Shown in pieces: positions 1 to 64,000 of a stretch of DNA of 64,000 bases. The stretch is taken from positions 1,917,187 through 1,981,186 of the forward strand of contig NZ_JACCCW010000001.1 of NCBI RefSeq assembly GCF_013410065.1, given 5' to 3'. Made by a program: the position numbers and the translations under genes. Position 1 is the first letter of the stretch, and each line of letters begins with the position of its first letter. The notes beneath the pieces were generated by a model that ran no database searches, was not told the origin of the DNA, and worked only from the letters and a program-made list of their open reading frames with translations. This DNA comes from Granulicella arctica (GTDB taxonomy: Bacteria; Acidobacteriota; Terriglobia; Terriglobales; Acidobacteriaceae).

Positions 1-777
1 CGGCAGCTCGGCTGTGGCGACACCATTCTCGTCGATTGAGACGAGCCCGGAGGTGTTTGCGGTATAGGTCAAATGTCCGGCCTGGCAGCTGATGTTCTGG
101 AGCGTCCCGGTCGTGGTTCCGGTTGTGGCGTCATAGGTGCCCGTTCCCGCAAATACACGGGCTACGAGTTGTCCGGTACTTCCCTGAGAGATGCAGCTAT
201 TGCCGGAGTAGGCGGGTGCGGTGATCGTGTTAGCCGCTGCCAGGGGGCAGCAGTTCGTCGTCGGATCTGTTGTGCAATTCGCCGTTGGTGTTCCCAGCAA
301 CACGCTGGTCACTACAGGATGCGTATACACGGGGATCGGATTACTTGTGACTCCATTCGCCTCCGCCGTCAGATAAGTCATCGAGTTACTCGCAGGCGGG
401 TTCGTCGCGGTGCAGACCGTATAGTCCGGAATGACGTTCAGGTTCCGGTTCCATGTGCCGGCGCATAGAGCTCCCGTCGACGGATTCACGTCGACGATGG
501 CCTTGTTTTGCGAGCCGTAGGTGTAGGCCTTGACGGTTACCACCGTGGCTTTGCAGTCCGTTGCAGTCGGCGTGGAGAGCTGGCCGATCTGCCCGTAGTT
601 AAGCGATATGCCGTAGATCACCGGCTGCATCACAATGCTGTTTAGCTGACCCACCACAACACCAGAGTCTCCACCGTTGCAGTACACAACCGCGGTCTTT
701 TTCCCGCAACCCGAGACCGACATACCGAATGGAACGGAAACCAGCAATAGAACGAATAACGTAACGAACCGACGCAT
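1..777 (-). CDS. Putative secreted lipoprotein with Ig-like (BIG2-like) repeats, partial
   Basis: The frame is open from ATG at 777 down to the window edge, so the C-terminus is missing; 259 codons are visible. The first 24 residues form a lipoprotein signal: MRRF, a hydrophobic stretch, then a lipobox-like SVSGC with the acceptor Cys at residue 24. The mature part is rich in Thr, Ser, Asn, Gly and paired Cys. It carries repeating segments such as SIDENGVATAELP, typical of bacterial Ig-like surface proteins. The role is probably at the cell surface or in the periplasm; no enzymatic motif is seen. A hairpin separates it from the upstream S9 peptidase gene on the same strand. The BIG2-like label is inferred from sequence style only. 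Confidence 0.7.
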   Translation of the reverse strand, partial: MRRFVTLFVLLLVSVPFGMSVSGCGKKTAVVYCNGGDSGVVVGQLNSIVMQPVIYGISLNYGQIGQLSTPTATDCKATVVTVKAYTYGSQNKAIVDVNPSTGALCAGTWNRNLNVIPDYTVCTATNPPASNSMTYLTAEANGVTSNPIPVYTHPVVTSVLLGTPTANCTTDPTTNCCPLAAANTITAPAYSGNSCISQGSTGQLVARVFAGTGTYDATTGTTTGTLQNISCQAGHLTYTANTSGLVSIDENGVATAELP

Positions 778-895
778 TAAACCTCCCCGCCCAACCTGAA
801 CCCCAATCGGACGGTCCCACTCCAGACGCTAAATATCTAATGCTCAGTGTAGAAGCTGCTCCAGCGGGAAGCAAATGAGCCCTTTCCGAGCCTGG

Positions 896-933
896 CGCGG
901 AGGGAAGTGTGCATGCCTACTTTTCCCTCCGCG
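896..933. terminator. Hairpin between S9 peptidase and lipoprotein genes
   Basis: Perfect 11-bp arms CGCGGAGGGAA (896-906) and TTCCCTCCGCG (923-933) enclose a 16-nt loop, 17 bases beyond the peptidase stop codon. There is no clear T-run, so this could be a terminator or an mRNA 3'-end stabiliser. Confidence 0.5.
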
Positions 934-949
934 TACGACGCACCTGTGG

Positions 950-3046
950 CTACTTTGCGGGCATCTCGGTGGCGAACCACTCCAGAGCCCGTTCCAGAAC
1001 ATCCAGACGATGAGCCGGATCGCGGAAGCCATGCCCTTCATTGGGGTACACCACAAGTTGCGTTTTTACTCCTTCCGCACGCAGTGCATGCCAGAACTCG
1101 TAGCTCTGCGGTGCCGGGCATTCGCCGTCGCGATCGCCTACAACCACCAGCGTCGGCGTCTTCACACTTTTGATGAAGTTGATTGCAGAGCTCTTCGCGT
1201 AGATGGCCGGATCGTCGTAGACGCTCTTCCCGAAGAAGGGAATCATCCATTGATCGATCGAGTTCTCGCCGTAGTAGCTCTGCCAGTCGCTGATGCCGGC
1301 GCCCGCCACTGCCGCCTTGAACCGCGTTGTCTGGGTGACGCCAAACATCGTCATGAAGCCGCCATAGCTCCAACCAGTGATGCCTTCACGGTCTTTGTCG
1401 ATAGGAAGACGCTTCTCGAGCGTGTCCATTCCGGCGAGAATGTCACGCATATCGCCGTAGCCGAAGTCCTTGACGTTGGCCTGGGTAAACTTCTCGCCCT
1501 GTCCATAACTGCCGCGCGGATTGGGCATGAAGGCGAAGTAGCCCAGCGCGGAGAACGGCGCTCCGCCATAGCCCGCTCCAGGCCAGCGTGGTTGTGCCGC
1601 GCTTGAAGGGCCCCCATGCACGAAGACCACGAGAGGGTATTTTTTATTCGGATCGTAATTGGCTGGATAGAGCAGCCAGCCCTGTATCTTGAATCCCTCG
1701 TTGGTCCAAGTGATGTCTTCAGTCTTGCCCCACGAAGGCTTTATCCCGTCATTCAGGTGAGAGATCTGCTTGAGATTGTCGAGCGCTCCTGCCCATACCT
1801 CGGGCATCCGCTCGAAAGAGCTGCGAATGAAAGCCACACTCCGCGAATCCGAGGATGTAGAGATACTCATTGCCATCATCCCGGTGCCAATCGACTCCGG
1901 ATAGGTCGCGCCAACGCCCGGAAGATCCTCGCCGGTTTCGAGGTCGAGCACCGCAATCCGGCTGCTTCCGCCGAGATGCTCCGAGATGCCGATCTTTGTC
2001 CCATCGACCCAGTGGATGTACGCCGGTGTGGACGTCCTGCCCGGCGTTACGTCCCTCGGCTCTCCTCCGACAGAAGGCATCACGTAAACATCTCCGCCAG
2101 TCGAGCCCTGATCGCTCATCAGGCCGCCGATGAAGGCGATTTGCGATCCATCCGGCGACCAGCGCGGCACGGCAATCTGAAGCTCGTGGAGCGAGCCTGC
2201 GATCGTCTTCGTATTGAGAATCGACTTTGGCTCTGCTGCCTTAAGGATGGAAGCCGAGAGCGGTTCTGTGTAAAGCTGTGCGATCCACCAGGTGTTCTCG
2301 CCCGGAGGTGGGGCCGCCACAAACGCAATCTTCGTCGAATCCGGCGCCCAATCAAACTCGTACACGTGCAAATTGGCGGGGGTGGCCTGCACGAAATGAC
2401 CGCTCGTGACATCGATCGCTGCTACACGTTGAATCTCAACGCCGTCCTCGCCAATGACTCCTGCCGGTGGTTTCATCGCATCGAGCGCGCCTGCTGTACG
2501 GGTTGCGTTTTCGACGAAAAGAAAGGCGATGGCCTTGCCGTCGGGGGACCAGGCCGGATCATCGAGAGAGCCAGTCACATGAGTGAGCTGTCTGATCTCT
2601 CCCGTCGCCTTTGACCAGAGGAGGATCTGTTGCTGGCCAGCGGGGCTAGATTTGCCAGTGCAGGTGGACAGGAAGGCCAGGGTGTTGCCGTCGGGGGACC
2701 ATGTGGAGGCGGTGCTGCTGCAACTCGCCTCGGGCCCCTTTAGATTCGTGCCGATGAGTTTGTCTTTGGCGGGGTCTGGGGCGTTGACGTTGGACAGGTG
2801 GATGACGACACCGTCTTTGGAGCGGGCCGACCAGGCTACAGTGGTGCCGTCAGGCGAGATAGCTGGCTCGATAGGGCTGTGGACCTTGCTCATCGCTTCG
2901 AGAAGAGTAGCTACGCGGGGGTCCTTTGGGGTGCTTGAAGCCGTGGTCTGCGCGCCCAATGTTGCCGTGGAGGAGAGCAAGAAGAGCAGGGCGAAGGCAG
3001 ACAGAGAGGCAGGCAATAGCTGCTGGCGAAGCATTGGAAAAGTCAT
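950..3046 (-). CDS. Secreted S9 family peptidase (prolyl oligopeptidase / dipeptidyl aminopeptidase type)
   Basis: 698 aa. An N-terminal signal peptide (hydrophobic core about residues 13-30, ending TLGAQ) predicts export. Residues about 40-420 form a WD40-like/TolB-type beta-propeller with recurring SPDG blades (WSPDGNTLAF, WSPDGKAIAF, WSPDGSQIAF). The C-terminal alpha/beta-hydrolase domain has the S9 signature GWSYGGF with nucleophile Ser560, likely acid Asp640 in GDRDGECP and His672 in NEGHGF. Expected role: cleavage of short proline-containing peptides in the periplasm. The length is normal for the family. The exact P1 specificity cannot be read from the sequence. Confidence 0.93.
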   Translation of the reverse strand: MTFPMLRQQLLPASLSAFALLFLLSSTATLGAQTTASSTPKDPRVATLLEAMSKVHSPIEPAISPDGTTVAWSARSKDGVVIHLSNVNAPDPAKDKLIGTNLKGPEASCSSTASTWSPDGNTLAFLSTCTGKSSPAGQQQILLWSKATGEIRQLTHVTGSLDDPAWSPDGKAIAFLFVENATRTAGALDAMKPPAGVIGEDGVEIQRVAAIDVTSGHFVQATPANLHVYEFDWAPDSTKIAFVAAPPPGENTWWIAQLYTEPLSASILKAAEPKSILNTKTIAGSLHELQIAVPRWSPDGSQIAFIGGLMSDQGSTGGDVYVMPSVGGEPRDVTPGRTSTPAYIHWVDGTKIGISEHLGGSSRIAVLDLETGEDLPGVGATYPESIGTGMMAMSISTSSDSRSVAFIRSSFERMPEVWAGALDNLKQISHLNDGIKPSWGKTEDITWTNEGFKIQGWLLYPANYDPNKKYPLVVFVHGGPSSAAQPRWPGAGYGGAPFSALGYFAFMPNPRGSYGQGEKFTQANVKDFGYGDMRDILAGMDTLEKRLPIDKDREGITGWSYGGFMTMFGVTQTTRFKAAVAGAGISDWQSYYGENSIDQWMIPFFGKSVYDDPAIYAKSSAINFIKSVKTPTLVVVGDRDGECPAPQSYEFWHALRAEGVKTQLVVYPNEGHGFRDPAHRLDVLERALEWFATEMPAK

Positions 3047-3135
3047 GCCGAAAGCCTAGCATGCGAGATTGTCCTGATGATTGCTGCGTCGAGGGTGCAT
3101 TTGGAAGTATTTTTTTGTTAGAAATACTTAAAAAG

Positions 3136-3164
3136 TTGACGCACATAGGCGGAATTGCTATTGT
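3136..3164 (+). promoter_or_regulatory. Candidate sigma-70 promoter of the str-S10-spc-alpha superoperon
   Basis: A -35 box TTGACG (3136-3141) and a -10 box TATTGT (3159-3164) are separated by 17 bp. It points toward rpsL, about 430 nt upstream of the start codon. A closer second promoter cannot be excluded. Confidence 0.5.
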
Positions 3165-3496
3165 TAGAAGGTTCCGCGAGTATCCGGAATGCGTCGTAGA
3201 GTCAATCAGCGGCGTTCAGGGCGGAGAAATGCCCAGCCAAGTACATGGTTCGCCAGCTTGCGCTACACTGGATACAAGAGATTTCACCGCAGTGCTTCCA
3301 AGTAATCGGCAAGCTGTAGTCTGCGGCCCATCGCAATCGTGCCTGTGACACCCTCCACCCTGGATGGGCTATACGGGCCGGGACAGCGAAACGGAGCCGG
3401 CTCTTCCTGGCAGGTAAAGGAAAACGCTCGGTCACCGTCGACTGTTTTCGTCTGGTTTATGCAGTAGCAGACGCGAAGCAGGATATTTCTTCGCCC

Positions 3497-3522
3497 GAGA
3501 CGCTTCAGCGTTCTCACTTTTT
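3497..3522 (+). terminator. Terminator-like hairpin in the rpsL leader (possible attenuator)
   Basis: GAGACGCT (3497-3504) pairs with AGCGTTCTC (3507-3515) with one bulged T. It is followed by ACTTTTTG with five consecutive T. It lies between the candidate promoter and rpsL, where an intrinsic terminator would act as an attenuator. Confidence 0.4.
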
Positions 3523-3600
3523 GCGTGTACGTCACGTAAAAGCGAAGGGCTCCTTCTGCGCGCCTGACAAGTTTTGAGTGCATCACGTCAAGGAGCTTCA

Positions 3601-3984
3601 GTGCCTACGTTTCATCAGCTCGTCAAGCAGGGCCGCACGCCCACTCGTTATAAGACCGCCAGTCCTGCGCTTCAGGGTTCGCCCCAGCGCCGTGGCGTTT
3701 GCACCCGCGTCTACACTCAGACCCCTAAGAAGCCGAACTCGGCGCTCCGTAAGGTTGCCCGTGTTCGTCTAACCAATGGGATCGAAGTGACGACCTATAT
3801 CCCGGGCATCGGCCACAATCTCCAGGAGCATTCGATTGTGCTGATCCGTGGGGGCCGTGTTAAGGATCTCCCGGGTGTCCGCTATCACGTTGTGCGTGGA
3901 ACGCTCGACTCGGTTGGTGTTGCCAATCGTAAGCAGAGCCGCTCCAAGTATGGCGCAAAGCGTCCGAAGGCTCAGGCTAAGTAG
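3601..3984 (+). CDS. rpsL: 30S ribosomal protein S12
   Basis: 127 aa, near the usual 124. The GTG start at 3601 gives the canonical [18 protein letters not shown] (3590-3595) lies 5 nt upstream, so the in-frame upstream extension is not used. The decoding-centre loop [11 protein letters not shown] is intact with Lys43 and Lys44, the wild-type (streptomycin-sensitive) residues. S12 monitors codon-anticodon pairing in the A site. It is the first gene of the str operon; rpsG follows after 80 nt. Confidence 0.98.
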
Positions 3985-4064
3985 TTCCCCGCGGTTCGCC
4001 GCACAAATTCAGGTTCAGGGCTTGAGAGTTTGACGGCCCTGAAGGAAGACGAGAAGAGAAAGCA

Positions 4065-4535
4065 ATGCCCAGAAAAGGCTATATCGCGAAGCGTGAAGTT
4101 GCACCAGATCCGGTGTACAACTCGACCTTGGTCACAAAGTTTGTCAACTCGATGATGTGGGGTGGCAAAAAGTCGACCGCTCAGGGTATTTTCTATACCT
4201 CCATGACCAATCTCGAGCAGAAGGGTGGCGACGAAGCCCTCAAGCTGTTCAAGAAGGCGATCGAGAACTGCAAGCCGCTTCTTGAGGTTAAGAGCCGCCG
4301 CGTTGGTGGCGCGAACTACCAGGTGCCGATCGAAGTCCTTCCTGAGCGTCGCACATCGCTCGCTATTCGCTGGCTTGTGACCTATGGCCGCGCCCGTGGC
4401 GAAAAGGGCATGGTGGAGAAGTTGACCGCCGAGCTGCTTGACGCTGCCAATGGCCGCGGAGCTGCAATGAAGAAAAAAGAAGATGTTCACCGCATGGCTG
4501 AGGCTAATAAGGCTTTTGCGCATTATCGGTGGTAA
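4065..4535 (+). CDS. rpsG: 30S ribosomal protein S7
   Basis: 156 aa, the standard length. It begins [16 protein letters not shown] and includes the core [15 protein letters not shown] and the C-terminal [15 protein letters not shown] of S7. S7 nucleates assembly of the 16S 3' domain and contacts the E-site tRNA. In enteric bacteria S7 autoregulates the str operon; no equivalent site was identified here. It is second in the rpsL-rpsG-fusA-tuf order, 84 nt before fusA. Confidence 0.98.
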
Positions 4536-4619
4536 AGAAAAGGCTTTTCAGTAAAGCCTTCTGGCTTTTGTCTTAACGCTTCTATACCGCGAGCAGGGCT
4601 CGCAGATGAGAGATATACC

Positions 4620-6713
<2,094 letters not shown>

Positions 6714-6765
6714 AAGTTTAGCTGTACAGCGCTTTTAGAACTTCAGAAATACGGAGACGAGCATC

Positions 6766-7953
<1,188 letters not shown>

Positions 7954-8041
7954 ACGAAAATCGAGGGCTGCCGGCACGTGCAGATGTTCATGGCCGGCTG
8001 CCACTCCAAACGATCTTTGAGTAGGACGAAAGAGAGTAACA

Positions 8042-8359
8042 ATGGCTGGACAGAGAATCAGAATTCGGTTAAAGGCGTATGACTACCGCGTACTTGACAC
8101 CTCCACGGGCGAGATCGTCGAGACGGCCAAGCGTACCGGAGCTCAGGTTGCGGGTCCCATTCCGCTGCCGACGATGAAGAACAAGTACTGCGTTCTTCGC
8201 TCGCCCCATGTAGACAAGAAATCGCGCGAGGCCTTCGAAATTCGTACGCACAAGCGCCTCATCGATATCCTCGAGCCTACTCAACAGACGGTAGATGCGC
8301 TCATGAAGCTCGATCTCCCCGCTGGCGTTGACGTAGAGATCAAGACGGTTCAGAAGTAA
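8042..8359 (+). CDS. rpsJ: 30S ribosomal protein S10
   Basis: 105 aa, the usual length. It contains [13 protein letters not shown], the central GPIPLPT and the C-terminal [12 protein letters not shown] of S10. S10 is part of the 30S head; in other bacteria it also acts as NusE in antitermination with NusB. It is the first gene of the S10 section, 88 nt after tuf, with no terminator visible between them. Confidence 0.98.
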
Positions 8360-8450
8360 GAATTGTTTAGAGAAAAGCTTTTAGATCTTTAGATGTTCAA
8401 CCCGGCAGTGCTGAACATTTAGTTCAGCATGATGAGGAAAGGAAAACACG

Positions 8451-9191
8451 ATGTCAGTAGTAGGCATTCTCGGTAAAAAAATCGGCATGACCCAGTTGTT
8501 CGACGACCGCGGCGATGTTCATCCGGTCACCGTGCTCAAGGCGGGTCCTTGCGTCATTACACAGCTTAAGACCCTGGCTCGCGATGGCTATGAGGCCGCC
8601 CAGATCGGTTACGTCGATTTCATTAAGGCGTCTAAGGTCAACAAGGCGATGACTGGCCACTTTGCTAAGGCAAGTGCTCCGCCTGTTCGCCTCATCAAGG
8701 AAGTTGCTCTTGAGGCTGTCAAGACGTCTGATGGCGAAGAGACGATCACTGCCAAGGCTGGGGATCGTATTCTGGTTGACATCTTCAACGACGAGAAGTT
8801 CGTCGATGTCATCGGCACCTCCAAGGGCCGCGGATTTGCTGGCGTTATTCGTCGCCACGGTTTCGGCGGCGGTCCCAAGTCGCATGGCCACATGTTCCAG
8901 GTGCAGGGCTCGATTGGTGCATCGTCGTTCCCTTCGCGTGTATTTCCTGGTCAGCGCATGCCGGGACACATGGGGCACGCACAGATCACGGTCCGCAACC
9001 TCCGCATCATGGGGGTTGACCTTGAGGACAATCTTCTGTTGGTTGAAGGCGCGGTTCCTGGTCCGCGTGATGGGTATGTACTGATCTCAAAGGCGAAGGC
9101 TCCACCGCGTGAGCGTCGTGGATTTGCCGGTGCCGCTACGAAGGATGCGTTGAAGGCCTCGAAGAAGGCAGCACCTTCCAAGAAGAAGTAA
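8451..9191 (+). CDS. rplC: 50S ribosomal protein L3 with basic C-terminal tail
   Basis: 246 aa, versus about 206-220 in most bacteria. It starts MSVVGILGKKIGMTQLFDD. The loop reaching the peptidyl-transferase centre is present (GGGPKSHGHMFQVQGSIG, PGQRMPGHMG). The extra length is a C-terminal Lys/Ala/Pro-rich tail from about residue 215, ending KKAAPSKKK. L3 is an early assembly protein of the 50S subunit. Similar basic tails occur on L22, L29 and L17 in this operon. Confidence 0.97.
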   Translation: MSVVGILGKKIGMTQLFDDRGDVHPVTVLKAGPCVITQLKTLARDGYEAAQIGYVDFIKASKVNKAMTGHFAKASAPPVRLIKEVALEAVKTSDGEETITAKAGDRILVDIFNDEKFVDVIGTSKGRGFAGVIRRHGFGGGPKSHGHMFQVQGSIGASSFPSRVFPGQRMPGHMGHAQITVRNLRIMGVDLEDNLLLVEGAVPGPRDGYVLISKAKAPPRERRGFAGAATKDALKASKKAAPSKKK

Positions 9192-9281
9192 GGGTTAGGC
9201 AAGTAGATGCTTTTTGCCTGAAGGTTTTTATACAAAGTTAGGGCTTGCCGCATCGATGGCAGGCATGAAGAGAGAAGAACG

Positions 9282-9953
9282 ATGGCAAACATCAATGTAG
9301 TGAATCTCGGTGGAGCGAAGGTAGGCGAGTTCGAGCTTATCGACGAGCTGTTCTCCGCCGAGGTCAACGATGCACTCCTCTGGGAGTCGGTCAAGCACTA
9401 TCGCGCTGCTCTGCGCCAGGGAACTGCTGCTACCAAAACCCGCAAGAATGTCTCGGGCGCTGGCAAGAAGCTCTGGAAGCAGAAGGGAACCGGTCGCGCT
9501 CGCGTCGGCTCCATCCGCACCCCGCTCTGGCGTGGTGGCGGTACGGTCCACGGACCTCAGCCGCGCAGCTACGAGTACGCCTTCCCGCAGAAGAAGCTCA
9601 TGGGCGCACTGCGCTCGGCTCTCGCAGCGAAGATTGCCGACGGTAAGTTCACCGTGGTGGATTCGCTCGTCGCCTCTGAGGCGAAGACAAAGCTCTACCG
9701 CGCAGCAATCACCAAGCTGGATGCCGGCAAGACGACTCTTCTGGTGGAATCGAGCCGTAAGCTGGACGAGAAGCTGTACCTCGGTTCGCGCAACCTGCAG
9801 GGTGTTGAGCTCGTGCTCAGCTCTGAGGTTCATCCTTACGACCTGCTCCGTTACGAGCACGCCATCTTCTCTGTAGACGCTCTCGAAGCGCTGCAGGAGA
9901 CCCTCAAGAAGTCCCTCTCCAAGCGCAAGCACGCCGAGAAGGAGGTTGCATAA
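9282..9953 (+). CDS. rplD: 50S ribosomal protein L4
   Basis: 223 aa. It carries the extended internal loop with KTRKNVSGAGKKLWKQKGTG and GGGTVHGPQPRSYEY, which lines the peptide exit tunnel. In E. coli L4 also represses its own S10 operon; no S10-leader-like structure was recognised here. Its TAA stop overlaps the rplW ATG by one base (TAATG), indicating translational coupling. Confidence 0.97.
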   Translation: MANINVVNLGGAKVGEFELIDELFSAEVNDALLWESVKHYRAALRQGTAATKTRKNVSGAGKKLWKQKGTGRARVGSIRTPLWRGGGTVHGPQPRSYEYAFPQKKLMGALRSALAAKIADGKFTVVDSLVASEAKTKLYRAAITKLDAGKTTLLVESSRKLDEKLYLGSRNLQGVELVLSSEVHPYDLLRYEHAIFSVDALEALQETLKKSLSKRKHAEKEVA

Positions 9954-10246
9954 TGCCAACTCTTTATACTGTTATCCGTCGCCCTCTGATCACCGAAAAG
10001 GGCATGACCGTCAAGGAAACTCAGAATACCCTCGTCTTCGAGGTTGCTCTGAAGGCTACCAAGACTGAGGTCAAGCAGGCCGTTGAAACTCTCTTCAAGA
10101 TCAAGGTTGAGGGAGTCCGTACAGCAACTGTCGAAGGCAAGGAGCGCCGACGTGGTAAGTTCTCCGGCTACCGCCCCGATTGGAAGAAGGCTTACGTTCG
10201 CCTCAAAGAGGGCGAGAAGATGCCTGAGTACCTGAACAGCCTCTAA
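9953..10246 (+). CDS. rplW: 50S ribosomal protein L23
   Basis: 97 aa, the normal size. It begins MPTLYTVIRRPLITEKG and has the conserved GKERRRGKFSGYRPDWKKAY. L23 surrounds the exit tunnel and is the docking site for trigger factor and SRP. It is translationally coupled to rplD by a one-base overlap; rplB follows after 78 nt. Confidence 0.97.
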   Translation: MPTLYTVIRRPLITEKGMTVKETQNTLVFEVALKATKTEVKQAVETLFKIKVEGVRTATVEGKERRRGKFSGYRPDWKKAYVRLKEGEKMPEYLNSL

Positions 10247-10324
10247 TTACACGAAGCAGCGCACAAGATCGATAGAACCGAGGCGTGTTGAGAAATCAGC
10301 CCGCCGCAGTCAAGGAACAAGACG

Positions 10325-11149
10325 ATGCCGATTAAATCATTTCGACCGATTACCCCGAGCCTCCGCTTCGCGACCAAGCTGGTCAACAGCGACCTGACGA
10401 CGGACAAGCCCCATAAGCCTCTCCTCGGCGTCAAGCCCCGCACCGGTGGACGCAACAACGCCGGTGGCATGACCATGCGCCATCACGGCGGCGGTCACAA
10501 GCAGAAGCTTCGCCTCGTCGACTTCAAGCGTGATAAGTTCGGTATCCCGGGCACTGTGGCAACGGTAGAGTACGACCCGAACCGTAGCTCGCGCATCGCG
10601 TTGATCAACTACGCGGATGGTGAGAAGCGCTACATTATCCAGCCCATCGGGCTCAAGGTCGGTCAGTCGATCATGAGCGGCCCTGAGGCGGACATCCTGG
10701 TCGGCAATGCTCTGCCGCTCAAGAACATTCCTATTGGAACGATCGTACATAACATCGAGCTGCGTCCCGGTAAGGGCGCGCAGATGGCGCGTTCTGCGGG
10801 CGCACAGGTCAACCTGATCGCAAAGGAAGGCGACTACGCTCTTCTCAAGCTGCCTTCGGGCGAGACCCGCAAGGTCCTCGTCGAGTGCATGGCCACGATC
10901 GGCCAGGTCGGTAACACGGACCACGAGAACGTCACCATCGGCAAGGCTGGACGCAACCGCTGGAAGGGAATTCGTCCCTCCAACCGCGGTGTTTCGATGA
11001 ACCCTGTCGACCACCCGCACGGTGGTGGTGAAGGTAAGACCTCGGGCGGTCGTCACCCTGTTACTCCCTGGGGTCAGCCGACTCGTGGATACAAGACCCG
11101 TAACAACAAGCGGACCGATGTCTTTATCGTCAGCCGCCGCAGCAAGTAA
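10325..11149 (+). CDS. rplB: 50S ribosomal protein L2
   Basis: 274 aa, the standard length. It includes [20 protein letters not shown], the RNA-binding core and the highly conserved [13 protein letters not shown] loop near the peptidyl-transferase centre. L2 is needed for 50S/30S association and peptide-bond formation. It lies between rplW and rpsS as in the canonical S10 operon. Confidence 0.98.
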
Positions 11150-11230
11150 ACGGCATTTAGCAAGACCAAGTCTCGCAGCTTAGAGATTCGTCCTATCCAG
11201 CACGCAGTAAAGAAATACGGAGTTTTCACC

Positions 11231-11518
11231 ATGGCACGTTCCGCAAAAAAGGGTCCCTTCATCGACGACCACCTCATGAAGAAGATCGACGTCATGAACC
11301 AGGCAAACGACAAGAAGGTCCTCCGCACCTGGTCGCGTCGTTCCACTATTCACCCGGACTTCGTCGGCCACACCATCGCTGTCCACAACGGCCGCAAGTT
11401 CATTCCGGTCTATGTGACGGAGAACATGGTTGGCCACAAGCTTGGTGAGTTCTCCGCGACTCGCACCTTCAAGGGCCATTCTGCACGGGCCTCCGAAAGC
11501 GCCGCGAAGGGCAAGTAA
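11231..11518 (+). CDS. rpsS: 30S ribosomal protein S19
   Basis: 95 aa, with [15 protein letters not shown], the central [22 protein letters not shown] (shown in two parts in the protein) and the C-terminal [16 protein letters not shown]19 binds the 16S 3' domain with S13 in the 30S head. It is in standard order between rplB and rplV. Confidence 0.98.
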
Positions 11519-11590
11519 GCGTTCTGCTCTTCATGCACCATTGCACGACACGCCTGCATGGCGTACCAGAAGTTTCGAAGGAAGTAGCTC

Positions 11591-12106
11591 ATGTCGAAGA
11601 TTGCCGTAGAAAAAGTTCGAGAGTTCCGCGCGGAAGCTAAATTTCAGCGCACCAGTCCGCAGAAGGCGAAGCTTGTCCTTGACATGATCAAGGGTCTTCG
11701 CGTTGAGCAAGCGATCAACACCGTCCACTTCAGCACCAAGAAGATGGCGCCTGTGATCGAGAAGGTTCTGCGCTCCGCCATCCAGAATGCCAACTACGTC
11801 TCGCAGGAGCAGGGCTTGGATGTCGATGTAGACAACCTGTATGTCCGCACCGCGATCGCCAACGAGGGCCCGCGCATGAAGCGGATCCGGCCTGCCCCGA
11901 TGGGACGTGCCTTCCGCTACCAGCGTCGGCTCGCCCACATTATCGTTACGGTAGCTGAGAAGAAGTCGGCGGAATCGGTCAGCGCATCAGCAGCGGAAGC
12001 TCCGGCGGCCCCGGTTGCGAAGAAGGCTGCTAAGAAGACCGCAGCCAAGTCCGCAGCAAAGAAGCCTGCCGCGAAAAAAGCTGCAACCAAGAAGGCTGCA
12101 AAGTAA
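11591..12106 (+). CDS. rplV: 50S ribosomal protein L22 with long Lys/Ala C-terminal extension
   Basis: 171 aa, versus about 110-115 in E. coli. Residues about 1-118 are a normal L22 with the tunnel beta-hairpin (GPRMKRIRPAPMGRAFRY). The remaining roughly 50 residues are a low-complexity tail with a Ser/Glu/Ala linker, then repeated AAKK/AKKP units, resembling histone-H1-like basic tails. L22 lines the exit tunnel; the tail probably lies on the ribosome surface and binds rRNA. The tail is in frame with no sign of a frameshift. Confidence 0.95.
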   Translation: MSKIAVEKVREFRAEAKFQRTSPQKAKLVLDMIKGLRVEQAINTVHFSTKKMAPVIEKVLRSAIQNANYVSQEQGLDVDVDNLYVRTAIANEGPRMKRIRPAPMGRAFRYQRRLAHIIVTVAEKKSAESVSASAAEAPAAPVAKKAAKKTAAKSAAKKPAAKKAATKKAAK

Positions 12107-12184
12107 GCAGTTTCTTGTAAACTTAAAGTTTTGCAAGATTGCCCTGCCGGCTCAACCGGCGAGTGGCAGGAGTAAAGGGAAGCT

Positions 12185-12862
<678 letters not shown>

Positions 12863-12949
12863 GTGTTCAAGCAGGTAAGTGCGTCAGCCTTGCCTGCTGT
12901 AGTTCAACCGCGACGGGGTTTCAGCCCCTGAGGGTAAGAGGGTTTTTCT

Positions 12950-13384
12950 ATGTTGATGCCAAAGAAGGTCAAGTATCGCAAGCAGCAACGCGGTCGCATG
13001 TGCGGCAAGGCGTGGCGTGGCTCCGATCTCTCGTTCGGCGACTTCGGCCTCAAGGTCGTTGAGTGCGGCTACATTACGGACCGCCAGATCGAAGCCAGCC
13101 GTATCGCCATGACGCGCTTCATTAAGCGTGGTGGTAAGGTATGGCTCCGCATTTTCCCGGACAAGCCGATCACGAAGAAGCCTGCTGAAACCCGTATGGG
13201 TAAAGGTAAGGGAGCTCCGGACCACTGGGTTGCTGTCGTCCGCCCGGGCAAGATCTTGTTCGAGATGGAAGGCGTCACCCCCGAGCTTGCTCGTGAGGCC
13301 ATGCGTCTTGCAGCACACAAGCTCCCTCTCAAGACCAGCTTTGTTATGCGTCACGATGCGAAGGTTGCTGTCGCGGCGAAGTAA
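12950..13384 (+). CDS. rplP: 50S ribosomal protein L16
   Basis: 144 aa. The start [17 protein letters not shown] is used because the MLMPK N-terminus is common in L16. It includes the conserved [20 protein letters not shown] loop that reaches the A-site tRNA elbow. L16 is a late assembly protein required for tRNA positioning. It is followed by rpmC after 35 nt. Confidence 0.97.
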
Positions 13385-13419
13385 GATTCAGCCTAGTTTT
13401 AGTAGCAAGGAAGAAAACC

Positions 13420-13695
13420 ATGGAATTCGACAAGATTCGTAACCTCAGTGACGATGAGCTCAAGACGGAGCAGGCCAAGGCCGGCGAGCAGCTCTTCCGC
13501 ATCCGCTTCCAGAAGAGCCTCGGCAACGTTGAGGGCATCAAGAAGCTGCGGACCCTCAAGCTCGATGTCGCCCGCATCAAGACGGTCGCCCGTCAGCGCA
13601 CTCTGGCAGCCGAGCAGGCAGCCGCGCCGAAGAAGGTGAACGTCGCTCCGGCACCCAGCCAGCGCACCGCCCGTAAGAAAGCGAAGAAGGCCTAA
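13420..13695 (+). CDS. rpmC: 50S ribosomal protein L29 with C-terminal extension
   Basis: 91 aa, versus 60-70 usually. Residues about 1-64 are L29 ([34 protein letters not shown]). The last 27 or so residues are an Ala/Lys/Pro tail ending [11 protein letters not shown]29 sits beside L23 at the tunnel exit and contributes to the SRP/trigger-factor site. The stop codon is 2 nt before the rpsQ start, so translation is probably coupled. Confidence 0.95.
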
Positions 13696-13697
13696 CT

Positions 13698-14045
13698 ATG
13701 TCTGATCAGATCATCCCCGCAACGACGACCGCTACCGAGCCCCAGGCTGCACCGCGCCGCAATGAGAAGGTCGGCCTCGTAGTCTCGACCAAGATGCAGA
13801 AGACGATCGTTGTCGAGATCGAGATGCGCAAGGCGCACCCGAAGTACAAGCGCGTCATGAAGTCGAACAAGAAGTTCTACGCGCACGACGAGCAGAACTC
13901 CGCCCGCGTGGGCGATGTTGTTCGCATTCGCGAGGCCCGTCCACTCTCGAAGCTCAAGCGCTGGTCGCTTGAGGAGATCGTCCGTCGCTCTTCACTCTCC
14001 GCATTGGCGGACGAGAAGAAGCCGGTCGCCGTCGAAGCAAAGTAG
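13698..14045 (+). CDS. rpsQ: 30S ribosomal protein S17 with N- and C-terminal extensions
   Basis: 115 aa, versus about 85 usually. An N-terminal extension of about 24 residues (Thr/Ala/Pro-rich) precedes the S17 core, [20 protein letters not shown]. The OB-fold residues [16 protein letters not shown] and [14 protein letters not shown] are present, and a short C-terminal tail ends AVEAK. S17 is a primary binder of the 16S 5' domain. A later start just before the core would remove the extension, but no internal Met, Val or Leu start with a good RBS stands out. Confidence 0.93.
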
Positions 14046-14123
14046 TTTTTACCCGGCTGTTGCCGGAATGATTGTGGGTCGCTGGGGCAGAGCCCCGGAC
14101 CGCTGTAGCGCAAGGAGATCACC

Positions 14124-14495
14124 ATGTCAGTACAAATGAGAACGATCCTCGATGTAGCCGATAACTCCGGCGCCCGCAAGCTGCAGGTCATCCTGCCGCT
14201 CGGCGGCGGTCTCGGCAAGAAAGCCGGCCTCGGCGATGTCGTCACGGCAGCCGTCAAGGAAGCTTCTCCCGATGGAACCGTAAAAAAGGGTAAAGTCGTA
14301 AAGGCTGTTATTGTGCGCACGCACAAGGAGTACCGTCGCCGCGATGGCACGTACATCCGCTTCGACCAGAACGCTGCCGTCGTCATCAACGATGCCAACG
14401 AGCCTGTCGGAACCCGCGTCTTCGGCCCCGTGGCCCGCGAACTTCGCGAGAAGAAGTTTCTCAAAATCGTCTCGCTCGCCCCAGAGGTTATCTAA
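14124..14495 (+). CDS. rplN: 50S ribosomal protein L14
   Basis: 123 aa, the standard length. It has [19 protein letters not shown], the [20 protein letters not shown] core and a terminal [13 protein letters not shown]14 forms part of an intersubunit bridge and the RsfS binding surface. It is the first gene of the spc section, and the run from rpsQ has no visible terminator. Confidence 0.98.
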
Positions 14496-14584
14496 CTTAT
14501 TCATCTGCCTCTTCGGAGGCGGACATTCTGCGGATTCCGGCTCCGCCCAGTAACAACTGATCGCCGAGATCTGGAGATTTCACC

Positions 14585-14923
14585 ATGGCAGCTAGCAAGA
14601 TCAAGATCAAGCGTAACGACGTAGTCGCAGTGATCGCCGGTAAAGACAAAGGCAAGCAGGGCCGCGTTCTTCGTGTTATCGCCGATAAAGATCGTCTCCT
14701 CGTCGAGGGCGTGATGATGATCAAAAAGCACGTGAAGCCTAACCCGCAGAAGAACATTCAGGGCGGTATCGCGGAGCAAGAAGCCACGATCCACATCTCG
14801 AACGTGATGCTCGTCGACGGCGAAGGCAACAAGACCCGCATCGGCACTCGCATCGAAGGTGACAAGAAAGTTCGTTTCTCGAAGGCATCCGGCAACGCGA
14901 TCCCCGAGAAAAAGAAGAAGTAA
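14585..14923 (+). CDS. rplX: 50S ribosomal protein L24
   Basis: 112 aa. It contains a KOW motif, IKRNDVVAVIAGKDKGKQGR, followed by VEGVMMIKKHVKPNPQ and GIAEQEATIHISNVML. L24 is one of the two assembly-initiator proteins of the 50S subunit. The C-terminus is Lys-rich (EKKKK). It is in standard order between rplN and rplE. Confidence 0.98.
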   Translation: MAASKIKIKRNDVVAVIAGKDKGKQGRVLRVIADKDRLLVEGVMMIKKHVKPNPQKNIQGGIAEQEATIHISNVMLVDGEGNKTRIGTRIEGDKKVRFSKASGNAIPEKKKK

Positions 14924-15027
14924 GGACAGCTAGCAGTCTTTAGCTCAAAGATTTATAGGTTCACCCCACGCATCGGTACACGGGCGCAAGCCAAACCCGG
15001 AAATCGTGGAGAAAGCGAAGAGCAATC

Positions 15028-15576
15028 ATGGCAGCACGTCTCAAAGAGAAGTACAACAGCGAGATCAAGCAGGCAATCTCGAAAGAGCTTGGCATTACCA
15101 ACGCAATGGCGATTCCCAAGATCGAGAAGATCGTCATCAACATGGGCCTCGGCGAAGCCACCCAGAACGTTAAGATCATGGATCCTCTCGTGGCCGATCT
15201 TGCCGCTATCGCTGGCCAGAAGCCTGTCACGACCAAGGCGAAGAAGTCCATCGCCGCTTTCAAGGTTCGCGAAGGTATGCCGATCGGCGCGATGGTCACC
15301 CTGCGCGGCGACACGATGTACGAGTTCCTCGATCGCCTCATCTCGATCGCACTGCCCCGTGTTCGTGACTTCCGTGGCGTCTCGGCAAAGAGCTTCGACG
15401 GCCGTGGCAACTACACCCTGGGCCTGCGCGATCAGCTCATCTTTGCTGAAATCGACTACGCGAAGGTCGACAAGCTCAAGGGCATGAACGTCACCATCGT
15501 CACGACGGCGAAGGATGACAACGGAGCCCGCACCCTGCTCAAGGCATTCGGAATGCCCTTCCGCGTCGGAGCATAG
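15028..15576 (+). CDS. rplE: 50S ribosomal protein L5
   Basis: 182 aa. It includes [14 protein letters not shown], the central [17 protein letters not shown] and the C-terminal region [17 protein letters not shown]5 binds 5S rRNA with L18 and contacts the P-site tRNA. The length is normal. rpsN follows after 47 nt. Confidence 0.98.
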
Positions 15577-15623
15577 TTCAAGCGCACCAACCCAGTTTGC
15601 AGTAAAGATAGAGAGCAAAACAC

Positions 15624-15809
15624 ATGGCAACCACAGCAAAGCGCGTCAAAGATGCAAAGAAGCCGAAGTTCAAGTCCCGCCAGCATAACCGCTGCCAGAT
15701 CTGCGGTCGCCCCCGCGCCTTCCTCCGGAAGTTCGGCGTCTGCCGTCTTTGCTTCCGCGGGCTTGCGCTTAAGGGCGAGATCCCGGGCGTCGTCAAGTCC
15801 AGTTGGTAG
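15624..15809 (+). CDS. rpsN: 30S ribosomal protein S14, zinc-binding (type Z)
   Basis: 61 aa, the short zinc form rather than the 101-aa zinc-free form. Four cysteines are arranged CQIC and CRLC with the usual spacing ([20 protein letters not shown]), forming a zinc ribbon. S14 is part of the 30S head near S3 and S10. S4 and L36 here are also cysteine-containing forms. It is followed by a 177-nt gap with no gene before rpsH. Confidence 0.97.
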
Positions 15810-15986
15810 GGCCTTAGCTGTTAGTATTAGAAGATCAACCTGTGCAGCTTTCACCGCACGCTACTCCAGAGACCTCACTCGGGCGAACGCTTAGAGTGCA
15901 GAAGTCTGGAAGCAACACCGCAACAAGCATCCCCGCTGGTTCTCGCGAGAGACACTCGTGAGCGAACGGGGGGTGAAGGAGAATGA

Positions 15987-16385
15987 ATGAACCTCACTGA
16001 TCCAGTAGCAGACTTCCTGACCCGCATCCGTAACTCCATTCGTGCGCGTCACCAGAAGCTTGACGTCCCCGCCTCCAAGCTCAAGAGCGAGATCGCCCGT
16101 ATCCTCAAGGAAGAGGGCTATATTGCAAACTACAAGCCGACGGAAGAGAACGGGATGAAGGTTATCCGTGTCTATCTCAAGTATGGCCCAAACAATGAAG
16201 CCGTCATTCGCGACCTCAAGCGCATCTCGCGCCCTGGTTGCCGTGTCTACCTCGGTCGCGATGAGATTCGCCGCGTGCAGGGTGGTCTCGGTATCTCCAT
16301 TATGACCACCCCGAAGGGTGTCATGACCGGCCGTCAGGCCCGCCGCGAAGGCGTCGGCGGCGAGATTCTCGCAGAGGTCTGGTAA
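15987..16385 (+). CDS. rpsH: 30S ribosomal protein S8
   Basis: 132 aa. It begins MNLTDPVADFLTRIRNSIRA and has the C-terminal RRVQGGLGISIMTTPKGVMT. S8 binds helix 21 of 16S rRNA; in E. coli it also represses the spc operon by binding near rplE. No equivalent site could be assigned here. The ATG is preceded by GAAGGAGAATGA, a strong RBS. Confidence 0.98.
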   Translation: MNLTDPVADFLTRIRNSIRARHQKLDVPASKLKSEIARILKEEGYIANYKPTEENGMKVIRVYLKYGPNNEAVIRDLKRISRPGCRVYLGRDEIRRVQGGLGISIMTTPKGVMTGRQARREGVGGEILAEVW

Positions 16386-16497
16386 TTTCTGGCTGTCTGT
16401 GCAGAAGCGCGGGCAGCTGTTCTAGGTATAAGTAGCAACGGCTGCAGTGGAACAGGTCCAAAACCTGCGACTCGCAAGCCACACGAAAGTAGATCAA

Positions 16498-17043
16498 ATG
16501 TCTCGTATCGGCAAAAAGCCAATCGTTCTGCCCGTCGGTGTCAAGTACACCGTCAGCGAAAACGGCAACACGGTCCTCGTCGAAGGCCCCAAGGGTAAGG
16601 TCACCGCCATGCTTCCCGGCGGCATCACTCTGGTCGAGAAAGACGGCCACCTTCTCGCCGAGCGCAAGGACGACAAGCAGGCGGCCTTCCATGGCCTCGC
16701 CCGCGCCCTCGTCTTCAACGCTGTCACCGGCGTCACCACTGGCTGGACCAAGGATCTCGACATCGTCGGTATTGGTTACCGCGTAGAGCTCAAGGGTAAG
16801 AACATGGTTGTCTTCACCCTTGGCTACTCGCATCCGATTGAGTTCCCCCTGCCGACAGGCATTGAGGTCACGATCGACCCTAAGCAGACGCACATTGCCG
16901 TCTCTGGCATTGATCGCCAGAAGGTAGGCCAGATCGCCGCCGACATGCGTTCGCTCCGTAAGCCGGATCCCTACAAGAACAAGGGTGTCCGTTACACCGG
17001 TGAAAAGCTCAAGAAGAAGGTCGGAAAGACCGGCGCTAAATAA
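16498..17043 (+). CDS. rplF: 50S ribosomal protein L6
   Basis: 181 aa from ATG 16498, which gives the canonical [15 protein letters not shown]. An in-frame upstream start at 16447 would add 17 residues unlike the family and is rejected. Two homologous L6 domains are visible. The C-terminal signature is [21 protein letters not shown]6 contacts the sarcin-ricin loop region used by translational GTPases. Confidence 0.97.
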
Positions 17044-17132
17044 ATTATTGGGCCTAGGGGATTCCCTGGGCCCTCCAAATAACCCGAACGTCTCCAGCAC
17101 TCTGGCGACGCCCCTAGGAAGGAAGAACGATC

Positions 17133-17498
17133 ATGATCAATCCCCGTCAACGCAATGTCATCCGCCAGCGCGTCCACACGCGCATCCGTGAGAAGATGTC
17201 CGGTACCGCAGAGCGTCCACGTCTCAACGTCTATCGCTCGCTCAACCACATCTACACGCAGCTCATCGACGATCTCAACGGCGTCACCATCGCCTCTGCC
17301 TCCTCCTTCGGTAAGAAGTCTGAAGAGAAGGCCTACGGCGGAAACATCGCCGCTGCCCAGGCTGTCGGTAAGCTCATCGCCGAGCGCGCTCAGGAGAAGG
17401 GCATCAAGAAGATCGTGTTCGACCGTGGTGGCTATCTCTATCACGGTCGCGTCAAGGCTCTCGCTGACGCCGCTCGCGAAGCAGGACTCGACTTCTAA
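17133..17498 (+). CDS. rplR: 50S ribosomal protein L18
   Basis: 121 aa. The 5S-rRNA-binding N-terminus contains [20 protein letters not shown], and the C-terminal core has [21 protein letters not shown]18 with L5 anchors 5S rRNA in the central protuberance. It is in standard order between rplF and rpsE. Confidence 0.98.
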
Positions 17499-17549
17499 GA
17501 CTAGGTTCAGGGCGCCTCAGACGGCAGCCAGAAAGCGGTAAAGGACATT

Positions 17550-18059
17550 ATGGCAACTCTCAAGAAAAAGCTCGATGCGAACCGCCTCAACCTGAAGGAT
17601 GAGGTCGTCTCCATCAATCGCGTCACCAAGGTCGTCAAGGGCGGTAAGAATATGTCCTTTGCCGCGCTCGTCGTCATCGGAGACCCCGCAGAGGGCGTCG
17701 TCGGCTACGGCTCGGGCAAGGCTAAGGAGGTTCCCCAGGCTATCCGCAAGGGGATCGAAGCCGCCAAGAAGAATCTCTTCAAGATCAACCTCACCGAGAC
17801 CACGATTCCGCACCAGGTGCTGGGTCACTTCGGCGCCGGTCAGGTCATGCTGAAGCCCGCTCCCGAAGGTACCGGCATCATTGCTGGCAAGACGGTTCGC
17901 GCCGTCATGACCTCCGCTGGGGTACAGAACGTGCTGACCAAGTCGCTCGGCTCTGCTAATCCGCACAACGTCATCAAGGCCACCTTCGACGCTCTTATCC
18001 AGCTTCGTAACAAGGCCGAAGTCGCCGCCCTGCGCGGCAAGGCAGAGGACGAGCTCTAA
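17550..18059 (+). CDS. rpsE: 30S ribosomal protein S5
   Basis: 169 aa. An N-terminal double-stranded-RNA-binding domain carries [18 protein letters not shown] and [15 protein letters not shown]. The C-terminal domain contains [20 protein letters not shown]5 helps maintain fidelity and shapes the mRNA entry channel with S3 and S4. The length is normal. rpmD follows after 39 nt. Confidence 0.98.
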
Positions 18060-18098
18060 GCTCATCCCTACTCCAAACGATTCTCAGGAGCTCTCATC

Positions 18099-18293
18099 AT
18101 GGCTGATACCAACGCAACCGCCAAAATCAAGCTGCAGTACTTCCGTTCCAAGATCTGCACCCCGGTCAAGCACAAGCTCGTCATCAAGGGCCTCGGCTTC
18201 ACTCGGTTGAACCAGATCGTCGAGCGCGAGGACACCCCATCCATTCGTGGCATGGTCGCCAAGGTACCGCACTTGGTCCGCTTCGTAGACTAG
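18099..18293 (+). CDS. rpmD: 50S ribosomal protein L30
   Basis: 64 aa, slightly longer than the usual 58-60 because of a short N-terminal extension (MADTNATAK) before IKLQYFRSKICTPVKHK. The conserved GLGFTRLNQIVEREDTPSIR follows. L30 is a small protein near the 5S rRNA side of the 50S subunit. It lies between rpsE and rplO as usual. Confidence 0.96.
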   Translation: MADTNATAKIKLQYFRSKICTPVKHKLVIKGLGFTRLNQIVEREDTPSIRGMVAKVPHLVRFVD

Positions 18294-18375
18294 TTCCACG
18301 GTTTCAAGCCCTTAGGGGCCATCACATGCGAGTCATTGGGCCTACGAGTCCAGCGGCGTTAAGCGAGGAAACACA

Positions 18376-18837
18376 ATGGCAATTCGTAATCTTTCCAATC
18401 TACGCGCCCCCAAGAAGGCGAACGAAAACAAGAAGCGTGTCGGCCGTGGTATGGGTTCGGGCATGGGTAAGACTTCCACCCGCGGACACAAGGGGCAGGG
18501 CTCGCGCTCTGGTTCGTCCCTGATGCGCGGCTTCGAAGGCGGTCAGATGCCCCTTCACCGTCGTCTCCCCAAGCGTGGTTTCACCAACATCTTCCGCGTT
18601 GAGTACCAGGTCCTCGGCCTCGACCGTATCGCCGAGATCGTGGCCGCTGCACCGGGCACCGAGTTCACCCTCGAGAACATCATTGCCCTCGGTCTTCTTC
18701 GCAAGAAGGGTGCCCTAATCAAGGTCCTCAACAATGGCGAGATCAGCACCGCCGTTACCGTTCATGCCCACAAATTCTCGGCCACCGCAAAGGCGGCAAT
18801 CGAGAAGGCTGGCGGCCAGGCCATCCTGATCGGTTAA
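18376..18837 (+). CDS. rplO: 50S ribosomal protein L15
   Basis: 153 aa. The Gly/Arg-rich N-terminal region (RVGRGMGSGMGKTSTRGHKG) penetrates 23S rRNA. The conserved FEGGQMPLHRRLPKRGF follows, and the globular C-terminus ends KAGGQAILIG. L15 is a late-assembly protein of the 50S subunit. secY follows 78 nt after the stop. Confidence 0.98.
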   Translation: MAIRNLSNLRAPKKANENKKRVGRGMGSGMGKTSTRGHKGQGSRSGSSLMRGFEGGQMPLHRRLPKRGFTNIFRVEYQVLGLDRIAEIVAAAPGTEFTLENIIALGLLRKKGALIKVLNNGEISTAVTVHAHKFSATAKAAIEKAGGQAILIG

Positions 18838-18915
18838 TCCTGCATAATGTTGGCGAGGGCATATCTGTCCCCGCCAATCCGTTTTAGAGCGTCACACCCG
18901 AGGTCTAAGTCTCAG

Positions 18916-20325
<1,410 letters not shown>

Positions 20326-20338
20326 GGAAGCAACAGAG

Positions 20339-21070
20339 TTGATTCATACTGAAGCACATCACACACCGGCCCCGGCAGATAAGACTTTCCTGCCTGGGCC
20401 GGTTCTCCTTCTCGGGGCTCCCGGTGTCGGCAAGGGCACCCAGGCCAAGCTCCTGATGGCCGAGTTCAGCATCCCGCAGATCTCTACCGGCGACCTCCTC
20501 CGCGCTCACCGCGCGCGTCACACTAAGCTAGGCATGCTCGCCGAGGATCTGATGAGCCAGGGACATCTCGTTCCAGACGATCTCGTCAATGAAATGGTCG
20601 CCGACCGGCTCACCGAGCCCGACGCGCAACGCGGCTATATCCTCGACGGCTTCCCTCGTACCCTCCCGCAGGCTGACTGGCTCGACGCACACCTCGCCAG
20701 CGCCGACTCCTCCCGCGAGTCAACGCTCCCGGTCATCGCAGTCAGCATCAACGTCGCCTACGATGAGCTTCTGCACCGGATCACGGGACGCCGCATCTCG
20801 CCCGCTGGCCGCATCTACAATATTTACTCGAACGCACCGAAGATCGCTGGCATCTGCGACGTGGATGGTTCAAGTCTCGTCCAGCGCACCGATGACTCTG
20901 AAGAGGTGTTCGTCGAGCGCATGAAGACCTTCGAAGCACTGACAGCGCCCGTCATCGAGCACTACCGTTCTCATGGCCGTTTTGAAGAGGTCGACGGTAG
21001 TCAGTCTGTCGAGAAGGTCAGCTCTGCCATCACCTCGGCGCTCAAGCGCCTCCGTCAGGAGCAACTCTAG
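20339..21070 (+). CDS. adk: Adenylate kinase
   Basis: About 243 aa. P-loop GAPGVGKGTQAKLL, AMP-binding QISTGDLLRA, DGFPRTLPQADWL and a LID region without the four zinc cysteines (RRISPAGRIYNIYSNAPK). It interconverts ATP + AMP and 2 ADP. The start is uncertain: no ATG precedes the P-loop. TTG 20339, with AAGGA about 10 nt upstream, is preferred over GTG 20306, which overlaps secY and lacks an RBS. The gene order secY-adk-map-infA is common in bacteria. Confidence 0.93.
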   Translation: MIHTEAHHTPAPADKTFLPGPVLLLGAPGVGKGTQAKLLMAEFSIPQISTGDLLRAHRARHTKLGMLAEDLMSQGHLVPDDLVNEMVADRLTEPDAQRGYILDGFPRTLPQADWLDAHLASADSSRESTLPVIAVSINVAYDELLHRITGRRISPAGRIYNIYSNAPKIAGICDVDGSSLVQRTDDSEEVFVERMKTFEALTAPVIEHYRSHGRFEEVDGSQSVEKVSSAITSALKRLRQEQL

Positions 21071-21072
21071 CC

Positions 21073-21822
21073 ATGGCGATCCTTATCAAGACACCGGCCG
21101 AGATCGAGAAGATGCGCATCTCCGGCATCGCTCTGCGCAAGGTCCACAATGCGCTCGCGCCCACTGTCGCCCCTGGTGTCTCGACCATGGATCTCGAAAA
21201 GGTAGCCGTAGCAAAAATCGCCGAACTGGGCGGTATCGCCGCCTTCAAGGGCTACCACGGCTTTCCTGCGGCCCTATGCACCTCCATCAATCAGGAGGTC
21301 GTCCACGGCATGCCAAACGCCAAGCGCATTCTCAAGGATGGTGACATCATCTCGATCGACTGCGGCGTTATCCTCGACGGTTTCTACTCCGACGCTGCCG
21401 TCACTTACGCCGTTGGCACCGCCTCTCCCTCAACCCGCAAGCTCCTCGATACCACTCTGGCTTCGCTCGAGGCTGCCATTTTGGAGTGCCAGGTAGGCGG
21501 CCGCCTCGGCGATATCGGCGCCGCCGTGCAGGAGATGTGTGAGGGCGCCGGCCTCGGTGTAGTTCGCGACTTCGTTGGCCACGGCATCGGCCGATCCATG
21601 CACGAAGATCCCCAGGTCCCCAACTTTGGCACCCGCGGTAAAGGTCCCCGCCTCAAGGCCGGCATGGTCCTCGCCATCGAACCGATGATCAACGCGGGGA
21701 AGCCAGAAGTGAAGGTTCTTCCGGACGGCTGGACAGCCGTTACCGTTGACGGCAGCTACAGCGCTCACTTTGAGCACACCGTCGCCATCACCAAGGACGG
21801 CCCCCAGGTTCTTACCCGGTAG
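21073..21822 (+). CDS. map: Methionine aminopeptidase, type I
   Basis: 249 aa. All five metal ligands of the pita-bread fold are visible: Asp96 (SIDCG), Asp107 (FYSDAA), His170 (VGHGIG), Glu203 (AIEPM) and Glu234 (HFEHT). It removes the initiator Met from nascent proteins. Length and start (MAILIKTPAEIEKMRISG) are typical. The ATG lies 2 nt after the adk stop, so the two are probably co-translated. Confidence 0.97.
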   Translation: MAILIKTPAEIEKMRISGIALRKVHNALAPTVAPGVSTMDLEKVAVAKIAELGGIAAFKGYHGFPAALCTSINQEVVHGMPNAKRILKDGDIISIDCGVILDGFYSDAAVTYAVGTASPSTRKLLDTTLASLEAAILECQVGGRLGDIGAAVQEMCEGAGLGVVRDFVGHGIGRSMHEDPQVPNFGTRGKGPRLKAGMVLAIEPMINAGKPEVKVLPDGWTAVTVDGSYSAHFEHTVAITKDGPQVLTR

Positions 21823-21940
21823 TTTAACCGCAAAACGGGCTACTAAAAATCCCTAAACCGCGCTACTATAGAAGATGCTGTGCACATTAGTGTCCGGCAT
21901 ACGGAAAAAGGGGTTCGCCCCAGCCTCCAAAGGAGATCGT

Positions 21941-22159
21941 TTGTCGAAGGAAGATGCAATCGAAGTAATGGCAGTCGTCGTAGAGACACTGCCCAACGCC
22001 ATGTTCAAGGTAGAGCTTGAGAACAAGCACCAGGCACTCGCTCATGTCTCCGGCCGCATGCGTAAGAACTTCATTCGTATCCTCCCCGGCGACCGCGTCG
22101 CGATTGAGCTCAGCCCTTACGACCTCAACCGCGGCCGCATTGTCTACCGCTACAAATAG
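21941..22159 (+). CDS. infA: Translation initiation factor IF-1
   Basis: 72 aa from TTG 21941, decided by AGGAG (21931-21935) 5 nt upstream and by the family N-terminus [18 protein letters not shown]. The frame extends upstream to 21875, but that part does not resemble IF-1. The S1-like OB fold carries [19 protein letters not shown] and ends [10 protein letters not shown]-1 blocks the A site during initiation. The rare TTG start on a core gene is worth noting. Confidence 0.95.
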
Positions 22160-22257
22160 CAGTCCACCGCTGTTTCCAGTTTGTCGGTAATCACTGCACA
22201 TAATCCAGTTTTGCCAAGGCAGGCAGCCTTACGCCTGTCGTATTCGAAGGGAATCAC

Positions 22258-22371
22258 ATGAAGGTCCGTGCATCCGTAAAGAAGATCTGTGACAAGTGCA
22301 AGGTCATTCACCGCCGTGGCGTGGTGCGTGTCATCTGCGAGAACGCCAAGCACAAGCAGCGCCAGGGTTAA
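22258..22371 (+). CDS. rpmJ: 50S ribosomal protein L36, cysteine-containing form
   Basis: 37 aa, the standard length. [20 protein letters not shown] is followed by [13 protein letters not shown]. The zinc ligands CDKC, the third Cys (VICEN) and the His (NAKHKQ) are present. RBS GAAGGGAAT lies 6 nt before the ATG. L36 lies near the L7/L12 stalk base. Position after infA and before rpsM is canonical. Confidence 0.97.
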
Positions 22372-22528
22372 TCTCTCTGGCCTCGCTCGAGCGAAGCCCT
22401 AACCAATACCGGCCCCACCGGGCTAGTTAGCCGAAGTCAAGGCTTGCGTTGAACCCGGCGGACATGCCGCAAACTTATTCACCCCGCTTCTGTGGCAAGC
22501 TCGCAGAGCCCAACCGGAAAGGAACCCC

Positions 22529-22909
22529 ATGGCACGTATTGCTGGAGTCGATGTCCCTAACAACAAACAGGCGCGCATCGGACTCACCTACATCTTCGGC
22601 ATTGGCGATTCTCGCGCCGCCAAGATCCTCGCGAAGGCTGATGTTGATCCCATCGCGAAGGTCGGCACGCTCGACGAGGACGCGCTGAACCGCATCCGTC
22701 AGGTTATCGAAGTTGAGGGCCAGATCGAAGGCGATCTCCGCAAGGACATCTCGCTCAACATCAAGCGCCTCATCGAAATTCAGTCCTACCGTGGCCTCCG
22801 CCACCGCCGCAGCCTCCCGGTTCGCGGTCAGCGCACCCACACCAACGCTCGCACCCGCAAAGGCCCTCGCAAGGGAACCGTTGCCGGCAAGAAGAAAGCG
22901 ACGAAATAA
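22529..22909 (+). CDS. rpsM: 30S ribosomal protein S13
   Basis: 126 aa. It starts [20 protein letters not shown] with the helix-two-turn-helix region and ends with the basic [18 protein letters not shown] tail that approaches the P-site tRNA. Its TAA stop is immediately followed by the rpsK ATG with no gap. It is the first gene of the alpha section. Confidence 0.98.
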
Positions 22910-23335
22910 ATGGCGAAGACTCAGAATCAGCAGAAGACCGGCAAAGCAGCAGGCAAGGGCAAGAAGTTCAAGAAGCGCGAGCGGAAGAACGTTCCATTCG
23001 GTCTCGTCTTCATCCAGGCCTCGTTCAACAACACCATCGTCACCATCACCGACCAGACGGGCAACACGCTCTCCTGGAAGTCCTCCGGCTCGCTCGGCTT
23101 CCGCGGCTCCCGCAAGGGAACCCCGTTCGCGGCGCAGCAGGCTGCCGTCGGTGCTGCCAACGCAGCGCGCGACCACGGCCTTCGCTCGGTCGACGTCCGC
23201 GTCTCCGGTCCCGGCTCCGGCCGCGAGTCCGCGATCCGCGCTCTCGCCACCACCGGTATTGAGGTTCGCAGCATCCGCGACGTTACGCCGATGCCGCACA
23301 ACGGCTGCCGCCCTCCAAAGCGTCGCCGCGTTTGA
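22910..23335 (+). CDS. rpsK: 30S ribosomal protein S11
   Basis: 141 aa with a Lys-rich N-terminus of about 20 residues. The S11 core follows: [20 protein letters not shown], the [16 protein letters not shown] region and the C-terminal [19 protein letters not shown]11 forms the platform near the mRNA E site. Translation is probably coupled to rpsM, since the genes abut. Confidence 0.98.
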
Positions 23336-23475
23336 CCTTGTTTCTTTCGGCTATGGCCTCCGGCGGTTCTCTCGCTGGAGGCATCTGCCTGTAACCGCAA
23401 CAGGATCGCGACCGAAGCGCAGCCAGCGTGTAAAGCGATCGTCACCCGAAGTTGGATCTTTATAGGAGCAATACC

Positions 23476-24108
23476 ATGGCACGTTATACCGGACCCGTCT
23501 GCCGCCTCTGCCGCCGCGACGGCACCAAGCTTTTCCTCAAGGGAGCCAAGTGCTTCACTGAGAAGTGCCCTGTTGAAAAGCGCAACTTCCCCCCAGGTCA
23601 GCATGGTCAGTCCAAGAAGGTCAAGAAGGTCGTCGGCTACGGTCTGCAGCTCCGTGAGAAGCAGAAGGCCAAGCGCATCTACTTCACCCTCGAGACTCAG
23701 TTCCGCGCCTACTACCAGAAGGCATCGAACAAGACCGGCGTCACCGGCGAACTCCTGCTCCAGCAGCTTGAGACCCGCCTCGACAACGTCGCCTACCGCC
23801 TCGGCTTTGCAATGAGCCGCCGCCAGGCCCGTCAGGTCGTCCGCCACGGTCACCTTCTCGTCAACGGCCGCAAGGTCAACATCCCGTCCTTCCAGTGCAA
23901 GGTCGGCGATGAGATCGCAATCCGCGAAGGCTCGAAGGCTCTCGTGATTCTTGAAGAGTCGAAGAACTTTGCCGCTGGTCAGCGCTCCGTCACCTGGATC
24001 GACATCAACCGGGACAACCTCTCCGGCAAGATCGTCGCCCTGCCGAAGCGCGAGGACATCAGCCTGCCTGTCAACGAGCAGCTGATCGTCGAACTCTACA
24101 GCAAGTAG
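23476..24108 (+). CDS. rpsD: 30S ribosomal protein S4, cysteine-containing form
   Basis: 210 aa from ATG 23476 (RBS AGGAG 10 nt upstream), giving [16 protein letters not shown]. Cys9, Cys12, Cys26 and Cys31 form the zinc knuckle of the C+ class. The S4 RNA-binding domain [20 protein letters not shown] is present. S4 nucleates 30S assembly and in E. coli represses the alpha operon; no pseudoknot was assigned here. A frame extending upstream to 23452 is not used. Confidence 0.97.
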
Positions 24109-24132
24109 CTGTAGCAGTTACAAATAAAGCTC

Positions 24133-24184
24133 GTCATTCTGAGCGCAGCGAAGAGCCCCAGTATTACTTCGCTGCGCCTCGAAT
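24133..24184. repeat. Interspersed palindromic (REP-like) repeat between rpsD and rpoA
   Basis: GTCATTCTGAGCGCAGCGAAG (given here in its two parts GTCATTCTGAG and CGCAGCGAAG, 24133-24153) is partly inverted as CTTCGCTGCG CCTCGAAT (24167-24184). The GTCATTCTGAGCG-type unit is familiar from intergenic repeats of many soil-bacterial genomes. Its spurious minus-strand translation gives the well-known SEVILG..AALRMTS string, visible here. It lies in the rpoA leader. Confidence 0.65.
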
Positions 24185-24280
24185 GTCTAAAGATGTAGTA
24201 GCACCACAACCTAACCCGCAACCGTATCACCCCGCCATCTCGCAGAATGCATCGCGAGTGAGCCGGACAAGGAGAAACAC

Positions 24281-25384
24281 ATGCTTTGGAGAGGTTTTCA
24301 GAAGCCCAAGCGTCTCGCAGTCGATACCGAAACACTCACCGACAAGTACGGCAAGTTCTCCGCGCAGCCCTTTGAGCGCGGCTTTGGTACCACGGTTGGC
24401 AACGCCCTTCGCCGCACCCTGCTCTCCTCCATCGAGGGTGCTGCTGTCACCGCCGTGCGCATCGAAGGCGTTCTGCACGAGTTCCAGTCGATCACCGGCG
24501 TCGTTGAGGACGCGACCGACATCATCCTCAACCTCAAGCAGATCCCTTTCAAGCTTGCAGGCGACGGTCCCAAGGCCCTCTATCTACGCGCTGATGCCGC
24601 GGGTGTCATCACCTCCGGTCAGATCGAAGCAGACGGCGACGTCGAGATCCTCGATAAGAACGTGTATATCTGCACCGTCTCTGAAGGCGGCAAGATTGAC
24701 ATGGAGATGCGCCTCAAGCGCGGTCGCGGTTACATCTCGGCTGACAAGAACTTCGACTCCGATCTCGGTCTTGGCTTCATTCCTGTCGACTCCGTTCACT
24801 CGCCCGTCCGCAAGGTCAACTACCTCGTCGAGGCAGCCCGTCTCGGTCAGATCACCGACTATGACAAGCTCACCATCGAGATCTGGACCAACGGAACCGT
24901 TCTTCCGGCAGACGCGCTCGGCCTTTCTGCCAAGCTTCTGAAGGACCACATGACGATCTTCATCAACTTCGAAGAGGAGTTGGAAGCTGGTCACGACGGT
25001 CTGCACGATGGTCCCGCGATCCGCAACGAGAATCTCAACCGTTCGGTCGAGGAGCTCGAGCTCTCCGTCCGCAGCTACAACTGCCTCAAGAACGCCAACA
25101 TCGCCACCATCGGCGAGCTCATTCAGAAGACCGAAGCTGAGATGCTGAAGACCAAGAACTTCGGTCGCAAATCTCTCAATGAGATCAAGGAGATCCTCGC
25201 GCAGATGGGCCTGTCTCTCGGCATGAAGATCGACGAGAACGGCAACCCGCAGCCCGGACCCACCTCCGTCCTGCCGGCAGCCACTCTCGCCGCCTCCTTC
25301 GGCAACTTCGATGACGACGATGATGAAGATGAGGACGACGAAGACTTCGATCTTCCCGTCGCGAACGAGTCAGAGAACTTCTAA
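24281..25384 (+). CDS. rpoA: RNA polymerase subunit alpha with acidic C-terminal tail
   Basis: 367 aa, versus about 315-345 usually. The alpha-NTD dimerisation domain spans about residues 1-235 ([20 protein letters not shown]). The linker and alpha-CTD follow to about residue 325 ([27 protein letters not shown]). After the CTD is an extra tail of about 40 residues with an unbroken run of 14 acidic positions interrupted only by Phe (from about residue 344). RpoA scaffolds polymerase assembly; its CTD binds UP elements and activators. The tail is odd and could modulate CTD-DNA contacts. Confidence 0.97.
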
Positions 25385-25544
25385 CTTAGCCGGGACGGTG
25401 AGCCCAAAAGCCCACCGTCCCACAGTTGTTCCGCTTTACCGAACAAAGGGCTTCTGCCCAGCACCACCGCGCCGCTCTCTGATGCGCGATATCCCTCGCA
25501 CCAACCGACTCACGGCATAGCCGAGTCGAAGGAGATCACCCGCC

Positions 25545-26024
25545 ATGCGTCACCGCAATGCAGGATTCAAACTAGGACGAAACACCAGCCACCGCCGTGC
25601 CATGCTGCGGAATCTGGTCACCTCCATCATTCTGATGGACCGCGTCGAAACCACCATCACCAAGTGCAAGGCTACCCGCCCTCTCGTCGAGAAGATGATC
25701 ACCCTCGGCAAGCGCGGCACCGTCCATGCACGCCGCCAGGCCCTCTCATACCTCATGACGCCTGAGTCGGTCGACCGCCTCTTCAACGTCGTGGCGCCCC
25801 GTTACAGCGCACGTCCGGGTGGCTACAGCCGCATTATCCGCACCGGAGCCCGCAAGGGTGACGCTGCCGAGATGGCCTTTATCGAGCTCCTCGGAGCAGA
25901 GCACGAGCTCAACGAGAAGGCTCAGAAGCGCGCAGAAGCCCGCGAGAAGAAGCGCGAAGAGCTTCAGAAACAGCTTGCTGAGCAGAATCCCGGCGAAGCG
26001 CAAGACCCCAACACTGAGGCATAA
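25545..26024 (+). CDS. rplQ: 50S ribosomal protein L17 with charged C-terminal extension
   Basis: 159 aa, versus about 116-130 usually. The core is MRHRNAGFKLGRNTSHRRAM, then CKATRPLVEKMITLGKRG and GGYSRIIRTGARKGDAAEMA. The last roughly 38 residues form a charged, probably helical tail (RAEAREKKREELQKQLAEQ). L17 sits near the tunnel exit. It is the last gene of the ribosomal superoperon and is followed by a strong hairpin. Confidence 0.96.
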   Translation: MRHRNAGFKLGRNTSHRRAMLRNLVTSIILMDRVETTITKCKATRPLVEKMITLGKRGTVHARRQALSYLMTPESVDRLFNVVAPRYSARPGGYSRIIRTGARKGDAAEMAFIELLGAEHELNEKAQKRAEAREKKREELQKQLAEQNPGEAQDPNTEA

Positions 26025-26039
26025 ACCGCTTGCTTGCAA

Positions 26040-26080
26040 GACAAGCACAGGAGGCGCGCGAATCATGCGCGCCGCTTGTC
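26040..26080 (+). terminator. Hairpin ending the ribosomal superoperon
   Basis: Two nested stems: GACAAGC (26040-26046) with GCTTGTC (26074-26080), and GGCGCGC (26053-26059) with GCGCGCC (26067-26073), with a 6-nt bulge on the 5' side. It lies 15 nt after the rplQ stop. There is no long T-run. Confidence 0.6.
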
Positions 26081-26380
26081 GTTAACAACCCTGTCAAGCC
26101 CCTATCAACATAAAACCCGCTCCAGTCCAGCGTTTTCGCGTGGCATGGTACCCCCTGCCAATTCGCTATACTGGAGTCAAACGAAAACTCCAGCACGCCA
26201 CAGGCAGAGGTTCTCTCGCGTAGTGCAATGCTAAGTCGATTTTTTTTGAGGAATTTACCCGCAAGTCCTTTGCAATGAGGATTTTGCGAATTAAGATTGC
26301 TGCAAAGTGCTCATTCTATAAGGCTTAGGCTGATTGTATATAGGGGGAGGGGTGCCCTATGGGATCTCCCGCATCCCCGG
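26081..26380. other. Intergenic region after the ribosomal superoperon
   Basis: No gene is recognised. It contains an inverted repeat CTGGAGT (26171-26177) / ACTCCAG (26187-26193) with a 9-nt spacer, just after a TATACT hexamer (26167-26172). Both neighbouring operons converge on this region. Confidence 0.5.
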
Positions 26381-26554
26381 TCAGTGTTTAATCAGCCACA
26401 TCAGCCAGCCCGCCGCAATCGTCCCACCCACAAACAGAACGAAGCAAAAAGCTCCGAAGCGGATCATCTTGTTCAACTCGGACCGCTGAGTGATCCCGAA
26501 GACAATCGAGCAAAAGAACGCAAACAACACCATGGCGCTAAAGTGAGAGAGCAT
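26381..26554 (-). CDS. Small two-helix membrane protein
   Basis: 57 aa, MLSHFSAMVLFAFFCSIVFG to the end LMWLIKH. There are two hydrophobic segments (about residues 5-20 and 34-54) separated by a short charged loop TQRSELNKMIR. The start ATG overlaps the TGA stop of the upstream gene by one base (TGATG), indicating translational coupling. No known family was recognised; the function is unknown. It is probably a partner of the preceding membrane protein. Confidence 0.7.
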   Translation of the reverse strand: MLSHFSAMVLFAFFCSIVFGITQRSELNKMIRFGAFCFVLFVGGTIAAGWLMWLIKH

Positions 26555-26967
26555 CAGGACCGCTTCCTCCCCGTTGCCAGCGAGTGTGCGTCAACCGCGC
26601 AGATGATATTCAGCAATCCCGCGACAACGATGAACTTGCTTCCGTAATCCGCCACCGCTGTCTGCACCGACGAAGCTCCAAGATCCATCGCTCGTGCGAC
26701 AAAGTATAGGCATCCGTTTCCAAGATCGCCGACGAAGTTCAGAATATCCAGCAGTTCCGATGTGCCCGGAACATACACCTTGCCTTGCAAGGCAAGGCCG
26801 ATGCTGAACATCGCCGCAATCGAAACGAGCAGCAGAGCGCCGCGTCCCCACTTCTTCAGCAGGAAGTGACCCGCTCCCGGAACCAGCCAGCCCGCAACCA
26901 AAACCACAATCGGTGCCACAGGAGACTTGCCCTGAACCCGAGTTACCACCTGTGCATTCGTCGCCAT
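26554..26967 (-). CDS. Membrane protein, possibly DUF6677/TM2-like
   Basis: 137 aa. After a short polar N-terminus come hydrophobic segments at about residues 18-38 (PIVVLVAGWLVPGAGHFLLK), 42-60 and 112-126. The GWLVPGAGHFLLKKWGRGAL motif resembles the P-G-x-GHF-x4-G turn of small TM2-like membrane proteins that I associate with acidobacterial DUF6677; this naming is from memory and unverified. It lies 19 nt downstream of the peptidase gene, so it is probably co-transcribed. Confidence 0.6.
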   Translation of the reverse strand: MATNAQVVTRVQGKSPVAPIVVLVAGWLVPGAGHFLLKKWGRGALLLVSIAAMFSIGLALQGKVYVPGTSELLDILNFVGDLGNGCLYFVARAMDLGASSVQTAVADYGSKFIVVAGLLNIICAVDAHSLATGRKRS

Positions 26968-26986
26968 TCTTCTCCCATGATAGCAG

Positions 26987-28156
26987 TTAGATTCTCACTA
27001 GCTCGGTCTGTATTCGCCCTGTGACGACAGCGTGTCCCGGTCGCGTCATCATGTTAATCTCGCTCCGCACGCCGAACTCGCCCGGGAAGTAAAGCCCCGG
27101 TTCGACAGAGAAGCACGTATTCGGCAGCAGCAACCGTTCGTCGTGCGTCTCGAGGTTGTCCAAATGCGCCCCGTTCCCATGCAGTTCGGTAGCGATGTTA
27201 TGCCCAGTTCGGTGCGTAAACCACTCCCCGAAGCCAGCCCCATGAATCACCGCACGAGCAGCGTCGTCCGCCTGCCATCCAGCGATCGGCAGACCTGCTT
27301 TATACGCCCGCTGTATGGCACGAATCGCAGCATCTCGCGCATCGCGCACCGTCTGAAACACAAGCTGCTCTCGCTCTGAAGGCTCGCGGTCCACAACGCC
27401 CGTCCAGGTAATGTCGTAGAAGCAGCTTCCGGGCTTGTCCAGTTTTGCCCAGATGTCGATTAACACAAAATCGCCTCGACGGATCGCCAGCGACCTTTCG
27501 GCATCTGGCTCGTAATGCGAGTCGGCGCTGTTCGCCCCGCAGCTCATATTGGGGCCATGTTCCCAAACCAGGCCTTCGCTCCGCATCGCTCGTTGTAGAT
27601 AATCGACCATCGCAAACTCGTCCGTGCCAGCGCCCCGCACACGCCGTCCGAGCTCTCTCCATCCTTCGGTCAGAATCTGGTCGAGCTTCTCCTGCGCCAC
27701 GTAATGGCTGGCGATCTGGGCCTCGCTCAGTACTGCCTCGAACTGGCTCACCAGATCGGCCGAGCTGACGATCTCCTTCCCCATTTCTCGCAGAACCTCT
27801 ACAGTGCCTGCATCGACCAGGGAGATCGCCATAATCGCATTGCGAGGAGAGTATTGCATCGCAAGCCGTCTGCTGCCAGTAAGCAGCTTTGACAGTCCAG
27901 CTTCCAGCTCTTGCCACGATGAGTACTCCAGCTTGCTGCCGGGCAATGAATCCAGCCTGCCGCTCTCGATCCGATGCACTAGCTTCTTCGGCTCGCCATC
28001 TGCCGGAATCAGATAGAACCAGCGCCGCGTCACGAGAGCATTCTCGTCCAGTCCTAGAATTCTGTATGCGAGCGGGTCGCGATGATGATGGTCATAAAAT
28101 AGCCAGCCATCGAGATGCTGGTCCCGCAATGCTGCTTGTATATCGGAAAGATTCAT
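26987..28156 (-). CDS. M24 family Xaa-Pro aminopeptidase-like protein
   Basis: 389 aa from ATG 28156, chosen because CAGGGAG lies just upstream and because the infB terminator occupies 28196-28229; the in-frame upstream start at 28243 would be translated through that hairpin. An N-terminal creatinase-like domain (residues about 1-135) precedes the pita-bread domain. Candidate metal ligands are in LIDIWAK, DITWTG, HRTGHNIATELHGNG, SVEPGLY and GVRSEIN. No signal peptide is seen, so it is likely cytosolic. Substrates are probably Xaa-Pro dipeptides or longer peptides; this is not provable from the sequence. Confidence 0.85.
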   Translation of the reverse strand: MNLSDIQAALRDQHLDGWLFYDHHHRDPLAYRILGLDENALVTRRWFYLIPADGEPKKLVHRIESGRLDSLPGSKLEYSSWQELEAGLSKLLTGSRRLAMQYSPRNAIMAISLVDAGTVEVLREMGKEIVSSADLVSQFEAVLSEAQIASHYVAQEKLDQILTEGWRELGRRVRGAGTDEFAMVDYLQRAMRSEGLVWEHGPNMSCGANSADSHYEPDAERSLAIRRGDFVLIDIWAKLDKPGSCFYDITWTGVVDREPSEREQLVFQTVRDARDAAIRAIQRAYKAGLPIAGWQADDAARAVIHGAGFGEWFTHRTGHNIATELHGNGAHLDNLETHDERLLLPNTCFSVEPGLYFPGEFGVRSEINMMTRPGHAVVTGRIQTELVRI

Positions 28157-28195
28157 ATAGCTCCCTGAAAGGGATTGTAGTTCTTTTAGATCAAC

Positions 28196-28229
28196 AAAAA
28201 GGGCGCACTCCCAAGAGGGAAGTGCGCCC
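28196..28229 (-). terminator. Rho-independent terminator of the rimP-nusA-infB operon
   Basis: On the minus strand GGGCGCACTTCCC pairs with GGGAGTGCGCCC around a TCTT loop (one bulged base) and is followed directly by TTTTT. It starts 22 nt after the infB stop. Confidence 0.9.
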
Positions 28230-28251
28230 GATGTTTCTGTCATGCCACGAG

Positions 28252-31200
28252 TTATGCGGTGACGGTTGTTGCCGCAGCGGCAGCCGTAGCAGCCTTTTCC
28301 TTCTCGGCCTTTCGAGCAAGGATTGAGTTCTCTCCCAGCTCATCTGCCATCTTCTCGGTCGTGAAGGCTTCGATAATATCGCCCGCCTTGATGTCCTTGA
28401 AGTTGGCGAGGTCGATACCGCATTCGACTCCCTGACGAACCTCGGAGACGTCGTCCTTGACGCGTTTGAGAGAAGCGATCTTGCCCTTGTACACCTCAAC
28501 GCCATCACGCAGTACACGGACCTGCGAGTCGCGTCGGATGAGCCCGTCTGTAACACGGCAACCGGCAATTTGGCCGACCTTGGTGATCTTGAAGACCTGA
28601 AGCACCTCAGCGCGACCGGCGTAATTCTCTTTGAATACCGGCTCGAGCAGACCATACATTGCCTTCGTGATCTCATCCTGCAACTCATAGATAATTGAGT
28701 GCAGACGAATCTCAACGTTCTCGCGCTCGGCAACCTCAGCCGATTTGCGATCCGGCCGAACATTGAAGCCGATAACGACCGCATTCGATGCCGATGCCAG
28801 CAGTACGTCGGATTCGGTGATAGCGCCGACACCCGAGTGCAGCACGCGTACGCGAACCTTCTCGGTCGACATCCGTTGCAGCGAATCGGCCAGCACCTCG
28901 ACCGAACCCTGCACGTCGCCCTTCAGGATCAGGTTCAGATCCTTCATGCCAGCATGCTTGATCTGCTCTGCCAGTCCTTCAAGCGATACGCGCGAGCTCT
29001 TCGCCAGCTGTGCCTCGCGCTCCTTCATCTTGCGATATTGCGCTATGCCCTTGGCTTTGTCGCGGTCCGCCATGACGAGGAAGGTGTCTCCCGCGTCCGG
29101 CATTCCCTCGAGACCGAGGATCTCGACCGGCGTCGATGGACCTGCTTCCGTAATAGCGCGTCCACGGTCGTCGAACATGGCGCGGATCTTGCCGAACGTA
29201 TTGCCGACGATGTAGCTGTCGCCCAAACGCAACGTGCCGTTCTGGACGAGGATGCTGGCAACCGCACCGCGGCCGCGATCCAGCTTGGCCTCAATGACGG
29301 TACCGACTGCGGGACGATCCGGCTGCGCCTTCGGGGCGCTGATATCCGCAACCAGGCAGATCATCTCTTCGAGCAAATCGAGACCGAGATGCTTCTTCGC
29401 AGAGACTTCGACAAACTCGGTATCGCCGCCCTGGTTGGAGGGCTGAAGACCTCGCGTCGCTAGTTGCTGTATCACCTTCGAAGGGTTCGCTTCCGGCTTA
29501 TCGATCTTGTTGACCGCCACGATGATCGGCACCTTTGCTGCTTTGGCATGATCGATCGCCTCAAGCGTCTGCGGCATTACGCCATCGTCTGCGGCAACAA
29601 CGATCACAACGATGTCCGTGATCTTGGCTCCGCGGGCACGCATGCGGGTAAATGCTTCGTGTCCCGGTGTATCCAGGAAGACGATCTCGCGTCCGAACGC
29701 AGGCGAGTCCGGCTTGGTGATGCGAACCTTGTATGCACCGATATGCTGCGTGATTCCGCCAGCTTCGCCGGCTGCGACATCGGTCGAACGGATCGCATCG
29801 AGCAGGGAGGTCTTACCGTGATCGACGTGACCCATGACCGTAACCACCGGCGAGCGCGTAACCTCGACCATCCCAGTCGTATCTTCGAGGAACCCTTCGA
29901 TCGCCTCGTTCTCGAGCTGCTCTTCCACGCTGATGACCTGAGCGTCCGCGCCAAACTGCCGCGCAACATCCTTCACCAACTCACCGTCGAGCGACTGGTT
30001 GACCGTGACGAAGACGCCCTTCATCAGCAAGGTTGCGATCAGGTCTTTGCCGCGAACGTCCAGCTTCTCAGCAAGATCCTTGACGCTGATGCCTTCGGTC
30101 ACCGTGATGGTCTTGGTGATTGGCAGGGGCTCACGCGAGATCTGCTGGCCGCCGTAACGTGGTGGCGGCTGGAAGCCCTTCATCGGGCCTTCCTTCGACT
30201 TCTCGTACCGTTGTCCACCGCGGCGCTGTCCTGGCCGTGCAGCAGGACGCATTCCGCTCGGATTCTCTCCCGGTCCGGGAGCTACTCCCGGCGCTCCGCC
30301 GGGGCGAGCGCCAAAACCAGGCCGTGCCCCAAACGCAGGACGTACACCGCCAGGCGTAAAGCCGGGACGTCCCGGCGCTCCGCCCGGAGCACCACCGGGG
30401 CCACCCGGAAAGGTGCGGGTCGGGTGCATCGGACGTCGTGCTCCAGGAGCCATTCCCGGCGCACCCGGACGATATCCCGGAGTTCCAGGGGCTTGTCCCG
30501 GACGTGGTCGCTCGAAGATGGGACGCCCACGTTGCGGCGCACCCGGTGCAACCGGCGGTGCCGTGTAAATGGGACGAGGCCCCGTCTGCGGCATGATCAC
30601 GCGGCGCGGTGCAGGGCCGGCGGGCGGCGCTGGAGTTGCAGCGGCAACCTCTACCACAGGAGTGGCAGGAGTTACTGCGGCCTCTACCAGAGCGATGGAA
30701 GGAGGAACAGGCTCCGCAACTATAGGCGCGGTAACAGGAACGGGTGCTGCCGCTACAGACTGTACAGCCGGCGCGACAGGTGGCCGAGGAGGTGCTGCAG
30801 TCACAACTGGAGCGGCGACCACTACAGGCCGTTCTGCCGGCGGCGCAGCAACGGTAACCGGAGGCTTGGCAATCACAGGTCCTACTGGAGGCTTGCTCGC
30901 AATGGCCGGTGGTGCTGGCGGAGGAGCAACAATGTGGGCTTGCTGACGTGGCAGGGGAACAATGCGGCGCGGAGCAGGAGGCGCTGCCGGGCTCGAAGCA
31001 GCTACTGTAGCGGGAGCGACGGGGCGCCCTGCCGGGGCAGCGACCGGAGCTGCTTGAGGAGCGGCAACTACGACCGCACGAGGAGGAACAGCCCTGACGC
31101 CTGCGGCCTCAGCCTGTTTGCGCTCGAGGATTGCCTTCATGGCATCGCCCGGCTTCGAGATGTTCGATAGATCGAACTTCGGCTTTTGTTCTGCCGCCTG

Positions 31201-31383
31201 CCGCGATGCACCTGAGCTGCGGCCTCCGCCCTTAAAGTACTCCCGGACCCTCTCGGCCTGGTCGTCTTCGATGGAACTGGAGTGGGTCTTTCCGGTTACG
31301 CCAATTGCTTCGAGCGCGTCCAGAATTGGCCTGCTCTTTACTTCCAGTTCACGTGCCAGATCGTTGATTCGAACTTTGCTCAT
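28252..31383 (-). CDS. infB: Translation initiation factor IF-2
   Basis: 1043 aa, longer than E. coli IF-2 (890) because of a Pro/Ala/Gly/Arg-rich linker at about residues 85-410. The IF2_N domain is at the start ([20 protein letters not shown]). The G domain begins near residue 518 with [15 protein letters not shown], followed by DTPGHEAF and NKID. Domains II-IV end with the fMet-tRNA-binding region. IF-2 recruits initiator tRNA and promotes subunit joining. It is last in rimP-nusA-infB and followed by a clear terminator. Confidence 0.96.
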
Positions 31384-31518
31384 CCGTCCCTTTTCGCTTC
31401 CTTGCGCCCTTAGCTGTTCATATCAGCCTCATCGAGGTAGGAATCGTTACACTCGTTATTATTACTGAAATCGCGGCATTCGCGAACCATGTAATGTTTC
31501 GTTGCGTGGCAGGTCCCG

Positions 31519-33111
31519 CTAGCCACGATCATGTCCTTCGGTGTCGATCCCCTCATCGGAGATCTCCTGGCTCTCGTTCACCAGGCTGTCTACTGTGTCG
31601 TTGTCCAGCTCGATTACTTCCTCGCGGGCATCCGCGTCGCTGAAAGCGTCGCTTGCCGAACCCGCCTCCTCCGCGTCACTGATGTCTTCGGTCGAAAGAT
31701 ACTTGACCTCTGTTGCGTGGCCCGTTCCGGCCTCGTTTGCCAGAATCTCTTCGGGTGTCTTCTCGATGGAGCTGACCTCAGTAGATGCTTCTTCGGCACT
31801 TTCACGTGCAACGGAGCTCTCAGTGGTTGCACGATCCGCGCCTGCTTCAAAGTATTCGCGTACCGCAACCGAGATCTTCTCGACCGTCTTCTCGCCAATG
31901 CCAGGAACCTCTTCGAGCTGCTCCGGCGTCATATCCGCAAGCTCTTCCACGGTGGTGATGCCTGCCGCGATCAACTTCTCAAGAATCGTCTCGCCCAGAG
32001 CGCTGATCTGTTCGATCGGCGTCGTCGGTCCGCCCGACATCGCCTGCATCTGCTGCTCGACCTCTTGACGCTTCTCCTCTTCGCTCTTGATGTCGATCTT
32101 CCATTGCAGTAGCTTTGCCGCTAGCCGGACGTTCTGGCCCTTCTTGCCGATCGCCAGCGACAGCTGCGTGTCATCCACGATCACCTCGATCTGCTTTTCG
32201 CCAAGATCGACGATCGAGACGCGGCTTACCTTCGCTGGCTGTAAGGCCTTCTCGGCAAAGGTCGTGATCTCTTCGGAGAACTCGATGATGTCGATCTTCT
32301 CGCCGCGCAGTTCGCGAATGATCGACTGCACGCGCATTCCCTTCATGCCTACGCACGCGCCGACCGGATCGACGTCCTTGTCGCGGCTCATCACGGCGAT
32401 CTTTGTGCGCTCGCCAGCCTCACGTGCAATCGCACGGATGCTCACAGTGCCGTCGTAGATCTCGGGAACCTCGCTCTGGAACAGGTTCTGCACCAGTGCT
32501 GGAGCGGCGCGTGACACGATGACCTGTGGCCCTTTGGCAGCACGATCCACGCGCAGCAGCACAACACGGACCCGCTCACCAACCGAGAACTGCTCCAGCC
32601 GCGACTGCTCACGCTTCGGCATCCGCGCCTCGGCCTTGCCCAGGTCGAAGATCACATCCATCGGCTCCAGACGCTTCACCGTCGCCGTCAGCACCTCGCC
32701 AGCACGGTGGTTGTACTCATTGAAGACCGTATCCCGCTCGGCTTCGCGAACCTTCTGGAAGATGACCTGCTTGGCCATCTGTGCCGCAATGCGGCCTAGC
32801 GGCGTGGTGTCCTTGTAGAAGCGTAGTTCACCGCCGACCTCGACCTCGGGAGCCAGCTCTCGAGCCTGATCGAGCGTGATCTGGTTGATCTCGTCTTCGA
32901 CCAACTCCGGAGTTTCGACCACCGTTTTGAAGACATAAGCCCGGATCTCGCCTGTCTCGCGATCCATCTCCGCCCGCATATTTTCCTGCGTTTTGTAGTA
33001 CTTGCGGGTCGCCAGCGCGATGGCGTCCTCGACGGCACCGACTACTACCTCGGGCTCGATCCCCTTATCGCGGCTCAACGTCTCGATCGACTGATACAGA
33101 ACACTTGCCAT
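31519..33111 (-). CDS. nusA: Transcription termination/antitermination factor NusA
   Basis: 530 aa. NusA N-terminal domain (about 1-130), S1 domain (GEVLTATVKRLEPMDVIFDL), two KH domains (PVGACVGMKGMRVQSIIREL, SLAIGKKGQNVRLAAKL), then a helix-hairpin-helix region (TPEQLEEVPGIGEKTVEKI). The tail is long and Asp/Glu-rich (about residues 430-530). NusA binds RNA polymerase and regulates pausing, termination and antitermination. It lies between rimP and infB; the usual small ylxR gene is absent from the 135-nt gap to infB. Confidence 0.96.
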   Translation of the reverse strand: MASVLYQSIETLSRDKGIEPEVVVGAVEDAIALATRKYYKTQENMRAEMDRETGEIRAYVFKTVVETPELVEDEINQITLDQARELAPEVEVGGELRFYKDTTPLGRIAAQMAKQVIFQKVREAERDTVFNEYNHRAGEVLTATVKRLEPMDVIFDLGKAEARMPKREQSRLEQFSVGERVRVVLLRVDRAAKGPQVIVSRAAPALVQNLFQSEVPEIYDGTVSIRAIAREAGERTKIAVMSRDKDVDPVGACVGMKGMRVQSIIRELRGEKIDIIEFSEEITTFAEKALQPAKVSRVSIVDLGEKQIEVIVDDTQLSLAIGKKGQNVRLAAKLLQWKIDIKSEEEKRQEVEQQMQAMSGGPTTPIEQISALGETILEKLIAAGITTVEELADMTPEQLEEVPGIGEKTVEKISVAVREYFEAGADRATTESSVARESAEEASTEVSSIEKTPEEILANEAGTGHATEVKYLSTEDISDAEEAGSASDAFSDADAREEVIELDNDTVDSLVNESQEISDEGIDTEGHDRG

Positions 33112-33176
33112 TGCTCACTCTTCCTTGCCGTTTGGTGTCATCCCTTAGGGATTTTGCTTTCGTTCTCGTTCCTGCA

Positions 33177-33758
33177 CTAAATCTCGGCGATCAGAGTCGC
33201 CTTCTCGACATTTGCCAGCGGAATCGTCACGATCTGCTCCGTAACTGCCTTCCGCGCCTTGCCCTTCTGCTTGATCGCCGCCAGATCCAACGTCAAGACA
33301 TTCTCAGCGAACTGCGTTAGCCTGCCTTGCCACTGCCGATTGCTGTTGATCGGCGTAAAAGTCTGCAACTTGACCAAACTTCCTTGAAACCGGGCGAAGT
33401 GCTCCGGTTTCGACAACTTCCGCTCTAATCCCGGTGACGAGACCTCCAAGGTGTATTCAGCCCCTGGGATCAGATCTTCGACATCCAGTACCGTCCCGAA
33501 ATCGCGGGCAAAGACCTCACAGTCCTCATGGGTTACGCCGGACAACCGCTCTACCGGCACGCCTTTGGGAAGATCGAGAGACTCGCCCGATTCGACCAGA
33601 GCCGCGAGTTTGGATCGCTCCGCAGCGTCTTTTTCAAGGAAGATGCGTAATGTGCGAAACTTCACTCCACCCGAGAACTCGATATCCACGAGCTCCAGAT
33701 GGTGCGAAGCGGCAACCCGCTGTGCTACGGCCCGAATTTCTTCTAGCTGAAGTGCCAT
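33177..33758 (-). CDS. rimP: Ribosome maturation factor RimP
   Basis: 193 aa from ATG 33758 (MALQLEEIRAVAQRVAASH); an upstream in-frame start at 33794 would overlap the leader hairpin region and is less likely. Conserved elements are LELVDIEFSGG, the Ser/Pro signature YTLEVSSPGLERKLSK and a C-terminal SH3-like barrel. RimP assists 30S maturation. It is the first gene of the rimP-nusA-infB operon, with a promoter candidate at 33907-33935 and a terminator-like hairpin between promoter and gene. Confidence 0.92.
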   Translation of the reverse strand: MALQLEEIRAVAQRVAASHHLELVDIEFSGGVKFRTLRIFLEKDAAERSKLAALVESGESLDLPKGVPVERLSGVTHEDCEVFARDFGTVLDVEDLIPGAEYTLEVSSPGLERKLSKPEHFARFQGSLVKLQTFTPINSNRQWQGRLTQFAENVLTLDLAAIKQKGKARKAVTEQIVTIPLANVEKATLIAEI

Positions 33759-33813
33759 ATCCCTACTTTTGGTTCGATGCAGCCCAATCTGCAAAACTGT
33801 CTTTAGAGCAAAT

Positions 33814-33835
33814 AAAAAGTGGGCATCGGCCCACT
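33814..33835 (-). terminator. Leader terminator (putative attenuator) upstream of rimP
   Basis: On the minus strand AGTGGGC-CGAT-GCCCACT forms a perfect 7-bp stem followed by TTTTATTTG. It lies 56 nt before the rimP start and about 65 nt after the predicted transcription start, so it would end transcription before the operon. Confidence 0.7.
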
Positions 33836-33906
33836 CATCCTTCCCGTCACTCCCGGTTTGCTCACGGTGTCTTCAATACGACGGAACAAATTCGCTTGCA
33901 CTCAAA

Positions 33907-33935
33907 ATCATACATCGAGAACCGGTTGATTTCAA
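33907..33935 (-). promoter_or_regulatory. Promoter of rimP-nusA-infB
   Basis: On the minus strand a -35 box TTGAAA and a -10 box TATGAT are separated by 17 bp. The predicted start is near 33900, giving a leader of about 140 nt. Confidence 0.65.
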
Positions 33936-33998
33936 TGGCTTAGTGAAACGGAATTCGCAAGTATCTTTCGCGGTTTGATACCGAAATTCAGCCAAAAG

Positions 33999-34027
33999 TT
34001 GCTCTCATCCTCTGGCAACTCTACAAT
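33999..34027 (+). promoter_or_regulatory. Promoter of guaB
   Basis: TTGCTC (33999-34004) and TACAAT (34022-34027) are separated by 17 bp. The predicted start is near 34034, about 40 nt before the guaB ATG. Confidence 0.6.
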
Positions 34028-34072
34028 CGATCAACCTGCATCCGGAAACAGACGTTGTGCAGAACTACACTT

Positions 34073-35599
34073 ATGATCAATCTTCCTCTTCTTGAAGCAC
34101 TGACCTTTGACGATGTCCTCCTCGTTCCTGCCTATAGCGATGTCGTCCCCACGCAGGTCAGCACCCAGACTCAGGTCACCCGTAGCATCACGTTGAATAC
34201 CCCGCTGATGTCTGCCGCCATGGATACCGTCACCGAGTCGCGCCTTGCCATCGCTATGGCACAGCAAGGTGGCCTGGGCGTCGTCCATCGCAATCTCACG
34301 ATCGAGCAGCAGGCAGGCGAGATCGACAAGGTCAAGCGTTCTGAAAGCGGGATGATTGTCGACCCAGTGACGATCTCCCCCGAGCAGCCCATTGCCGACG
34401 CACTCGACGTTATGCGTCGCTATAAGATCTCCGGTGTTCCTGTCACTAAGAATAAGAAGCTCGTCGGCATCCTCACCAACCGCGACCTCCGCTTCGTCTC
34501 CCGTACTGACCTCTCCATCGACTCCGTGATGACCAAGGAAAATCTCATCACCGTGCCCGTCGGTACCACCCTCGAGCAGGCGGAGCAGATCCTTCACCAG
34601 CACCGCGTCGAGAAGCTCCTCGTCGTGAATGACGAGTATGAGCTCAAGGGTCTCATCACGGTCAAGGACATCCAGAAGAAGCTCAAGTATCCCAATGCTT
34701 CCAAGGATTCGCAGGGGCGCCTTCGTGTCGCCGCTGCCATCGGAGCTACAGGAGACTTTCTCGAGCGTGCAGCCGCTCTTGTTGCCATGCGCGTTGATGC
34801 TCTTGCTATCGACTCTGCCCATGGTCACTCCTCGCGTGTCCTCGAGGCCGTTGCCGAGGTGAAGAAGCGCTTCCCGAATGTTGATCTCCTCGCCGGCAAC
34901 GTCGCCACGTACGACGGTACTCTGGCGCTCATCGATGCGGGAGCCGATGCCGTCAAGGTCGGTATCGGGCCGGGAAGTATCTGCACCACTCGCATGGTGA
35001 CTGGAGCCGGTATGCCACAGATCACCGCCATCTCCGAGGCGTACCGAGCGGCCAGCCAGCGCGGTATTCCCGTCATTGCTGACGGCGGTATCAAGTATTC
35101 GGGCGATGTCACCAAGGCCATCGCTGCTGGAGCAAACGTCGTTATGATGGGCTCGCTCTTTGCCGGTGTTGACGAAAGCCCGGGTGAAACAATCCTCTAT
35201 CAGGGGCGTTCCTTCAAAGCATATCGAGGCATGGGGTCGCTCTCCGCCATGGCGCAGGGCTCCGGCGAACGCTACTTCCAGGGGAAGGAAGATATGACTG
35301 AATTCTCCAGTGGTGAGCGTCCTTCGCTCACTGCCCGTGAGGGAAGCAGCCAGAATCGTCTAGCGAAGTTTGTTCCCGAAGGTATCGAGGGCCGCGTTCC
35401 GCACCGTGGACCGCTTGAGGCCATGGTCTACCAGCTCGTCGGTGGCCTGCGCTCCGGTATGGGCTATCTCGGTTGCGAGACGATTGCGGACCTGCAAACC
35501 AAGTCTCGCTTTATTCGCATCTCGAACGCCGGTCTCCGCGAGAGCCACGTCCACGATGTCATCATCACCCGCGAAGCACCAAACTACCATGTCGAATAG
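34073..35599 (+). CDS. guaB: Inosine-5'-monophosphate dehydrogenase
   Basis: 508 aa from ATG 34073 ([20 protein letters not shown]); an alternative GTG at 34055 adds six residues. The catalytic (beta/alpha)8 barrel is interrupted by two CBS domains at about residues 100-215. The active-site Cys304 is in [13 protein letters not shown], and the flap contains [19 protein letters not shown]. It oxidises IMP to XMP with NAD+, the committed step to GMP. It is transcribed divergently from rimP. Neither start has a strong RBS, so the exact N-terminus is uncertain. Confidence 0.96.
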
Positions 35600-35639
35600 C
35601 GTTTAGCATTGTCGTAGGTTGGTTGGCTTTGTCTTATTC

Positions 35640-35667
35640 AGCCGCAACGCCTCTACGGGTTGCGGCT
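35640..35667. terminator. Bidirectional hairpin between guaB and the GNAT gene
   Basis: AGCCGCAAC (35640-35648) and GTTGCGGCT (35659-35667) form a perfect 9-bp stem with a 10-nt loop between two convergent genes. T-runs are weak on both sides. Confidence 0.6.
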
Positions 35668-35682
35668 TCTGCGTGTTGTCGT

Positions 35683-36666
35683 CTATTCCGGCTCTCGCTC
35701 AAATACCATCGCGTCGAAGCGATGCCGTATCTCAAATCCCAGCTGCTCATACAGACTAACAGCAGCCGTGTTCCCAGTCGTCACCGTCAAGGTAATTGCC
35801 TGAAAGCCGTCTCGGCGCAGATATTCTGCGCAACACTGCATCATCATCTTTGCCAACCCGTGCCCTCGCCATGCTGGCGCAATGCATAACTGTGTTATAT
35901 GCGCCACAGCACCCCCAACATCGGAGCAGAGCACAATTCCCACGAGGGTCTGAGTGTTTCTCTCTCGTAGCACCCACGAAGACTCGGAGGCAAAGACTCC
36001 GCATCCAGGGAACCGAATGATGTTGTGCAGAAAACGTAGTGATCCATGCAGCGATCGGTACTGATCATTTACCTGTGCATCGATATGATCGGCATAGGCC
36101 ATGTGGATCAACTCCGCAGCCTGTTGATAGTCCCCGTTCGACCATCGGCGAAGTTCGATCTCTTGGGGCAATGTGCGTTCGTCGCTCTGCATGAGCGAGC
36201 CTTGATAGTCCTCAAGGTTGAGTTCCATGAACATCCGTGGAAACATGGCAAAGCCAGCAGAGACAAAGACCTCATCGATAGCCCCGGCGTCATACAGTAG
36301 CAACTGCGACTCGATCCGTTCGATATTGGGCGAGTGCAGCAGCAACTCCAACAGATGTTGCAAAAGCCTATGCGTGATCTTCAGCGACGTCGTGGCGTCT
36401 GAGGCAATCGCGTAAGCATCTCCCACTACGGCTTTGTGTCCCTCGTACACGCAGAAGGTGAACCCACAGATCTTCCCGCGATCGAGAGCAACAAATCCGG
36501 GAAGCACTCGCGAATCGAGGTACTGCAAAAGCAGCTCTGTGGAGTTCTGATAGTCCCAGCGCAGCCGTTCCTTCCAGACCTGTGCCTCCCGTTCCAGCAA
36601 CGGCCGCAGTTGGCGTGCCGAAAAATGCCGGAGGTCCAGCAGTTCGAGTTGGGTTGCAACCGTCAT
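35683..36666 (-). CDS. Double GNAT-domain acetyltransferase
   Basis: 327 aa, about twice the size of a single GNAT domain. The C-terminal domain has the acetyl-CoA pyrophosphate loop IAPAWRGHGLAKMMM (RGHG at about residues 267-270) and the terminal LYEQLGFEIRHRF. The N-terminal half (residues about 1-150) looks like a degenerate GNAT fold with VALDRGKICGFTFCVYEG. The substrate is unknown. It lies 72 nt downstream of the GT39-type gene on the same strand and may be co-transcribed. Confidence 0.8.
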   Translation of the reverse strand: MTVATQLELLDLRHFSARQLRPLLEREAQVWKERLRWDYQNSTELLLQYLDSRVLPGFVALDRGKICGFTFCVYEGHKAVVGDAYAIASDATTSLKITHRLLQHLLELLLHSPNIERIESQLLLYDAGAIDEVFVSAGFAMFPRMFMELNLEDYQGSLMQSDERTLPQEIELRRWSNGDYQQAAELIHMAYADHIDAQVNDQYRSLHGSLRFLHNIIRFPGCGVFASESSWVLRERNTQTLVGIVLCSDVGGAVAHITQLCIAPAWRGHGLAKMMMQCCAEYLRRDGFQAITLTVTTGNTAAVSLYEQLGFEIRHRFDAMVFEREPE

Positions 36667-36738
36667 GACGCTTGATCGAGCTTATCGCAGTGAGGGATGT
36701 CCTGCGATTTAGAGTGCCGGGTGGCACCTGTTTGCTAC

Positions 36739-38556
36739 CTATTTCGCATAGACTCGATAGACTTCGAGCCCCTGTGGATCGTAGAGGAAGAGAGGTTCAT
36801 ACACGCGGCCCGCCAACCACGTTTGAAGACTGGCTGAGTCGTTGGCCGGGGCTACCAGCAGGTGCTCCCCCTCTGGTACGCCATCTGGGTTGTAATGCAC
36901 AAGCCGCTCATTGCGATAGAACGCGAGGCCATAATCAATATCACGCCTCACTTTCAATGTTGCCAAAACGCTCTCGCCAGGAGCTTGCTCTTTGATTTGT
37001 CTGGCCAGCGGACGGGCTGAGTAGCTCAGGTCGAGCTCCTTGCCGTGAAATCCGAGTAGAAAGATCAGTGTCGCGATAATTGGCAACAGCGTCGCATTTC
37101 TCACCTGAGCAATGCCACCGCGACGAATGATCAGCATGACCACACCGCCCATGACAGCTGCTGATACCACGGCAATTACCAGCCAGCGTACTGGAGGAAC
37201 GAGTGTGTCGTATTTCATATGCTGTGGTGCCAGCACAAGCACAAAGACCAGCAGAGCGCACAGTCCTGCGTGGGCACATAGCAGCCATCGAGGTAGGCCA
37301 GTGCGTCGGATTCGGTTCAAATAATCGCCCGTCAGGATGGTTAGTGGAGGGATCGACGGAAGGATATATCCTGGCAGCTTCGATCCCGAGAATGAAAAGA
37401 ACAGGATCGGGAAAAGGGTCCAAAGCACGAGGAACTCAGGGAAGGCGTCTCCAGCGCGAATATGACCAAGGTAGCGTTGTGGATTCCGCCGCGCCTTCCA
37501 CTCGGCGATGGAGACCTGAACGGCATCGACCAGGGCGCGCATCGAGAGCACGGTCCACGGCATCAGAGCGATCAGCAGGACGGCAACGTAATACCAAAAC
37601 GGCTGGTGGTGCTGGTACCGGTTGGTCGCAAAGCGTTCCAGATTATGTTCGAGGAAGAATGATCGATAAAACGTCGGGTTTCTCTTCTGCACCGCGATAT
37701 ACCACGGCAGCACCATGACGAAGTAAAGGATCAAGCCAGGAAGCCAGATTGTTCTCCGCAGCACTGACCACTCCTTGCGGAGTCCCGCGAACAAAACAAT
37801 GATGGCTAATGCCAGAAACGGAGCAACGGGACCCTTTGCCAGGGTTGCTGCCGCTCCGAAAAAATACAGATCGAAGAGCCAGAACTTCTTTCCCGTTTCA
37901 TACCAGGCATACCAACCTAGCATCCCGATGCAGAACGGAGCTGCAAGCTGCATGTCGGTGGAAGCACCGCGAGCGAAGCTTACCATTCCAACACATGAGG
38001 CTGTAATCAAAGCCGCGTCGAGGTGTCCACCCGGACGAAACCGGCGCAAGTGAAGAAATACCAGCAGGAATAGAAAGAATGCCCCAGAGGAGGACGGCAA
38101 CCGCGCGGACCAGTCCGAAACGCCGAACTCTTTGAAGAAGCTCATCGCTCGCCAGTAGTAGAGCGCAGGTTTCTCAAGCCAGGGCTGCCCATACAGAACG
38201 GGAGTCACCGTACCTCCTACCAGGCAGTGGTAGGAAGCTTCGAGATCCGCCAGATGCAGACTGTGCGGCGTTATCTTGGCATGGACCTCATGGCAGGCAG
38301 CTGAATGGGCCTCGAGCATCTCCCGCGCTATCTGAGCATATCTCGGCTCGTCTGCTCCCACCAGGCCGAGCTTGTCACCGCCAAAAAGGGGAACCAGTCC
38401 ATACAGCAGAAGGAACATGGTCACAACAAAGAGGACAGCAAACTCCTTCGGCGCTGTCGCCGCTGGCTTCGCAAGAAACCTGCGTATCCAGGGCAGTCCT
38501 CCACGGTCTTTCTGTGCGCCGGTATCGGCGGATGGTGGAATTTCAGTCACGATCAC
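36739..38556 (-). CDS. GT39/ArnT-like membrane glycosyltransferase
   Basis: 605 aa with about 11-12 hydrophobic segments. Near the N-terminus is ADEPRYAQIAREM, with the acidic catalytic pair region of polyprenol-phosphate-sugar transferases. Further on is GSKLPGYILPSIPPL, typical of ArnT-like proteins. It probably moves a sugar from a lipid-phosphate carrier to lipid A or another periplasmic acceptor. Between DEPRYA and GQPWLEKP there is an insertion of about 30 residues rich in His and Cys, not usual for the family. The C-terminal soluble domain is short. Confidence 0.83.
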   Translation of the reverse strand: MIVTEIPPSADTGAQKDRGGLPWIRRFLAKPAATAPKEFAVLFVVTMFLLLYGLVPLFGGDKLGLVGADEPRYAQIAREMLEAHSAACHEVHAKITPHSLHLADLEASYHCLVGGTVTPVLYGQPWLEKPALYYWRAMSFFKEFGVSDWSARLPSSSGAFFLFLLVFLHLRRFRPGGHLDAALITASCVGMVSFARGASTDMQLAAPFCIGMLGWYAWYETGKKFWLFDLYFFGAAATLAKGPVAPFLALAIIVLFAGLRKEWSVLRRTIWLPGLILYFVMVLPWYIAVQKRNPTFYRSFFLEHNLERFATNRYQHHQPFWYYVAVLLIALMPWTVLSMRALVDAVQVSIAEWKARRNPQRYLGHIRAGDAFPEFLVLWTLFPILFFSFSGSKLPGYILPSIPPLTILTGDYLNRIRRTGLPRWLLCAHAGLCALLVFVLVLAPQHMKYDTLVPPVRWLVIAVVSAAVMGGVVMLIIRRGGIAQVRNATLLPIIATLIFLLGFHGKELDLSYSARPLARQIKEQAPGESVLATLKVRRDIDYGLAFYRNERLVHYNPDGVPEGEHLLVAPANDSASLQTWLAGRVYEPLFLYDPQGLEVYRVYAK

Positions 38557-38577
38557 GTTTCTTTGAGCGCCCTCAGG

Positions 38578-39537
38578 TTAGCAGAGTTCATCCCGAAGCT
38601 GCTTCAAGATGCGCCCAGTGGCAGAGGCCAGCGGGCCTTCCATGGTGCATCCGCTGGCGGTTCGATGTCCGCCTCCGCCGAAGCTCTCGGCGACGAGTGC
38701 CACGTTCACGCGGCCCTTACTGCGGATACTAAGGCGAAATTGGTTGGCGGTCGGAAGTTCGCGGAGAAAGACCGCTGACTCGACCCCGGCAATACTGATC
38801 AGATGGTTGACGACGCCCTCGCAATCTTCTGGAATGGCGCCGGTGCGGTCTAGGTCTTGCTGGGTAACCCAACTCCAGGCGATAGCTCCGTCACACTCCA
38901 TGTTCGAGAGAGCTGCCCCCAGAAGCTTGATCTTGCTTAGAGGTGATGTGAAGAGGACATCGCGGGCGATCTTGCTGGGACTGGCACCCTTCAACGCCAG
39001 AGTGTGTGCCAGGGCGAAGGTCTCAGCCGAGGTTCCAGGGTAGGTGAACGATCCTGTATCGGAGAGAATGGAGGTGTAGAGACAGGTTGCCATCGACGGC
39101 GTGATGTCGACCTTGGCAGCTACGGCAATCCGGAAGACCATAGCAGCTACTGCACAGGCGTTCTCGTCGATCCAGTTGAATGAGCCGAAGTCCCGGCCGC
39201 TCGCATGGTGGTCGATATTAATGATAAATCGTCCCTCCAGGCCGAGAAGCTCCGTTCGTTTTGTGCTGTCGCACTCCAAAATAATGACGGCGCGCGGATC
39301 ATCCCCAGCATGGCGAGCGTGGCGGATTCTCCCGACGTTCGGCAAGGTCTCGTAAATATCAGGAACGGGATCGGCGAAGACGATGTCGACCTCGTGGCCG
39401 AGTTGCTCGAGGATCTCTGCGAGGGCAAGAGAGGAGCCGACGGCGTCGCCATCGGGACGGGCGTGAGAGGTCACCACAAATCGCTTATGGTTGTGCAGTA
39501 TCTCCAGAAGAGTGGCGATCGCTTCTTCATGCGTCAT
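38578..39537 (-). CDS. nrnA: DHH-family nanoRNase / pAp phosphatase
   Basis: 319 aa. DHH phosphoesterase motifs are clear: SHARPDGDAVGSS (Asp29, Asp31), the DHH triad NIDHHASG at residues 109-111, and the DHHA1 motif FGGGGHRTASG at about 286-296. The family degrades 2-5-nt RNAs and dephosphorylates pAp; pAp removal would complement sulfate assimilation, although APS-direct reduction here makes little pAp. The start ATG overlaps the rbfA stop by 4 nt (ATGA). Confidence 0.9.
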   Translation of the reverse strand: MTHEEAIATLLEILHNHKRFVVTSHARPDGDAVGSSLALAEILEQLGHEVDIVFADPVPDIYETLPNVGRIRHARHAGDDPRAVIILECDSTKRTELLGLEGRFIINIDHHASGRDFGSFNWIDENACAVAAMVFRIAVAAKVDITPSMATCLYTSILSDTGSFTYPGTSAETFALAHTLALKGASPSKIARDVLFTSPLSKIKLLGAALSNMECDGAIAWSWVTQQDLDRTGAIPEDCEGVVNHLISIAGVESAVFLRELPTANQFRLSIRSKGRVNVALVAESFGGGGHRTASGCTMEGPLASATGRILKQLRDELC

Positions 39538-39947
39538 AGTTTGGGAGCAATCTCCGTAGGCCCAGATACCGCATCCGCCCGCTTCTTGTCGCGCTTGCGC
39601 ATACGGCCCAGCAACTCATCCATCCGGCCTGTCATCTTTTCGGATCGGTCGATGGCGAACGTAAGCTCGGGGACGTGACGGACTCCCATTCGATCGCGAA
39701 GCTGGCAGCGAATGTATCCGCGGGCTGTCATCAGTCCAGCAAGCGTCTCATCCTCTTCAGCCGCGTCACCGTGGACCGCCACGAAGATACGGGCGGATTT
39801 GCCGCCCGGGGCGAGGACGACCTCGGTCACATAACTGGGCGCGATGCGAGGATCGGAGAGCTCGCCTTCGAGCATTGCGCCGATCTCTTCCGAGAAAGTG
39901 CTGGCTACGCGGTTCCGATGATAAGTTCGTGCTCGTTGTTCAGGCAT
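39534..39947 (-). CDS. rbfA: Ribosome-binding factor A
   Basis: 137 aa. It has a KH-like fold with RVASTFSEEIGAMLEGELSD, DPRIAPSYVTEVVLAPGGK and the C-terminal RHVPELTFAIDRSEKMTGRM. RbfA matures the 16S 5' end and is needed for cold adaptation. It overlaps nrnA by 4 nt. In many bacteria rbfA follows infB; here it is in a separate cluster with ylxP and nrnA. Confidence 0.94.
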   Translation of the reverse strand: MPEQRARTYHRNRVASTFSEEIGAMLEGELSDPRIAPSYVTEVVLAPGGKSARIFVAVHGDAAEEDETLAGLMTARGYIRCQLRDRMGVRHVPELTFAIDRSEKMTGRMDELLGRMRKRDKKRADAVSGPTEIAPKL

Positions 39948-40042
39948 ATTTTCACAAAGTACAACTTACTAGCATACCAAATGATTAGCTCGAGAAATCC
40001 TACCATGCGCCTGGCGCTGTACCATTTTCCTTCTAATCGCCA

Positions 40043-40339
40043 CTATTCCGGCAAAATCTCGGCAAAAGAATCAGTCATTTCGGCTCCGAGCGTGGTGAGC
40101 ATCCGATGGGCTGCGGCATCGATTTGCTCCAGTTGCCCGGTCAAATAACTACTAGAACTAGAGATGCAGACGATCCCCAGGATAGCCCGGTTCCAGACCT
40201 GCCCCTCGTCCAGCTCCGCGATGGACAGATTGAAACCGTGGCGAAGCTTGTCCTTGATTGAGCGAACGACCTGGCGACGGTCCTTGAGCGACTGAGCATA
40301 GGGAATAGCGATTTCCAGCGTCAGCCTTCCAATCGGCAT
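40043..40339 (-). CDS. YlxP-like DUF503 protein
   Basis: 98 aa from ATG 40339 with GGAGG 9 nt upstream; a TTG at 40357 lies inside that RBS region and is rejected. LKDRRQVVRSIKDKLRHGFN and AELDEGQVWNRAILGIVCIS match the DUF503 pattern. In Firmicutes ylxP sits between infB and rbfA and has been linked to ribosome assembly; the molecular function is not established. rbfA follows after a 95-nt gap without a gene. Confidence 0.85.
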   Translation of the reverse strand: MPIGRLTLEIAIPYAQSLKDRRQVVRSIKDKLRHGFNLSIAELDEGQVWNRAILGIVCISSSSSYLTGQLEQIDAAAHRMLTTLGAEMTDSFAEILPE

Positions 40340-40444
40340 ATCTTCGATCCTCCGCAAGATTGTGCACGATCAGGTCGAGGGGCTAGGTCTGGCTGATTGT
40401 GCAGATGGTTGCAGTGATCGTACAAGTAAAAGAGTGAGTACTGG

Positions 40445-40494
40445 GCCTTTGTGGCTGCGAATGTTCCACGTAGAACATTCGCAGCCACAAAGGC
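40445..40494. repeat. Perfect 22-bp inverted repeat with a parS-like core
   Basis: The arms 40445-40466 and 40473-40494 are exact reverse complements around a 6-nt loop. The centre, TGTTCCACGTAGAACA (40462-40477), differs at one position from the parS-type palindrome TGTTCCACGTGGAACA bound by chromosomal ParB. It lies 33 nt beyond the alpha-galactosidase stop and 106 nt upstream of the ylxP start. Confidence 0.7.
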
Positions 40495-40526
40495 GGCCTG
40501 GTCTTGGTTCAGAATGATGGAAATTG

Positions 40527-42086
40527 CTATCGTCCACTAATGCGTAGGAGGACGACTCCGTGAGCGGGGACGTTTGCATTGAACCTGTCGCCCGTTGTGG
40601 GAACGGCCTCATGCTTCCAGAGATCGCGTGCCTTCAGCTTTTTTCCCGCAATGCCGCCGGGAAGCGCGGACCATTGAACGCCAGCATCGGTCGCCTGATC
40701 GCCGCGATTGAAGAATCCGACGATGATGGAGCCGTCCTGCATGGTGCGCCAGAGTATCTCGACACTGCCATCTTTCGTCAGCTCCTGCGTCGGCTTTGCT
40801 GCCGGATCTTGATCGATCGCGATGACCTCTTGGTTCATCAGGATCGACGTGGTCTCATCGGTCATTGTGCGGAGGTCGTTTCCAGCAATGAGGGGAGCGG
40901 AGAGGAGTGACCAGAGGCTCATGTGGGTGCGGTACTCATCGGCGGTCATGCCGCCGTTGCCGACCTCGAGCATATCGGGGTCGTTCCAGTGGCCTGGACG
41001 AGTGTAAGACGCAATCGCTAGCTGGCTGAAGCCGATCGTGTCCATCGATTTCCAGTTGTCGCTGATGTCGCCGGTCGTGCGCCAGAGATTGCCGCTGACC
41101 TTTGCGCCCCATTTCCAGGGGGCGTTCTGCCCATACTGGCAGAGACTGAAGACGATGGGGCGGCCAGTATGCTCAAGGGCGTCGCCCATTTTTTGGTAGA
41201 GGCCGCGCTGGTTCGCCTCGCTGGAAGGATAGATGTCCCCGGCACTGCAGAGATCGTATTTGAGATAGTCAATGCCCCACGCCGCGTAAGTCTTTGCGTC
41301 CTTTTCCTCGTGGGCGAAGCTGCCCTCATAGCCGGCGCAGGTCTTGGGTCCGGGCGAGGAGTAGATACCGATCTTCAGACCCTTTGAGTGAACATAATCG
41401 GCCAGAGCCTTCATGTCAGGGAACTTGTTGTTGGTGGTGATGTTGCCGGAGGCGTCCCGCCCGAGCTCCCAGGTGTCGTCGATGTTGATGTAGACGTAGC
41501 CAAGTTTGCTCATGCCGCTTGAGACCATGGCGTCCGCCATGGAACGTACATCCGCATCAGTAATCTTTCCGGCGAACTTGTTCCAGCTATTCCAGCCCAT
41601 GGGCGGTGTGCGGACGAGGCCATTATCAGGCAGGTCACGTAGCGTAGGCAGTGGCAGAGGTGCGGGAGGCATGGTGGCATCTTTTGTTGTGCGCTCGGCT
41701 TCACCCTTGGCGAGCTGTCCGTGCTGGATGTGCATCTCGAGCGTAAGCTTTCCGTTTTCGTAGGTGCCGTCATAGGCCGTAATGTGACGGTTGTTTGTGC
41801 CCGTCGTTGGAGGAACGGTGGCGAGATGGATTGTGCTGCCCGTGAGGGTGCCTTGGATGGGAATATCCCTGCGCAGTAGCTTCCCGGCGATGGTTCCGCT
41901 ATTTTGCTGTAGTTCGAAAAATGTTTCCTGGAAGGTCCCGTCGCCTACAGGTACTTTGAGGTCCCAATAGCCACTGAGATCGCTCTGAGCGAGGGCATGC
42001 GGAACGGCTCCAAGAAGAAGAGCGAATGAGAAGCAGAGAGCTCTCTTTGAGGTCGTCCACGACCTGCCGATATCGATTGATCTCAT
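40527..42086 (-). CDS. Secreted GH27 alpha-galactosidase
   Basis: 519 aa. A signal peptide (about residues 1-34, ending PHALAQ) predicts export. A short beta-rich N-terminal domain is followed by the GH27 barrel from about residue 155 (TPPMGWNSWNKF). The nucleophile is Asp278 in YLKYDLC and the acid/base Asp369 in RPGHWNDPDML. Substrate-binding NIDDTWELGRD and the C-terminal beta-sandwich are present. It hydrolyses terminal alpha-galactosides such as galactomannan side chains or melibiose. The gene stands alone and is divergent from the FAD oxidoreductase gene. Confidence 0.93.
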   Translation of the reverse strand: MRSIDIGRSWTTSKRALCFSFALLLGAVPHALAQSDLSGYWDLKVPVGDGTFQETFFELQQNSGTIAGKLLRRDIPIQGTLTGSTIHLATVPPTTGTNNRHITAYDGTYENGKLTLEMHIQHGQLAKGEAERTTKDATMPPAPLPLPTLRDLPDNGLVRTPPMGWNSWNKFAGKITDADVRSMADAMVSSGMSKLGYVYINIDDTWELGRDASGNITTNNKFPDMKALADYVHSKGLKIGIYSSPGPKTCAGYEGSFAHEEKDAKTYAAWGIDYLKYDLCSAGDIYPSSEANQRGLYQKMGDALEHTGRPIVFSLCQYGQNAPWKWGAKVSGNLWRTTGDISDNWKSMDTIGFSQLAIASYTRPGHWNDPDMLEVGNGGMTADEYRTHMSLWSLLSAPLIAGNDLRTMTDETTSILMNQEVIAIDQDPAAKPTQELTKDGSVEILWRTMQDGSIIVGFFNRGDQATDAGVQWSALPGGIAGKKLKARDLWKHEAVPTTGDRFNANVPAHGVVLLRISGR

Positions 42087-42190
42087 GTGCGGGTAATGCC
42101 TTTCTGGTCTGAAGATGGGATGGCCTGGTGTTCGAAATTTCGTCTACTCCGAGGCATCTGAAATGTAACCGACTACATTGTCATATGCAA

Positions 42191-42218
42191 GTGAGAGTCA
42201 GCTAGAGAGGACTCTCAC
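42191..42218. promoter_or_regulatory. Inverted repeat upstream of the FAD/Fe-S oxidoreductase gene
   Basis: GTGAGAGTC (42191-42199) and GACTCTCAC (42210-42218) are perfect 9-bp arms with a 10-nt spacer. It sits 38 nt before the start codon, so it could be an operator or a leader stem-loop. Confidence 0.5.
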
Positions 42219-42255
42219 TAGAATAGGCAGTACATCTTTGGAGATACGGTTGTCT

Positions 42256-45165
42256 ATGTTATCGAGCACGTCACCCTTCGTCGTTCTGCCCAGCTCTCAT
42301 GTCCGCGCTCACGATACCTTCCCGCAAGCAGGTGAACTGGAAAAGCAGCTCCGCGCGGAGGTCCGCGGCGAGGTGCGGTTCGATGCCGGATCGCGGGCGT
42401 TGTATGCGACGGATGCCTCGAACTACCGGCAAGTGCCGATCGGGCTAGTAGTGCCACTCGATGAGCAGGATGTCGAGACGACGGTGCGAATCTGCCGACA
42501 GTTCGATGCGCCGATCCTCTCACGCGGAGCTGGAACCAGCCTTGCGGGCCAGGGGTGCAACGCTGCGGTCATCCTCGATTTTTCGAAGTACATGAACAAG
42601 ATGGATGCGGTCGATCCCACATTGCGCACAATACGGGTACAGCCGGGGATCGTGCTCGATCGCGTGCGCGAGGCGGCAGAGCGGTTCGAGCTGACTTTCG
42701 CTCCTGATCCAGCCACGCATAGCCGCTGCACCGTCGGCGGGATGATCGGGAATAACTCCTGCGGTGTGCACGGATTGATGGGTGGCAAGACCGTCGACAA
42801 TATCGAATCGCTGGATCTGCTGCTCTACGACGGCACGCGCATGCGGGTAGGAAAGACCAGTGTTGTCGAGCTGGAACGTCTGATTGCCGGAGGTGGCCGG
42901 ATTGGGGAGATCTACGGAGAGCTCAAGCAGCTTCGCGACGCATACGCAGAGCTGGTGCGGACAAGGTTCCCGAAGATTCCCCGGAGGGTCTCTGGTTTCA
43001 ACTTGGACGAGCTGCTGCCGGAGAATGGCTTCAATGTGGCGCGCGCGCTTGTTGGAAGCGAAGGGACGTGCGCGGTGATCCTCGGCGCGACGCTACAACT
43101 TGTCGAAAGTCCGCAGTTCCGCACGTTGGTAGGAGTGGGCTTTAAAGACATCTATATCGCGGCGGATCATGTACCGCAGATTCTCCAGCATCATCCGATC
43201 GGTCTCGAAGGTATGGATGGACTTCTGCTTGATGCGATGCGTAGTAAGCAGAAGTCGGTGGATGACCTTGCTCTGCTGCCGGAGGGCCGTGGCTTTTTGC
43301 TTGCCGAGTTCGGCGGAGCGACGCAGGTGGAGGCCAACGAGCGCGCACGTGGATTGGCCGATGCTCTGACGGTGTGGCCTTCGGCCCCGGCGGCGCGTAT
43401 CTATACTCAGGCGGAGGCACCGCGAGTATGGCACATTCGCGAGTCTGCGCTCGGCGCGACAGCTTTTGTTCCTGGACAGGGGACCGGCTGGGAAGGCTGG
43501 GAAGATGCAGCGGTCGATCCCGCGCAACTCGGCTCGTATCTGCGTGGGATTGCCGCGCTTATGAAGGAGTTCGGCTACCGTAGCCCGATGTATGGCCACT
43601 TTGGACAGGGCTGTGTGCACATGCGACACAACTTCGATCTGGAGACCGAGACGGGGATTCTAGCGTTCCGGGAGTTCATTGAACGAGCTGCGGAGATTGC
43701 TCTCGCGCATGGTGGATCGCTCTCCGGCGAGCATGGTGACGGGCAGGCGCGTGGCGCTCTGCTGCCGAAGATGTTTGGGCCGGAGCTGATGGAAGCGTTC
43801 CGGTCGTTCAAGCGCGTCTGGGACCCTGGGAACAAACTGAACCCGGGCAAGCTGATCGATGCGCATCAGCCGCATGAGGACCTGAGGCTCGGAGCGGACT
43901 ACAAGCCGTGGCAGCCGGAGACGCACTTCGCATTCGCAGAGGATGCCGGCTCGCTGGCCTCCGCCGCACTGCGTTGCGTGGGTGTGGGTGCCTGTCGCAA
44001 ACAAGACGCAGGGGCGATGTGTCCGAGCTTCATGGCGACCGGTGAGGAGCTGCATTCAACGCGTGGACGAGCTCATCTGCTGTGGGAGCTGATGCAGGGC
44101 GAGGTGCTGCCGAATCAATGGAAAAACGAGCAGGTGAAGGAGTCTTTGGACCTGTGCCTCGCATGCAAGGCATGCAAGAGCGAGTGCCCTGTTAGCGTAG
44201 ATATGGCGACGTACAAAGCGGAATTCCTGGCGCATCACTATAAAGGGAAGCGTCGCCCATTGGAGCACTATGCCTTTGGCCGTATCGACTTGTGGGCGCG
44301 TCTTGCCTCGTTTGCTCCGGGGGTGGTGAACGCTATCAATGCTGCTCCAGTGATCGGTGGAGGGATGCGGTCATTACTGCATATTCATGAGAAGCGGACG
44401 TTTCCGCGCTTTGCGAAATCGTTCTTGCGAGAGCGGCAGAAGGCGCAAGCAAGTGGTTCCGGCGAGGTGTTCCTCTGGGCGGATACCTTCAATAACTACT
44501 TTCATCCCAGCACGATGCGGGCTGCCTATGCGGTGCTTCAGTCGGCGGGATTTTGCGTCTCTCTGCCGAAGCAGCATCTTTGCTGCGGACGTCCGCTGTA
44601 TGACTTCGGCATGCTGGATACGGCGAAGCAGTATCTGTTGAAGGTGCTCGACGCGCTCGCTCCGCAGCTTGCTGCGGGTTCGCCGATCATTGTGCTCGAA
44701 CCAAGTTGTGCCTCCGTCTTTCGCGATGAGCTGGTGAACCTTCTCCCAAAGGACCCGCGTGCCACCAAGCTCCGCGATCAAACATTTCTTCTGAGTGAGT
44801 TTTTGGTCCACCACGCTCCGAATTACGTACCTCCGCAGGTTGACGCGAAGATCATCGTGCACGGCCATTGCCATCATCGTGCAACCATGGGGATGCAGGA
44901 CGAGATGAGCCTTCTGCGGGCGACGGGTGCTGAGGTCGAGTTGCTCGATTCGGGATGCTGTGGGATGGCAGGCCCGTTTGGCTTTGAGAAGGGCAAGTTT
45001 GAGGTATCGCAAACACTTGCTGAGCGTGTGCTGCTGCCAGCAGTTCGCCGAGAGGCCGAGCGGGCCATCATTGTCAGCGACGGATTCAGCTGTTGCGAGC
45101 AGATCACTCAGAACACCACCGCTCGACCAAAGCATCTAGCCGAAGTGCTTGCAGGAGGTTCATGA
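42256..45165 (+). CDS. FAD-linked oxidase with C-terminal Fe-S and CCG domains (D-lactate/glycolate dehydrogenase type)
   Basis: 969 aa from ATG 42256. A TTG at 42250 is better spaced from GGAG (42240-42243), so the start is uncertain by two codons. Residues about 25-540 are an FAD-binding PCMH/GlcD-type oxidase (PILSRGAGTSLAGQGCN; GGMIGNNSCGVHG; SGEHGDGQARG). Two cysteine clusters follow, CVGVGACRKQDAGAMC near 574 and CLACKACKSECP near 634. Two CCG domains follow (HLCCGRPLYDFG, DSGCCGMAGPFGF). It probably oxidises a 2-hydroxy acid and passes electrons to the respiratory chain. The substrate is not determinable. Confidence 0.88.
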   Translation: MLSSTSPFVVLPSSHVRAHDTFPQAGELEKQLRAEVRGEVRFDAGSRALYATDASNYRQVPIGLVVPLDEQDVETTVRICRQFDAPILSRGAGTSLAGQGCNAAVILDFSKYMNKMDAVDPTLRTIRVQPGIVLDRVREAAERFELTFAPDPATHSRCTVGGMIGNNSCGVHGLMGGKTVDNIESLDLLLYDGTRMRVGKTSVVELERLIAGGGRIGEIYGELKQLRDAYAELVRTRFPKIPRRVSGFNLDELLPENGFNVARALVGSEGTCAVILGATLQLVESPQFRTLVGVGFKDIYIAADHVPQILQHHPIGLEGMDGLLLDAMRSKQKSVDDLALLPEGRGFLLAEFGGATQVEANERARGLADALTVWPSAPAARIYTQAEAPRVWHIRESALGATAFVPGQGTGWEGWEDAAVDPAQLGSYLRGIAALMKEFGYRSPMYGHFGQGCVHMRHNFDLETETGILAFREFIERAAEIALAHGGSLSGEHGDGQARGALLPKMFGPELMEAFRSFKRVWDPGNKLNPGKLIDAHQPHEDLRLGADYKPWQPETHFAFAEDAGSLASAALRCVGVGACRKQDAGAMCPSFMATGEELHSTRGRAHLLWELMQGEVLPNQWKNEQVKESLDLCLACKACKSECPVSVDMATYKAEFLAHHYKGKRRPLEHYAFGRIDLWARLASFAPGVVNAINAAPVIGGGMRSLLHIHEKRTFPRFAKSFLRERQKAQASGSGEVFLWADTFNNYFHPSTMRAAYAVLQSAGFCVSLPKQHLCCGRPLYDFGMLDTAKQYLLKVLDALAPQLAAGSPIIVLEPSCASVFRDELVNLLPKDPRATKLRDQTFLLSEFLVHHAPNYVPPQVDAKIIVHGHCHHRATMGMQDEMSLLRATGAEVELLDSGCCGMAGPFGFEKGKFEVSQTLAERVLLPAVRREAERAIIVSDGFSCCEQITQNTTARPKHLAEVLAGGS

Positions 45166-45170
45166 CAATT

Positions 45171-45205
45171 TGGAATTAAATGGTTGGACGAGAGGTGGCG
45201 ACCTT
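45171..45205. repeat. Degenerate copy of the tRNA-Pro 3' end (putative att site)
   Basis: The stretch tggaattaaatggttgg, then acgagaggtggcgacct, aligns with 55520-55556 at the 3' end of tRNA-Pro (tggaatttaaatggtcgg, then ggcgagaggattcgaacct). About 29 of 38 aligned positions are identical, with three gaps. It lies 6 nt after the stop of the preceding gene. Confidence 0.55.
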
Positions 45206-45257
45206 TTGCCCTTTGTGCCGGAATTCCAGGCCGCTGGGGGCTTTAGCGCCTTAGAGC

Positions 45258-45374
45258 GGCTTCCCGTCCAGCATCGTCGAGAGCAGCCTAATAAGGAGCG
45301 TGGCTTACGGCTATGACAGCTTCAACGAGCCGGCAGAGCGGCAGATCCAGTTTGGGGTCAGGTTTATCCTCTAG
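45258..45374 (+). pseudogene. C-terminal fragment of an Oar-like TonB-dependent receptor
   Basis: 38 codons ending in TAG; the last residues AERQIQFGVRFIL match the usual C-terminal beta-strand of acidobacterial Oar-type receptors (xRQIQFGLKxxF). An in-frame stop lies just upstream (45252-45254), and no start or N-terminal part exists. It is interpreted as debris from a deletion. Confidence 0.45.
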
Positions 45375-45672
45375 GCGTATAGCTTTGAGAGCTATAAGAC
45401 GAAGTTATTCATGGAGGCCCGCACTCTTACCCGCCTTTGGCGTCTGACCGCAATCCTTGGCTTGGCTGTATGCTGTCCAACATCGTTGAAGCGGTGTCGA
45501 TGCCGGGGTATAGGGGGCGACCCTGTTTAGGGAGAATCATGACCCAGTATGAAGTGCAGGCCAATATCTGTCTTGGCGGAGTTCGGAGCGGCACACATAA
45601 TGGGCAAAAGAGGCTTTGTTACTAAGTGTGCTGAAGCGAGAGCGATAGACTTCTCGTACTCGAGGTTAATGG

Positions 45673-46500
45673 GTGAAAATAAAGATGGAAGTCTGCGATG
45701 ACGAGCTCACAAAATTCGAAGCGGAGGGTGCCGCACCGTTGCCGGCGGCAAATGATCAGGGTTACCTTGAACACGAGGGAGCTCTGATCTGGTACGCCAC
45801 GTATGGGGTCGGGTTACCCGTTATCTTGCTGCATGGTGGTCTTGGGCATAGTGGCAATTGGGGCTATCAAGTTCCAGCATTAGTGGGGAGTGGCTATCGC
45901 GCCATTTTGATAGACAGTCGTGGTCATGGTCGCAGCACGCGCGACACGCGACCGTTCTCGTATGAGCTAATGGCATCGGACGTCCTGGCAGTGATGGATG
46001 TGTTGCATCTTAAAAAAGCCGCCCTGGTAGGCTGGAGCGACGGTGCATGCACCGCTTTGATCCTCGCTGCGAAAGTTCCCTCTCGCATTGCGGGCGTGTT
46101 CTTCTTTGCTTGCAACATGGACCCGAGCGGCGTAAAACCATTTGAAGCTACTCCAACTCTGAACCGGTGTTTCGCTCGACACGCAGAGGACTACGCGCAG
46201 TTATCGGCTACGCCGGAGCATTTCAAAGACTTCGTTGGAGCCGTCACCTTGATGCAACAGACACAACCCAACTACTCAGCGCACGATCTCGCGAAAATCA
46301 GAGTGCCTGTCGTGATCGGACAAAGCGAGCATGACGAATTTATCAAACGCGAACATGCAGAATATCTAGCCCAGGCAATCCCGGGCGCCGAATTCATCGT
46401 CCTCAATGCAGTAAGCCACTTTGCTCCATTGCAGAGGCCTGAGCGATTTAACGCCGCAATACTTGCGTTCGTCGCCAAAGTTCTATCCCTCAACAAGTAA
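45673..46500 (+). CDS. Alpha/beta-hydrolase
   Basis: 275 aa. Alpha/beta-hydrolase fold: oxyanion region LLHGGLGHSGNW, strand-turn DSRGHGRS, nucleophile elbow VGWSDG with Ser122, acid Asp221 (SEHDEF) and His249 (VSHFAP). No signal peptide. It is related to the lipase/esterase and haloalkane-type hydrolases; the substrate is unknown. The start is a GTG at 45673 without a good RBS; ATG 45685 is an alternative. It lies inside the putative island with no intact neighbour within 1 kb. Confidence 0.82.
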   Translation: MKIKMEVCDDELTKFEAEGAAPLPAANDQGYLEHEGALIWYATYGVGLPVILLHGGLGHSGNWGYQVPALVGSGYRAILIDSRGHGRSTRDTRPFSYELMASDVLAVMDVLHLKKAALVGWSDGACTALILAAKVPSRIAGVFFFACNMDPSGVKPFEATPTLNRCFARHAEDYAQLSATPEHFKDFVGAVTLMQQTQPNYSAHDLAKIRVPVVIGQSEHDEFIKREHAEYLAQAIPGAEFIVLNAVSHFAPLQRPERFNAAILAFVAKVLSLNK

Positions 46501-46567
46501 AGTCCCCAATCAAGATTGGGTCCAACTTTCGCCTTGCTGGCAATCCGTTGAGAAGTACCTATTCCGA

Positions 46568-46681
46568 TTACAACGCCTGCATGGGTTCGATTGAAGCCGC
46601 ACGCCGTGCAGGAATGAGGCTTGTCAGTATGCCGGTGGCAGCGAGGCTCGCAGTCAAGGTAGTCAACAAAGTGAAGTCATG
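46568..46681 (-). pseudogene. C-terminal fragment of an ADOP-type ABC permease
   Basis: The minus-strand translation gives LTASLAATGILTSLIPARRA followed by ASIEPMQAL and a stop. The IPARRA-x3-(D/E)PMQAL end is characteristic of the large MacB-like ADOP permeases abundant in Acidobacteria. Upstream sequence does not continue the family, so only the tail remains. Confidence 0.55.
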
Positions 46682-46819
46682 ATCGACATGCATCTTGCTG
46701 CTGATTGGGGCGCTCGGAATGATAGCGGCGCTGGGCGGAGTCGCCGCTATCTTTTTTGTGGATGGGACTTTGGCGTGAAGAAGTTCCAGGGCCTAAGAGC
46801 TCGATTCGCGTTGTGCGGA

Positions 46820-46924
46820 GATATTGTTGGGCATACCTCGTTAGAGGTGACACGGGAACATTACATCCACGCGACCTCCTCGGGCCCGCGAAATGTGGTG
46901 GGTCGGACTGTCGTAACAGCGTGA
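46820..46924 (+). pseudogene. Tyrosine recombinase C-terminal remnant
   Basis: IVGHTSLEVTREHYIHATSS includes the LGHT...HY region with the catalytic Tyr, but the upstream Arg and His boxes are missing. DNA identity to the remnant near 55350-55440 is high, roughly four in five bases by eye. It ends in TGA at 46922-46924, against the end of the GH3 fragment. Confidence 0.55.
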
Positions 46925-46929
46925 CCTGA

Positions 46930-47355
46930 GGCAGTAGTAAGGGCGGAATTCGAAAATTTGAAGGCAGTGTAAGAGCCCAGACCCAAAGGGAAATAGCTGA
47001 AAGGTTTTGTTTTTCTTGCAGCCGCGATAGCCTACAAAAATCCCTTCCTTATAGAAAATCTTCTTTTGTCCCTCTGCCGGATAGTGATGAGTGAACGTCG
47101 GGTTGTCCTCTGAATTGCGCTCAAAGGTTACGAGCAGGTGACTGGAGGGATTGACAGCGCCAAAGAGAATCTCAGCGAGAGCGCGACCGCCCTCCTGGTC
47201 GTCATACCAGGTCTGTAGTAGCGAAGGAACGTTGGAGATCCATGACCTGGAATCAACATTACTGCCAGCAGTAACACCGACAATTGTTTTGGGATTGGCC
47301 TTCGACATCGCCGCAATCAGCTCATCACGACCTGTGGCATCCGGGAAAAAGATCC
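46930..47355 (-). pseudogene. GH3 beta-glucosidase fragment, frameshifted
   Basis: The minus strand encodes the GH3 C-terminal domain: GSNVDSRSWISNVPSLLQTW, DDQEGGRALAEILFGAVNPS, ERNSEDNPTFTHHYPAEG, YKEGIFVGYRG. At the expected FPFGYGLSYT it reads FPFGSGL and then shifts frame; the sequence SYTAFKFSNSALT continues in another frame, consistent with a 2-base loss near 46972. The N-terminal catalytic barrel is absent. Confidence 0.7.
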
Positions 47356-47678
47356 AATGGGATATAGCCTCAGCAACGCTGATGCCGTCCTTGATCGTAT
47401 CGGCGGTGAATACAGGGTCTCCTGCGCAATCCTGCGTCTCACGGTGCGAGACGTCTACTCCGGACGTAAGCTTGAACCCGTACCTGAGCAAAGCGAATCG
47501 ACCTGCGTTCAAGCGCCCACAGAGCGCGTGCCGACAATCTCTGCCGCTACAAGACGTGAAACGGAATCGAAGCCCGCGATGCGAGTTTCGCCACCCCTCC
47601 CTCCGGTTATAGTGTTTCTTCGGCTGTTGCAACGCGCGTTGCCAAACACCAAACTGTCCGGAAACCCGCTGGAGATGT

Positions 47679-50276
47679 ATGCACCGTACCCTTGCAACCC
47701 TCGGCCTGCTGTCCTTTACGCCTGCTCTATGGTCTCAGATGCAGCCGTCGGTTCCTGCCGCTATAACCATTCCCTATGAAGCGAACAGGGACGGCCTCCT
47801 TACCCTGGTGGTCGAGGGCGAACACGAGAGTCGCATCAAAAATCTTGTCGCCGACTATCCCGTCCACAAGGGACACAACATAATCCTATGGGACGGAAGC
47901 TCACTCGATAGCGTAGCCCTTCCCGGCCGCTATCACGTTCGCGGGCTCTTCCATCAACGAATCGTCCCGCATCTCCAGTACTCTATCTACTCACCCGGCA
48001 ATCCTCCCTGGCCTACCGCGGATGGCACCGGCGCGTGGCTCGCCGATCACACCCCTCCGGCCTCCGCGCTCTTTCTTCCCGGGGGCAGTCTCTGGCCCAC
48101 CCACTCCACCGAGCCAGAGATCCTGCTTGGAGCCGAGGCTGCCGAGGCCGGCCACGCTCTGATGTGGACTGACCTGAACGGCCGCAAGCTCGGCGGCATC
48201 AAGATCCGCGGGTGGAACGGGGGAATCGCTCTCGCTCGCGACATCGGCGATGACCGCAACCCCGACCACATCGCCTACACGGTCTACGTCGTCAACCCCA
48301 GCCGCGACTTCGGCAAGACCAATCCTGGAGCGCTTCAGGTCTTCGCCATCACCAAAGGAGGGCTCACGCCGCTCGAGAAGGTCGTTGGCGGTGTCCAGAC
48401 GCACGACGCCTTTCGCGAACTAGTTGGTCTCGCCGCCTGCAACGGTCTGCTGCTGCTCTCGAACCCCGCTGGAGGCGAGATTGTCGCCTTCGACGTTCGT
48501 CACAATGCACAAGCACCTTTCGCGAAGATCAAGCTTCCTCATCTTGGCGCCGTCGCTTTCGAGCCCGATGGTCATCTGCTGGTCGCCACCGAAGGCGCAA
48601 TCACGCGGTTCACCCTTCATAACGACTGGCATTCCCTCTCTCTTGCCGATCCCCAGGTCGTCGTACCGGCCTCACTACTCGAGTCGCCAAAACAGATCAT
48701 CGAGGCCGAACACGAAATCTACGTCACCGATTGGGGCTCGAGCCACCAGGTCAAGGTCTTCTCGGCTTCCACCGGCAGGCCGCTACGCATCATCGGGCAC
48801 CCTGGCGGCCCACAACTTGGTGCTTACGATGAGCAGCGCATGGCACATCCTCTTGGAATGACCATCGATTCCAACGGCGTCCTCTGGGTCGCCGAAGAGG
48901 ACTACCTGCCCAAGCGCATCAGCCGCTGGGATGTCAAAACCGGCCGCTTCCTCAACGCCTGGTATGGTCCCACGCAGTATGGCGGTGGCGGGTTTGCAGA
49001 CCCGCACGATCTCTATCGCGCCTACTATCCCTCCATTGGCAACCCCGGCAGCATGGGCTTGCTCGAGTTCCGTGTCGATCCCTCAACCCTCGCTTCACCT
49101 CCCGTTCGTCCGGCACAACCTACCATTCCCGCCACGGGCCTTATCCCTTTTCAGGATACCTACAGTCAGACCTTCCGTCCGGCCCGTATCCAGCTTCCCA
49201 AGGTCGATCAATTCAACGTGGCGGTGCAGCAGCAGTTCGGCCCCACCACAACACTTGACATCGCGTACGTCGGCAATGTCGGCGAGCGGGTCTATCCCGG
49301 TGAGACCTATGGCTACGACCTCAACGAGCCGTCGCTCCCAACGACCACGGCTCAACTTGCCGCGGGCAGCGCATCTCGCCGTCCTTACTACAACCAGTTC
49401 GTAGGAACCTACAATGGAGTTGCAACCATTTGCTGCTCCAACAGCATGACCTCGGCTGCGCCGTCCGGCCATGCCAATTACAACTCACTCCAGACCAAGC
49501 TCGATAAGCGCTTCGCTCATGGTCTACAGTTCAACGCCAACTACACCTGGTCCAAGGCGATGAACTATGCCAACGACGCAGCGTTCAACCAATACAAGCA
49601 ATACAGCTACGGACGCAACGACACCAACCGTTCCAATATCTTCGTGTTGAGCGGGGTGTATGAGCTTCCCTTCGGCAAGGACCGCATGTTCCTCTCGCAC
49701 TCCGGCCACCTCGTCAACTATCTCGTAGGCGGCTACAGCCTCACTGGCCAGACCACCTGGGAGAGCGGACGTCCTTTCACCCCAACCTATGCCGAATGCG
49801 GTGCCGACCAGGACCTCGACAACAACTTCGGTGGACCCGGCACAACAAGCGACTGCCGCCCCAATGGCGATGCTAAAGCCTTCGCCTTAAACACCGGCGC
49901 ACTCAACACCACAACCCACGCCCGGACCTACTTCACCCCGGTCGCGGCCCTCACCTCCAATGGCGCGGTCTCCGGGCCGTTCCAGCGTCCAGCCTTTGGG
50001 AGCTTCGGCAATATCGGCCGTCTCTCCATGGTTGGCCCGCGCGACTACTACGCGGATGTCGCTGTGCTCAAGGACATTCCCATCACCGAGCGTTTCAAGG
50101 GCCAGTTCCAGTTCCAGGCCTTCAATATTTTCAACCACGCAGCGCTCGACATCCCCACAGGCAGCAACTCACGTTGCATCGACTGCACCGTCTCTCAGGG
50201 AGCCGGTGTTGTCACCGCTCTCGAAGGCAACAGCACCATGCGACGGCTACAGTTCGCCGCACGCCTTACCTTCTAA
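47679..50276 (+). CDS. Chimeric secreted protein: FlgD/NHL beta-propeller fused to a TonB-receptor barrel segment
   Basis: 865 aa. A signal peptide (MHRTLATLGLLSF to about LWSQ) is followed by an FlgD-type Ig-like segment (residues about 28-100) and a beta-propeller with NHL-like blades to about 465. From about residue 480 the sequence is the C-terminal half of an Oar-type TonB-dependent receptor (LPKVDQFNVAVQQQFGPTTT; LQFNANYTWSKAMNYAND; GGYSLTGQTTWESGRPFTPT) ending RRLQFAARLTF. The usual plug and first half of the barrel are missing. The reading frame is intact across the junction. It is either a functional novelty or a deletion fusion in the island. RBS GGAG is upstream. Confidence 0.75.
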   Translation: MHRTLATLGLLSFTPALWSQMQPSVPAAITIPYEANRDGLLTLVVEGEHESRIKNLVADYPVHKGHNIILWDGSSLDSVALPGRYHVRGLFHQRIVPHLQYSIYSPGNPPWPTADGTGAWLADHTPPASALFLPGGSLWPTHSTEPEILLGAEAAEAGHALMWTDLNGRKLGGIKIRGWNGGIALARDIGDDRNPDHIAYTVYVVNPSRDFGKTNPGALQVFAITKGGLTPLEKVVGGVQTHDAFRELVGLAACNGLLLLSNPAGGEIVAFDVRHNAQAPFAKIKLPHLGAVAFEPDGHLLVATEGAITRFTLHNDWHSLSLADPQVVVPASLLESPKQIIEAEHEIYVTDWGSSHQVKVFSASTGRPLRIIGHPGGPQLGAYDEQRMAHPLGMTIDSNGVLWVAEEDYLPKRISRWDVKTGRFLNAWYGPTQYGGGGFADPHDLYRAYYPSIGNPGSMGLLEFRVDPSTLASPPVRPAQPTIPATGLIPFQDTYSQTFRPARIQLPKVDQFNVAVQQQFGPTTTLDIAYVGNVGERVYPGETYGYDLNEPSLPTTTAQLAAGSASRRPYYNQFVGTYNGVATICCSNSMTSAAPSGHANYNSLQTKLDKRFAHGLQFNANYTWSKAMNYANDAAFNQYKQYSYGRNDTNRSNIFVLSGVYELPFGKDRMFLSHSGHLVNYLVGGYSLTGQTTWESGRPFTPTYAECGADQDLDNNFGGPGTTSDCRPNGDAKAFALNTGALNTTTHARTYFTPVAALTSNGAVSGPFQRPAFGSFGNIGRLSMVGPRDYYADVAVLKDIPITERFKGQFQFQAFNIFNHAALDIPTGSNSRCIDCTVSQGAGVVTALEGNSTMRRLQFAARLTF

Positions 50277-50281
50277 TCTAA

Positions 50282-50309
50282 AACCCATGCCTCAACCGAG
50301 GCATGGGTT
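50282..50309 (+). terminator. Hairpin after the propeller/TonB chimera
   Basis: AACCCATGCCTC (50282-50293) and GAGGCATGGGTT (50298-50309) form a perfect 12-bp stem with an AACC tetraloop, 6 nt after the stop. There is no strong T-run. Confidence 0.7.
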
Positions 50310-50499
50310 AGCCTTGTCCTTTGCTTCCGAGATGGGTGCGGGCTTTAGTCTCTGGGATATGATCTCCCCTCACGCAGCTCGGATCTCAAATCGAGTTGCA
50401 AATATCATGCAATGCTCCAGCCGCAAAGAGAACTGCTCACGCTACAGTACTCCTGCTATCCTTCGCTTCCCCATATTCCGTTTCCGTGAGGCTTCATCC

Positions 50500-53007
50500 G
50501 TGCGATCGACCGCCACTGCCCTAGTTCTCTCTCTTTCATGCGTCCTCGCCGCCCAAGCCCAGACCGGCTTTACGACCATCCCTTCCTTCCCAATAGATAC
50601 GAATCCCCTCGTCATCCGCAAAGACGCCATGCCCAGCCGTCCGTTCTCCGTCACCGGAGAACGTGGTGCCATCCTTGGTCAGCAGGACGGCACCTTCGAG
50701 CTCTGGCTCCTTCCCGTCAAAATCCTCCATCAAGTCCACCTCACTGCAAAGCTGAAAGACTACGACACCGTTATCGACCTCAACGCCCACGCCTCCAGCA
50801 TTGAGGTCCGGCCCGACCACACGACTATCACTTACGCCCACGCCGCGATCACGGTGAAGCAGCACATGTTCATCCCTCAGGGCGCTGAAGCCGGCCTGGC
50901 CGACGCAGTTATCCTCTTCGAAATCCACGCGTCTCGCCCAGCCGAGCTCACCCTGTCCTTCGCTCCCAGCATGGAACGCCAGTGGCCTGCCCCCAACTTC
51001 GGACGCCCCAGCGCAAACTGGATTCCCTCCGGCACAGGGGGTGCCTACTCACTCGAAACTGACAACCCGGACTTCTACGGCATGGTCGCCATGCCCAATG
51101 CTCAGCACGGCCCCATTCCTCCCTACCAGGAGCGCCCGGTAACCACCCCGGTCGAGTTCCGCATCTCCTACGATCCCGCGAAGGACGATCATACCTTTTA
51201 CCCTTTGCTCTGCGGCCTGGCAAGAATGGGTGAAACCGGAAGCGCCGGACGAGCCGCTCTCCTCAATCGCCTCACCACCCAAAACCGGCGTCTGATCCAC
51301 GACTACCAGACAACCGCCGAGCACTACAGCCACTTCTTCGACCACCACCTCACCGTCTCCACGCCTGACAAGCACTTCGACGAGGCCCTCCGCTGGGCGG
51401 AGATATCGATCGAGGAGTCAAAGGTTTCTACGGCTAACGGCGCAGGCCTCGCAGGCGGCTGGTTCACCTCTGGCGATTCCGCTCGTCCCGGCTTCGGATG
51501 GTTCTTCGGCCGCGACACTTTGTGGACTCTCTACGCGGTGAACAGCTTCGGCGACTTCGCGATGTCTAGGCAAGCATTGGACTTCCTACTGGCCCACCAA
51601 CGCGCTGACGGCAAGATGATGCATGAATATTCCCAGACTGCGCCCGAGGTCGATTGGAATAGCCTTCCGTATCTTTATGCGTCCGCAGACTCTACGCCCC
51701 TTTTCGTCATGCAGATGGAAGACTACATCCGCACCAGCGGCGACCTCGCCTACCTAAAACAGCATTGGGACAACGTGAAACGGGCTTACGCCTTCACCAG
51801 AAGCCATACAACCGACGGTGTTTACGACAACACTCAAGGCACAGGCTGGGTCGAGGAGTGGCCCAGGATGCCGCATCAGGAGATCTACCTGGCTGCCCTG
51901 GACCAGCAGTCTGCCGAGTCCTACTCTCGCTTGGCAGACTTGATGGGAGAGACGGAGGCAGCGCAACAAGCGATGACAACAGCCTCAGCCATCAAGGAGA
52001 AGCTCGCCGGATATCGCGGCGCAGATGGCAGCTATCGCTTTAGCCGCAATGTGGACGGCTCCTATGAAGATGTGCCATCCATCTTCCCTGCGGTCGCCTG
52101 GTGGAGCGGGCATTTGGCGCTGCCACAGGCGGATGAGACCTTCACGGCCTGGGCGGGGCATGGGTTCAGCACGGATTGGGGGATTCGATCGGTTGCGAAG
52201 ACTGCTTCTATCTATGATCCGATCAGCTATCACCACGGCTCGGTCTGGCCGCTCTACACCGGGTGGACTTCGATGGCGGAGTATCGCAGCGGAAGGCCAG
52301 TTCAGGCGTTCTCCAACCTACGCAATACAGCAGAACTAACCTGGCTGCAAGACCCGGGTGCGATTACGGAGGTACTTTCGGGGGACTTCTTCGAGCCGCT
52401 CGGACGCAGCAGTTCGCACCAGTTGTGGTCTTCTGCGATGGTTCTGACACCTGCCATACGCGGACTCTTCGGATTGGAAGCAGATGCGCTGAACCACACG
52501 CTGCGGGTCGCACCACAACTGCCCGCGGCCTGGGATCATGTGTCTGTGCAGCATGTCGCGGTTGGGGAACAGAGCTTCGACGTTACGATGCAGCGTGTGG
52601 GCAGATCACTTGAAATTGATGCGACCTCTGGATCAGCGAGCATGCTCTGTCTTGTGGAAGAGCACATGCAGAAGCCGTGTGATCAGCGGCCCGCAATCCG
52701 TCATCGTTTGATGATGGATTTGCCTCCAGTTGAAATTGGCTTGGAAGAAATCCTTGCCTCCGAAGGCGACTCGAGCAAGCAGATGAAGGTTCTCGATGAG
52801 CGTCGTGAGGCTCATCGGCTCACCGTCAAGGTGGAGGCTCCGGCTGGGATTACCCATCGGCTCACGCTCCGAACTAACGGCGTGGACAGGCAGACCATCG
52901 CGGTCAGCGGAGGGACACTCGACGCGGACGGAATCGTCTTGAACTTTCCAGCCGTCGATCCGAGCGATCCACAGTACGTAAGTCGGCTGATCGAATTGAA
53001 ATGGTGA
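50500..53007 (+). CDS. Secreted six-hairpin glycosidase (amylo-alpha-1,6-glucosidase / GH63-like)
   Basis: 835 aa from GTG 50500, with GAGG 9 nt upstream; this start yields the signal peptide MRSTATALVLSLSCVLAAQA. An N-terminal beta-sandwich (to about residue 260) precedes an (alpha/alpha)6 barrel with FGWFFGRDTLWTLYAVNSFG, GTGWVEEWPRMPHQEIYLAA, STDWGIRSVAKTASIYDPIS, SYHHGSVWPLYTG and SSHQLWSSAMVL. Candidate catalytic acids are the Asp of GRDTLW and the Glu pair of VEEW. It probably acts on alpha-linked oligosaccharides in the periplasm; the exact GH family is uncertain. It lies 223 nt downstream of the chimera. Confidence 0.78.
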   Translation: MRSTATALVLSLSCVLAAQAQTGFTTIPSFPIDTNPLVIRKDAMPSRPFSVTGERGAILGQQDGTFELWLLPVKILHQVHLTAKLKDYDTVIDLNAHASSIEVRPDHTTITYAHAAITVKQHMFIPQGAEAGLADAVILFEIHASRPAELTLSFAPSMERQWPAPNFGRPSANWIPSGTGGAYSLETDNPDFYGMVAMPNAQHGPIPPYQERPVTTPVEFRISYDPAKDDHTFYPLLCGLARMGETGSAGRAALLNRLTTQNRRLIHDYQTTAEHYSHFFDHHLTVSTPDKHFDEALRWAEISIEESKVSTANGAGLAGGWFTSGDSARPGFGWFFGRDTLWTLYAVNSFGDFAMSRQALDFLLAHQRADGKMMHEYSQTAPEVDWNSLPYLYASADSTPLFVMQMEDYIRTSGDLAYLKQHWDNVKRAYAFTRSHTTDGVYDNTQGTGWVEEWPRMPHQEIYLAALDQQSAESYSRLADLMGETEAAQQAMTTASAIKEKLAGYRGADGSYRFSRNVDGSYEDVPSIFPAVAWWSGHLALPQADETFTAWAGHGFSTDWGIRSVAKTASIYDPISYHHGSVWPLYTGWTSMAEYRSGRPVQAFSNLRNTAELTWLQDPGAITEVLSGDFFEPLGRSSSHQLWSSAMVLTPAIRGLFGLEADALNHTLRVAPQLPAAWDHVSVQHVAVGEQSFDVTMQRVGRSLEIDATSGSASMLCLVEEHMQKPCDQRPAIRHRLMMDLPPVEIGLEEILASEGDSSKQMKVLDERREAHRLTVKVEAPAGITHRLTLRTNGVDRQTIAVSGGTLDADGIVLNFPAVDPSDPQYVSRLIELKW

Positions 53008-53054
53008 TTTCGGGATCTGAACCCAACCCCGAAAGGCCAAAACCTCAATAAAGC

Positions 53055-53512
53055 TACTGAGCGGATGTTATGAAGTGGAAGTACGCTGTTACGAGTCTGG
53101 CGCACATGAGTCTGGCGAAGTCGATGAAGTGAAGTCCTTTGAGGGTTGTTTCGAGCCTTTCGTAGTCATGAGCAAGCCTGCGGAAGCGGGCTGCCCAGGC
53201 GAAGCTTTGTTCGACGACCCAGCGTCGGGACAACAGCACGAAACCTCGTTTGGCCATGGGATGCTTGACGACTTCGAGCTTGATGCTCTGCTGCTGTGCG
53301 GCCTTGGCGGCGTTCTGGCCCGTGTGGCCGCGATCCAGCGACGCATCTGCTGGTAGATCGAGGCCTACGGAGGCAGATCGTTCGACATCCAACGCCACGG
53401 ACAGCCGCTCCGCGCAGAACAGGAAATAATGTGCCCTGACTACGGCCTTCACCTTTGATATAAGCCACATATGACGATGTCCTCGCACTTGCGAGGACAT
53501 CGTCTCACTCAT
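53055..53512 (-). pseudogene. IS5-family transposase remnant
   Basis: 152 codons resembling the C-terminal part of IS5/IS427-group DDE transposases: GQNAAKAAQQQSIKLEVVKH, then RWVVEQSFAWAARFRRLAHD and YERLETTLKGLHFIDFARLM, with the acidic residue of the DDE triad in VVEQSF. The N-terminal half with the first two Asp residues is missing or scrambled, so it is inactive. No terminal inverted repeats were identified. Confidence 0.75.
53474..53503. repeat. 14-bp perfect inverted repeat at the edge of the IS remnant
   Basis: ACGATGTCCTCGCA (53474-53487) and TGCGAGGACATCGT (53490-53503) are exact reverse complements, separated by CT. It lies at the truncated 5' side of the transposase remnant. Confidence 0.6.
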
Positions 53513-53627
53513 AGCTGTTTAAATCACACAAACCTTTAGGCTAAAACAATCCGATTACGCTTAAGGCCAAATGACGTGAAGTGCGTTTGCAAGGACCTAT
53601 CTATTCCACATATAGCTTCTTGCCTCG

Positions 53628-54032
53628 TTATAGGTCTGGCGGCCCTTGGACTGATGAATTTAATATGTCTTTCACGTGAACGAGAGCATTACGGACTGCT
53701 GCACCTCCAGCATAAAATTTGATTTGCAGGATTGCCTCAATGATCTGTTCGCGCGTTGCACCCGCATTGAGAGCCGCTTGAGTGTGCGCTCGTAATTGGG
53801 GAACGGTATGTCCTAGCATAACGCAAGAAGCAATCACCACGAGTTCTCGAGTGACAATATCGAGGCCAGGACGCGCTGTAATGCCTCCTATCGCCCATTC
53901 AATTGTCATGTCGATAAAGTCCGGGCAAAGCCCTTCCGAATCGCGAGTGACCGCCTCCCTGGCGTCGCCTCCAAAGAGCTGTTCGAAGAGTTGAGTACCG
54001 CGCTCACGCAGTTCAGGATTAGACGAAAACAT
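53628..54032 (-). CDS. Carboxymuconolactone decarboxylase family protein
   Basis: 134 aa. The all-alpha CMD/AhpD fold is indicated by RELVVIASCVMLGHTVPQLR, AHTQAALNAGATREQIIEAI and LQIKFYAGGAAVRNAL. The AhpD CxxC pair is absent (a single Cys, then GHT), so it is closer to 4-carboxymuconolactone decarboxylase-type enzymes than to AhpD peroxidase. The substrate is unknown. It is divergent from the adjacent LysR regulator, which probably controls it. Base composition is more AT-rich than the surrounding operons, suggesting transfer. Confidence 0.85.
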   Translation of the reverse strand: MFSSNPELRERGTQLFEQLFGGDAREAVTRDSEGLCPDFIDMTIEWAIGGITARPGLDIVTRELVVIASCVMLGHTVPQLRAHTQAALNAGATREQIIEAILQIKFYAGGAAVRNALVHVKDILNSSVQGPPDL

Positions 54033-54058
54033 TGGGATTCTCCTTATTCTTCCAGCGA

Positions 54059-54127
54059 AACGGTGCTAGCATGTACCGTTGTATACGCAAGAAAAATATA
54101 GATAAAGATCGATAATTTTCGATCTTT
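54059..54127. promoter_or_regulatory. Two inverted repeats between the CMD and LysR genes (putative LysR operators)
   Basis: AACGGT (54059-54064)-N10-ACCGTT (54075-54080), and AAAGATCGA (54104-54112)-N6-TCGATCTTT (54119-54127), both perfect. Their placement between divergent regulator and target genes fits LysR-type control. Confidence 0.55.
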
Positions 54128-54148
54128 GCAAATTGAGATTTGCGAATC

Positions 54149-55033
54149 ATGGGGCAACTGGAAAGCATCGCCGTTTTTGTCAAAGCGGTAGAACGAGGTA
54201 GTTTCGCGGCCGCGGCCGAGGAGTTGCGATTGACGGGAACGATGGTAGGGCACCACGTTCGAACTCTCGAGAAGCGTCTCGGTACAACACTCTTAAATCG
54301 AACAACGCGTCGTCAGAATTTAACAGAGGCGGGTCGCCTTTATTACGAACCTTGCAAACGCATTCTGTTGGAAGTAGCAGACGCGCAATCTGACGTTGCC
54401 GATATCCAGTTCATACCGCGTGGACGTCTCAAGGTCTGGTCTCAGGTCACCTTCGGAGTCCATGCGTTGACACCGGCTTGTGCAGATTTCATCGCGAGCA
54501 ATCCGAAAGTCTCCATCGATCTGGTCGTCTGCGACCGCCCTATCGATAGGATCAAGGAAGAATTCGATGTTCTCTTCTGTATCGGTGATTTGGAAGACTC
54601 ATCTCTTATCGTTCACGGACTGCGTCCTTACGCGTCCGTGATCTGCGCCGCACCAGACTACCTTAAAAAGAATGGCGTGCCACTTCAGCCTGCTGACCTT
54701 TCACGACACGTCTGTCTGGGCCTCGCGCACCCAATTGCCAGCAAAGAATGGCGCTTGGAAGTACCTCAAGGAACCATCGTCATTCCCGTCTCGTTGGCAA
54801 TGACGATCAATAATGGAGAGGCTTTACGTAAAGCGGCGCTAAGCGGTTTAGGCATTGTCATGCAGCCTGAAATGCTGCTGGCTAACGATATAGAAGCAGG
54901 CCGATTGGTCCCTCTCTTTGAGGAATATACCCCCGCACCGAAAGCTATGCACATGCTGACATTCCCTCTCAAACGGCCCACTGCGAAACTCCGCGCTTTC
55001 ATTGACTTCGCACGCGCACGCTTCGGGCACTGA
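54149..55033 (+). CDS. LysR family transcriptional regulator
   Basis: 294 aa from ATG 54149 (MGQLESIAVFVKAVERGSFA); a TTG three codons upstream is less likely. The N-terminal winged HTH contains SFAAAAEELRLTGTMVGHHV, then LEKRLGTTLLNRTTRRQNLT and EAGRLYY. The C-terminal periplasmic-binding-protein-like effector domain runs from about residue 90. It is probably an autoregulated activator or repressor of the divergent CMD gene. The effector is unknown. Confidence 0.9.
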   Translation: MGQLESIAVFVKAVERGSFAAAAEELRLTGTMVGHHVRTLEKRLGTTLLNRTTRRQNLTEAGRLYYEPCKRILLEVADAQSDVADIQFIPRGRLKVWSQVTFGVHALTPACADFIASNPKVSIDLVVCDRPIDRIKEEFDVLFCIGDLEDSSLIVHGLRPYASVICAAPDYLKKNGVPLQPADLSRHVCLGLAHPIASKEWRLEVPQGTIVIPVSLAMTINNGEALRKAALSGLGIVMQPEMLLANDIEAGRLVPLFEEYTPAPKAMHMLTFPLKRPTAKLRAFIDFARARFGH

Positions 55034-55211
55034 CAGGACGAACATGATTGCCGTATTGTTTGATATCTGACTTCTGACCGCGATCTAGATTGGTAACGAT
55101 AAGTCTTAGGGCTGTATCTGGAGCGCCACACGCTGGGACTAAACACCTAGGTCTACAGAAGCAGGGAAGCGGCACTGCCCTGATCTTCTCTTCTGCGACA
55201 GAAACACCGCT

Positions 55212-55514
55212 TTGCCGTCGCAACCTGCCAGTAGGCAGTTCAGGCCGGCAGCCGCAAGGCTGGGTCTGAAGGGCTTTAATTGCCACTGGTTGCGTCACGC
55301 CACGGCAAGTTGGCTCGATGCTGCGGGTACTCCCCTTAGCACGGTACAGACGCTACTGGGGCATACCTCCTCCGAGGTGACGGGGGAGCATTACATTCAT
55401 GCGATCTCCTCGGAGTCGCGAAATGCAGTGGGCCGGATCGGGGAATTGGCGATTGGACCCCAATGGACCCAAATCGAGCGTGGGGTTGAAAATCCCGCAG
55501 CTCTAATTAATTGA
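55212..55514 (+). pseudogene. Tyrosine recombinase C-terminal remnant next to tRNA-Pro
   Basis: CHWLRHATASWLDAAGTPLS and TVQTLLGHTSSEVTGEHYIH carry the His-x-x-Arg, LGH and catalytic Tyr boxes of tyrosine integrases. The N-terminal arm-binding and core domains and the first catalytic Arg are missing. It faces the 3' end of tRNA-Pro 16 nt away, the usual position of an integrase beside its attachment site. Confidence 0.7.
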
Positions 55515-55530
55515 AAACATGGAATTTAAA

Positions 55531-55607
<77 letters not shown>

Positions 55608-55732
55608 AATGTGATGCTGGAAGGATGCCGGTAGAGGATGCATTCCGTAAAGCTCAAGCGTTTGGGGAGGCTTGCTGGTCCGCTGTACCGACTTGGATAG
55701 TTTAGCAGAGATTGCCGCCGAGAGCTGTCGGA

Positions 55733-55762
55733 TTCTCACCAAAAGGGTTGTGGAGGTATACT
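55733..55762 (+). promoter_or_regulatory. Promoter of the cys leader and cysDNH operon
   Basis: A near-consensus -10 box TATACT (55757-55762) has a weak -35 box TTCTCA (55733-55738) 18 bp upstream. The predicted start, 7 nt after the -10 box, coincides with the GTG of the Cys-rich leader frame at 55769. Confidence 0.6.
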
Positions 55763-55768
55763 TAAGTC

Positions 55769-55849
55769 GTGACTAAGACCGTCCAGCGCGCCTGTTGTTG
55801 CCAAAGCTGTTGTTGCGTGGCGATGTCGGCTCGGCTCTGTCGACGCTAA
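55769..55849 (+). CDS. Cysteine-rich leader peptide upstream of cysD
   Basis: 26 codons plus TAA, starting GTG at 55769, with 7 Cys: a CCCQSCCC block (codons 9-16) and one later Cys. The GTG coincides with the transcription start predicted from TATACT, suggesting a leaderless mRNA; alternatively GGAGG (55752-55756) lies 12 nt upstream but would be outside the transcript. The position ahead of sulfate-assimilation genes fits a sensor of cysteinyl-tRNA supply. In mycobacteria, Cys-rich leaderless upstream frames attenuate cysteine genes. The peptide itself probably has no enzymatic role. Confidence 0.65.
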   Translation: MTKTVQRACCCQSCCCVAMSARLCRR

Positions 55850-55925
55850 AGCTTTCTAGCAGCTCTTCACTTTTTCACCCCCAAAATTCAATTAGAGTGC
55901 ATTTGGCTTGGCGTCCGCCACGCGA
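55813..55925 (+). promoter_or_regulatory. Long-range complementary arms in the cysD leader
   Basis: TTGCGTGGCG (55813-55822), over Cys codons 15-16 and the two codons after them, can pair with CGCCACGCGA (55916-55925) over 10 bp including one G-U. The 3' arm ends 7 nt before GGAG (55933-55936) of cysD. A competing local hairpin TGGC-GTCC-GCCA (55909-55920) uses part of the same arm. Confidence 0.5.
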
Positions 55926-55949
55926 ATGCTGTGGAGACCGATACCATCG

Positions 55950-56894
55950 ATGACAACAGCAGCCTTCATGACAGATGAAGTTGAGGTAGCCCAGCCAGCG
56001 CGACTGAATCATTTACAGGCGCTCGAGGCAGAGAGCATCGCGATCCTGCGCGAGGCGGTGGCTGAGTTTGCGCGCCCGGTGATGCTGTACTCGATCGGTA
56101 AGGACTCGTCGGTGATGCTTCGTCTGGCGCAGAAGGCGTTTTACCCCGGAAAGATTCCGTTCCCCCTCCTGCATGTCGATACCAGCTATAAGTTTCCGGA
56201 GATGATCACCTTTCGCGATGAGTATACGAAGGAGATCGGCGCGGACCTAATCGTGCATCGCAACGAAGAGGCCATCGCGGCGGGCGCGAATCCTTACACG
56301 CTGGGAACGCAGAACTGTTGTGGCCTGTTGAAGACACGCAGTTTGTTGGATGCTCTGGCGGAGGGCGGATTCGATGCGGCGTTTGGCGGTGCTCGCCGCG
56401 ACGAGGAGAAGAGTCGGGCCAAGGAACGTGTCTACTCCTTCCGCGATGCAGCCGGTCAGTGGGACCCGAAGAACCAGCGGCCCGAGCTTTGGAGCCTCTA
56501 TAACTCGCGGTTGCGAAAGGGCGAGAGCATCCGCGTGTTTCCGCTGTCGAACTGGACCGAGCTTGATATCTGGCTATATCTCTATGCGGAAAGGATTCCG
56601 ATTGTGCCTCTGTACTTTGCAAAGGAACGCGAGCTGGTGATGCGTGGCGGCGCTATGACGCTGGTACATCCTGGCATGAAGCTGCTGCCCGGTGAAACAG
56701 TGCAGACGGCGAAGGTTCGCATGCGCTCGCTGGGCTGCCTGCCTTGCACAGGTGCTATGCGGAGTGAGGCGGATACGCTGCCGAAGATCATCGAAGAGCT
56801 GATGACCTTCCGGCGGAGCGAGCGTGAGAACCGGGCGATCGATCATGACGAAGAGGGCTCCATGGAAGTGAAGAAGCGGGAGGGCTACTTCTAA
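55950..56894 (+). CDS. cysD: Sulfate adenylyltransferase subunit 2
   Basis: 314 aa from ATG 55950 (GGAG 13 nt upstream); starts at 55908 (TTG), 55926 and 55968 are also in frame, so the N-terminus is uncertain. ATP-PPase-type motifs are [35 protein letters not shown] and [17 protein letters not shown]. The C-terminal REGYF is typical. CysD adenylates sulfate to APS, driven by the CysN GTPase. Its TAA overlaps the cysN ATG by one base. Confidence 0.95.
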
Positions 56895-58558
56895 TGAGTA
56901 CGCATGTCGTTACGTCTCACAATGTAGTTGGTACGGTGAGTGAGTTTGATACATTCCTCGATGCTCATCTTGAGCAGGAGATGCTGCGCTTCACCACGGC
57001 AGGCAGCGTCGACGATGGAAAGAGCACGCTCATCGGCCGTCTTCTGCATGACACCAAGAGCGTCTACGAAGATCAGCTCGCGGCCGTGAAGCAGAGCCGC
57101 GTGAACCGGGCCTCGGGTGGCCATGTCGACTTTTCTCTGCTGACGGATGGGTTGAAGGCTGAGCGCGAACAGGGCATTACGATCGACGTCGCATACCGGT
57201 ATTTTTCGACGTCGCGGCGGAAGTTCATTATCGCCGACACTCCCGGTCATGAACAGTACACACGCAACATGGCGACCGGCGCATCAACCGCCGATGTGGC
57301 TATCGTACTGATCGATGCAAAGGCATTTTTGAAGCAGGGGAGCTTGCTTCCGCAGTCGCGACGGCACACTTACATTGCGTCGCTGCTTGGAATTCCTCAC
57401 GTTGTAGCGGCAGTCAATAAGATGGACCTCGCCGAATACTCTCAGAAGAACTTCGAGACAATCCGCGACGAGTTTTATGCATTGGCGAAGAAGCTTGGCC
57501 TGAAGAGTGTCGAGGCTATCCCCGTGAGCGCACTCGAAGGCGACAACGTCGTAACACCGAGCGTGGCGATGCCGTGGTATAAAGGCCCCACGCTCCTTGA
57601 ATATCTGGAGACGGTGCCTTTGCGCGTCCATGAAGTGGCTGGACCAATGCGGTTTCCCGTTCAATTGGTGCTGAGGCCGGACGCGAACTTCCGCGGATTT
57701 GCAGGTCAGGTGTCGCGCGGCATTCTGCGAACGGGAGATCGCGTCATGGCGCTTCCGTCGCGACGCGAAACGTTTGTGCGCAACATCGTGACCTATGATG
57801 GCCCGCTTGATGCGGCTGCGTTTCCGCAGAGTGTCACCGTGGAACTCGAGGATGAGATCGACCTGAGCCGTGGTGAGATGCTGGTGGCTGCTGGATCTGC
57901 TGCAACTCATCCGCAGGTAAGCACGCGCTTCCGAGCGATGGTTGTGTGGATGCACGAAGAGCCTCTTGCTGTTGGGCGAACGTATCTTGCAAAACACACG
58001 ACCCGCACGGTGCGGGCAACGGTGCGGGCAATCCAGTATAAGGTGGATGTCAGTTCGCTTTCGGAAGGATCGACGGACAGCCTGGCGATGAACGAGATTG
58101 GTGAGGTCGCGTTTGAAAGCAATCTGCCATTGTTCTTCGATGCTTATCAGGCGAATCGCATGATGGGTTCCGTCATCCTGATCGATGCGGTGACGAACGC
58201 AACTGTCGGGGCAGCGATGCTGATCGGCCTTGCGGATACGTCGCAGGCTCCATCTATAAGGATTGAACGAGCTACGCTCGCTATCGTGTCCGGACGGTCG
58301 GACCTTGCAGCTCGCGTGAAGGATGCGCTCGACGTGCGCGGTGAACGAGCAGTGTTGATTGATGATGAGTTTATTCCGGAATCGTCTGTGGTTGCAGTGG
58401 TCCGTGCACTTCAATTGGCCGGAGTAACTGCCATTACGGCACGGGTTCTGGATGCGGAGACGCTTGCTGCGCTTGAGGTTTTCGCAATCGCTGTTGTGAT
58501 TCAAGCGGACGAACTGGACGACGAGGCTCTGCTGGCTTCGCTGGAGGTGCAACGATGA
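56894..58558 (+). CDS. cysN: Sulfate adenylyltransferase subunit 1 with degenerate C-terminal APS-kinase-like domain
   Basis: 554 aa, versus about 430-475 for CysN alone. The GTPase domain has GSVDDGKSTLIGRL (Lys43), DTPGHEQYTRNMATGAS and NKMD, then EF-Tu-like domains 2-3 to about residue 445. The last roughly 100 residues resemble the start of an APS kinase (LAIVSGRSDLAARVKDAL, then VLIDDEF), but the Walker A GxxGxGKST is lost (VSGRSDLAA at 465-473). CysN powers APS synthesis by GTP hydrolysis. It overlaps cysH by 4 nt (ATGA). Confidence 0.93.
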   Translation: MSTHVVTSHNVVGTVSEFDTFLDAHLEQEMLRFTTAGSVDDGKSTLIGRLLHDTKSVYEDQLAAVKQSRVNRASGGHVDFSLLTDGLKAEREQGITIDVAYRYFSTSRRKFIIADTPGHEQYTRNMATGASTADVAIVLIDAKAFLKQGSLLPQSRRHTYIASLLGIPHVVAAVNKMDLAEYSQKNFETIRDEFYALAKKLGLKSVEAIPVSALEGDNVVTPSVAMPWYKGPTLLEYLETVPLRVHEVAGPMRFPVQLVLRPDANFRGFAGQVSRGILRTGDRVMALPSRRETFVRNIVTYDGPLDAAAFPQSVTVELEDEIDLSRGEMLVAAGSAATHPQVSTRFRAMVVWMHEEPLAVGRTYLAKHTTRTVRATVRAIQYKVDVSSLSEGSTDSLAMNEIGEVAFESNLPLFFDAYQANRMMGSVILIDAVTNATVGAAMLIGLADTSQAPSIRIERATLAIVSGRSDLAARVKDALDVRGERAVLIDDEFIPESSVVAVVRALQLAGVTAITARVLDAETLAALEVFAIAVVIQADELDDEALLASLEVQR

Positions 58559-59250
58559 ATGCTGTCGAATCGGTTATAGATTATGAGGAGCTTTCTGCCG
58601 AGGCGCTGGTCGAACAGATTTTGCGCGAGTCAGCAGGGCAGAAGGTCTGCCTGACAAGCAGCTTTCAAATCGAGGACATGGTCGTACTGCATCTGCTGCG
58701 GAAGCATCTGCTGGATGTGCCTGTGATCTTCCTCGAGACCGGTTATCACTTCGCCGAACTGCTGGCGTATCGAGATAGAATGACGGCGGAGTGGGGACTA
58801 AACCTGCTCAACGCGATGCCGCTGACGACACTCAAGGAGCACGAGGCTCAGTTCGGGTTGTTGCATATCGTGCAGCCGACGGAGTGCTGCCGCATTCGTA
58901 AAGTGGAGCCGCTGATGCGTTCGCTTGAGCCGTATGCGTGGTGGTTCACCGGGTTGCGACGAGAGCAGTCGCCGACGAGAGCGGCGTTGAAAAAGATAGA
59001 AGACCATCGAACTCCGACAGGAAAGCAGATGAAGAAGGTCAGTGTGCTGGCGGACTGGACCTGGGCGCAGGTAACGGAGTACGCGGATCTGCATCAGATT
59101 CCTAAACTGGGGCTCTACGAAAAGGGATATACCAGCATCGGATGTGAGCCTTGCACCGCGATTCCGGAGGCTGGTGCGGATGCGCGCAGCGGTCGCTGGG
59201 GAGGCAAGAAGTTGGAGTGCGGGATTCATACGTTTTCGGAGAAGGCCTAG
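58555..59250 (+). CDS. cysH: Adenylylsulfate (APS) reductase, thioredoxin-dependent
   Basis: 231 aa. The catalytic Cys222 is in ECGIH. Four further cysteines, Cys111-Cys112 and Cys197-x2-Cys200, are the [4Fe-4S] ligands that mark APS-using (plant/bacterial type) rather than PAPS-using reductases. SSFQIEDMVVLHLL and FLETGYHF form the nucleotide site. It reduces APS to sulfite with thioredoxin. This explains why no working APS kinase is needed here. It is coupled to cysN by a 4-nt overlap. Confidence 0.94.
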   Translation: MNAVESVIDYEELSAEALVEQILRESAGQKVCLTSSFQIEDMVVLHLLRKHLLDVPVIFLETGYHFAELLAYRDRMTAEWGLNLLNAMPLTTLKEHEAQFGLLHIVQPTECCRIRKVEPLMRSLEPYAWWFTGLRREQSPTRAALKKIEDHRTPTGKQMKKVSVLADWTWAQVTEYADLHQIPKLGLYEKGYTSIGCEPCTAIPEAGADARSGRWGGKKLECGIHTFSEKA

Positions 59251-59277
59251 GATAGAGCCGAGAGGTCTTAGCGACGC

Positions 59278-60396
59278 ATGATGGAGCGACGACAGATCGT
59301 CGGGTTGTGGCGACGGGGTGGTACTTCCGTGCTGGTGACGCTGATCCGCTCTGAAGGCTCGTCGTATCGACAGCCTGGGGCTCGGCTGTTGATCGCCGGC
59401 AATAGCGACTATGCGGGCACGATCAGCGGCGGTTGCCTGGAGACGGAGGTTGTCCGCAAGGCGGCCTGGCGAGTGCGCGAGGGTGCTGTTGTGGAGCGCT
59501 ACTCGACGTTGTTCGACGATACGGCGGAGATTCCGTTTGGCCTGGGCTGCGGCGGCATTGTGGATTTATTGATGGAGCCGGTCGAGACAGTGGAGTGTCA
59601 GGCGCTGCTGATGGCGATGGAGGCTTCGTTGCGTGGTGAATCCGCAACGGTTGTGACTTGGTTGCCCAATGCAGAGAGGCCACTTCGTCGAGTGGTTCTG
59701 AGCTCCGATAGGACGGAAATCTTCGCCAGCGAAGGGCTGAGCCCGAAGAAGCTTGCGTGCGCGCATGGGTTGCAGCCTGGACAGGAGCAAGATGGGCGCT
59801 ATGTTGAAGAATTGCGTCCTCCGCAGCGATTGATTGTGTTGGGTGCAGGAGACGATGCCAAGCCGTTGGTGAGCCTCTCTGCTTTGCTGGGTTGGAGTGT
59901 TACGGTTGCGGATGGTCGCGCGCAGCTGACTCGGCCGGAACGGTTTCCGGAGGCGGAGAGAGTTGTGCTCCTTGCTGCCGGAATGTGGGATGCTGGATCG
60001 CTGGATGTTCGTCCCCAGGATGCGGTTGTGTTGATGACGCACAGCTATGAGCAGGATCGCGAACTGCTGGCGCGGATGCTGCCACAGGAGCCGCGCTATC
60101 TGGGGCTTCTGGGAGCGCGGCATCGCAGCAGTCTGCTGGTGAGCGAGGTCGCGATGATGCTTGACTGGAGCATCGCGGATTGCTGCGAGCGGATCTATGC
60201 TCCGGTGGGTTTGGATCTGGGTGGAGATGGTCCGGAGGCAATCGCGCTTGCGGTGATCGCGGAGGTTCAGGCGTGTTGCATGGGCAAGCTGGGGGCTTCG
60301 CGGCGGCTGACTGAGGGTGATGTGGCGGCGCAGATCGCGAAAGGCGGATCGAGTCGCTATCTACAGATGTACTGTGCGTTGGACCAGGTTTCGTGA
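59278..60396 (+). CDS. XdhC/CoxI family molybdoenzyme maturation protein
   Basis: 372 aa. The N-terminal XdhC domain has GSSYRQPGARLLIAG, GTISGGCLETEVV and FGLGCGGIVDLLMEP. The C-terminal Rossmann domain has LIVLGAGDDAKPLVSLSALL and ends with the family GLDLGGDGPEAIALAVIAEV. XdhC-type proteins bind molybdenum cofactor and help insert its sulfurated form into xanthine dehydrogenase-type enzymes; the likely client is encoded convergently just downstream. It begins 27 nt after cysH and overlaps the next gene by 4 nt (GTGA). Confidence 0.92.
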   Translation: MMERRQIVGLWRRGGTSVLVTLIRSEGSSYRQPGARLLIAGNSDYAGTISGGCLETEVVRKAAWRVREGAVVERYSTLFDDTAEIPFGLGCGGIVDLLMEPVETVECQALLMAMEASLRGESATVVTWLPNAERPLRRVVLSSDRTEIFASEGLSPKKLACAHGLQPGQEQDGRYVEELRPPQRLIVLGAGDDAKPLVSLSALLGWSVTVADGRAQLTRPERFPEAERVVLLAAGMWDAGSLDVRPQDAVVLMTHSYEQDRELLARMLPQEPRYLGLLGARHRSSLLVSEVAMMLDWSIADCCERIYAPVGLDLGGDGPEAIALAVIAEVQACCMGKLGASRRLTEGDVAAQIAKGGSSRYLQMYCALDQVS

Positions 60397-60944
60397 TCGC
60401 TGCGGTTGTGCTTGCGGCTGGAGCTTCGACACGGCTGGGTATAGCGAAACAGCTTGTTGTGTTTGGCGGCGAGACGCTGTTGGATCGGGCGGTGCGCGTC
60501 GCTGTGGAGGCGGGCTGTTCGCCGGTTGTTGTCGTGCTCGGCGCATCGGCTGCGTTGATTCGGGAGCGGTGTTCGCTGCATGGCGCTCAGGTGGTTGTGA
60601 ATGAAGCGTGGGCCGATGGAATGGCATCTTCGATTCGTTGCGGTTTTGGTGCTTTGGGCGATGTCGACGGCTGTGTTGTGATGACCTGCGATATGCCTAC
60701 GGTGACCTCGATGCATCTGCGGTTGCTGATGGTTGCGGGAGAGCTTACGGCTTCTTCTTATGCTGAACGGCGCGGCGTTCCTGCCTATTTCCCGGTGGCT
60801 GTTTTTGCGGAGTTGATGGAGTTGCATGGCGACGCTGGGGGCCGCGAGTTATTGAAGTCCGCACGTATTGTGGAGTTGCCTGGCGGAGAGTTCGATGTGG
60901 ATACAGTTGAGGAGCTGGAACAGGCTCGGAAGCTCTTTGGATAG
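60393..60944 (+). CDS. MocA-like molybdenum cofactor nucleotidyltransferase
   Basis: 183 aa with a GTG start at 60393 overlapping the xdhC stop. VVLAAGASTRLGIAKQLVVF is the NTP-binding LAAGxSxRxGxxKQL signature, and MTCDMPTV the metal-binding loop. It probably adds CMP (MocA) or GMP to molybdopterin; hydroxylases of the xanthine dehydrogenase family usually use the CMP form, so MocA is the better guess. It is last in the cys-xdhC operon. Confidence 0.87.
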   Translation: MIAAVVLAAGASTRLGIAKQLVVFGGETLLDRAVRVAVEAGCSPVVVVLGASAALIRERCSLHGAQVVVNEAWADGMASSIRCGFGALGDVDGCVVMTCDMPTVTSMHLRLLMVAGELTASSYAERRGVPAYFPVAVFAELMELHGDAGGRELLKSARIVELPGGEFDVDTVEELEQARKLFG

Positions 60945-60955
60945 CATTAAATTTA

Positions 60956-60978
60956 TGTGTAACTGTAAAAGTTACACA
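60956..60978. terminator. Bidirectional terminator between mocA-like and FAD-subunit genes
   Basis: TGTGTAACT (60956-60964) and AGTTACACA (60970-60978) form a perfect 9-bp stem with a 5-nt loop. It overlaps the TAA stop of the minus-strand gene and lies 12 nt after the plus-strand stop. Confidence 0.65.
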
Positions 60979-61823
60979 CTCTGCAAGAACTCCTCCAGAA
61001 GATTCGCAGCAACAATGCTTCGGTAGTTTGAGGTGCTGCGGATGTCGTCGATGGGGCGCGTTTCGGCGAAGAGTGCGGCTCGAGCGGCGGCGATGGCTGC
61101 TGCGTTGATCGGTTTGCCGGTTAGGATTGTTTCGGCGGCGGTGAGGCGGATGGGAAACTCGCGCAGGCTGGCCGCTCCGATCCGTATATCTTCGATGAAG
61201 CCGTTCTTCATGCGGGCCAGCGCGGCGATGGCAACTTTGGAGATGGCCTGCGCGTTGCGGGTTCCGACCTTGCGAGTGTAGGAGATGTAACCATGGAAGA
61301 TACGTTTTAGCGTGATGCTGTGGAGCAGCTCGTCGGGTCGCAGCGCCGTTTTTTTATAGCCGAGATAGAAATCGCGATAGGGCATGGTGCGGCGGCCTGC
61401 GGTTGAGATGAGGGTGAGCTCGGCGTCGTAGGCGAGCAGCGCGGGGGGAGAGTCGGCGGCTGGGCTGGCGTTGACGATGTTGCCGCCGAGGGTGCCTCGG
61501 TTCTGGTTGGCGATGGAGCCGGTCCAGCTCGCTGCCTGGCTAAGAAGCGGAAAGTCGCTGGCGATCATGGGATGGCGGCGAAGGTCGGTGAAGGTTGTTC
61601 CGGAGCCGATGGTGATGGTCTCGGGCGTGACATCCATGAAGCGGAGTTCGGAAAAGTGGTTGATCGAGAGGAGCGGTTTCTTCGGCAGGCGACCTGCGGA
61701 GAGCGCGACCATGAGTTCGGTGCCGCCGGCGATGAGCGTGTGTCTGCCTTCGGCCAGGGTGGCGAGCGCGGCGGTGAGGGTCGCGGGAGCGATGAGGTCG
61801 TACTCTGTGACGTTGGCGCGCAT
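60972..61823 (-). CDS. FAD-binding subunit of a xanthine dehydrogenase/aldehyde oxidase-type enzyme
   Basis: 283 aa. The FAD pyrophosphate loop LIAGGTELMVALSAGRL, the second motif TIGSGTTFTDLRRHP and the NIVNASPAADSPPALLAYDA segment are typical of CoxM/XdhB-type subunits. It carries electrons from the 2Fe-2S subunit to the acceptor. It is last in the minus-strand molybdoenzyme operon, 15 nt after the small membrane-protein gene. Confidence 0.92.
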   Translation of the reverse strand: MRANVTEYDLIAPATLTAALATLAEGRHTLIAGGTELMVALSAGRLPKKPLLSINHFSELRFMDVTPETITIGSGTTFTDLRRHPMIASDFPLLSQAASWTGSIANQNRGTLGGNIVNASPAADSPPALLAYDAELTLISTAGRRTMPYRDFYLGYKKTALRPDELLHSITLKRIFHGYISYTRKVGTRNAQAISKVAIAALARMKNGFIEDIRIGAASLREFPIRLTAAETILTGKPINAAAIAAARAALFAETRPIDDIRSTSNYRSIVAANLLEEFLQSV

Positions 61824-61838
61824 GAGGCTCCGTGCGGG

Positions 61839-62045
61839 TTAATGGGGAAAGTAGCTGCCGAGGATGCCGAAGCCGATGAGGAGCAGGCCGACGAAGTTCA
61901 GAACGACGCGGCAGAACCATTGCGGGTTTTCGCCGTCGGGGGTCGCGCAGGGGGCGAAGGTGCGGCTGCCGCCACGAGCGAAGCCGATCAAGATAAAGAT
62001 GATGCCGAGGGCGAGGGGGATGTCCCGGAGGAGGTTGATGTGCAT
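61839..62045 (-). CDS. Small membrane protein between 2Fe-2S and FAD subunit genes
   Basis: 68 aa, MHINLLRDIPLALGIIFILI to GILGSYFPH. There are two membrane segments (about residues 9-24 and 47-64) and a short loop with two Cys (APCATPDGENPQWFC). AGGAG lies 8 nt upstream of the ATG. It overlaps the 3' end of the 2Fe-2S gene by 58 nt. Not recognised as a known family. The start, RBS and composition support it as a real gene, possibly a membrane anchor for the oxidoreductase. Confidence 0.7.
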   Translation of the reverse strand: MHINLLRDIPLALGIIFILIGFARGGSRTFAPCATPDGENPQWFCRVVLNFVGLLLIGFGILGSYFPH

Positions 62046-62548
62046 GGCGTGTCTCCTTGTGTGGAAGACTGCTGTGCGCACGATTGTACCGCGGCGAAGA
62101 TACGAATGTAACCAGTGCAACGGCAGAGGTTGCCGGCGAGGCCCTCCTGGATCTGCGCCAGTGTTGGCTGTGGGTGCTTCGCGAGCAGGTGATGCGTGGC
62201 GAGAATCATGCCAGGAGTGCAGATGCCGCACTGGGCTCCGCCGCTCTCGAGGAAGCATTGTTGGATGGGGTGTAGATGCTCCTCGATGGCGAGGCCCTCG
62301 ATGGTGGTGATGGTCGCTCCATCGGCCTGAAGGGCGGGGACGAGGCAGGAGTTGACGAGTTCGCCGTTCATCAGGACGGAGCAGGAACCGCACTCGCCTT
62401 CGCCACAACCTTCTTTTGCGCCGGTGAGGTGCAGGTCCTCGCGGAGGAGGTCTAGGAGGCGCTTCATGGGTGGAGTTTCGAGGGTGCGTGGCTGACCGTT
62501 GATCGTGAGGGTGATCGAATTGTCGCGTTTTCCGGTCGGCTGGTTCAA
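61988..62548 (-). CDS. 2Fe-2S subunit of a xanthine dehydrogenase/aldehyde oxidase-type enzyme
   Basis: 186 aa from TTG 62548. The plant-ferredoxin-type cluster is Cys48, Cys53, Cys56 and Cys68 (CGEGECGSC...C). The second cluster is Cys107, Cys110, Cys142 and Cys144 (QCGICTPG, LCRCTGY). The family normally ends shortly after CRCTGY; here a Ser/Thr/Pro-rich tail of about 30 residues continues across the RBS and first codons of the next gene. No ATG start is available. It transfers electrons from the molybdenum site to FAD. Confidence 0.9.
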   Translation of the reverse strand: MNQPTGKRDNSITLTINGQPRTLETPPMKRLLDLLREDLHLTGAKEGCGEGECGSCSVLMNGELVNSCLVPALQADGATITTIEGLAIEEHLHPIQQCFLESGGAQCGICTPGMILATHHLLAKHPQPTLAQIQEGLAGNLCRCTGYIRIFAAVQSCAQQSSTQGDTPCTSTSSGTSPSPSASSLS

Positions 62549-62887
62549 GTATCCCCCTACCCCTACTTAAAGTACGAAAATATTCAAAATAAATGGTTTA
62601 AGTCCGGACTTAGGTACAGCCCAGTATGACTTGGTTATTGACTTTGCAGTTACGATGCTTTGTTGAATTGGAAGGAATATGTCCCCTGTTTCCATTATAG
62701 AGAATTGGGCAGGGGATTGTGCCATTGATAAGTCTTTTGAATTGATCGGGTTAGGAGGCATTGGGGCTTGACAAGGTTTTATATGCAAGATGATGGCAAT
62801 GGTTTGGGTGGAGGTGGGTTTTCAGGCCGGTGTGTTGCTGATCGTTGATGGTGAGGGTGATCTGCGTCATAAGTGGATTCGAGGGTG
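62549..62887. other. AT-rich gap with a duplicated 5' fragment of the 2Fe-2S gene
   Basis: No intact gene. From 62870 downward on minus, a start codon followed by ITLTINDQQHTG repeats the N-terminus of the 2Fe-2S subunit (ITLTINGQPRTL), then diverges. About 62565-62760 is AT-rich with nothing recognised; it may hold the promoter for the 2Fe-2S gene. Confidence 0.55.
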
Positions 62888-63121
62888 CTATCTCGAGTGA
62901 AAAAATAAAACGTCGAGTCCAAAGACCGTACATGCCATACCTAACGCGATTATGAGGCCTGCCCAGAGTGAAACCGACTTAGCTCGTTCGTTTTTGGGTA
63001 ACGCAAGGATAGGTTGTCGTTGGATGAGGGTATTGGTGAAAAGAGTGATGTACAGCAATGCGATGCCGAATAGCAGAATGCAAACGACCGCGGTGTGATG
63101 GAAATGATCCAGGATGATCAT
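62888..63121 (-). CDS. Small membrane protein coupled to the molybdopterin subunit gene
   Basis: 77 aa, MIILDHFHHTAVVCILLFGI to VFGLDVLFFHSR. There are two membrane segments (about residues 10-30 and 50-72) joined by the basic loop LIQRQPILALPKNERAKS. The ATG overlaps the upstream TGA by 4 nt (ATGA), so it is translated with the catalytic subunit. No known family recognised. With the second small membrane protein of this operon it could anchor the complex. Confidence 0.72.
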   Translation of the reverse strand: MIILDHFHHTAVVCILLFGIALLYITLFTNTLIQRQPILALPKNERAKSVSLWAGLIIALGMACTVFGLDVLFFHSR

Positions 63122-64000
63122 GTAGTGGCCTCGCTGAAGACGAGGTCTGCGACGGATGGGTCGAGGTGGGTCGTCTGAATGTCTCCGGTCATGCGTTCGA
63201 AGATGTCTTCGGGGAGGAGGGGGATCTCGGTGAAGGCGATGCCGGTGGCGTGTTCGATGGCGTTGAGGATGGCGGGGGCGGGGCCATCCATAGGGAGCTC
63301 GCCGATGCCCTTTGCGCCGAAGGCTCCGTGGATGCTGGGGACCTCTTCGAAGTGGACGTGGATCGGCGGCAGGTCGGCGCTGGTGGGCATGATGTAGTTG
63401 GTCATTTGGTTGTTGGCCATGCGGCCCTTTTGCCAGACGCATTTCTCGTAAAGGGCGTAGCCGATGCCCTGGGCGACGCCGCCTTCGATCTGACCGGCGG
63501 CGAGGATGGGGTGGAGGACTTTGCCGACCTCTTGGAGGGCGTGGAAGTCGGTGACGGTGGCGGCGTAGGTGGTGGTATCAACGGCGACCTCGGCGACGTA
63601 GACGGCCCAGGCGTAGGTGGGGTAGGCGTCGCCTTTGTACTTGTCGTCGTCCCAGAAGATGTCGCCTGGTGCCTGGTAGCGGGCGCTGGCGGTGAGGGTG
63701 CCGTGCTCGGCGTGGTAGCGGAGAGCGGCGTTGCGGAATTGCTCCGGGGTGTAGTCGTGCGGGAGGCCGGAGGCGACGAGGGTGGCGCAGAGCTTCTGCG
63801 ATGCCTGCTCGACGAGCTTGCCGACGATCATGGCGGTGCGACTGGCGACGGTTGGGCCGGAGTTGGGGACGACGGCGGTGTCGGGGCGGAGGATCGAGAC
63901 CTCGTCGTAGGGGAGGTTGAGGGCTTGTGCGGCGACTTGGCAGAGGATGGTGTTGGTGCCCTGGCCGAACTCGGTCGAGGAGACGAGGATGCGCGGGCGG
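63118..64000 (-). CDS. Molybdopterin-binding subunit of a xanthine dehydrogenase/aldehyde oxidase-type enzyme, partial
   Basis: The frame is open to the window edge; the last 293 residues are visible and the N-terminal part is missing. Near the edge SSTEFGQGTNTILCQVAAQA is the conserved E-x-GQG motif contacting the molybdenum cofactor. Further conserved segments are QIEGGVAQGIGYALYEKCVW and GIGELPMDGPAPAILNAIEH, which contains the conserved Glu of the KGIGE active-site motif. It hydroxylates an unidentified aromatic or aldehyde substrate. Translation is coupled to the 77-aa membrane protein gene. Confidence 0.93.
   Translation of the reverse strand, partial: RPRILVSSTEFGQGTNTILCQVAAQALNLPYDEVSILRPDTAVVPNSGPTVASRTAMIVGKLVEQASQKLCATLVASGLPHDYTPEQFRNAALRYHAEHGTLTASARYQAPGDIFWDDDKYKGDAYPTYAWAVYVAEVAVDTTTYAATVTDFHALQEVGKVLHPILAAGQIEGGVAQGIGYALYEKCVWQKGRMANNQMTNYIMPTSADLPPIHVHFEEVPSIHGAFGAKGIGELPMDGPAPAILNAIEHATGIAFTEIPLLPEDIFERMTGDIQTTHLDPSVADLVFSEATT

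Follow-up and report, generated by a model that had tools for sequence, protein, structure and literature searches.

What purpose might a 26-codon, cysteine-packed reading frame serve directly in front of a set of sulfate assimilation genes? In the 64-kb stretch of Granulicella arctica DNA analysed here (the window), positions 55769-55849 of the forward strand carry a GTG-initiated frame of 26 codons followed by TAA, which translates as VTKTVQRACCCQSCCCVAMSARLCRR. Seven residues of the 26 amino acid peptide are cysteines, arranged as a CCCQSCCC block plus one close to the C-terminal end. Ranking the 862 short frames of the window by cysteine density (12-60 amino acids, read on either strand from the earliest start codon of the frame) placed this frame at the top, with seven cysteines in 16 codons, the runners-up having six and five. 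The second richest is a short frame at 14888 on the reverse strand, with six cysteines in 16 codons. The peptide matched 0 families in NCBIfam at E-values up to 1, and the sole Rfam match over gathering score between 50000 and 64000 was a tRNA at 55534-55607, the leader region containing no known riboswitch or RNA family. The evidence set out below leads us to regard 55769-55849 as probably encoding a leader peptide through which charged tRNA-Cys is sensed and cysDNH and the genes behind it are controlled.

The genes that would be controlled in this way all lie on the forward strand. Because TTG 55908 and ATG 55968 share the cysD reading frame, ATG 55950 can only be put forward as the likely start codon; taking it as such, 100 nt separate the leader stop from cysD, as the first-pass annotation had stated. 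This spacer (55850-55949) is C-rich and G-poor at its 5' end, contains no intrinsic terminator that we could find, and includes GGAGA at 55933-55937, 12 nt 5' of ATG 55950, which can be read as a weak, possible Shine-Dalgarno sequence for cysD. It is followed by cysD (55950-56894, NCBIfam CysD models), cysN (56894-58558, NCBIfam CysN models), cysH, encoding a (phospho)adenylyl-sulfate reductase (58555-59250, NCBIfam PRK02090, above cut-off), an XdhC-like gene (59278-60396) and a MocA-like cytidylyltransferase gene (60393-60944), the last two identified from NCBIfam matches under the curated cut-offs. Facing the XdhC-like/MocA-like end of this row are genes for molybdopterin-dehydrogenase FAD and 2Fe-2S subunits (60972-62548, reverse strand).

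The first-pass annotation had named the conservation of Cys codons upstream of cysD in close relatives as a point on which its reading could fall. Among 62 genomes of the genus, cysD was found in 54, and 54 loci from 53 genomes were used (two cysD fragments of G084 were dropped). A blind criterion was applied to the region from 350 nt upstream to 30 nt into the cysD match, scoring any start-bearing frame of 12-60 amino acids with at least four Cys in 16 codons. Such a frame precedes cysD at 50 of the 54 loci, compared with 4/54 on the reverse strand and 81/1080 dinucleotide shuffles, and by eye leaders could be recognised at 52/54. At one of the remaining loci (L007) the leader frame is kept after a TATAAT, yet it contains just three scattered Cys; at the other (L132), which is a second, diverged copy of cysD, a leader was looked for upstream and was not found. 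Both were left out as being without a usable uORF. Outside the genus set, with five or more Cys required per 16 codons and 400 nt searched (L036, L060 and L079 were omitted, their upstream regions being too short), a Cys-rich frame was present at 8/32 further loci from Acidobacteria or from the order or class of the window, the genus membership of which was not checked singly (reverse strand 0/32), and at 1/45 loci from other phyla (reverse strand 0/45). In more distant Acidobacteria (L042, L046, L086 and others) poly-Cys frames followed by terminator-like hairpins were also seen before cysD by eye.

The 52 leaders could be sorted by sequence into class A (n=25, including the window), class B (n=12) and class C (n=15), of which typical examples are ..RACCCCRMLPCPCARCCR, TACRMCRSFCCCMA..RGCECCR and MRISCQLRCCCPFNVEQACRLTR, respectively. 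The leader in the window has two CCC runs, and each of the 22 class A relatives aligned with it has at most one. Within groups of uORFs of the same length, the ratio of synonymous changes among single-base codon differences was above the neutral value in every group, being 1.21 against 0.28 for eight class A uORFs, 0.63 against 0.32 for a group of six class A uORFs, 0.48 against 0.30 for eight class C uORFs and 0.67 against 0.26 for two class B uORFs, where the pairs compared are not independent of one another. Codon choice at the cysteines is also skewed, with 251 TGT and 83 TGC in the 52 uORFs against 16 TGT and 140 TGC in the stretch of cysD that the longer loci contain; the contrast is weaker with seven genes of the window, which have 12 TGT and 25 TGC. 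That the frame arose by chance and has no function is barely credible: although a frame with at least four Cys in 16 codons does occur in 81/1080 shuffled upstream regions, this reading is contradicted by the 50/54 loci, by the synonymous bias, and by the promoter register and the parallel set of leaders before sir that are described below. We conclude from these comparisons of sequence that the leader frame of the window is real and conserved, so that the refuting condition set in the first-pass annotation did not apply.

The first-pass annotation had further placed the leader GTG at a transcription start predicted from TATACT. Translation together with a consensus promoter scan bore out the position of the 26-codon, seven-Cys frame 3' of this hexamer. 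The only sigma-70-like promoter detected on the forward strand between 55500 and 56100 is TTCTCA-18-TATACT, ending at 55762, with the predicted -35-like hexamer at 55733-55738 and the -10-like hexamer at 55757-55762, and the gap from the latter to the GTG is 6 nt. The arrangement recurs throughout the class: when the 60 nt upstream were searched, 25/25 class A loci had their best -10-like hexamer 6-10 nt 5' of the start codon, and we therefore predict that class A uORFs are leaderless. A start of transcription at the leader GTG would be consistent with this register, and 55769-55849 is treated here as a predicted leaderless Cys-rich leader peptide frame, based on its deduced peptide, conservation and coding constraint. 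About 13% of genes were earlier predicted to be leaderless in Acidobacteria, a figure that comes from three genomes (PMC3160421).

For class C, the best -10-like hexamer is 9-12 nt before the start codon in 12/13 loci, a spacing that leaves room for a very short 5' UTR of a few bases. Scoring of the -10 hexamer failed for class B, where just 1/12 loci had one at 5-11 nt, and the register for this class is therefore based on the spacing of a TTGACA, read by eye, of which the first base is 35-38 nt 5' of the start codon in 12/12, and which puts the predicted +1 about 3 nt or less from it. The sir leaders have a TTGAC at about the matching distance in 14/14 examined. An alternative for the window is that the leader is translated from a longer 5' UTR and is not leaderless, with GGAGG at 55752-55756, 12 nt 5' of the GTG, as its Shine-Dalgarno sequence. 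This GGAGG would act in such a role only given a transcription start further upstream, however, and no second promoter-like site was found in 55500-56100 (+); moreover, in the aligned relatives it is the -10-like hexamer that recurs 5' of the start codon, whereas a GGAGG in the position seen in the window does not. We consider this alternative very unlikely.

The classes differ in more than their leader sequences. In a CysD tree of 36 sequences, the branches that set class A apart from the other two classes are long and have full support, and cysN identity to that of the window is about 71-90% for class A and 52-57% for classes B and C. A tRNA-Pro(CGG) gene, which in the window lies at 55531-55607 and is divergent (reverse strand), is nearby at 22/24 class A loci and at 0/21 class B and C loci, nine of which are only 1001 bases long. 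The branches of the CysD tree, the cysN identities and the tRNA-Pro context together indicate that there are at least two separate types of cysD within one genus, with Cys leaders that are unlike in sequence, and a repeated origin of such leaders is possible. The tRNA-Pro gene also bears on a motif, TTTAGCAGA (55701-55709), that is conserved before 20/25 class A uORFs: we dropped this motif as a candidate regulator site, as it is more likely to be the -10 region of the divergent tRNA gene on the other strand. Beside the tRNA gene, a 100 amino acid frame at 55212-55514 matches tyrosine recombinase models at their C-terminal end and is perhaps the remnant of an integrated element, and a Pfam transposase DDE domain is encoded in a frame at 53054-53512 on the reverse strand.

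A second leader is present in the same genome (G000:C2; loci L173 and L228), where the sulfite reductase gene (sir; PF01077) is preceded by the Cys-rich, predicted leaderless frame MSFSCNRRAVACRHCCCPCATSALHRFLD and then by the terminator GCCCACTCTACCCAGTGGGC-TTTTCTGT; leader and intrinsic terminator together occupy positions 873-1056 of L173, about 1127800-1128000 of G000:C2. At the threshold used, sir was identified in 57/62 genus genomes. A criterion of three or more Cys per 16 codons, applied over 300 nt, gave a sir leader at 53/56 loci, compared with 8/56 on the reverse strand (a partial sir match of G073 was dropped), and 52 of the 53 leaders have an intrinsic terminator between the frame and the gene. 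Thirty cysK loci scanned at a threshold of at least five Cys gave three matches (L205, L212 and L214), 0 of them upstream of the gene on the same strand, and a search of the window's own genome for a sulfate permease of family PF00916 gave no match. From sequence, then, this genome has at least two Cys leaders of the same kind, before cysD and before sir. The first of these had been noticed in the first-pass annotation, which overlooked both the sir leader with its terminator and the class of cysD leaders with a terminator and possible antiterminator.

All groups were scanned for intrinsic terminators with one script (the structure tests were run without L118, L119, L127 and L136). Terminators were found at 12/12 class B cysD loci (shuffles 10/240) and 13/14 sir loci (shuffles 9/280), at 2/23 class A loci (shuffles 34/460), which is no excess over chance, and at 0/13 class C loci (shuffles 10/260). 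No intrinsic terminator was found on scanning 55500-56100 of the window. In class B, a segment of the uORF, GUGGGUG, is able to pair with the 5' arm of the terminator, and pairing between the end of the uORF and this arm beats that of its own shuffles in 11/12 loci (mean -13.6 compared with -10.1 kcal/mol). When the putative class B antiterminator was aligned, 85.2% of cells were paired, with changes on both sides at three of nine pairs and four pairs invariant; the two outermost pairs fail in 6/12 and 5/12, and in a control a slid partner paired in 30-57%. The alignment of the class B terminator itself was 85.4% paired, with changes on both sides at three of eight pairs and five invariant. 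These models make an antiterminator that includes the leader frame possible. The class B terminator and its competing pairing would thus provide the parts of a classical attenuator, in which the sensor frame is predicted to be leaderless. The equivalent pairing at sir, between the uORF and the 5' arm of the terminator, was rejected, since it was -7.06 compared with -8.37 for shuffled sequences. Taken together, the sir terminators and the class B terminators with their possible antiterminator suggest that Cys-tRNA-sensing attenuation is likely for the set of leaders.

How, then, might a class A leader such as that of the window act on cysD? One answer is translational attenuation of the mycobacterial type, in which the cysD ribosome binding site (RBS) is hidden in the RNA until a ribosome stalled in the Cys tract exposes it; control would then be exerted on initiation and not on transcription. 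The mechanism has been described for M. smegmatis, in citing papers discussed below, and folding of the window alone lends it some colour: when the Cys tract was masked, the cysD RBS had an average probability of being unpaired of 0.47, against 0.27 when the ribosome was placed at the stop codon, and pairing of the Cys tract with the cysD start was -13.1 kcal/mol compared with a shuffled mean of -11.4. The free RNA of the window, however, had a value of 0.45 and already resembles the stalled state. Folding models of 23 class A, 11 class B and 13 class C leaders (L122 omitted) gave no systematic effect of a stalled ribosome on the RBS, and for class A the mean unpaired probabilities were 0.47 for free RNA, 0.51 with the Cys tract masked and 0.47 with the ribosome at the stop codon. 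The pairing of the Cys tract with the cysD start (GCUGUUGU in the uORF and ACAACAGC at the cysD start) is attractive by eye, yet over class A it was -8.14 compared with -8.33 for shuffled sequences and was rejected. Pairing of the uORF with the spacer likewise showed no excess over shuffles in class A (mean z +0.23); the mean z was -1.18 for class B, -0.50 for class C and -0.55 for sir. For pairing of the Cys tract with the RBS, class C was slightly better than shuffles (-8.58 compared with -7.31) and class B was worse (-6.20 compared with -7.36). We therefore regard translational attenuation as a doubtful explanation for the window. Of the first-pass proposal of Cys-leader attenuation of the mycobacterial type, the conserved Cys frames at a predicted start before cysD and sir hold up, whereas the RBS-freeing step is not supported by folding in class A.

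As the tests for an output step in class A (terminator, RBS opening and pairings) were all negative, the leader in this class could instead be the relic of a terminator-bearing ancestor that has lost control of cysD, and the reduced Cys run of the L007 leader fits with such a loss. Against this, class A uORFs show coding constraint and have preserved their Cys runs, the promoter spacing is preserved in 25/25 loci, and in the window the CCC run is doubled. Decay of this kind seems improbable to us.

Given a working leader, we lean weakly towards Rho-dependent attenuation in the spacer as the output, a tentative preference that follows from having found neither an intrinsic terminator nor a class-wide RBS switch in class A. 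The first 50 nt of the spacer have a composition of 0.28 C and 0.12 G in the window and, on average over the 52 loci, of 0.35 C and 0.13 G. Folding of the window spacer is no better than that of shuffles (z -0.18), and a weak hairpin about 40 nt before cysD had a mean z of -0.62 (L015 omitted). The excess of C over G at the start of the spacer is in the top 5% of the locus' own DNA in 9/23 class A, 3/12 class B and 2/13 class C loci. Because it is also present in classes B and C, this excess is no specific evidence for Rho, and as a class A-specific sign of a Rho site, examined here through base composition alone, it was rejected.

For the leader itself we infer a transcription start, translation, stalling and a direction of response as follows. 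RNA polymerase would start about 7 nt after TATACT, placing the 5' end of the message at the leader GTG or no more than a few bases from it, and a message beginning there would be translated without a 5' leader. With Cys-tRNA scarce, the Cys runs would slow the ribosome, and cysDNH and the following genes would be expressed more strongly; with cysteine plentiful, the leader frame would be completed quickly and expression would go down. In the putative Rho step, a ribosome held at the near-stop Cys codons would cover the entry to the spacer with its excess of C over G. If the ribosome were instead to stall a long way before the stop codon, the naked spacer RNA is expected to favour Rho, which has the wrong sign and argues against this step. 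Class A shares its terminator-free state, with Cys runs near the stop codon, with mycobacterial cys leaders. We accordingly place good confidence in Cys-tRNA sensing and treat Rho as a weak lead.

If this account is true, ribosomes read the cysteine supply directly at the extreme 5' terminus of the transcript in these soil Acidobacteria, and cysD classes A, B and C together with sir form, within one genus, a natural comparison set in which one kind of sensor has different outputs. Such a set makes testable both the origin of leaderless leader peptides and the signalling of a stall without a terminator. That predicted leaderless poly-Cys leaders without obvious kinship, on two deeply diverged cysD types and on sir, with different outputs, represent a module that has arisen repeatedly and been coupled to whichever effector was available, and that a ribosome-run cysteine regulon of Acidobacteria evolved apart from that of mycobacteria, is an idea that we entertain while judging it short of probable.

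Leaderless polycysteine short ORFs are known from mycobacteria (Canestrari et al. 2020, doi 10.1111/mmi.14498, as described in the relevant parts of PMC9031893, PMC9094748 and PMC13236596), and papers citing that study report translational attenuation in M. smegmatis. As far as these accounts describe them, the mycobacterial ORFs resemble those found here in having contiguous Cys codons, a start codon at the transcription start (here a predicted one), a position before cysteine or sulfur genes (here cysDNH and sir) and several loci per genome. Unlike them, the leaders described here belong to another phylum, and we claim no kinship in sequence; intrinsic terminators follow the sir and class B cysD leaders; and the RBS mechanism is unsupported by folding models in class A, the class of the window. 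Cys leader peptides were also predicted in Actinobacteria in 2005, with Cys runs near the stop codon and no obvious terminator, and with Rho as one proposal, in the portion of PMC1262725 concerned with them. Class A is like these, on that description, which does not deal with leaderless starts, in having near-stop Cys codons before a cys operon without a terminator, from which the class B and sir leaders with their terminators differ.

Attenuators of the trp type have a recent form in ilvB1 of M. tuberculosis, according to the part of PMC13236596 that deals with it. The sir and class B leaders share with this type the combination of regulatory codons and a terminator, and class B in addition has a possible competing pairing in which the leader frame takes part; the differences are the predicted leaderless start, the use of Cys codons and, for the leader in the window, the lack of a terminator. 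In Rho-dependent attenuation of the TnaC type, a ribosome held near the stop codon covers RNA needed by Rho. The leader in the window possibly shares this near-stop shielding by a ribosome, with a Rho site that is hypothetical here (TnaC is mentioned in PMC1262725). The first-pass annotation knew of no described case in Acidobacteria, and our search came to the same outcome: it found no account of such peptides from this phylum in the literature covered, which did not extend to most subscription papers. Leaderless poly-Cys leaders as such are therefore already known from mycobacteria, and what is new, as far as we have found, is the phylum, the union of such leaders with intrinsic terminators and the split in their output.
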